Shown here piece after piece: positions 1-32,554 of a stretch of 32,554 bases of DNA. The notes beneath the pieces are model-generated. The model did not search any database, was not told the origin of the DNA, and was given only the letters and a program-made list of their open reading frames with translations. Both the position numbers and the translations under genes were made by a program. Numbering within the stretch: position 1 is the first letter of the stretch; each line of letters begins with the position of its first letter. Location: the NCBI GenBank assembly GCA_947585915.1, contig CANPXJ010000008.1, forward strand, positions 1 to 32,554, read 5' to 3'. This stretch comes from an uncultured Bacilli bacterium. GTDB lineage: Bacteria; Bacillota_I; Bacilli_A; RF39; UBA660.

Positions 1-13
1 ATAATATATTCAT

Positions 14-80
14 ATAGAAAGAACTCCTTTTTATTTTGGTTTATAGGTATATTATACCATGAGTTCTTTCTATTTTTTTA
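14..80 (+). terminator. Possible terminator with long hairpin
   Basis: Bases 14-26 and 61-73 form a perfect 13-bp inverted repeat, with a smaller inverted repeat (GGTATA/TATACC) in the loop, and a T-rich run follows at 74-79. This could end a plus-strand gene lying left of the window. On the minus strand the same stretch holds a TATAAT (56-51), an AAGGAG and an ATG at 13-11, so it could instead be the leader of a gene running off the left edge. I cannot decide between the two. Confidence 0.4.
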
Positions 81-125
81 TTTTCCGATAAATTTAGACA
101 CCGTCAAATGAAACTTGAGGTTGAT

Positions 126-155
126 TTGTATCGTAAAAATTTGTATACTTATAAT
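126..155 (+). promoter_or_regulatory. Sigma-A type promoter of the surface protein gene
   Basis: A -35 element TTGTAT (126-131) and a perfect -10 TATAAT (150-155) are separated by 18 bp. They lie just upstream of an AAAGGAGATG ribosome-binding site and the ATG at 176. Confidence 0.65.
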
Positions 156-175
156 AGAAAAGGAGATGTTTAAAA

Positions 176-979
176 ATGAAAAAATTATTTGGTGGCGGTA
201 TTATAGCTATTATTATGATGTTAGTTGTAATACCATGTGTATCAGCAGCAGAAAGTGACTGGAAAGTAACAGATATTACTAGTGATGACACATTAATTGA
301 AAAGTCAACTACTGGCAGTGAATTAGTTTCAAATACTAATGAGACAACAATTACTTATAGTGCTGGAAGATTTAAGTTAGTTGGACAAACTGGAACTGGA
401 AAAGGTAATAGTGATCTTGGAAATGAAAATATTGGAGCAGATGCAACATCAGAAAATAGACCTAGTGGTTATGCTTGGGTTGGTTTTGAAATTACAAGAG
501 AAGGAGAAGGTTTAGAATCAAAACAACTTAGTGTTAAATTTCCAGGCGAAAGTGATTTTAAAACAATAGAAACTGGAAAAATGACATTTAAAGATTATGT
601 AGGAATTAGTAAAGATAAACTTGAAAAAGCTTTAAAAAATAAACAAGATATTACTTATACATATGTATTTAAACTTGCTGATGAAGAAGAAACTTATATT
701 GTAAACATAATTATTAAGCCTGCAGGTATCATTTTATATAAGGAAACTACAAATCCAAGTGAACTTAAAGAAGATGACATTTTATTTGATGGACCTGTAG
801 AAGAGCAAAAATTATTAGATGCTGAAAAATCTTCACAAGCTAGTTCATCTTCTGAAGAACAAAAATCAACAACTGATGCCAAAAACCCAAATACAGCTGA
901 TACTATTATTTATTCAGTTATAGCTGTTATAATTTCAGCATTAGGATTAACATTTGTTTATAAAAAATTACATAATTAA
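176..979 (+). CDS. Secreted surface protein with NPNTA-type C-terminal anchor signal
   Basis: This 267-residue protein has a signal peptide (about residues 1-24: Lys-Lys, a hydrophobic core, then Val-Ser-Ala-Ala). The extracellular part is acidic and Ser/Thr-rich and I do not recognise its fold. Near the C-terminus a Ser/Glu-rich linker leads to NPNTAD, a roughly 20-residue hydrophobic segment and a short basic tail (YKKLHN). This is the layout of a sortase sorting signal, with NPNTA in place of LPXTG, so I infer that it is anchored to the wall or stays in the membrane. The start is fixed by AAAGGAGATG 7-8 nt upstream. It is monocistronic, with its own promoter and terminator. The function is unknown and no sortase gene lies in the window. 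Confidence 0.75.
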   Translation: MKKLFGGGIIAIIMMLVVIPCVSAAESDWKVTDITSDDTLIEKSTTGSELVSNTNETTITYSAGRFKLVGQTGTGKGNSDLGNENIGADATSENRPSGYAWVGFEITREGEGLESKQLSVKFPGESDFKTIETGKMTFKDYVGISKDKLEKALKNKQDITYTYVFKLADEEETYIVNIIIKPAGIILYKETTNPSELKEDDILFDGPVEEQKLLDAEKSSQASSSSEEQKSTTDAKNPNTADTIIYSVIAVIISALGLTFVYKKLHN

Positions 980-986
980 ATAAATT

Positions 987-1010
987 ACTACCATTTTTGG
1001 TAGTTTTTTT
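987..1010 (+). terminator. Intrinsic terminator after the surface protein gene
   Basis: A 7-bp perfect stem ACTACCA/TGGTAGT (987-993 and 998-1004) with a TTTT loop is followed by a run of T, starting 8 bases after the stop codon. Confidence 0.85.
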
Positions 1011-1055
1011 AATTTTTAAAGGAAATCACTTACTTTTTTATAATAATAATTATAG
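1011..1055 (+). promoter_or_regulatory. Promoter-like block upstream of comEA (copy 1 of 2)
   Basis: This 45-nt block is nearly identical to 8218-8262. The first 17 bases (AATTTTTAAAGGAAATC) match exactly, five bases vary, then a 16-base run containing TATAATAAT matches exactly, with two further differences before the shared ATAG. AAAGGAAAT fits the B. subtilis SigH -35 consensus RWAGGAXXT, and ATAAT lies 13 nt downstream where SigH promoters have HGAAT. Recognition by a competence-type sigma factor is inference. A vegetative sigma reading only the TATAAT is the simpler alternative. Confidence 0.55.
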
Positions 1056-1084
1056 GGATAGTTATTTTTTAAGAAAGGAAAATT

Positions 1085-1828
1085 ATGGATAATGTTATAA
1101 ATTATATAAAAGAACATTATAAATTAATAATTGCTATTGTTATAACGATTATATTATTAGGAGGAGGTCTTTTAAGTTATTATTTAATAAATAATTATCA
1201 AGCAAAAAAAGAAAATAGTGAAGAAATAGCATCACTAGAAAGTTATAACACAGAAGATGAAGAAAAAGAAAAAACTAAAATAAGCAAAAAAGTAACTAAA
1301 ATTAAAGTAGATATTAAAGGGGCCGTCCAAAGTCCTGGTGTGTATGAGGTTAGTGATGAGACAATAATTAATGATTTAATTAATATGGCAGGTGGTCTAA
1401 CAGCTGATGCTAGTACTAAAAATATTAATTTAGCTTTAAAAGCTGAAGATGAAATGGCTATCATTATATACACGCAAAAAGAATTAGAACAAAAAGAAGA
1501 AAAAGTTGAAGATACTTGTTATACTGATTCTTATGATTTAGGTAATTGTTTAGAGGAGAAAAAATCAGTAGTTAAAAAAAGTAATACTAAAACTACTAAT
1601 AATTCTTCTTCTCCAACGCAAGAACAATCTACACCTTCCGTTGTTTCAATTAATAGTGCCACCCAAGAAGAATTAATGACTCTTAGTGGAATAGGGGAAG
1701 CAAAAGCTAATAATATAATTGCCTATCGAGAAGAAATTGGAGGATTTAAAAGCATTGAAGAAATTATGAATGTTAAAGGAATTGGAGAGGCAATTTTTAA
1801 TAAAATTAAAGACCATATTACTCTTTAA
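1085..1828 (+). CDS. comEA: ComEA, competence DNA receptor
   Basis: ComEA is the membrane-anchored double-stranded DNA receptor for transformation. The 247 residues show one N-terminal membrane anchor (about 14-36), an acidic/lysine-rich linker, an SLBB-type domain (about 74-135, beginning VDIKGAVQSPGVYEV), a second Ser/Thr/Asn-rich linker with two cysteines nearby, and a C-terminal pair of helix-hairpin-helix motifs (about 187-247: INSATQEEL, LSGIGEAKA, VKGIGEAIF) that bind DNA. Length and domain order are normal for the family. The ATG follows AAGAAAGGAAAATT. The 3' end overlaps the start region of comEC, so the two are probably translated from one mRNA, as in the comE operon of Bacillus. 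The motif block at 1011-1055 is the likely promoter. Confidence 0.95.
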   Translation: MDNVINYIKEHYKLIIAIVITIILLGGGLLSYYLINNYQAKKENSEEIASLESYNTEDEEKEKTKISKKVTKIKVDIKGAVQSPGVYEVSDETIINDLINMAGGLTADASTKNINLALKAEDEMAIIIYTQKELEQKEEKVEDTCYTDSYDLGNCLEEKKSVVKKSNTKTTNNSSSPTQEQSTPSVVSINSATQEELMTLSGIGEAKANNIIAYREEIGGFKSIEEIMNVKGIGEAIFNKIKDHITL

Positions 1829-3863
1829 AAAATTTCTCTTTTTTCTTCTTTTTCTTTTACTTTTATATTTAAGCATTTATAATTATTTAATTTCTCATAA
1901 ATCAAAATTAAACGAAAAACAAAGTTATCTAATTGGTAAAATAATTGCTAAAAAAATGGAAGATGAAAAATTAAGGATAACCATTAAAACACCAGAAAAA
2001 GTTATTGCTACTTATTATTATCAAAGTGATTTTGATAAAAAGATAATTAATGAAAAAATAAAATTAGGAACTAAAGTAAAATTAATTGGAAAATTAGAAA
2101 AACCTGAAAAAAATACCATACCTAATACCTTTAATTATCAAAAGTATTTATATTATCAGCATATTTATTATTTAATGAATATTAATGATATAAAGGTTAT
2201 AGCAAAAAATCATAATATTTACTACACATTTAAAAATTATCTTATTAATAAAATTGAAAGAAAAAAAGACAAAGAGTATTATTATTCCTTTATTTTAGGG
2301 GATAAATCCTATATTAATAAAGATATACAAAATACTTTTAAACAAAATGGAATAACTCATCTATTTGCACTCTCGGGTATGCATATTGCTTTATTTATAA
2401 GTGTTTTAAATAAAATATTTCATAAACTTAAATTTAAGAATATCATAATATATTTATTTTTAGGATTTTATTTGTTTTTAACTAATTTTGCTCCAAGTAT
2501 TTTAAGAGCTATTTTCTTTTATATACTTTTAAGATTCAATAAAAAATTAGAAATTAATCTTCCTACCTTAATAGTTTTATTATATACAGTTATATTATTA
2601 CTTTTTTTAAATCCTTTTTTATTATTTAACATTGGTTTTCTTTATTCCATAATGGCAACATTTGGTCTTATTTTGAGTGCTAAATTGATAAAGAAAAATA
2701 ATTATTTACTCAAAATTTTGATGACAAGTTTGATAGCAACTATTTTTACTTTACCTATAACATTAAATAATTTTTATGAAATAAATCTTTTAGGAATTAT
2801 TTTTAATATAATTTTTGTTCCTTTAATTTCTTTCATAATCTACCCCTTAATACTAATCTCATTTTTTATGCCAACATCCTTTTTGTTATCTTTCTTTATT
2901 AAATTGCTAGAATTATTATCAACTTGGATGGTGCACTTAAATTTAACTTTAAGTATGCCTAAAGTAAGTATTATTGTAATTGTAAGTTACTATATATTAC
3001 TTATTATCATTATTTTATATCGTAAATATTTTTTAATTTTTCTAATTTTAGGAGAAGGTTTTTTCTTTAAAATTACGCCATTTTTAGATAGTAATTATTA
3101 TCTTTATTTTTTGGATGTTTCGCAAGGAGATTCGCTTATCATTAAGATCCCTTTTTCTAATAAAGTTATGATGATTGATACCGGTGGTAAAATTCCATAT
3201 TCGGAAGGTCAAGAAAAATACTATATTACGGATAATACAATGACTTTTCTAAAAAGTATGGGGATAAATAAAATTGATAGTTTAATTCTAACCCATGGTG
3301 ATTATGACCATATGGGTGATGCTCTTCATTTAGTAAATAATTTCAAGATTGAAAAAGTTATTTTTAATAATGATGCTTTTAATGAATTAGAAAAAGACTT
3401 AATAGTAAATTTAAAAAAAGAAAATATTAAATATTATAATAAGATAAAGAATATAAATATTAAAAATTTTAAATTGTATTTTTTAAATACCAAAATTTAT
3501 GATAATGAAAATGATAATAGTAATGTAACTTATACCAATATTTTGGGTTATAAATTTTTATTTATGGGTGATGCTAGTACAACTAAAGAACAAGATATAT
3601 TAAATAAATATAATTTAAGTAATATCACTTTTTTAAAAGTAGGACACCATGGTAGTAAAACTAGTACAAGTAAAGAATTTGTCAGTAAAATTACACCCAA
3701 ATATGCAATCATTAGTGTTGGTAAAAATAATCGCTATGGTCATCCTAATAAAGAAGTTTTAGATAATTTAAAAAATACGAAAATTTATCGAACTGATTTA
3801 GATGGAACAATTATTGTTAAAATAAAAAATAAAAAGTTAACTGTAAAAACTACTTTAGAATAA
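1770..3863 (+). CDS. comEC: ComEC, competence DNA channel protein
   Basis: ComEC is the polytopic membrane protein that carries single-stranded DNA into the cell during transformation. Up to 697 residues are open: an N-terminal hydrophobic helix and OB-like extracellular region, the multi-helix Competence domain (about 165-430, including HLFALSGMHIALFIS), and a C-terminal metallo-beta-lactamase-like domain. The metal motif THGDYDHMGD has H509, D511, D513 and H514, followed by VGHHGSKTS and a late GHP. The start is uncertain: the ATG at 1770 overlaps comEA by 59 nt and lacks a clear ribosome-binding site, while TTG at 1782 or a rarer codon nearer the end of comEA is possible. It appears complete. 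The gene order comEA-comEC-holA matches Bacillus, except that comEB and rpsT are absent here. Confidence 0.93.
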   Translation: MLKELERQFLIKLKTILLFKKFLFFLLFLLLLYLSIYNYLISHKSKLNEKQSYLIGKIIAKKMEDEKLRITIKTPEKVIATYYYQSDFDKKIINEKIKLGTKVKLIGKLEKPEKNTIPNTFNYQKYLYYQHIYYLMNINDIKVIAKNHNIYYTFKNYLINKIERKKDKEYYYSFILGDKSYINKDIQNTFKQNGITHLFALSGMHIALFISVLNKIFHKLKFKNIIIYLFLGFYLFLTNFAPSILRAIFFYILLRFNKKLEINLPTLIVLLYTVILLLFLNPFLLFNIGFLYSIMATFGLILSAKLIKKNNYLLKILMTSLIATIFTLPITLNNFYEINLLGIIFNIIFVPLISFIIYPLILISFFMPTSFLLSFFIKLLELLSTWMVHLNLTLSMPKVSIIVIVSYYILLIIIILYRKYFLIFLILGEGFFFKITPFLDSNYYLYFLDVSQGDSLIIKIPFSNKVMMIDTGGKIPYSEGQEKYYITDNTMTFLKSMGINKIDSLILTHGDYDHMGDALHLVNNFKIEKVIFNNDAFNELEKDLIVNLKKENIKYYNKIKNINIKNFKLYFLNTKIYDNENDNSNVTYTNILGYKFLFMGDASTTKEQDILNKYNLSNITFLKVGHHGSKTSTSKEFVSKITPKYAIISVGKNNRYGHPNKEVLDNLKNTKIYRTDLDGTIIVKIKNKKLTVKTTLE

Positions 3864-3946
3864 TTATGTATTGTAAAATCACCATAGCTTACTTTAATTC
3901 ATAATATATAAATGTACATTATATAATGTTTTAGATAGATGAAAGA

Positions 3947-3970
3947 GGGACAATTTACTTGTCCTTTTTT
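3947..3970 (+). terminator. Intrinsic terminator between comEC and holA
   Basis: GGACAA (3948-3953) and TTGTCC (3959-3964) form a 6-bp stem followed by six T. A TATAAT lies upstream at 3922-3927, so the hairpin could end comEC mRNA or a very short transcript starting near 3934. Confidence 0.6.
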
Positions 3971-3981
3971 CGGCTTTTTAT

Positions 3982-3998
3982 TATAATAAAAGTGGTGG
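3982..3998 (+). promoter_or_regulatory. -10 element and SD that set the holA start
   Basis: TATAAT at 3982-3987 is followed directly by the SD AGTGGTGG (3991-3998) and ATG at 4004. The SD rules out a start further upstream in the same frame (TTG at 3959), which would lie inside the terminator hairpin. Confidence 0.5.
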
Positions 3999-4003
3999 TA
4001 ATA

Positions 4004-4927
4004 ATGAATTATTTAATAGCTAGTGAAAGTTTTCGTTTAATTGATGAAGAGATAAATAAAATTATTAAAAATAAAGAAAATGTAGTTAAATATGATATGA
4101 ATGAAAGTAGTATTGATGAATTGATAAAAGAAGCCTCTTATCTATCATTATTAGATGAAGATAAATATATTATTGCCAGTAATAGTTCATTCTTTGCAAG
4201 TTCTAAAATTAAAGAAGAAGATAGTAAAAAACTAATTGCTTATTTAAATAATCCTAATCCCAAGACAACAATTATTTTTAAAATAAATAGTAAAATTGAT
4301 GAAAGAAAAAAAATTACCAAAATAATGAAAGAAAAATATAAAATAATTGATATTGCTAAACCTAAAGAATATGAAATGCAAAAAAAGGTAGAAGGAATTT
4401 TAAAAAAAGAGAGCTTTACGATTAGTTATGAGACAATTAATTATTTAATTAAAAGTACTTTAAATAATTATGATTTAATCTATAATGAAATTGAAAAAAT
4501 TAAAATATATTTTCCTAAAGGAACAAATATTATTTTAGATGAGCTTAGGAAACTAACTCACCCCGTTATTGATGATAATATTTTTAAATTAATAAATGAA
4601 ATAATAAATAAAAATATAAAGACTAGTACGAAATTATTTAATGACTTAAAGATTTTAAAAGAAGAACCAATTGTTTTTATTAACTTATTAGCAAGAGAAT
4701 ATCGGAATATGTATTTAATTAAAATTAATAAAACTAATAAGAATGATTTAATGAAAATATTAAAATTAGCTGATTGGCAATATGAAAAATCAGCAAGAAA
4801 TGTTTATCAATATAGTATCCCTGAATTAAAAGAAAAATTAAAGCAATTATATACTTTGGATTTAAATATTAAAAGCGGGAAAATTGATAAATATTTAGGT
4901 TTTGAATTATTTTTATTAAATATCTAG
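4004..4927 (+). CDS. holA: HolA, DNA polymerase III delta subunit
   Basis: Delta is the clamp-loader subunit that opens the beta sliding clamp. The 307-residue product begins MNYLIASESFRLIDEEI. It has an N-terminal alpha/beta domain (through about residue 130), a middle helical part and the C-terminal collar region with the LAREYRNMYLIK segment and the DLNIKSGKIDKYLGFELFLL ending typical of bacterial HolA. It is slightly shorter than the roughly 340 residues usual in Bacilli. Its position behind comEC is the conserved Bacillus arrangement (comEC-yqeN/holA). ruvA follows after 42 nt, so the two may share a transcript, although ruvA also has TATAAA-like sequence just upstream. Confidence 0.88.
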   Translation: MNYLIASESFRLIDEEINKIIKNKENVVKYDMNESSIDELIKEASYLSLLDEDKYIIASNSSFFASSKIKEEDSKKLIAYLNNPNPKTTIIFKINSKIDERKKITKIMKEKYKIIDIAKPKEYEMQKKVEGILKKESFTISYETINYLIKSTLNNYDLIYNEIEKIKIYFPKGTNIILDELRKLTHPVIDDNIFKLINEIINKNIKTSTKLFNDLKILKEEPIVFINLLAREYRNMYLIKINKTNKNDLMKILKLADWQYEKSARNVYQYSIPELKEKLKQLYTLDLNIKSGKIDKYLGFELFLLNI

Positions 4928-4969
4928 TAAATAGTACAAATGTATGTTATTATATAAAGTGGTGATAGA

Positions 4970-5524
4970 ATGTATAATTATATTAATGGTAAATTAACGG
5001 GACAAGAAAGTAATTTTATCGTTTTAGATGTAGCTGGTGTAGGCTATCAAATATATGTGGCTAATCCTTATAGTTTTGAATTAGATAACGATTATAAAGT
5101 ATATACTTATATGCATATTAGAGAAGATGAACAAACCTTATATGGTTTTAAAACTAAAGAAGAAAAAGATTTATTTTTGCGTCTTATTAATGTTAAAGGT
5201 TTAGGACCTAAAATGGCTATGCCTATGTTAGCTACAGGAAGTGTTGAGGGAATCGTTGATGCTATTGAAAGAGAAAATGTATTATATTTAACCAAGTTTC
5301 CTAAAATAGGTCAAAAAGTAGCTCATCAAATTATTTTAGATTTAAAAGGAAAAATATCAGTGGAAGCCAAGAGTAATAATTTAGATAACTTTGACGAACT
5401 TGTAAGCGTTTTAACTAATTTAGGCTATAAAATGCCTGATATAAAAAGAGTTTTACCAAAGATTGATAGTGAGTTATCGATTGAGGAACAAATTAAAGAA
5501 GCTTTAAAATTATTCTTAAAATAA
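4970..5524 (+). CDS. ruvA: RuvA, Holliday junction-binding subunit
   Basis: RuvA tetramers bind Holliday junctions and recruit the RuvB motors for branch migration. The 184 residues show the N-terminal OB-fold ([22 protein letters not shown]), the acidic-pin region (about 52-56, REDEQ), tandem helix-hairpin-helix motifs (about 73-130: [28 protein letters not shown]) and a C-terminal domain III (about 137-184: [11 protein letters not shown]) that contacts RuvB. This is slightly short for the family (about 195-200) but complete. SD GTGGTGAT sits 5 nt before the ATG. ruvB starts 10 nt after the stop. Confidence 0.95.
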
Positions 5525-5534
5525 AGGAGGTAAC

Positions 5535-6539
5535 ATGGAAGAAGATATATTAACTACAGAAGAATTAGAAACTGATGAGTTTGAGAAAAATATAAGACCA
5601 GAATCATTAAAAGAATATGTTGGTCAAAAAGAATTAAAAGAGAATTTAGATGTTTTTATAAAAGCTGCCAAGATGCGTAGTGAAGCTTTAGATCATGTTT
5701 TACTTTATGGTCCTCCAGGACTTGGTAAAACAACTTTAGCTCATATTATTGCTAATGAACTAGGGACAAACATTAAAACTGCTAGTGGACCATCAATTGA
5801 AAAAAGTGGTGATTTAGCGGCGGTCTTATCAACTTTGGAACCAGGAGATGTTTTATTCATTGATGAAATTCATCGCATGCCTCGTTATATTGAGGAAATT
5901 TTATATCCAGCTATGGAAGACTTTGAATTAGATGTGATTATCGGTTCAGAAGGGAATAGTCGTAATATTAAAATAGATTTGCCTCCCTTTACCTTAGTGG
6001 GAGCAACTACAAGAGCTGGAGATATTTCTAGTCCTTTAAGGGATCGTTTTGGTATTGTTTCTAAATTAAACTATTATACCGAAGAAGAATTAAAACAAAT
6101 TATTAATCGAACTAGTCGCGTTTTAGATTTTAAAATTGAAGATGAAGCAGCAGAGGAATTAGCCAAAAGGAGTCGTAAAACGCCAAGAATTGCCAATCGT
6201 TTATTTAAAAGAGTGCGCGATTTTGCTTTAGTTTCTGGTGATGCTATTATTACAAAAGAAATGACTGCCAAATCTTTAAATAAGCTTAATGTTGATGCCG
6301 AGGGTTTAGATGCCATTGATATAGAATACTTAGAAGCTTTGATTTTAAAATTTAATGGTGGTCCAGTGGGAGTAGAAACAATAGCGACCTCAATAGGTGA
6401 GGAAACCTCAACAATTGAAGATGTAGTTGAGCCTTATTTATTACAAGAAGGCTTTGTAAAAAGAACGCCACGAGGTCGAATAGCTACGGAAAAAGCTTAT
6501 CAACATTTAAAAATAGATCATAATAAATCATTATTTTAA
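5535..6539 (+). CDS. ruvB: RuvB, branch migration ATPase
   Basis: RuvB is the hexameric AAA+ motor that drives Holliday-junction branch migration with RuvA. At 334 residues it is normal length. Walker A is GPPGLGKTT (59-67), Walker B is LFIDEIHR, sensor 1 is [10 protein letters not shown], the arginine-finger region is SSPLRDRFG, and the C-terminal winged-helix domain ends [18 protein letters not shown]. The start is set by AAAGGAGG 6 nt before the ATG. No ruvC is present, as in other Bacillota, where RecU resolves junctions. It lies in a tight run ruvA-ruvB-kinase-queA with gaps of 10-16 nt. Confidence 0.97.
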
Positions 6540-6555
6540 TAGGGAGTGAAGAGTT

Positions 6556-7134
6556 TTGGAAAAAAATAGAATTATTATTGTCGAAGGTCCACAAGGAACA
6601 GGCAAAACAACTTTAACTAATTATTTACGCGATAATATTGCCTCATCAAATCTTTATCGCTTAGCGGGGCAAAAAGATAAAAGTTTAGTAGGTAAATATA
6701 AAAGTATTGAAATGTATAATGCCTTACTCGAATATATGGCTAAAATGCAACAAATAGAGATGGATTTGATATTTGATCGCACTTTCTTTACCGAAGAGGT
6801 CTACGCGCGTTTAGGGTATAAAGAATATAGTTTTACTGATGAATATAACAAACTAATTAAAAAACTAGAGTATTTAAGTGTGAGTTATCAAATATATTTA
6901 GTTTTACTATATTTAAAAGATGAAAATTTATATCAAACTCGCCTTGCTCGTGATGCCCATCATAATTATCAGGAATTTAGTAGGCAAAACAGTATAAATC
7001 AACAAAATGTCTATAGGGAGTTAGGATACGAATTACAAGAAAAATCCTCACCAATCGAAGTTGTCCCTACAGCCATGGATGATTTTACTAAATCTTATCG
7101 AAAAATAAATGGTTTATTTAGAATTAATAATTAA
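6556..7134 (+). CDS. P-loop nucleoside/nucleotide kinase-like protein
   Basis: The 192-residue protein has Walker A GPQGTGKTT at residues 11-19, a DRTFFTEEV segment that resembles the DR motif of thymidylate and deoxynucleoside kinases, and an arginine-rich lid-like stretch (RLARDAHHNYQEFSR). The fold assignment follows from these motifs; the substrate is not known and could be a nucleoside, a nucleotide or another small molecule. Translation starts at TTG (6556), supported by AGGGAGTG 7 nt upstream and by Walker A at the expected distance. It lies 16 nt after ruvB and 15 nt before queA, so it is almost certainly co-transcribed. This gene is not part of the Bacillus ruvAB-queA-tgt order. Confidence 0.75.
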   Translation: MEKNRIIIVEGPQGTGKTTLTNYLRDNIASSNLYRLAGQKDKSLVGKYKSIEMYNALLEYMAKMQQIEMDLIFDRTFFTEEVYARLGYKEYSFTDEYNKLIKKLEYLSVSYQIYLVLLYLKDENLYQTRLARDAHHNYQEFSRQNSINQQNVYRELGYELQEKSSPIEVVPTAMDDFTKSYRKINGLFRINN

Positions 7135-7149
7135 AGATAGAAGGTTAAT

Positions 7150-8172
7150 ATGAAAACAGATGATTTTAATTATGAATTACCACCCGAATTAATTGCTCAA
7201 AAACCCCTTAAAAATCGTGAAGCATCAAGATTAATGGTATTAGATAAAAAAACGGGGGAAATAACGCACGAACATTTTTATAACATTATAAATTATTTAG
7301 AAAAAGGAGATGTCCTAGTTTTAAATGATACGAAAGTAATTCCAGCTCGTTTAATCGGGGAAAAGAGTGAAACCAAAGCTGTTATTGAACTTCTCCTTTT
7401 AAAAAATATTGAAAATGATTACTGGGAGTGTCTAGCTAAACCGGTTAAAAGATTAAAAATTGGGACAATTATTAATTTTGAAGACATGTTAAAAGCTAAA
7501 GTAGTGGAAATATTAAATGATGGTATTATTAAAGTGGAAATGATTTATGATGGTATTTTTTATGAAATTTTAGATAAATTAGGACAAATGCCTTTACCGC
7601 CTTATATTAAAGAAAAATTACAAGATAAAGACCGCTATCAAACTGTTTATGCTAAAAACATTGGTAGTGCTGCTGCGCCAACAGCTGGGTTACATTTTAC
7701 CAAAGAGCTCCTTAAAAAAATTCAAGATAAAGGAGTTATTATTGAATACATCACTTTACATGTTGGCTTAGGAACTTTTAGACCAGTTGTAGTTGAAGAT
7801 GTCACAAAACATGAAATGCATAGCGAATATTATGAAATGAGTGAAAGGACGGCTGATGTTTTAAATAAGGCCCAAAGGGAAGGGCGCAAAATAATTGCCG
7901 TAGGAACAACTACTGTTCGAACTTTGGAAACAATTATGGTCCAATATAATGAATTCAAAAAATGTAGTGGTCAAACAAAAATATTTATTTATCCTGGTTT
8001 TAAATTTAAAGCTGTTAATGCTCTAATTACTAATTTTCACTTGCCAAAAAGTACGTTAATTATGTTAGTTAGTGCTCTTGCTTCAAAAGAAATAATCTTA
8101 AAAGCCTATCAAACTGCCGTAGAAAATAAGTATCGTTTCTTTTCCTTCGGCGATGCTATGTTTATCAAATAA
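7150..8172 (+). CDS. queA: QueA, tRNA preQ1 ribosyltransferase-isomerase
   Basis: QueA transfers and isomerises the ribosyl moiety of S-adenosylmethionine onto preQ1 at position 34 of tRNA to make epoxyqueuosine, the step after Tgt. The 340-residue length is standard. Recognisable blocks are [13 protein letters not shown] near the N-terminus, [52 protein letters not shown]-like (here [11 protein letters not shown]), and the C-terminal [21 protein letters not shown] follows AGAAGG. It sits at the end of the ruvAB run. tgt, normally next, is displaced 4.5 kb downstream. Confidence 0.96.
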
Positions 8173-8177
8173 GTTTT

Positions 8178-8209
8178 TAAAAGTACATAAATTTATGTAT
8201 TTTTTTTTA
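8178..8209 (+). terminator. Intrinsic terminator after queA
   Basis: The perfect palindrome TACATAAATTTATGTA (8184-8199) is preceded by A and followed by nine or more T, six bases after the queA stop. Confidence 0.85.
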
Positions 8210-8217
8210 ATTTTTTA

Positions 8218-8262
8218 AATTTTTAAAGGAAATCGCCTTCTTTTTTATAATAATACTAATAG
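8218..8262 (+). promoter_or_regulatory. Promoter-like block upstream of the M23 peptidase (copy 2 of 2)
   Basis: This is the second copy of the block found before comEA (1011-1055), with AAAGGAAATC and TATAATAATA at the same spacing. As there, it directly follows a terminator. A near-perfect SD (AAGGGAGGTGAT) follows it. This shared element suggests co-regulation with comEA-comEC, which is inference. Confidence 0.55.
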
Positions 8263-8279
8263 AAGGGAGGTGATGAAAA

Positions 8280-9635
8280 ATGAAAGGTTTATTCTTTACC
8301 TTATTAATTGGTAGTTGTTTTGTTAGTTATGGACTAGTTTTGAATAGTGATGAAAATATCTCTTCTTCAACCGGTAATCAAATAAGTTATCAGGCTTTAA
8401 ATAAGCAAAGTACGAAAGAAGAAAAAAAAGATACCGAGGAAGAAAGTAAAAATTATAAAAAATTAGAACTATTAACTAATCAAGATATTGTTTCTCAAGA
8501 TGATATAGAAATCCCTGTAATCGCCGAAGAAAATGAAGAAGAAATTAGCGATATTCAGCCAATAAAAGAAGATGTTGAAACTAATGAAGAAAAAGTAGAA
8601 AATACAAAAAAAACTCTAGAGGATGTTAGTGCAACCATAAATAATACGGAAGATATCGATTTAATTAAAGAAGAAGGCGAGAAATTACTGAATTTGGATA
8701 CATCTTATATCGATGAAGTAGTGCAAGTAAATAATGATTTAGAAGCAGTTAAGCAAGAATATAATAACATTTTAATAGTCGATGAGTTTATGAAAAATGC
8801 TAATAGTAATTTAAAAGATAATAAAAGTTTAGAAAATATTCAAAATGTTCGAAATGAAATAGAAAATAAAGATATATTAAATATTATTAGCAACCTTAGT
8901 AATGAGAAAATAAAAGCAGAGTATGAAGCAGAATATCAAGATATTAAACCGGTATTATCTGATACTAATGCTCCAACTATTAATATTGAAAATAATAAAA
9001 CTTATAATGAAGATGTTAATATTGAAATAAGTGATGAAAGCGCTACAACCGTTTATTTAAATAATGAATTATTTAATGGCACAACAATATCTGAAAATGG
9101 TAGTTACCAACTTAAAGTAATTGATAATTCTTTAAATGAAACAACTGTTAATTTTACTATTGCTAAACAAGTAGAAGAACCAGCCGAACCAGTAGTAGAA
9201 CAAACACCTGAAGAAGTACCTGCCACTACGAGATATCCTATGAATAACTGGTATTTAACTCAAGACTTTAGTGGTAAAGGAGGACATATGGGTATTGATA
9301 TGGGGAGCTTTAACAAAAGCGAAGAAATTTACCCAATTGCTGATGGTATAGTTGTTCATGTTGGTCAAGATTCACATGGAGCCAATTTAGTAAAAATATT
9401 ACATGAAATAAATGGTAAGCAAATATTTTCAACCTACGCCCACATGCGAGAGGTATACTTTAGTCCATGGCAACATGTTACGAAAAATGATTTACTTGGT
9501 TTAATGGGTTCGACAGGTTATTCAACTGGTCCGCACTTACATTTAGAGCTGACAACTTGTGATTATACCTATAATTGCTCTTATGCTGAGTATAAAAATA
9601 GTTTAATTAACCCTTGGGAAATATTACCTAGTTAA
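8280..9635 (+). CDS. Membrane-anchored M23 family metallopeptidase
   Basis: The C-terminal domain (about 320-450) is an M23/LytM peptidoglycan endopeptidase: zinc ligands H336 and D340 in GHMGIDMG, H388 in YAHMRE, and the HLH motif H419/H421 in GPHLHLEL, so it should be catalytically competent. Before it are an N-terminal signal/anchor helix (about 3-21), a long acidic, Lys/Glu-rich and probably coiled region (about 40-230), and a short Ig-like segment (about 232-295, beginning DTNAPTINIE) with an acidic/Pro linker. It probably acts outside the membrane on cell-wall cross-links. The start is fixed by AAGGGAGGTGAT 6 nt upstream. It is a single-gene unit with its own promoter block and a bidirectional terminator. 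The promoter shared with comEA hints at wall remodelling during DNA uptake, unproven. Confidence 0.9.
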   Translation: MKGLFFTLLIGSCFVSYGLVLNSDENISSSTGNQISYQALNKQSTKEEKKDTEEESKNYKKLELLTNQDIVSQDDIEIPVIAEENEEEISDIQPIKEDVETNEEKVENTKKTLEDVSATINNTEDIDLIKEEGEKLLNLDTSYIDEVVQVNNDLEAVKQEYNNILIVDEFMKNANSNLKDNKSLENIQNVRNEIENKDILNIISNLSNEKIKAEYEAEYQDIKPVLSDTNAPTINIENNKTYNEDVNIEISDESATTVYLNNELFNGTTISENGSYQLKVIDNSLNETTVNFTIAKQVEEPAEPVVEQTPEEVPATTRYPMNNWYLTQDFSGKGGHMGIDMGSFNKSEEIYPIADGIVVHVGQDSHGANLVKILHEINGKQIFSTYAHMREVYFSPWQHVTKNDLLGLMGSTGYSTGPHLHLELTTCDYTYNCSYAEYKNSLINPWEILPS

Positions 9636-9640
9636 ACAAA

Positions 9641-9677
9641 AAAAAAACAATGTAATTGTGAACTACATTGTTTTTTT
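9641..9677. terminator. Bidirectional terminator between convergent genes
   Basis: A 14-bp perfect stem (9641-9654 with 9664-9677: A-run then CAATGTA, and TACATTG then T-run) serves both the M23 gene and the convergent 970-residue gene. Confidence 0.85.
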
Positions 9678-9684
9678 ATGATAT

Positions 9685-12597
9685 TTATTTTCTTTTCTTT
9701 AATGACCAAAAACAATCTTGAAAGGCATATGAAATGTCTTCATCAATCCCGAATGATTGACTTTGTATTTTTTTTAATTGCTGTGAAAGTTTAATTCTTT
9801 CTGCTTCATCTTCTTTTGATTGATGCCAATAATATTGCATAGCACTATCGTTATCTAGCTCTAAATCTTCATGAATTAAGCGTAAATCATCAATAGTAAT
9901 GTTTATAGCCCGAAGTTGATTTTCAATATTTGATATATTCTCATAATTGTCATAATATAAATATAAATCATGTTCATTACTAATTCTTTTTTTTATTTCA
10001 TCATATAGTACTTTAGTTTTTATATCTTTGATTGTTTTTGACTTTTCAGAATATTGAGACTTATTAAATAATTCATAATCAAAATTTACGAAATTATGAG
10101 AAGTTAAAAAACAAAAATATCTTTCTAAAATAAATATTTCGACCTTTTTAACATATTTTTCAAATTCAAAATAATAGTTTTCAAATTTATTATTACTATA
10201 ATCGCCTAATAATAATAGTTCTAAAAGTTCATTATATTCCTTATCTTCCTCTTTAAATGGTGTTTTTTTCTCTATAAATGTTAATGCCAAAGATTCTTGA
10301 CCATGCAAATCAAAAACATAATTTCTTTTAAATTTATAAGCAGAGCTAAAATTATATTGCTCATAAAAAATGTCGTTATCAGGAGTATTTATTATAAAGT
10401 TAGAGTAATAATCAGGGTCTAAATTGAGATATATTCGATCAATAAAAGACAAATCAATATTTTTATCAAAATAAATAATTTTTTTAATTTTTAATGCAGT
10501 TTCTGGATTATCACATATAATATTTAAATAAAAACCATATTTTTTAGTATCTGAATTATATTCGCCTATTTTTCTTTCATAAAATTGAGGAAGTAGAACA
10601 AATAATTTATTTATTTCTTCATCTTTTAAAGTTGAAGGAATAGTTAAAGTTAGTCTAGAACACGTACTTGGTGGAAATGTAATAACTTCCTTAGTGGTAT
10701 TATAGTATCTTCCGTTGTGAGAGCGGACTCTAAATGCAGGAATTTTATTTAAATCAATATTCGTAATTCCAGGCATAATCATTAATAAAGAATAATCTTC
10801 AAAATGGTTAAAACTTGTTCTAAACCAGTAAGGGTTTTTTAAAATATATCCCCAACATGTATTCAAAGTTTTTATATCTAATAAAGCTTTAGTTGGGTTT
10901 AATGAAGCAAACTCGTAATATTCTTTTTGCTTTTCTAAACTCTTGATTTGTCTTAATAAATCTATACCTTTTCTAAAATCATTATTAGTATACTCTAAAG
11001 ATAGTATAGGATGATATTTTAATAAATTGTGAGCTCCTCTAGGAAAAAAACCATCTTTGCCAAAATCAAACTTTATAGCTCTATTTATATATTCAAAATT
11101 CATTTCAGTTTTACCCTTCCATTTTGATTTTAAATCAAATGGACACCACCATTCACCCGTTGTGGTATCAAACTCTATGTAGTTATTAGGATTACTATCT
11201 TTAAGATAACTTGCAAAGCCTAAAGGATTATTCAAATCAAAGTTTAAAGCGACATCTAAAAATTTATCATATAATTCTTTAGAAGGTAATGCAATATTTT
11301 TTAATTGCTCTATGAAATTTTCTATCAATTCGTTAGCATTATCACTATTTTTTGATCCTGCCCATTTACTAATTTCAAATAATTCCTCAATATCTATATT
11401 TAAATTTTTCAATTCTTTTAAGTATTCTACAACTATGTCTTTATATTCGGTTAGATAAGAAATTTCATATTTATAATAAGCTAGAAGTCTTATCATATTT
11501 TCCTTTGGATAATCATAAGGTTCAAAAGCATATCTATCTTCTTTAAAAAAATTATTGTCTTTTTGATATTCTTCCTTTAATTTTTCTATTAATTCAACTT
11601 TATCAGTGTAGTAATCCTGCCAGTAGTGATAATCTTTGCTAGTGAGTATCATAAAATGTGTATCATCAAGAAATAAATCATTATTAAATTTGTTAAAATA
11701 TCCATCAGATTTTTGATTTAAAAAATCCATAAATAATTTAACATTGGCAATATAACCTTTAGCTTCTTCTTTATTTTCGTCAAATTTAGAAGCTAGATAA
11801 AATATAATAATTATTCTAAAAAAATAATTGATATTTTGTTTGAGTAATAATTTATATTTTACTTTTGTACTTTCCAAATGTCTTGCATTTTTAAATAGAA
11901 GAGTAGACCATACTTGATTTAATTTCATGTTTAATTGATTTACAAATTCTTCATAACTTTTATAATTTTTAGGGTCAATTCCTAAAATATGCGTTTTTTT
12001 AGCTACAGCTTTTTCTTTTTTTGCTTGTAGTTTATCCAAATGCGCTTTTTGTTCTAAAATTACTTTATTTATTTTGGCAATTTCTGCAGATATTTTCTGA
12101 ATAACTTTTTGTAATGATATATAATTTGAATTATTAATTATTGAGGGGATTATATCTTTTACTTTTGAATCGATAACCGAAATGGTGAGAAAATTGGCAA
12201 ACATAATATTTACATCATTAATATTAATAAGCTGTTTTAATGATTTAACAATTATATTAGCCAAATCATGGGTAAAAAGGGGAATATCCATTTTGTTAAA
12301 AACATTTATAGTGGGCAGACTAGTAATTAAAACCACATTTGAACTTTTAATATATTCAAAGTCTAATTGACCATTTAAATTAAATTCTTTTAAAATAAAA
12401 TTATCATTATTTATTAAAGAACTTTTAATATCAAATATTTTAAATATTACTTTATCATTAATATTTTTATCATAACTTTTATAATCGCTTTTTAAATAGT
12501 AACCATTATTTATTTGCTTTTCTAATTCTCTTAACAATAAATCAATATAAGTATAATTAGGATTACTTAAATATAATCTATTTCTTTTGAAACCCAT
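9685..12597 (-). CDS. Large protein of unknown function (970 residues)
   Basis: I do not recognise this protein. It is hydrophilic and Asn/Lys/Tyr-rich, with no signal peptide, so probably cytoplasmic. A likely coiled coil with many Lys/Glu/Ala residues lies at about 165-200 (ISAEIAKINKV through KKEKAVAKK). A short hydrophobic stretch near 258-268 (FFRIIIIFYLA) looks like a buried helix. No Walker A, nuclease, methylase or protease motif is visible; less usual blocks are TGEWWCPFDLKSKWKG near the middle and VFDLHGQESLALTF in the last third. It has its own promoter with a palindrome, an SD (AAGGGTGG) and a terminator. It sits alone on the minus strand between queA and tgt, genes normally adjacent, so it looks like an insertion. 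A single-gene defence or regulatory role is possible but unsupported by any motif. Confidence 0.85.
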   Translation of the reverse strand: MGFKRNRLYLSNPNYTYIDLLLRELEKQINNGYYLKSDYKSYDKNINDKVIFKIFDIKSSLINNDNFILKEFNLNGQLDFEYIKSSNVVLITSLPTINVFNKMDIPLFTHDLANIIVKSLKQLININDVNIMFANFLTISVIDSKVKDIIPSIINNSNYISLQKVIQKISAEIAKINKVILEQKAHLDKLQAKKEKAVAKKTHILGIDPKNYKSYEEFVNQLNMKLNQVWSTLLFKNARHLESTKVKYKLLLKQNINYFFRIIIIFYLASKFDENKEEAKGYIANVKLFMDFLNQKSDGYFNKFNNDLFLDDTHFMILTSKDYHYWQDYYTDKVELIEKLKEEYQKDNNFFKEDRYAFEPYDYPKENMIRLLAYYKYEISYLTEYKDIVVEYLKELKNLNIDIEELFEISKWAGSKNSDNANELIENFIEQLKNIALPSKELYDKFLDVALNFDLNNPLGFASYLKDSNPNNYIEFDTTTGEWWCPFDLKSKWKGKTEMNFEYINRAIKFDFGKDGFFPRGAHNLLKYHPILSLEYTNNDFRKGIDLLRQIKSLEKQKEYYEFASLNPTKALLDIKTLNTCWGYILKNPYWFRTSFNHFEDYSLLMIMPGITNIDLNKIPAFRVRSHNGRYYNTTKEVITFPPSTCSRLTLTIPSTLKDEEINKLFVLLPQFYERKIGEYNSDTKKYGFYLNIICDNPETALKIKKIIYFDKNIDLSFIDRIYLNLDPDYYSNFIINTPDNDIFYEQYNFSSAYKFKRNYVFDLHGQESLALTFIEKKTPFKEEDKEYNELLELLLLGDYSNNKFENYYFEFEKYVKKVEIFILERYFCFLTSHNFVNFDYELFNKSQYSEKSKTIKDIKTKVLYDEIKKRISNEHDLYLYYDNYENISNIENQLRAINITIDDLRLIHEDLELDNDSAMQYYWHQSKEDEAERIKLSQQLKKIQSQSFGIDEDISYAFQDCFWSLKKRK

Positions 12598-12620
12598 AAA
12601 ACCACCCTTATTTACTATCT

Positions 12621-12649
12621 AATATACCATTATAATGGTAAATTTTCAA
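12621..12649 (-). promoter_or_regulatory. Promoter with palindromic operator-like spacer, 970-residue gene
   Basis: Reading the minus strand, TTGAAA (12649-12644) and TATATT (12626-12621) are 17 bp apart. The perfect 16-bp palindrome TACCATTATAATGGTA (12625-12640) fills most of the spacer, the usual place for a repressor site. It also supplies an alternative TATAAT, so the palindrome may partly reflect that. Confidence 0.5.
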
Positions 12650-12684
12650 TTTATATCGATATTTTGCTATTTAAAAAACATTAA

Positions 12685-14140
<1,456 letters not shown>

Positions 14141-14141
14141 A

Positions 14142-14510
14142 TTATGCTTCCTTTTTTTTATTTATGCCAATGATAGAACCAAAAACTGTTCCAAGAATTA
14201 AAATGCCATAATACAAAAATGTTGAAAGCTTAATATTTTTAGTAAAGAAAATCAAACTAACTAAAAGTAAAAACAAACATAAAATTCCTCCATTTTTTAA
14301 CCCACATAACCAACCTTTAGAAGATGATACTTTACCTTGTTTAAAACCAATTATAAAAAATATAATTAATAGAGCAATCATATTTAAAGTACAAATAAAA
14401 CTTAAAGAAACATCAGTAAAATAATTGAGTAAAGTCGAAACTAAACTAACTATTATCATAAGTCCGAAAAAAATACCCCAAGTTTTTAAATATTTAATCA
14501 TTTTATCCAT
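14142..14510 (-). CDS. YrzE-like (TIGR04086-type) membrane protein
   Basis: The 122-residue hydrophobic protein has four predicted membrane helices and ends LGTVFGSIIGINKKKEA, matching the Gly-rich ending of the TIGR04086/YrzE family of unknown function. The assignment rests on sequence character plus context: in B. subtilis the order is tgt-yajC-yrzE-yrbG, and here the same neighbours occur, but this gene is inverted. I chose the ATG at 14510 because AGGTGATT lies just upstream; a longer reading frame to 14603 has no such site. It converges on the preceding small gene with a 1-nt gap and is divergent from the DUF421 gene, with 73 nt holding both promoters. Confidence 0.7.
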   Translation of the reverse strand: MDKMIKYLKTWGIFFGLMIIVSLVSTLLNYFTDVSLSFICTLNMIALLIIFFIIGFKQGKVSSSKGWLCGLKNGGILCLFLLLVSLIFFTKNIKLSTFLYYGILILGTVFGSIIGINKKKEA

Positions 14511-14583
14511 ATAATCACCTAATAAATAATATGTTATGTTTAAAATAATATGTTTTATTCCATAATAAAAATGGTGATATAAA

Positions 14584-15231
14584 ATGGAATTATTAACTAT
14601 CATTTTTAGAACAGCTCTTTTTTATTTTTTAATAGTTTTAGCTTATCGAATTATGGGAAAAAGAGAAATTGCCCAGTTAGGCATAATTGATTTAATCGTT
14701 TCAATCTTAATAGCTGAATTAGTTGCAATTAGTATTGAAAATGTTAAAGACCCGATAATTTATACAATCTTTCCAATTTGTTTACTTGTTATATTAGAAT
14801 TAGTTCTAGCATTTGTAGCTATAAAATCTCGTAAGTTTCGCAATATTTTTGATGGTAAACCTTCTTTAATTATTTGTAATGGAAAAATTAACTATAAAGA
14901 AATGGTTAAACAAAGATATAGCATGGATGATTTACTTTTAGAACTAAGACAACGAGAAATTAAATCAATTGAAAATGTCGAATATGCTTTTTTAGAGCCA
15001 AATGGTAAATTGTCTGTTTTTAAATATAATATTTTAGGACTTAAAAGTAATTATCCTATGCCATTAATCGTCGATGGCCAAATTCAAAAGAAAGTTTTAG
15101 ATTATATTCATAAAAACTCTTCTTGGTTAAAATTAAATCTTGAAAAAAAGCATCTGAGAGTAGAAGATATATTTTATTGTTTTTATAAAGGTAGCAAATT
15201 ATATATTATAAAAAGAAGTGATTTATTATGA
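14584..15231 (+). CDS. DUF421 family membrane protein (YetF/YrbG-like)
   Basis: The 215-residue protein has three N-terminal membrane helices (about 1-83) containing the family signature YRIMGKREIAQLGIIDLIVSI, then a cytoplasmic DUF421 domain with IFDGKPSLIICNGKI, YSMDDLLLELRQREIKSIENVEYAFLE-type sequence and the LSVFK strand. Family members of known role stabilise spore or membrane functions, but the molecular activity is unknown. SD ATGGTGAT precedes the ATG. Its place next to a YrzE-like gene downstream of tgt matches yrbG in Bacillus. The stop codon overlaps the next ATG (ATGA), so the two genes are translationally coupled. Confidence 0.9.
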   Translation: MELLTIIFRTALFYFLIVLAYRIMGKREIAQLGIIDLIVSILIAELVAISIENVKDPIIYTIFPICLLVILELVLAFVAIKSRKFRNIFDGKPSLIICNGKINYKEMVKQRYSMDDLLLELRQREIKSIENVEYAFLEPNGKLSVFKYNILGLKSNYPMPLIVDGQIQKKVLDYIHKNSSWLKLNLEKKHLRVEDIFYCFYKGSKLYIIKRSDLL

Positions 15232-15902
15232 GAAAGTATTTAAAAGTTAGTTTATTATTAATAGTAATATTTAGTGTCTTTTATTTCTTAAATTTAAAAC
15301 ATAAAGTTAATAATGAAATCTTAGCTTTTAATGAAAATTATCAAGAAGATACTAAAAAAGTGGCTTTAACCTTTGATGATGGACCTCACTATAAATATAC
15401 GCCAATGCTTTTAGATGAACTAAAAAAACGTGATGTTAAGGCGACATTCTTTGTTTTAGGAATGAATGCGGAGACTAACTATGAAATAGTTAAAAGAATG
15501 GCCGAAGAAGGGCATGTAATTGGCAACCATACTTACTCTCATAAAAATTTATTTTGTCTAAAAGAAGAGGCCATAAAAAAAGAAATAATGAAAACTAATG
15601 ACATAATTGAAACACTAACTGGTTCCTCTCCAAAATATTTTCGTCCTAGCTATGGAAATTATAATTCTAATATTGTAAATTTAGCTAATATGCAAGTAGT
15701 TCTTTGGAATGTTGACTCCCTAGATTGGAAAAGTAAAAATAGTAATAGAATAACTAATCGGGTTTTAAATAAGGTTCAAGATGGTAGTATCATTTTAATG
15801 CATGATATTTATAAAAGTAGTGTGAAAGCAGCTATCAAAATAATTGATAAATTGCAAAGTGAAGGTTATAAATTTGTAACTGTAGAGGAATTATTAAAGT
15901 AA
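15228..15902 (+). CDS. Polysaccharide deacetylase (NodB domain)
   Basis: This 224-residue protein has an N-terminal membrane anchor (about 5-22) and one NodB-homology domain (about 45-222). It removes acetyl groups from a cell-surface polymer, most likely peptidoglycan GlcNAc or MurNAc. Motif 1 is TFDDGPH with D50 (catalytic base) and D51 (metal). Motif 2 is GNHTYSH with metal ligands H101 and H105. Motif 3 is RPSYGNYN, followed by VLWNVDSLDW and the last His in ILMHDIYKSS, so all catalytic elements are present. It acts on the outer face of the membrane. It overlaps the DUF421 gene by 4 nt and ends at a strong terminator. PdaA-like or PgdA-like specificity cannot be told from sequence. Confidence 0.93.
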   Translation: MRKYLKVSLLLIVIFSVFYFLNLKHKVNNEILAFNENYQEDTKKVALTFDDGPHYKYTPMLLDELKKRDVKATFFVLGMNAETNYEIVKRMAEEGHVIGNHTYSHKNLFCLKEEAIKKEIMKTNDIIETLTGSSPKYFRPSYGNYNSNIVNLANMQVVLWNVDSLDWKSKNSNRITNRVLNKVQDGSIILMHDIYKSSVKAAIKIIDKLQSEGYKFVTVEELLK

Positions 15903-15914
15903 TAAATATTAAAG

Positions 15915-15953
15915 AAAAAGTTTATAATTGCAATATCTGCATAAACTTTTTTT
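15915..15953 (+). terminator. Intrinsic terminator after the deacetylase gene
   Basis: AAAAAGTTTAT (15915-15925) pairs with ATAAACTTTTT (15941-15951), and the 3' arm runs into a T tract. Confidence 0.85.
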
Positions 15954-15982
15954 ATTTGTACTTAAAAATTAGCTGCTAATTG

Positions 15983-16011
15983 TTGTTTATTTTAATTATA
16001 TATGCTAGAAT
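15983..16011 (+). promoter_or_regulatory. Promoter of the repeat-protein gene
   Basis: TTGTTT (15983-15988) and TAGAAT (16006-16011) are separated by 17 bp, with an extended TGC just before the -10. Confidence 0.6.
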
Positions 16012-16038
16012 AAACTTGCTTTAGGGAGGTAAAAGATT

Positions 16039-16662
16039 ATGGACATGGAAATCTTTGGAGATTTAGAACAAGTTTTAAACGAAATTACTTTTAATATATT
16101 AATAGTAAAAAACAATTATGGAGATAAACAAGTAATTGCATTATTTGAAAAAAATATTTTAAAAGTTAAAAATCCAAAATTATGTTGTTGGTTTGCTCAA
16201 AATGTTAAAGGAGCAGATATCAAAGCTCATGAACAAGTTGTTTTAGATAGTAAAAAACCAAAGTTGAGTTATTATTTTGCTCGAGATGTCAAAGGTGCCG
16301 ATATAAAAGCCCATGAAAAAGTAGTTTTAGAAAGCAAGGATACATACTTAAAATATTTATTTGCTCGAGATGTTAAAGATGCAGATATTAAATTACATGA
16401 ACAAGCCATTTTAAATAGTAAAAATCAAAAGTTGAGTTATTACTTTGCTCGATATGTTGAAGGAGCCGATATTTTTGCACATAGAGATATAGTAATTAAT
16501 GGTGATATAGAATACTGGAAAGAAGAATTTGAAAAGTTTTTAAATGAAAGATGTATTAAACAAATTGATGATACTAATCAAAAAATACTTTCTTTAGAAT
16601 CAAGTAATAACAGCTCAATTTTAAAAGAGCAAATATTGGAGCTTACGAATGAGTATTTTTGA
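16039..16662 (+). CDS. 28-residue tandem-repeat protein
   Basis: This 207-residue soluble protein contains four tandem 28-residue units at about 45-156 with the core YYFARDVKGADIKAHEKVVL. Each unit is predicted to form a helix pair, so the middle should be a small solenoid. Similar 'FA-D-VKGADI-A-E' repeats are, as far as I recall, common in gut Firmicutes and their phages without known function. The N-terminus (about 1-44) is a non-repetitive helical cap, and the C-terminus (about 160-207) is a probable coiled coil. There is no signal peptide. SD TAGGGAGG precedes the ATG at 16039; a second in-frame ATG two codons on is possible. It has its own promoter and terminator. Probably a protein-interaction scaffold. 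Confidence 0.8.
   Translation: MDMEIFGDLEQVLNEITFNILIVKNNYGDKQVIALFEKNILKVKNPKLCCWFAQNVKGADIKAHEQVVLDSKKPKLSYYFARDVKGADIKAHEKVVLESKDTYLKYLFARDVKDADIKLHEQAILNSKNQKLSYYFARYVEGADIFAHRDIVINGDIEYWKEEFEKFLNERCIKQIDDTNQKILSLESSNNSSILKEQILELTNEYF
16171..16506 (+). repeat. Four 84-bp tandem coding repeats
   Basis: Four in-frame 84-bp units encode the 28-residue repeats. Units two and four are closest in their first half (AAGTTGAGTTATTA and TTTGCTCGA recur). Third-position differences show the copies have been diverging under selection for the protein. Confidence 0.8.
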
Positions 16663-16697
16663 GGTATCTAGAATAGAATTATATTTTTTCTTATTAT

Positions 16698-16726
16698 AAA
16701 GTTTATGTATATCGTAAACTTTTTTA
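16698..16726 (+). terminator. Intrinsic terminator after the repeat-protein gene
   Basis: AAAGTTTA (16698-16705) pairs with TAAACTTT (16715-16722), followed by further T. The arms closely resemble those of the terminator at 15915. Confidence 0.8.
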
Positions 16727-16772
16727 TTAAAAATAATTTCTTATCATTTTAATTTATCTAAAATAGGGCGAT

Positions 16773-16801
16773 TTGCTAATCATCTTTTTTTATGTTACAA
16801 T
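16773..16801 (+). promoter_or_regulatory. Promoter of the glucosaminidase-like gene
   Basis: TTGCTA (16773-16778) and TACAAT (16796-16801) are separated by 17 bp, 31 bp upstream of the ATG. Confidence 0.6.
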
Positions 16802-16832
16802 AAAATTACTCTAGGAGAAAGAGGATAATTGA

Positions 16833-17705
16833 ATGAAGAAAATATTAAAAAAACCACTTCTTGCTAAAATAGGCAAGATAATGGCTATTTTTATATTAGT
16901 GATTATATTAAGTGGAGCAAGTATTAAAAAGAACGCTAAAGAAAATAAAACTAATAGCGAAGTTAAATATGTGGCTCCTGATTATACTAGATTAATTGCT
17001 AGTGTAGAAGAAAAAACAAACAATTTAGAAGACTTTTTAGTAACTAATGAAGAACAAATACGCTTTTTCGCTTATATGTTTGATATGAATTATGATGGCG
17101 TAATTGCTAAAATAAGAGAAGTAAATGTTGATACTAATAATATCAATAATGAAAATATTGGGCTTTTAAAAGATGCAAATGGGAATGTTATTAATTATAG
17201 TACAATTGATAGAGGTATTCTGGAATATTTTATTTACTTAGAACAAAATAATCCTGAACTTATTAGCACTCAGAATCGACCTTGTACAGAATCAAGAGAA
17301 TATATTGAAGGGTTAGTCGAATATTTTAGCTTTCTATATGGAAATGTTGACCATAAATTAATGTTAAGCATTGGAGCTGCTGAAAGTGGTTATTATACAG
17401 CTTCAACTATGTTACATAAAAATAATATATATGGAGGTATGGGGGGAAATGGTTTAATCCCTTATAAAAATATTGAATATGGAGTTTGGCAGTACATTAA
17501 AAGAATGTCAGAACAATATTATGATAAAGGTTTAAATACAATTGAAAGCATTGGTTATGTTTTTTGTCCAAGAACAGAAAATGGAGTTAAAACTGTAAGT
17601 TCACATTGGGTTTCCCTAGTAAATAAAGCTTTAGCTACTTATAATCATGATATAAGATATGTTACAGTGGCACAGTTAAATGATTTAAAAAATAACGAAA
17701 TTTAG
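16833..17705 (+). CDS. Membrane-anchored glucosaminidase-like peptidoglycan hydrolase
   Basis: The 290-residue protein has a basic N-terminus and membrane anchor (about 12-30), a helical linker, and a lysozyme-like catalytic domain at about 165-280. The candidate catalytic Glu lies in LSIGAAESGYYTAS. It is followed by NNIYGGMGGNG, YKNIEYGVWQYIKRM and YCP-like (here FCPR) plus SHWVSLVNKAL, the order seen in the endo-beta-N-acetylglucosaminidase (GH73-type/FlgJ-like) superfamily. It probably cleaves glycan strands outside the membrane. A transglycosylase activity is the alternative. SD AGAGGATAA precedes the ATG. Single-gene unit with promoter and terminator. It is the third wall-active enzyme in the window, after the M23 peptidase and the deacetylase. 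Confidence 0.75.
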   Translation: MKKILKKPLLAKIGKIMAIFILVIILSGASIKKNAKENKTNSEVKYVAPDYTRLIASVEEKTNNLEDFLVTNEEQIRFFAYMFDMNYDGVIAKIREVNVDTNNINNENIGLLKDANGNVINYSTIDRGILEYFIYLEQNNPELISTQNRPCTESREYIEGLVEYFSFLYGNVDHKLMLSIGAAESGYYTASTMLHKNNIYGGMGGNGLIPYKNIEYGVWQYIKRMSEQYYDKGLNTIESIGYVFCPRTENGVKTVSSHWVSLVNKALATYNHDIRYVTVAQLNDLKNNEI

Positions 17706-17734
17706 GAAATATTATTGAAAGTATTTCCTTTTTT
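17704..17734 (+). terminator. Intrinsic terminator overlapping the glucosaminidase stop
   Basis: AGGAAATA (17704-17711) pairs perfectly with TATTTCCT (17722-17729) and is followed by T. The stem begins within the TAG stop codon. Confidence 0.85.
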
Positions 17735-17744
17735 GTGTTATAAT
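17715..17744 (+). promoter_or_regulatory. Promoter of the HerA-like gene, inside the preceding terminator
   Basis: TTGAAA (17715-17720) lies in the loop of the preceding terminator, with TATAAT (17739-17744) 18 bp downstream. Confidence 0.65.
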
Positions 17745-17775
17745 TTTTTTATGATAAAGAGGAGTTGAAAAAAAT

Positions 17776-19638
17776 ATGTTTGGAAATATCAAATATATAA
17801 GTGATAATGAGGCTCATGTTGTAAATGCCGCCGGAATTAATATGAGTGGCGATTTAATGAACGTTCATGTAGTTTTTGAAGACCAAAAGCAATTAGTATT
17901 AGGAGAAGTAACAGAGGTTAATGATTCGATAATAAAAATTAGATTTTTAGGAGAATTTTTAGATGGTCATTATGTTAGTGGTGTTATAAGAAAACCAAAA
18001 CTTTCTTCTAAAATTAGAGTTATAAATGAAGATGAATTATCTGAACTTATGGGAACAGAAGATTCAGGCTCTTTCCTACTTGGAACAAGTTCTATTTATA
18101 ATGGGCAACCAGTTTATGTTAATATAAATCAAATGTTTGCTAACCATGCCGCAATATTCGGTAATACTGGTAGTGGTAAATCATGTGGTGTTGCTCGTCT
18201 TGTTCAAAATATTTTTAGTAACAAAAATTTAGTTCCTTATAATGCTAATTTATTTATTTTTGATGCTTATGGTGAATATAAAACTGCTTTTAGAAATATT
18301 AATCAAATAAATCCATATTATAGTTATAAATTTATCACATCTAATCCAACTGATCCTGAAGATGTACCTTTAAGAATTCCTGTTCATTTACTTAACTTAG
18401 ATGACTGGTCATTATTTTTACAAGCTAGTTCTCATAGTCAAATTCCAATAATTGAAAGAACTTTAAAACTGGCTAAAATATTTGCTAAGAATGATGATGT
18501 AGCTATGCGTTATAAAAATCATCTAATTGCTAAAGCTTTACTTGCCGTGTTATTTTCCAATCAAACAACTGCTCATAAAAAAAATGAAGTATTTACAATT
18601 ATCGAAGCTTGTAGTACTCCTGAATTTAATTTTGATAGTACAATTCAAGGTTTAGGTTATACTAGAGTATTTAGTGAATGTTTTGAAATTGATTCTAATG
18701 GTAATTTTGGTGAAAGTGTTTTAATTACTGAATATATTTTAAAGCATATTGATGATTCTCTAGAAGGTACCCCAGAACCAACTGATTCATTCTATACTTT
18801 AATTGATTTTAGTAAAGCCATGGAATTTACTCTAATTTCAGAAGGATTCCAAAGTAATCAACAAATATATGATGATGCTATGTTATTAAAGGTTCGTCTT
18901 AATTCAGTAATTAATAGTAAAGTGGGGGAATTTTTCTCTTATGATAAACCGGTAACAATGGAAGGGTACATATCTTCATTAGTTGCAGCTGGTGCTAATA
19001 AAAAAGCGCAAATTATTAATATAAATTTAGAAGATGTCGATGATACTTATGCTAAAGTTATTGTTAAAATAATTGCTCGTTTCTGTTTCGAATTTGCTAA
19101 ATCTCGTAAAGAAAGAGCATCTATACCGTTTAACTTATTTGTTGAAGAAGCCCATCGATATATTCAAAAAGATACTGATACTTTCTTAATTGGTTATAAC
19201 ATTTTTGACCGTATTGCTAAAGAAGGGCGTAAATATGGAGTATTACTTGATATAATTACCCAAAGACCAGTAGAATTATCAGATACAGTTATTGCGCAAT
19301 GTTCAAATTTCTTAATATTTAAAATGACTCACCCTTTAGATATTGATTATATTAGTAAGATGTTACCAAATATTTCTAGTGATGTCTTAGATAAACAGAA
19401 AGTATTACAACCAGGAAACTGTGTCGGCTTTGGCAGTGCTTTTAAAATTAATATGATTATTAAAATGGAAATGCCTAATCCTAGTCCATATAGTAATTCC
19501 TGTGATGTTTCCGCAAGATGGAGACTTGGCACATCAGCAATGCCTACCTCAACTCCAGCTAGCTCTACAAATACCATAAATCCTTCAATGCAAGGAGCAA
19601 ATCCAAATTTAGCTAGTCCACTTGTGCCAAATGCTTAA
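17776..19638 (+). CDS. HerA-like hexameric ATPase (DUF87)
   Basis: This 620-residue protein has the HerA/FtsK-clade layout: an N-terminal beta-barrel-like HAS domain (about 1-80), Walker A GNTGSGKS (129-136, K135), Walker B LFVEEAHR (E457/E458), the segment EGRKYGVLLDIITQRP with a likely sensor and arginine region, and a C-terminal part with NCVGFGSAFKINMIIKMEMP. The tail from about 580 is Pro/Ser/Asn-rich and disordered. HerA proteins pump or unwind DNA, often with a nuclease (NurA) or in defence systems with SIR2 or other effectors. Here no partner gene is adjacent: a wall hydrolase lies upstream and 6S RNA downstream. SD AGAGGAG lies upstream of the ATG. Role unknown; DNA repair is the default guess. 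Confidence 0.85.
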   Translation: MFGNIKYISDNEAHVVNAAGINMSGDLMNVHVVFEDQKQLVLGEVTEVNDSIIKIRFLGEFLDGHYVSGVIRKPKLSSKIRVINEDELSELMGTEDSGSFLLGTSSIYNGQPVYVNINQMFANHAAIFGNTGSGKSCGVARLVQNIFSNKNLVPYNANLFIFDAYGEYKTAFRNINQINPYYSYKFITSNPTDPEDVPLRIPVHLLNLDDWSLFLQASSHSQIPIIERTLKLAKIFAKNDDVAMRYKNHLIAKALLAVLFSNQTTAHKKNEVFTIIEACSTPEFNFDSTIQGLGYTRVFSECFEIDSNGNFGESVLITEYILKHIDDSLEGTPEPTDSFYTLIDFSKAMEFTLISEGFQSNQQIYDDAMLLKVRLNSVINSKVGEFFSYDKPVTMEGYISSLVAAGANKKAQIININLEDVDDTYAKVIVKIIARFCFEFAKSRKERASIPFNLFVEEAHRYIQKDTDTFLIGYNIFDRIAKEGRKYGVLLDIITQRPVELSDTVIAQCSNFLIFKMTHPLDIDYISKMLPNISSDVLDKQKVLQPGNCVGFGSAFKINMIIKMEMPNPSPYSNSCDVSARWRLGTSAMPTSTPASSTNTINPSMQGANPNLASPLVPNA

Positions 19639-19645
19639 AAATATA

Positions 19646-19675
19646 TTGTATAAATATTAAATAACATGGTATAAT
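19646..19675 (+). promoter_or_regulatory. Promoter of the 6S RNA gene
   Basis: TTGTAT (19646-19651) and TATAAT (19670-19675) are separated by 18 bp, placing the transcript start at about 19681-19683. Confidence 0.65.
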
Positions 19676-19680
19676 AATAG

Positions 19681-19859
19681 TACCTAGAGTAGTGGTTTGT
19701 CTTTACATAAAACCGACTAAGTGATACATTGGGAATCTAATTGCCTTTCGGTGTAGAAAACTGGGCCATTAAGTGATTCAGGATCCTAAAGAGAGACATG
19801 TGATGCCCACCTCGCGTGAGCGGGTTTTTATCACAGCAAACTACTTACCTAGGTTTTTT
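19681..19859 (+). ncRNA. ssrS: 6S RNA
   Basis: A non-coding transcript of about 180 nt. The ends pair as a long closing stem: ACCUAG with CUAGGU, AGUG with UACU, then GUUUGU with GCAAAC, broken by a 3-nt internal loop. The 3' half has a stable hairpin, UGUGAU with AUCACA enclosing CCC, CUC and GAG, GGG. The large middle region is weakly paired, as expected for the central bubble of 6S RNA, which mimics an open promoter and sequesters sigma-A RNA polymerase. The closing stem followed by U residues doubles as terminator. The strongest support is synteny: in B. subtilis 6S-1 RNA (bsrA) lies directly upstream of tcdA (yrvM), as here. A riboswitch leader for tcdA is the alternative, but no known riboswitch motif was seen. 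Confidence 0.78.
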
Positions 19860-19874
19860 ATTTGGAGTTTAATT

Positions 19875-20555
19875 ATGAAAAGATTTGAAAGATTTGAATT
19901 ATTAGTTGGTAAGCGTTTTGCTGATATAAAAAAATCAACTATTTTAATAGTTGGCGTAGGGGGAGTAGGCTCATATGCTTTAGAAAGTTTAGTACGCTCT
20001 GGAATTGAAAATATCATTATAATTGATAACGATATTATTGATATTACTAATCTAAATCGGCAAATAATTGCTTTAGAAGAAAATATTGGCTGTAAAAAGA
20101 TAGAAGTAGCTAAAAAACGGGCCTTAAGTATTAATCCAAAGCTTCATATAACAACTTATGATATATTTTTAAATGCAGAAAATATTAGCATTTTAAATAA
20201 CCATCGTATTGATTATATAGTTGATGCTTGTGATACGATTTCAACTAAAATTGCCTTAATAAAATATGCTTTAAAAACCAATTGTAAAATAATATCTTCA
20301 ATGGGAACTGGGAAAAGACTTGATGCCTCACAATTAGAAATAACTACACTTAAAAAGACTCAATATGATCCTTTGGCTAAAATAATTAGAAAAAAATTAA
20401 GAGAAGAAAATTTATCTCTTAATATACCTGTAATATGGAGTAGGGAAGAACCTGTAAAAATAAAGAGCAAAACTATTGCTTCTTGTTCTTACGTTCCAGC
20501 AACAGCAGGATTACTTATAACTAGTTACATTATTAACGATATTTTAAAAAATTAA
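19875..20555 (+). CDS. tcdA: TcdA, tRNA threonylcarbamoyladenosine dehydratase
   Basis: TcdA (CsdL/YrvM) is an E1-like enzyme that uses ATP to cyclise t6A37 of ANN-decoding tRNAs to ct6A. The 226 residues include the Rossmann nucleotide loop VGVGGVGSYALE (about 25-36), the DNDIIDITNLNRQ motif with the adenylation Asp/Arg residues, VDACDTISTKIALI, SSMGTGKRLDASQL, and the late VIWSREEP and CSYVPATAGLL blocks diagnostic of this subfamily. The start at 19875 has GGAG 7 nt upstream; the frame is open further left but there it runs through the 6S RNA gene. The stop overlaps the convergent gene by 4 nt. Confidence 0.93.
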   Translation: MKRFERFELLVGKRFADIKKSTILIVGVGGVGSYALESLVRSGIENIIIIDNDIIDITNLNRQIIALEENIGCKKIEVAKKRALSINPKLHITTYDIFLNAENISILNNHRIDYIVDACDTISTKIALIKYALKTNCKIISSMGTGKRLDASQLEITTLKKTQYDPLAKIIRKKLREENLSLNIPVIWSREEPVKIKSKTIASCSYVPATAGLLITSYIINDILKN

Positions 20556-20998
20556 CGAATAGAAAAAGAGGTATATATTTTTAATACTGGTTCTTCTTGT
20601 TGATGCTGTAAGTAATTTTGATAATATTTAATAATATTTAAAATTGTTTCTTTGGGAATCTTTATGATTTCCTTTTTTAAATTGGCAAATTCTTCAGTAT
20701 TATAAAAATACTTAATCATTTTAGAATTTATAGCACTCATATCATGATTTTTTAGTTTAATTTTTTCTTCTTCGCTATACCTACGATTTAAATATTCAAG
20801 ACTAGGAATGTGATAAAGTAATATATCAATAGGAGCAATAACTAAGCTAGTATCATTAAATAATTCATATTTCTTACCAATAATGTTTCCATTAAAATCA
20901 TAGAAAATATTATCGATAAAGTAGCCTATATTTATACTGTCCATCTTTTCTTTTAAATAAAAAAAATAAATATTATTACGCATATAAGGTTCGTTCAT
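20552..20998 (-). CDS. Hypothetical 148-residue protein
   Basis: I do not recognise this protein. It is soluble, with no membrane segment and no cysteines, rich in Ile, Tyr, Asn and Lys. The first half looks like beta strands (IYFFYLKEK, IGYFIDNIFYDFNGNIIG), and the second half is helical (YSEEEKIKL, FANLKKEIIKI, TILNIIKYYQNYL). The ATG at 20998 is chosen because AGGTGATTATA immediately precedes it; TATAAT lies at 21020-21015, so it may have its own promoter with a very short leader. It lies 38 nt downstream of gpsA on the same strand and converges on tcdA. Confidence 0.7.
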   Translation of the reverse strand: MNEPYMRNNIYFFYLKEKMDSINIGYFIDNIFYDFNGNIIGKKYELFNDTSLVIAPIDILLYHIPSLEYLNRRYSEEEKIKLKNHDMSAINSKMIKYFYNTEEFANLKKEIIKIPKETILNIIKYYQNYLQHQQEEPVLKIYTSFSIR

Positions 20999-21036
20999 TA
21001 TAATCACCTAATAAATTATATGCTAAGATTTAATAT

Positions 21037-22014
21037 TTATTTCTTCGAAATTAAAAAGTCTATTAAAATTTTAGGGTCTTCTTGATTAAAAATAATATCA
21101 TAAATTAAATTAATAATTTCTAAATCAAGGTCTTTATCATTAATTAATTTATAAATAGATTTTAAAGTATAATATCCTTCTACCGTATTATCAACTAGAT
21201 ATGTGTCAATTTCTTTTTGGGTAATATTCTGTCCAACTAATTGACCAAAACGAAAATTACGGCTTTTTTCACTAGTACAAGTTAAAAGCAAATCACCAAT
21301 GCCCGCATATGATAAAATAGTATTTTTTTCACCACCAAGACTTTTAATCAGTTCTTTAATATCATGTAAAGATTCTGTAATTAAGAAAGCTTGGGTTGTT
21401 TCTCCAAAACCAAGGCCATCAATAATTCCAGCGGCAATAGCTATTACATTCTTAATACTGCCACAAACCTCTAAACCAATAATATCTTCGGTTGCTCTTA
21501 TTTTTAAATTGTCAGTAGCTAAAATACTAGTAATAATACTCGTATCTTTTTTATTTTGACAAGCTAAACTTAAAGCTGCAGGTTCACCTTTAGCTAAATC
21601 AATGGCAAAAGTTGGTCCAGATATAACTGCTAAATGTTTTGTTTTGATTTCGTTTAATACTAATTTATCAATAAACTTACAAGAATCTTGTTCGATTCCT
21701 TTTGTTCCTATACATATAATAGTATCTTCTGCAAGAAAATTTTTAATTTTACTAACTATATTACTGACAAATTGGGCGGCGACGATTATAAAAATTATCT
21801 CTTTACCAGCAACACACTCTTCCAAACTTGTTGTAAATTTTAAAGTTTGGGGTATTTCTATTTCAGGAAGAATAGAGTTAATCTTTCCTTTTTTATTAAT
21901 AACATTTATCTTTTGTTCATCTTCTGACCAAATTGTAATATCATTCTTATTTTTATTTAACATTAAGCTAATTGCTAAACTATAAGCTCCACACCCTATA
22001 ACACCTATTTTCAT
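21037..22014 (-). CDS. gpsA: GpsA, glycerol-3-phosphate dehydrogenase [NAD(P)+]
   Basis: GpsA reduces dihydroxyacetone phosphate to sn-glycerol-3-phosphate, the backbone for membrane lipids. At 325 residues it is full length. The N-terminal Rossmann motif is GVIGCGAYSLA, where most homologues have G-A-G-S-W-G. Other family blocks are CIGTKGIE, VISGPTFAIDLAKGEPAAL, the catalytic Lys in CGSIKNVIAIAAG, GLGFGETTQAFLI, and YAGIGDLLLTCTSEKSRNFRFG. The ATG overlaps the rarA stop as ATGA, so translation is coupled to rarA. SD-like GAGGGAT is just upstream. Confidence 0.94.
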   Translation of the reverse strand: MKIGVIGCGAYSLAISLMLNKNKNDITIWSEDEQKINVINKKGKINSILPEIEIPQTLKFTTSLEECVAGKEIIFIIVAAQFVSNIVSKIKNFLAEDTIICIGTKGIEQDSCKFIDKLVLNEIKTKHLAVISGPTFAIDLAKGEPAALSLACQNKKDTSIITSILATDNLKIRATEDIIGLEVCGSIKNVIAIAAGIIDGLGFGETTQAFLITESLHDIKELIKSLGGEKNTILSYAGIGDLLLTCTSEKSRNFRFGQLVGQNITQKEIDTYLVDNTVEGYYTLKSIYKLINDKDLDLEIINLIYDIIFNQEDPKILIDFLISKK

Positions 22015-23210
22015 TTATTATCCCTCATTTCTTCATGAAATTTATTTAACGAATTTTCATATTTATTATTTTTTTTATTATAATATTTTCTATTTTTTAT
22101 ATTATCTGGTAAGTATTGTTGCTCAACATAACTATTTTTATAATTATGGGGGTATTTATAATTAGGATTATGATTTTTAATATGAGTTGGGACATTACCA
22201 GTATTCCCTGAACGAATATCGTTTAAAGCTTCATCAATAGCCATTATGGCACTATTACTTTTCGGACTCATAGCTAGTTCGATAACTACTTGAGCTAAAG
22301 GAATTCTCGCCTCAGGTAAACCAACTAATTCCGCTGCATGAATAGCAGCCATCACTTTAGGGCCCATAGCAGGATTAGCCATGCCAATATCTTCATAAGC
22401 AATGACGCTCATTCGGCGATATATACTATCTAAATCACCAGCTTCAATTAAGCGGGCGAGATAATGAACAGCAGCATCTGGGTCACTACCTCGAATAGAT
22501 TTTTGAAAAGCCGATAATACTTCATAATGACCATCTTCATTTTTATCATGGAAAAACACTGGTTTAGAATTTATATCTTTTAAAATATCAATTGTAATCT
22601 TATGATTTTTAGACGAATAATAACTTATTTCTAATAAATTTATCGCACTACGAAAGTCGCCGCTTGAAACTTGGGCAATATACTTTAAAGATTTATCGTC
22701 AATTACAATTTTTTCTAACTTTTCACAAGCCTTTTTTAACCCTTTAACAATATCTTCTAAAGAAAGCTCATGGAGTTCAAATATTTGCAAACGCGAACGA
22801 ATGGCAGGATTAATTCGATTATAGGGATTAGATGTTGTTAACCCAATTAAAATTATTAAGCCATTTTCAATATATGGTAAAAGTAAATCTTGTTTATCTT
22901 TATTTAATCTATGGATTTCATCCATAATTACAATTAAAGTACCTTCCATTTTTGCTTCTTCAATAACAATGTCAAAATCACTTTTATTATTAATAGTTGC
23001 ATTTAAAAAACGATAGGGAAGATTAAGCTCATTAACAATGGCATACGCAATACTAGTTTTGCCAATCCCCGGTTTACCATACAAAATACAAGAAAACATT
23101 TTTTTATTTTCAACTAAATTGCGTAATATCTTATTATCACCAACTAAATGTTCTTGACCAATTACATCATCTAATTTTTTAGGTCGAAGGATATCGGCTA
23201 GTAATTCCAT
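22011..23210 (-). CDS. rarA: RarA (MgsA/YrvN), replication-associated recombination ATPase
   Basis: RarA is an AAA+ clamp-loader-like ATPase that acts at stalled replication forks and processes single-stranded DNA gaps. The 399 residues contain Walker A GKPGIGKT (45-52), Walker B VIMDEIHR (D97/E98), the TTSNPYNRINPAIRSRLQIFEL block with sensor and arginine finger, and the tetramerisation domain with IRGSDPDAAVHYLARLIEAG, RMSVIAYEDIGMANP and LPEARIPLAQVVIELAMSPKSN. It is slightly shorter than usual (about 420-440), but the C-terminus YPHNYKNSYVEQQYLPD is present. I chose the ATG at 23210, which has AGGTGAT just upstream, over GTG at 23219. In Bacillus rarA follows tcdA; here it converges on it. 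Confidence 0.94.
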   Translation of the reverse strand: MELLADILRPKKLDDVIGQEHLVGDNKILRNLVENKKMFSCILYGKPGIGKTSIAYAIVNELNLPYRFLNATINNKSDFDIVIEEAKMEGTLIVIMDEIHRLNKDKQDLLLPYIENGLIILIGLTTSNPYNRINPAIRSRLQIFELHELSLEDIVKGLKKACEKLEKIVIDDKSLKYIAQVSSGDFRSAINLLEISYYSSKNHKITIDILKDINSKPVFFHDKNEDGHYEVLSAFQKSIRGSDPDAAVHYLARLIEAGDLDSIYRRMSVIAYEDIGMANPAMGPKVMAAIHAAELVGLPEARIPLAQVVIELAMSPKSNSAIMAIDEALNDIRSGNTGNVPTHIKNHNPNYKYPHNYKNSYVEQQYLPDNIKNRKYYNKKNNKYENSLNKFHEEMRDNK

Positions 23211-23331
23211 TGTTATCACCTATATACTATTATAAACCATTCTAGCCTTAAATAATAGGATAATTTTGGATGTTACCTTGCAAATAAATTTTATTAGTGA
23301 TAAGATTTAGCTAGAGTGTAATGGTGAAATC

Positions 23332-24204
23332 ATGATAGAAAAATATATTGATTATTTAAAATATGAAAAAAAATTAAGTGATAATACCTTAAAATCATAT
23401 CAAAATGATTTAGATATTTTTAGTAGTTATTTTAAAAATAAAGATTTAACAAAGTTAAATGCTACTGATATTCATAATTTTATTAGTAAAAAAAGTAATG
23501 CTAAATCTAGTACAACTATTGCTCATAATATTACGGTCATAAACTCATTTTATACTTTTTTACTTGAAGAAAAATTAATTAAAACAAATCCATGTGAAAA
23601 TATAGTTTCGCCCAAAAAAGCTTTAAAATTACCTAATTTTTTAACCGAAGAAGAAGTAGATAAACTTCTAGATATTTCTTTAAATAGTGCTTATGATTAT
23701 CGAAATAAGGCCATGTTAGAACTTTTATATGCCACTGGTATTCGAGTGAGTGAACTCATAAATTTGAAGTTTATTAATTTAGATTTAGAAAATGATTTTA
23801 TTAGAGTTTTTGGTAAAGGAAGTAAAGAACGATTAGTTCCCATTAGTGATGTTGCTAAAGATTGGATAATAAAATATATTAATGAATATCGCGGAGAGCT
23901 ATTAAAGGGGAAAAATAGTGATTATTTATTTATAAATAATTTAGGAAATGGAATATCACGAGTAGGATTTTTTAAAATAATTAAAAAAGTATGTGAAGAG
24001 AAGGGAATTAATAAAAATGTCAGTCCTCATATTCTAAGACATTCTTTTGCAACCCATTTACTGGCTCATGGTGCTGATTTACGTGTTATTCAAGAAATGC
24101 TTGGGCATAGTGATATTTCTACTACCCAAATATATGCTCATTTAGTTAATGAAAAATTAAAAAAAGACTACGAAGAATACCATCCTCGCAGTCATAAAAT
24201 TTAG
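23332..24204 (+). CDS. xerD: Tyrosine recombinase XerD-type
   Basis: A 290-residue site-specific recombinase that with a partner resolves chromosome dimers at dif. The N-terminal SAM-like DNA-binding domain (1-90, YLKYEKKLSDNTLKSYQNDL) is followed by a catalytic domain with the full set R138, K162, H233, R236, H259 and nucleophile Y268 (QIYAHL), so it should be active. Length and the HILRHSFATHLLAHGADLRVIQEMLGH-type block are those of housekeeping XerC/XerD, not of mobile-element integrases. XerD is favoured over XerC by general similarity only. SD ATGGTGAA precedes the ATG. In Bacillus xerD (ripX) lies close to spoIIM, and a spoIIM-like gene is 6 kb away here. Confidence 0.9.
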   Translation: MIEKYIDYLKYEKKLSDNTLKSYQNDLDIFSSYFKNKDLTKLNATDIHNFISKKSNAKSSTTIAHNITVINSFYTFLLEEKLIKTNPCENIVSPKKALKLPNFLTEEEVDKLLDISLNSAYDYRNKAMLELLYATGIRVSELINLKFINLDLENDFIRVFGKGSKERLVPISDVAKDWIIKYINEYRGELLKGKNSDYLFINNLGNGISRVGFFKIIKKVCEEKGINKNVSPHILRHSFATHLLAHGADLRVIQEMLGHSDISTTQIYAHLVNEKLKKDYEEYHPRSHKI

Positions 24205-24223
24205 GAAAATTAAATCGTTTCCT
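24203..24223. terminator. Weak hairpin between xerD and the convergent small gene
   Basis: AGGAAA (24203-24208) pairs with TTTCCT (24218-24223). The following T content is poor on either strand, so termination would be inefficient. Confidence 0.4.
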
Positions 24224-24227
24224 ATTT

Positions 24228-24386
24228 CTAACGAGCGCTGTTACGAGCTGAGTTAGAATTTTTAGCACTATTGTTAGCATTATTACGGGCGCTACAATTT
24301 CTAGCACTATTTTGGTTTTTAGCACTGTTACGAGCACTATTTCTAGCACTGTTTTTAGCACTATTATTATTTCTTGCATTACTCAT
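24228..24386 (-). CDS. 52-residue Asn-Ser-Ala-Arg/Lys repeat protein
   Basis: A small gene, easily missed by length cut-offs. The protein is built almost entirely from N, S, A, R and K in imperfect four-residue repeats NSAR/NSAK (17 Asn, 11 Ser, 11 Ala, 10 basic, no acidic residues, one Cys, one Gln, one Met). It is therefore strongly basic and probably disordered or helical only when bound. Evidence that it is a real gene: a consensus SD GGGAGGTAAG spaced 4 nt from the ATG, a clean stop, and repeat structure kept in one frame. It lies convergent to xerD. The composition suggests nucleic-acid binding or an SASP-like DNA-coating role, which is inference; I do not know a named family. The opposite-frame ORF over this stretch is a shadow. 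Confidence 0.75.
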   Translation of the reverse strand: MSNARNNNSAKNSARNSARNSAKNQNSARNCSARNNANNSAKNSNSARNSAR

Positions 24387-24721
24387 ATTACTTACCTCCC
24401 ACTATTAGTATGGCAAAAAAAGGGGAGGTTATGTAAATTAATTTATGGTAAATGTTGTCAAAAATATTGTAATAATCAATAATGTTAATATTAGTACATA
24501 TTCTTTACAACAATTTGAAGCAAAAATAGTTAAATTAATAATATTTTAATCTTTCTTTAATATTTACTAATTATATTAGTAGTGTAAGAAGGTGATATAT
24601 GGTTAAAAGTTAAATTACAACATTAAATAATATTGGTTAACAGAAAGGTAGGTATTGATAAAATCTAAATTAGAATAATTTATTTTGATAATAATTAAAT
24701 AAATTAATGAGGTGATAATAA
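24387..24721. other. Intergenic region with two tiny ORFs
   Basis: This 335-nt stretch holds the SD of the small basic-protein gene and a TTGACA (24461-24456) on the minus strand without a convincing -10. On the plus strand are two very short ORFs with good SDs: MVKS at 24599-24613 (after AGAAGGTGAT) and a TTG-started MIKSKLE at 24655-24678 (after AAAGGTAGGT). Either could be a leader peptide for the HtrA gene or a chance occurrence. I see no structured RNA. Confidence 0.4.
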
Positions 24722-25966
24722 ATGTCTAAAGATATAAAGAAAAATAAAGAAATTAAAAAAACAAAACAAGAAGATGAAAAGAAAGTTAAGCAATTAATCA
24801 ATAAAAATAATAAAAATGCTATTATTATTGCTATAGTAGTCGTAGCCGTCTTAATTGTTATTGCTTTTGCATTTATCGTATTTCATGTTCTTTATCCTAA
24901 AATTAACTCTTATTTACAAAATATTTCTAAAGAAAAAATAGAATTAAAATATACTAAAACAGCTACTACTAAAAATGATGGTATATATATTACTGATGTT
25001 TCTCAAGTTGTCGAAAATGTAATGCCTTCTATCGTTGCCATTACTAGCAAAACCTTAATTTCTTCTGGACAATTTGGGCCTAGCTTTTTTAAAGAAGAAC
25101 AATATGCAGAAGGAGCAGGATCAGGTATCATTATTAGTAAATCAGATGATGAACTAATGATTTTAACTAATAATCATGTTGTTGAAAATGTTAGTGAGTT
25201 GGCTGTTCAATTTATAAATGAAAAAAGTTTTGATGCCAAAATTGTCGGAACATCTAAAAGAAAAGACATAGCCGTTATAGCTGTTTCCTTAAATGATATC
25301 GATAGTGATACTTTAAAAGAAATAAAAATAGCAACTATGGGTGATTCAAATAAACTAAAAGTAGGTAATGGCATTATTGCCATTGGAAATGCTTTAGGTT
25401 ATGGTCAATCAGTAACTACGGGTGTAGTTAGTGCGTTAAATAGGGAAGTTACTATAGATAATTACACGAATAAAATGATTCAATTAGATGCAGCTATTAA
25501 TGGAGGAAATAGTGGGGGAGCATTGCTTAATAGTAATGGCGAAGTTATCGGTGTAAATTCAGCAAAATACTCATCAAATGCTTTAAATTCTTCGGCAAGT
25601 ATTGAGGGAATGGGATTTGCTATTCCAATATCAGATATTAGCGACCTTATTACCGATCTTATGAATGGTAAAAATGATGAAGAAGTAACTTTAGGTATTG
25701 AAGGGTATTTAATTCAAGAAGAAAATAACTATAATTTACCTTCAGGATTTTATATTTCTAAAATCATTTCCGGAAGTAATGCAGATAAATCTGAGTTAGA
25801 AATTGGCAATATTATCACTAAAATAAATGGTAATAAGATAACTGATTTAAGTGATATACAAAGTGTTTTAAATAAATCAAATAAAGGAGACACTTTAAAT
25901 TTAACAATAAGTTATATAAGTGGTCGCGAATATAAAGAAAAAGATATTACCATCAATTTATCTTAA
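24722..25966 (+). CDS. htrA: HtrA/DegP-type membrane-anchored serine protease
   Basis: A 414-residue surface quality-control protease. A Lys-rich cytoplasmic tail (1-31) precedes one membrane helix (about 32-57). The trypsin-like domain (about 90-310) has the catalytic triad H152 (TNNHVV), D182 (KRKDIAVIAV) and S264 (GGNSGGAL). A single PDZ domain (about 320-410: GFYISKIISGSNADKSELEIGN) follows. This is the architecture of Bacillus HtrA/HtrB/YyxA, which degrade misfolded secreted proteins and can affect competence. SD GAGGTGATAATAA precedes the ATG. The 335-nt leader region upstream may carry regulation, but no known operator is visible. It ends at a clear terminator. Confidence 0.93.
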   Translation: MSKDIKKNKEIKKTKQEDEKKVKQLINKNNKNAIIIAIVVVAVLIVIAFAFIVFHVLYPKINSYLQNISKEKIELKYTKTATTKNDGIYITDVSQVVENVMPSIVAITSKTLISSGQFGPSFFKEEQYAEGAGSGIIISKSDDELMILTNNHVVENVSELAVQFINEKSFDAKIVGTSKRKDIAVIAVSLNDIDSDTLKEIKIATMGDSNKLKVGNGIIAIGNALGYGQSVTTGVVSALNREVTIDNYTNKMIQLDAAINGGNSGGALLNSNGEVIGVNSAKYSSNALNSSASIEGMGFAIPISDISDLITDLMNGKNDEEVTLGIEGYLIQEENNYNLPSGFYISKIISGSNADKSELEIGNIITKINGNKITDLSDIQSVLNKSNKGDTLNLTISYISGREYKEKDITINLS

Positions 25967-25983
25967 AAATACTCCTTACTTTG

Positions 25984-26016
25984 AAGAAAATAGTGCAATA
26001 GCTATTTTCTTTTTTC
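25984..26016 (+). terminator. Intrinsic terminator after htrA
   Basis: AAGAAAATAG (25984-25993) pairs with CTATTTTCTT (26002-26011), and the 3' arm runs into T. Confidence 0.85.
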
Positions 26017-26073
26017 TTTAATTGTAATTTTTAAAATTATTTTATATCATTATATTAGTAAAAGAGGTGAACT

Positions 26074-26583
26074 ATGAATAAAATTGAAATAATAAAAGGA
26101 GATATTACTGAAATTGATGTTGATGCGATAGTAAATGCTGCCAATAACTGGTTAATTGGTGGAGGAGGAGTAGACGGAATAATTCATCACAAAGCCGGAA
26201 AAGAGCTAGATGAAGCCTGTAAAAAATTAAATGGATGCCCCACAGGTGAGGCTAAAATAACACCAGGATTTAATTTAAAAGCAAAATATATCATCCATAC
26301 AGTAGCTCCTAAATGGTATGATTCAAAAATAGAAAATAAAGAAGAATTACTTAAAAATTGCTATATAAATTCATTTAGCTTAGCTAAAGAAAATAATGTA
26401 AAAACAATTGCTTTTCCCTGTTTAGGAGCGGGGATATATCAAGTACCAATAGATGTTAGTGCTAAAACAGCCATTACTGAAGCAATAAATAATACTGATT
26501 TTTTTAATAAAATTTACTTAGTTTGCTTTAAAGCTGAAGATTATAATTATTATCTTAAATGTTTTAATGAATTAGCAAAATAA
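26074..26583 (+). CDS. Macrodomain protein (ADP-ribose-processing)
   Basis: The 169-residue single-domain protein matches the MacroD/YmdB group, which hydrolyses O-acetyl-ADP-ribose and mono-ADP-ribose on proteins. Key blocks are GDITEIDVDAIVNAANNWL (N24/N25 contact the distal ribose), the GGGGVDGIIH loop (29-38), CPTGEAKITPGFNL, YIIHTVAPKW and the phosphate-binding FPCLGAGIYQVP loop. All residues expected for binding are present, so it should be active. SD AGAGGTGA precedes the ATG. It is not next to an ADP-ribosyltransferase or sirtuin gene, so the physiological substrate is open. Confidence 0.92.
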   Translation: MNKIEIIKGDITEIDVDAIVNAANNWLIGGGGVDGIIHHKAGKELDEACKKLNGCPTGEAKITPGFNLKAKYIIHTVAPKWYDSKIENKEELLKNCYINSFSLAKENNVKTIAFPCLGAGIYQVPIDVSAKTAITEAINNTDFFNKIYLVCFKAEDYNYYLKCFNELAK

Positions 26584-26617
26584 AAATAATATTTTTTAAT
26601 AAAATGTTATTTTTTTT
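26582..26617 (+). terminator. Probable terminator after the macrodomain gene
   Basis: A 10-bp A/U-rich stem with one G-U pair (26582-26591 with 26605-26614) runs into T. Its low GC makes it weaker than others in the window. Confidence 0.5.
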
Positions 26618-26647
26618 CATATAAATTAAAAAGGGGAGGAGTAGGCT

Positions 26648-27397
26648 ATGAAAATATTGATACCACTACTTATTTCATCAATTGCTGGTTTATCTACTGT
26701 TCTTGGTTCTTTAGTAATATTTTTTAATATAAGTAAGAAAAATATAGATAAATTTATTACTTTTTGTTTATCTTTTTCTTTAAGTGTTATGATTTGTATC
26801 TCAATAACTGATTTAATTCCTAATTCCACTTTTATTTTGCTTTCAGAGTATAATTTATTAAAAGGTATTATAATATGTCTTATTTCGTTTATTATTGGGG
26901 TTATATCAATTAATATTATTAATAAAAGAATAAATAAATTAAAAAATAATAATAATTTATATAAATTAGGAATTTTAAGTATGGTAGCTTTAATGCTTCA
27001 TAATTTACCAGAAGGAATAGCTACTTTTATGAGTGCTTATAAAGATATTAATTTAGGTATATCTTTAGGAATAGCCATTCTACTTCATAATATTCCTGAA
27101 GGTGTTTCAATTTCGGTTCCAATTTATTATGCTACCCATAGTAAATGGCAAGCTATTAAAAAAACATTAATTTCTGGTCTAGCTGAACCTTTAGGAGCAA
27201 TTTTAGCTTATATATTTTTAGCTAAATATATTACCAATAGTTTAATAAGTGTAATATTATTATTTGTAGCAGGGTTAATGATAACACTCGCAATTAATGA
27301 ATTATTACCCCAAGCTTTAACATATAAAAAGCAAAAGTATATTATATATGGCTTATTAAGTGGCATTATTATTGTCCTATTAACATTTCTAATTTAA
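26648..27397 (+). CDS. zupT: ZIP family divalent metal transporter (ZupT-like)
   Basis: A 249-residue inner-membrane importer of zinc, iron or manganese. About eight membrane helices are visible, with a Lys/Asn-rich cytoplasmic loop at about 92-106. The two metal-site helices carry HNLPEG (118-123) and HNIPEG (147-152), the ZIP hallmark. AEPLGAILAY and a late NELLPQA motif also fit ZupT. SD AAAGGGGAGGAG precedes the ATG. No Zur or Fur gene or metal-regulator site is recognisable nearby. The metal specificity cannot be read from sequence. Confidence 0.9.
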   Translation: MKILIPLLISSIAGLSTVLGSLVIFFNISKKNIDKFITFCLSFSLSVMICISITDLIPNSTFILLSEYNLLKGIIICLISFIIGVISINIINKRINKLKNNNNLYKLGILSMVALMLHNLPEGIATFMSAYKDINLGISLGIAILLHNIPEGVSISVPIYYATHSKWQAIKKTLISGLAEPLGAILAYIFLAKYITNSLISVILLFVAGLMITLAINELLPQALTYKKQKYIIYGLLSGIIIVLLTFLI

Positions 27398-27417
27398 TCT
27401 TTTATCTATTAGTTAAC

Positions 27418-27448
27418 ATAATATATATTATAGGAAGTTATATATTAT
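27418..27448. repeat. AT-only inverted repeat between convergent genes
   Basis: ATAATATATA (27418-27427) and TATATATTAT (27439-27448) are a perfect 10-bp inverted repeat with an 11-nt loop. No T tail follows. It may be a weak transcription end or merely low-complexity sequence. Confidence 0.3.
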
Positions 27449-27486
27449 ACTTTAAAGCATATAAAAAAGCTTAATAAATACTATTA

Positions 27487-28272
27487 TTAAACTTTTCTAG
27501 ATTGAATTTCTGCTATCTTTTCAAATACTTCAGCAGCATTAGATTCATTAATTTCAGAATAATTTAATTCTCTTAATGCTTGAACTTTAATTGTATTTAA
27601 TTGTTGGGTTCTACTTAAAGTTTCTTCTTTTTTATGTTCTATTTCTTGAACAAATCTCTTATGTGTCTCCATTATTTTGCTACGAGAGGCTCCCCCATTA
27701 TTATATAATGTTAGGGCAGAGTAAAGAATTCCTTCAAATATAAATTGTTTATCTTCGTTAAATTTATAATCATTTGGATCAGTAAATCCTGTTGTTTTTG
27801 ACATATAACCAAAAATATATTTAATTTCTGGAACGTTATCAATAGATTGTAACATGTGATATAAATATAAAATTGCATAATAATTTTGTTCATGTTCAGT
27901 TTCGTCTTCTACATCAGTTAATTTTTCTTTAAGCAAATAGGCAATATCCGAAAGTAGGGTTTGTTCTTCTTTTTTTAATCCCTTTAAATCAAATAAAGTA
28001 TCAAAATCTCCCCCACTCTTAACACTTTTATTTAATTTTGCCTCAACATTCATCAAATAATCAGTATTTACTTTTATTCCAGCAATTGTATCTTCATCGC
28101 CATCTTCAATATCTAATAATTTAAATAATAATAATTTTTTTTCTTTTGGCCATTTATTTATACTATCTAATTCTAGATAATTATAAACCATTTGACGTGA
28201 TACGCCTAAATATTTGGCTAATCTTACTTTTGATATACCTAATTCTTGTAATAATTCTTTTAAAGCATTCAT
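27487..28272 (-). CDS. HTH-domain protein, probable transcriptional regulator
   Basis: The 261-residue protein begins with a helix-turn-helix (about 13-34: SKVRLAKYLGVSRQMVYNYL) of the phage-repressor/XRE-like kind. The rest is mostly helical with acidic and Lys/Glu stretches, including a probable coiled coil at about 205-255 (QEIEHKKEETLSRTQQL, NAAEVFEKIAEIQ). I do not recognise the long C-terminal region, which may sense a ligand or dimerise. It has a strong promoter overlapping a direct repeat, suggesting autoregulation. SD GAAGGGAAG precedes the ATG. Upstream on the same strand is an unknown 264-residue gene; downstream it converges on the metal transporter. Its targets are unknown. Confidence 0.8.
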   Translation of the reverse strand: MNALKELLQELGISKVRLAKYLGVSRQMVYNYLELDSINKWPKEKKLLLFKLLDIEDGDEDTIAGIKVNTDYLMNVEAKLNKSVKSGGDFDTLFDLKGLKKEEQTLLSDIAYLLKEKLTDVEDETEHEQNYYAILYLYHMLQSIDNVPEIKYIFGYMSKTTGFTDPNDYKFNEDKQFIFEGILYSALTLYNNGGASRSKIMETHKRFVQEIEHKKEETLSRTQQLNTIKVQALRELNYSEINESNAAEVFEKIAEIQSRKV

Positions 28273-28312
28273 TTTAAACTTCCCTTCTCTATTATCTACT
28301 ATTTACAATTTA

Positions 28313-28349
28313 ATTATATCACTTAACAAAAAAGTGTCAACTAAAAAGT
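28313..28349 (-). promoter_or_regulatory. Strong promoter with direct-repeat operator, HTH gene
   Basis: On the minus strand, a perfect TTGACA (28340-28335) and a perfect TATAAT (28318-28313) are 16 bp apart. Two 11-bp direct repeats ACTTTTT(A/T)GTT (28349-28339 and 28335-28325), with a 14-bp period, cover the -35 region. This is a likely binding site for the encoded HTH protein. Confidence 0.65.
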
Positions 28350-28381
28350 AAAATTCAAATAAAAAAATATAATATTAATTA

Positions 28382-29176
28382 CTATATTTTTCTACTCAAT
28401 CTAATAGAATTCTCTTGTATAAGCGAATTATTTTTTCTTGTTTCATTTCCTAGAGATGCAATTTTATTTTTTGTGTCTTTATCAAATACTTTATCACATA
28501 TATTAAAATCAATATATGTATATAATATATCATTTAGAGCATCACTTATGTTACAATCTGCATCCATAACATCAGTAAGCAAGCCACAATCTCTTAAAGT
28601 ATGTAACATTTTATACATTTTAATTTTACACGAGTCTAAATAAAATTTAGGTTCTTCATTATAAAATAATTCATAAGCACCGATAAATTTCATCAATCTT
28701 AAAGTTAATGGTTTTTGTTTAATATCATTTAAATAATCATAATAATATAATATTTCATTTACCTCAGCACGCACTTGTTTTGGAGTAAAGGTATTATTAT
28801 AATAATCTTGATCTATTCTAACATTTAAACTAGTATTATTTATATCAATATTAATTACTTCTTTAGAATCATACCTTTTAGTGATAGAATAATTTATTAA
28901 TTTATCATTTTCATATACTACAACTTCGTGTCCTTCAAGATTATCAAAAACTATATAAAAGTAGGTAAGATCATACTTATCAAATAAAGTTTTTATTACT
29001 CTAACTATTTTGCGCATATTGATTATTACTTGTTCGGAATGAGCAAAAATACCTTCTAAATATTCTATTCTTGCAGTTTTATCTTTTTCAACTATATTAA
29101 TATCATCTGAACATTTCAGCGCTATTTTCATTTTAGACTTATTATCATTCCAACTAAATTTTTTTTCATATATCAT
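28382..29176 (-). CDS. Hypothetical 264-residue protein downstream of mnmA
   Basis: I do not recognise this protein. It is soluble, acidic and Asp/Asn/Tyr-rich. The N-terminal half looks like a beta-rich domain (MIYEKKFSWNDNKSKMKIAL, YFYIVFDNLEGHEVVVYEN), and the C-terminal half is helical (EVNEILYYYDYLN, MYKMLHTLRDCGLL). Four cysteines are scattered without a metal-binding spacing. SD AGGAGG lies 9 nt before the ATG. Only 27 nt separate it from mnmA on the same strand, so the two are probably co-transcribed. The HTH gene follows after 109 nt but has its own promoter. Confidence 0.75.
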   Translation of the reverse strand: MIYEKKFSWNDNKSKMKIALKCSDDINIVEKDKTARIEYLEGIFAHSEQVIINMRKIVRVIKTLFDKYDLTYFYIVFDNLEGHEVVVYENDKLINYSITKRYDSKEVINIDINNTSLNVRIDQDYYNNTFTPKQVRAEVNEILYYYDYLNDIKQKPLTLRLMKFIGAYELFYNEEPKFYLDSCKIKMYKMLHTLRDCGLLTDVMDADCNISDALNDILYTYIDFNICDKVFDKDTKNKIASLGNETRKNNSLIQENSIRLSRKI

Positions 29177-29203
29177 TTGTAAAAACCTCCTAAAACAATT
29201 TTA

Positions 29204-30310
29204 TCACAAGTACCATAATTTTTCATTATTTTTATAAACTTCTTTTATTATGCCACTACCTAAGCATTGTTCACCTAGATAAAGTACACATGCTTGTCCC
29301 GGAGTCACCGCTTTAGCCTTACCACTATATTTAACCATAGCCATATTATTTTCTAAATATTCTATAGAAACAGCATGGTCTTCGCCACGATAACGAAATT
29401 TTGCCGTACAAAATGTAGGAGTCGTAGGAGAAATGAAATTAAGATCTTCTATTAAACAAGCATCAGAATATAAATATTCATTATCATCTTCAAAACAAAC
29501 ATATAAAATATTTTTCTCAACATTTTTACCACAAACAAAATGTCTTTGCTCGTTACCACTAATACCAACATTTCTTCTTTGACCAATCGTATAGTTCATT
29601 AATCCTTTATGTCTACCAATTACCTCGTTAGTTTTAACATTAACTATATCACCAGGATTAGGTTTTAAGTAATTAGAAATAAATTCTTGATAGTGCCTTT
29701 CCCCAATAAAACAAATTCCAGTTGAATCTTTTTTATGAGCCGTTGTAATATTTAATTCTTCAGCAATTTTACGGACTTCTGGTTTGGTTAAATTGCCAAT
29801 TGGAAATAAAACGTCTTTTAATTGGTTAGGAGTAAGAGCCGCTAAAAAATAACTTTGGTCTTTGTTTTGGTCAACGCCTCGTAGTAAACGATTACCATAA
29901 GTTCGCGCATAATGACCAGTAGCAATATAATCTGCTCCTAGTTTTCGTGCTTCTTTTATAAATGAATCGAATTTGATATATTTGTTGCACATTAAATCGG
30001 GATTAGGTGTTCTTCCTTTTTTTAATTCCTCTAAAAAATATGTAAAAACTTTATCCCAATATTCTTTGATAAAATCAACTCTATGTAAAGGGATATCTAG
30101 TTCTTCACATACTTTTTTAGCATCATTATAATCTTGTTCTTGCGGACATATACTGGCATCTAAATTAGGATTACCATTTGTATCATTATTTAAAGTACTA
30201 TCCCAATTACGCATAAAAAGGCCTATGACTTCATACCCCTCTTTTTTAAGTAAATATGCAGCAACAGAGGAATCAACTCCCCCACTCATTCCAACAACAA
30301 CTTTTTTCAT
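29204..30310 (-). CDS. mnmA: MnmA, tRNA 2-thiouridylase
   Basis: MnmA adenylates and thiolates U34 of tRNAs for Lys, Glu and Gln to give s2U. The 368-residue protein shows the ATP pyrophosphatase loop GMSGGVDSS (7-15), the catalytic cysteines C108 (DLMCNKYIKF) and C200 (STGICFIGE), a GDQ-like DQNKDQSYFL block, and the C-terminal beta-barrel with LYLGEQCLGSGII. It is full length. A TATAAT in the 67-bp upstream gap is a likely -10; SD TTGGTGAA precedes the ATG. In Bacillus it lies in the rarA-cymR-iscS-mnmA cluster; no cysteine desulfurase gene is in this window. Confidence 0.96.
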   Translation of the reverse strand: MKKVVVGMSGGVDSSVAAYLLKKEGYEVIGLFMRNWDSTLNNDTNGNPNLDASICPQEQDYNDAKKVCEELDIPLHRVDFIKEYWDKVFTYFLEELKKGRTPNPDLMCNKYIKFDSFIKEARKLGADYIATGHYARTYGNRLLRGVDQNKDQSYFLAALTPNQLKDVLFPIGNLTKPEVRKIAEELNITTAHKKDSTGICFIGERHYQEFISNYLKPNPGDIVNVKTNEVIGRHKGLMNYTIGQRRNVGISGNEQRHFVCGKNVEKNILYVCFEDDNEYLYSDACLIEDLNFISPTTPTFCTAKFRYRGEDHAVSIEYLENNMAMVKYSGKAKAVTPGQACVLYLGEQCLGSGIIKEVYKNNEKLWYL

Positions 30311-30377
30311 AATTTCACCAACTTAACTGGGTTAATTATATCAAATACAACTTTAAAAAGAAAGTTAAGAAGGACTA

Positions 30378-30959
30378 TTAAAGCAAAAATAAGAATAATT
30401 TTAATATTTTATTAGCAAAGAAATATACTAAGGTATCATATATTAAAATACCCAAAACTACGACACCTAATTTTAAAAATAAGTTTTTAAGTAATTTGTA
30501 TAAAGAATCGTTTTCTTTAAATATTAAAACTCTTAAGAGTCTTTTGGTTATTTTAAGAGCAATATAACTTATATATAATAAACATAAAATAAATAATAAT
30601 TTAGAAATTATTGTAAAAATAACACCAAAGAATAAACCTTTTACTTTAAAAGAATTGTATAAAGCTCCGATAAAAAAACCAATACTTGTACATTCATAAA
30701 ATAAATAAAATAAGATAAATGGTAAACCGATTATTGAATAAGATAAAAAGACTAAAATAATAATTATAATTAAATGTTCAATAATCATATTTTGATGAGT
30801 AGTTTTAATAATATTTTCTAGACCACTTAATTTTTCAGCAATTAAGGTTTTATTAGCAGTATTTTGAATATTAAAATAAAATAAACCAAAAATTATACCA
30901 GTTACTACTAAAGTTAATAAAAAAATTTTTGCTACATTGCTTGACTTTAATCTTTTCAT
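30378..30959 (-). CDS. SpoIIM-like (DUF95) membrane protein
   Basis: The 193-residue polytopic protein has four or five membrane helices. Two stretches closely resemble B. subtilis SpoIIM: the N-terminal helix (LLTLVVTGIIFGLFYFN) and the middle GLPFILFYLFYECTSIGFFIGA followed by a Phe/Gly-rich helix and SYIALKITKRLL. In spore formers SpoIIM works with SpoIID and SpoIIP in engulfment, but homologues occur in non-sporulating bacteria with unknown roles. No other sporulation gene is seen here, so sporulation should not be inferred. I chose the ATG at 30959, placed after AGGTGAAAAAT, over GTG at 30968. It is divergent from the 31-residue membrane peptide gene. Confidence 0.65.
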   Translation of the reverse strand: MKRLKSSNVAKIFLLTLVVTGIIFGLFYFNIQNTANKTLIAEKLSGLENIIKTTHQNMIIEHLIIIIILVFLSYSIIGLPFILFYLFYECTSIGFFIGALYNSFKVKGLFFGVIFTIISKLLFILCLLYISYIALKITKRLLRVLIFKENDSLYKLLKNLFLKLGVVVLGILIYDTLVYFFANKILKLFLFLL

Positions 30960-31032
30960 ATTTTTCACCTAATTAAATATATTTACAATGTAATAAAAAT
31001 ATGATAAATTTATTTTGTTGAGGTGAAAAATA

Positions 31033-31128
31033 ATGAGCAAAAAGGTGCAAAAAATTGCCGTATGGTCAATGTTAATTGTTATGGTATTAGGTACTCTTGC
31101 TGGAATTGCAGCGTATTTATTAAGATAA
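31033..31128 (+). CDS. Prli42/DUF4044-like small membrane protein
   Basis: A 31-residue protein, below usual annotation limits. A short basic N-terminus (MSKKVQK) precedes a single membrane helix (about 9-29, IAVWSMLIVMVLGTLAG) and a C-terminal Arg. Length, the basic start and the WSMLIVMV core match the Prli42/DUF4044 peptides of Bacillota. In Listeria, Prli42 tethers the stressosome to the membrane. AGGTGAAAAATA before the ATG gives a proper SD. No stressosome genes are present in the window, so the Listeria role cannot be assumed. No terminator with a U tract follows. Confidence 0.75.
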   Translation: MSKKVQKIAVWSMLIVMVLGTLAGIAAYLLR

Positions 31129-31312
31129 TTGGGTAGAGAAAATTTACAACAATTAGTATTTTTGGCTCTCCTTCAAAACCACCATACGTACCATTTGGTA
31201 TTTGGTGGTTGAATTTATATATTACAGCTTATAATTTTTAAGCGTTTTTACAATCAAAATTATTTAGTATAAATGAAATTTCCAATGACTCTTAAAATAA
31301 TTATTGTGTGTT
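31129..31312. other. Gene-free stretch with a strong hairpin
   Basis: No intact coding region is seen. The main feature is a stem-loop at 31173-31213: TTCA and AACCACCA (31177-31184) pair with TGGTGGTT (31203-31210) and GAA, and an inner TACC/GGTA continues the stem. It lacks a U tail, so it is not a classical terminator; a 3' mRNA-stabilising or processing role is possible. Confidence 0.45.
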
Positions 31313-31549
31313 TTCAGATTTGTATTTGAAGATGCTCGTAAAAAGGAACTTATATTAAATTCGATGCTACTAATAAAGATGATGTGATTAAATACATTTA
31401 ATAGTAGTAAATATATCGAAAAACATCATTTACTTACTGATAATTCTTATCATATAGATAATGTTTTAGATAAATTAAATACTTATAAATTTACTTTTAC
31501 TTTAAATTCTAATAATTATTATTATTTTACAAAGGTTGAAAAAGTATAA
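31313..31549 (+). pseudogene. Decayed ORF fragment
   Basis: Protein-like segments occur in alternating frames: FVFEDARKKELIL near 31322, FDATNKDDVIKYI at about 31360-31401 in another frame, then NSSKYIEKHHLLTDNSYHI and a Tyr/Asn-rich tail ending YYFTKVEKV at 31549 in the first frame. There is an in-frame TGA at 31385 and no start codon in the last 53 codons. This looks like a small gene broken by frameshifts. The original family is not recognisable. Confidence 0.4.
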
Positions 31550-31585
31550 AAAAAATACTAGGATTTTTATTCTCTAGTATTTTTT
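31550..31585. terminator. Bidirectional terminator
   Basis: An A-run ending ATACTAG (31550-31561) pairs perfectly with CTAGTAT and a T-run (31574-31585). It serves the minus-strand 215-residue gene, whose stop it overlaps, and anything transcribed from the left. Confidence 0.85.
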
Positions 31586-32231
31586 ATAAATAAGGATTAT
31601 CTTTTAAAATCCTTTTAAGATATTCATCAGGTTCATATTTTCTAATATCACTATTATCAATTAAGAAAGTATATTCTGAATAAGGTCGACAACTTCTTAA
31701 ATCGTCATCTAACACAAGTGCTACAACTTTTGCAATATCAAATTCTTTATCGGACATTGGTTTGTTTCGATTAATATCCTTATCTGTTATATGCACGCAA
31801 GGTATTTTGGCTAATGATGAAGTAGAACCACCATCCAGTTTTAATATTGTAAGACAAGGTTCTATTTCAGAAAATAATCTTTTGGTTACCTCATTTGGGC
31901 TATAAACAGCTCCTTTAGCAATATCTTTAAGACCAGCATAAAATTGAATAATTCTTTTATTTTGAGGTAATTCCATTAAACAACTAAAATCTTTATCAAA
32001 AGTATAGTTACCTAAAACATCTATTAAAATTCTTTCTTCGTTCTTATATGGATAACAAATTGTGCAAGGCTTAATCGTTTGAACTTTATAATTAGAATCT
32101 TTTAATCTAGTTATTTTTAAATTAAATTCATTTAATTTTAAAATTAAATTTAAACTTTTATGACATTCTATTAATTTATCTTTTTTGTATTTTTTATATT
32201 TTTCGATATCTATATTTTCATTCTCTAACAT
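31584..32231 (-). CDS. Hypothetical 215-residue cysteine-containing protein
   Basis: I do not recognise this protein. It is soluble, with a Lys/Glu-rich helical N-terminus (1-40) and then a compact domain with a CTICYPYKNEERILIDV block (a CxxC pair at about 56-59), plus single cysteines in FSCLMEL, EPCLTIL, IPCVHI and RSCRPYS. The CxxC and spaced cysteines could bind a metal, but no zinc-ribbon pattern is complete. SD AAAAGGAG lies 10 nt before the ATG. It is monocistronic, with a good terminator and TATAAA-like sequence upstream. Confidence 0.7.
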   Translation of the reverse strand: MLENENIDIEKYKKYKKDKLIECHKSLNLILKLNEFNLKITRLKDSNYKVQTIKPCTICYPYKNEERILIDVLGNYTFDKDFSCLMELPQNKRIIQFYAGLKDIAKGAVYSPNEVTKRLFSEIEPCLTILKLDGGSTSSLAKIPCVHITDKDINRNKPMSDKEFDIAKVVALVLDDDLRSCRPYSEYTFLIDNSDIRKYEPDEYLKRILKDNPYL

Positions 32232-32492
32232 AAACGCAATTCTCCTTTTTCTATTTATAATATTTTATCATATTTCTCGCATGTTTTCCATGTTTTTATA
32301 ATTTAAGTTCCGGCAAAAATAAAAAAGGAAAGTAAAAGCAAGTAAGAAAGCAATTAGAAATGAAGAAAAAAATATTTTCCGAACAAGTTATCAACAAGGA
32401 TGTATAATAAACTCAATAAAAAAAATCCAATTAGGACTTTTTTTATGATCACTACTCATATATAATTAAATTGGATAAAAGGAGTAGATCAC
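32232..32492. other. Intergenic region before the right-edge gene
   Basis: Purine-rich low-complexity sequence (32330-32375) and one 9-mer TTATCAACA (32387-32395) that differs by one base from the DnaA box TTATCCACA; a single copy is not evidence of an origin. A TATAAT (32403-32408), the hairpin listed below, and a second TATAAT near 32458 precede the partial gene at 32493. Confidence 0.4.
32418..32445 (+). terminator. Weak hairpin with U tail
   Basis: A-run plus TCC (32418-32428) pairs with GGA, a bulged C and a T-run (32434-32444). It stands just downstream of a TATAAT at 32403-32408, so it could attenuate a transcript toward 32493. Confidence 0.4.
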
Positions 32493-32554
32493 ATGAATAA
32501 TTATATAAAACAATCTAATCAATTGAAAGAGTTTTTTATCGATTTTGCATTAAA
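32493..32554 (+). CDS. Start of a gene cut by the right edge
   Basis: Twenty codons are visible, beginning MNNYIKQSNQLKEFF. SD AAAAGGAG lies 9 nt before the ATG and a TATAAT is about 35 bp upstream. Too little is present to name a family. Transposases can begin in a similar way, but this is not evidence enough. Confidence 0.55.
   Translation, partial: MNNYIKQSNQLKEFFIDFAL

Follow-up and report, generated by a model that had tools for sequence, protein, structure and literature searches.

A conserved N/S/A/R/K-repeat protein with a sigma-G/F-type promoter as a candidate spore nucleoid protein in Bacilli without detected alpha/beta SASPs

Is a 52-residue protein made almost entirely of NSAR-type repeats the product of a real gene in an uncultured member of the Bacilli, and if so, what would it do there? 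The window analyzed here is the whole stretch of 32,554 nucleotides, and the open reading frame (ORF) is located at positions 24228-24386, stop codon included. It was confirmed at the predicted position and lies on the minus strand, the strand having been left unstated before. Its translation is MSNARNNNSAKNSARNSARNSAKNQNSARNCSARNNANNSAKNSNSARNSAR, in which N, S, A, R and K form 94% of the 52 residues while the remainder consists of one M, one Q and one C. The protein contains no acidic residue, has a net charge of +10 and is 32% asparagine; it is of low complexity and has no hydrophobic core. The extreme composition noted in the original prediction was upheld when compared with chance, as the N+S+A+R+K fraction of ORFs of at least 40 aa in 60 first-order Markov windows of the same composition reached a maximum of 0.56, against 0.94 in this ORF. 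A longer ORF of 77 aa (24146-24379, minus strand) overlaps the gene and had been considered meaningless. In relatives its frame (the +1 frame) is closed by a stop in 41 of 46 homologues, and the remaining four alternative frames contain stops in 46, 31, 32 and 45 of the 46.

The Shine-Dalgarno sequence GGGAGG (24395-24400, minus strand) is a good site located 8 nt upstream of the ATG, and a GGAGGT-type Shine-Dalgarno sequence is aligned in the homologues. On the same strand an intrinsic terminator with an 11-bp stem, a 6-nt loop and a T run (24166-24193; folding z = -3.35) falls within the 3'-terminal part of xerD (23332-24204, plus strand), the convergent neighbor, which serves as the locus marker in relatives. 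The divergent neighbor encodes an HtrA-like trypsin/PDZ protease (24722-25966, plus strand) and provides context only, as it adjoins the gene in some relatives and not in all. Genes for a macro domain protein and zip complete the neighborhood, and the basic gene is single-copy in the window's genome. The 52-aa protein had no match at E <= 10 in Pfam and likewise none in NCBIfam, and an Rfam scan of the window gave no match. AlphaFold, run on the single sequence, returned one long helix with a mean pLDDT of 80 and a pTM of 0.44, and such models of repeat peptides are weak evidence. Two other proteins in the window were observed to be without an assigned family: a 207-aa protein (16039-16662, plus strand) with about four tandem repeats of about 30 residues (..FARDVKGADIKAHE..) and no Pfam match, and a 970-aa protein (9685-12597, minus strand) with nothing in Pfam at E <= 1e-4.

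Homologues were searched for through the neighboring xerD gene because low complexity defeats tblastn; a peptide-pattern scan of genome contigs with the 52-aa protein gave no confirmed relative. The xerD neighborhoods of 75 named metagenome-assembled genomes (uncultured Bacilli, Erysipelotrichaceae, Tenericutes and Candidatus Coprovivens) were scanned by composition, and a comparable small ORF was found in about 40 of them, on the strand opposite xerD and either directly adjoining it or one or two genes off. Some of these calls are based on a flank of 3-4 kb, so a relocated gene would be missed. The same ORF adjoins xerD in two congeneric genomes, and further ones came from anonymous relatives; the 46 basic members analyzed represent about 46 genomes of uncultured RF39-like Bacilli, in which the gene is at or near xerD. 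A profile built from 31 members recovered only three genomes, probably owing to low complexity again, and the promoter pattern together with synteny worked better. The only matches of the 31 members were chance ones, to DUF7155 in Pfam (E 0.26) and to EntC in NCBIfam (E 0.67).

The 46 members are 28-52 aa long with almost no hydrophobic residues, and exactly one cysteine is present in 27 of them and none in 14. Length and residue order drift among the members while the composition stays, which is not independent evidence as the members were picked by composition; charge, spacing and promoter played no part in the choice. The net charge was observed to be +8.5 (sd 1.3), and K/R residues lie four apart in 42% of the gaps, whereas shuffles give 10.8% with a maximum of 15.5%. 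That charge and spacing are both conserved although hydrophobic residues are lacking speaks for a polyanion as the partner of the protein. The original prediction had proposed a search for homologues in related genomes; they are present, with reading frames kept and no frameshifts. The pooled pN/pS of 0.27 over 11 pairs indicates purifying selection, and we conclude from these comparisons that the NSAR-repeat ORF is a real conserved gene.

The region just upstream of the Shine-Dalgarno sequence is also conserved. A sigma-G/F-type promoter has the consensus GNATA, a spacer of 17 nt and CATNNTA. In the window, the -10 element CATACTA (24406-24412, minus strand) is found 5 nt before the Shine-Dalgarno sequence and the -35 element ACATA (24430-24434, minus strand) is 17 nt from the -10 element. 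This -35 element departs from GNATA at the first base, and GNATA is found in most close relatives. Alignment of 41 loci gave the box TG(A/T)AT(A/T)A ... (C/A)ATAATA at a fixed distance just 5' of the Shine-Dalgarno sequence, where conservation in the -10 columns is 88-98%, apart from the first base, which is C in 61% and A in 32%. In Clostridioides difficile the sigma-G and sigma-F boxes closely resemble each other and those of Bacillus subtilis, and the sigma-G regulon includes SASP and spoVAC genes (PMC3789822). Our promoter assignment takes sigma-G and sigma-F together.

The strict form of GNATA-N17-CATNNTA, written GNAT-N-CATNNTA, was found before 18 of 41 basic-protein genes and 12 of 40 alpha/beta-SASP genes, and before none of 179 controls, which were other genes with a Shine-Dalgarno sequence in the same loci (Fisher p 2e-15 and 3e-10, respectively, with kinship ignored). 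A fixed promoter-plus-Shine-Dalgarno pattern, with one mismatch allowed, matched the basic gene in eight of nine congeneric genomes, and its other matches include spoVAC and two alpha/beta-SASP genes. In 60 genomes this pattern had 27 matches, some of them inside unrelated genes, compared to 4 for the reversed-pattern control. The basic gene is preceded by a conserved promoter-like box of sigma-G/F type, in a form shared with SASP genes. A sigma-K -10 element (CATANNNTA) was also considered and does not match the aligned columns. We noticed that in the Coprovivens-like group (L004-L007, L011, L012 and L014) A is often the first base of the -10 element (AATAATA) and that CCATAAATA or a similar sequence stands in the -35 region, which suggests a shifted sigma-factor preference.

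Sporulation has been predicted for the order RF39 (PMC10868615). The host genome encodes SpoIVA (E 9.7e-109) and a SigG-like sigma factor (E 9.0e-97, 322.6 bits), the latter scoring under the equivalog cut-off of 457, a value that was not reached in any of the 60 genomes. PF09579 (Spore_YtfJ) was not found in the host genome, and as a single marker it decides little. The window also contains a SpoIIM-family membrane protein (30378-30968, minus strand) whose score of 28.6 bits is barely above the Pfam cut-off of 26.9; it fits a sporulating host.

PF00269, the alpha/beta SASP family, was undetected in all nine genomes of the window's genus, whereas 21 of the 28 other genera sampled in the family have it. 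Metagenome-assembled genomes are incomplete and absence from a single one is weak evidence, but an absence concordant across nine congeneric genomes is not. Among 50 named genomes, PF00269 was found in none of the 36 that encode the basic protein. The two SASP-positive genomes among them with a related ORF carry the least basic versions, one with an acidic tail (L055) and one with a net charge of +3 (L068); this split between basic and less basic forms was made after the fact. Over 88 genomes, 48 have the basic protein without a SASP, 33 a SASP without the basic protein, seven neither and none both (Fisher p 1e-17, kinship ignored). The xerD tree reduces the pattern to one large clade and two smaller cases, or about three independent origins, for which an independent-pairs test is powerless. 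Replacement of alpha/beta SASPs by the basic protein is therefore suggestive and not proven. The seven genomes with neither protein near xerD imply that neither is strictly needed, unless the gene has moved or the genome is non-sporulating. In four close relatives (L019, L022, L028 and L030) PF00269 is absent from the genome and the basic protein is absent within about 3 kb of xerD; the basic gene may have moved or been lost there.

The GPR protease was observed in two main forms. Most SASP-positive relatives have the full-length protein (about 300-470 bits), whereas SASP-less genomes, those of the window's genus included, have one of about 245 aa (76-141 bits, profile positions 20-232) or none that was detected; a few genomes are intermediate. 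The short form (G000:C60:7771-8367, L151, with relatives L152-L155, L158, L159 and L162) is still a GPR equivalog, with 168 bits against a cut-off of 120. It is without a C-terminal stretch of about 100 residues but keeps the motifs LGN...D.LGP and I.ID.L when aligned with solved GPR structures, and these motifs presumably hold the catalytic Asp pair. An assignment of the short form to YyaC (DUF1256) was rejected, as it matches GPR itself and not DUF1256. The GPR cleavage site in C. difficile SASPs is EIA (PMC8452069). No E[IFLV]A site was found in any of the 46 basic members, and the short GPR would therefore have another substrate or another use.

Longer Asn-rich small proteins are encoded at a comparable locus in SASP-positive genomes (L055:5589-5831, L132, L133 and L138; G010, G021 and G024). 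They often have an acidic C-terminal tail, for example SFELDEDSDHSFQLRDCK, and a lower net charge; several are preceded by a sigma-G-like box, and none of them scores above a family cut-off in Pfam or NCBIfam. Because these tailed, less basic relatives coexist with SASPs in some genomes, the role of the ancestral protein was not just to replace SASPs. Plausibly, the acidic tail of an ancient forespore protein disappeared and the protein stepped in once the SASPs had been lost.

We favor, with modest confidence, the reading that the basic protein is a SASP-like, protamine-style nucleoid protein of the forespore which took over from the lost alpha/beta SASPs in the host's lineage. Forespore expression, location in the core, DNA binding and functional replacement are inferred. 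The gene would be transcribed in the forespore late in sporulation from the sigma-G-type promoter with a very short leader. The protein would most likely accumulate in the spore core and coat or condense the spore DNA through its protamine-like basic repeat rather than a SASP fold, and it appears to have assumed the function of the alpha/beta SASPs. The basic, regularly spaced charges are consistent with DNA coating. The SASP-like candidate of the original prediction stands in so far as the promoter, the sporulation background and the exclusivity with alpha/beta SASPs and full-length GPR point to it, while homology to a known SASP family was not found. Nothing was found in favor of its antimicrobial candidate: a leader and nearby export or immunity genes are absent, the 46 members have almost no hydrophobic residues and the promoter is of forespore type.

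The main rival, which we consider unlikely, is a forespore reserve of amino acids and nitrogen for outgrowth, similar to the gamma-type SASP SspE and without DNA binding. The promoter evidence applies to it equally, and a low-complexity protein rich in nitrogen through its Asn and Arg, without a hydrophobic core and with a composition that outlasts drift in length and order, would suit such a store. However, a reserve would not need the tightly held net charge and four-residue K/R spacing, a short single-copy protein is a poor store, and the basic form is found just where the DNA-binding SASPs are missing. We give a lower probability to a structural protein of the forespore or spore that is placed in the inner membrane, in the cortex or, as an adhesive, in the coat and not in the nucleoid, or to an RNA/ribosome binder of the dormant spore. 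Coat proteins are mostly mother-cell products and the promoter fits sigma-G/F over sigma-E/K; the single cysteine of many members could cross-link, but it is missing from 14 of the 46. A putative small CotF-like ORF without a profile match, which the fixed promoter pattern picked up in a single genome (L119), is in favor of a structural role.

If the protein were instead vegetative, small and basic, associated for example with the nucleoid or the ribosome and read from an ordinary sigma-A promoter (-10 CATAAT), the sporulation link would be a matter of chance. The sequence CATAATAATA does include a near-consensus sigma-A -10 element, and the choice of sigma factor cannot be proven from sequence alone. 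This reading is nevertheless very improbable, as a sigma-70 scan found the region no richer in sites than shuffles, SASP genes have this box too, with CATTCTA, and none of the 179 neighboring genes has it, the matches of the fixed pattern include spoVAC and SASP genes, and the distribution tracks SASP and GPR. Hardly any weight is left for a non-coding repeat tract whose frame is open by chance: its extreme composition and few codons in use would allow this, but the pN/pS ratio, the closed other frames, the conserved ATG, Shine-Dalgarno sequence and promoter, and the terminator all argue for a gene.

Alpha/beta SASPs have been described as universal among endospore-formers, and our literature searches found no alternative to SASP for this bacterial group. 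We tentatively propose, with rather less than even confidence, that predicted spore-formers of a large clade have given these proteins up and package their spore DNA with a protamine-like N/S/A/R repeat protein that is unrelated to them, GPR having been shortened or lost. If this is true, spore DNA protection would have been reinvented in uncultured gut bacteria, by a forespore-type gene in predicted sporulators without SASPs, and genome-based sporulation predictions would miss this basic gene, which escapes annotation through its shortness and low complexity. The gene offers a one-gene, directly testable candidate for DNA protection in SASP-less spores.

The basic protein resembles the alpha/beta SASPs (SspA-SspD, SspF) in being small, in its sigma-G-type promoter of the same form just 5' of the Shine-Dalgarno sequence, in the sporulation background and in its proposed role on spore DNA. 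It differs from them in having no sequence similarity (a PF00269 match in 0 of 31 members), no EIA site for GPR, strongly basic N/S/A/R/K repeats and host genomes without PF00269. In Bacillus, the gamma-type and minor SASPs (SspE, SspH-SspP and Tlp) are short, low-complexity and forespore-expressed. Their distribution is narrow (PMC3533761). The basic protein is likewise short, of low complexity and narrow in distribution and is encoded by a putative forespore gene, but their Pfam and NCBIfam models match none of the 31 members at E <= 1, and the repeat pattern and extreme net charge are not features of these SASPs. The tailed Asn-rich relatives (G010, G021, G024 and L055) are also located downstream of xerD on the opposite strand with an Asn-rich N-terminal part, whereas they are longer, often acidic-tailed, less charged and coexist with alpha/beta SASPs. 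Protamines and other arginine-rich DNA-condensing proteins provide an analogy only, being very basic, repeat-like, without a hydrophobic core and proposed to package dormant DNA. The protein described here is bacterial, with Arg/Lys at about one residue in four spaced by N, S and A, and common ancestry with protamines is not suggested.
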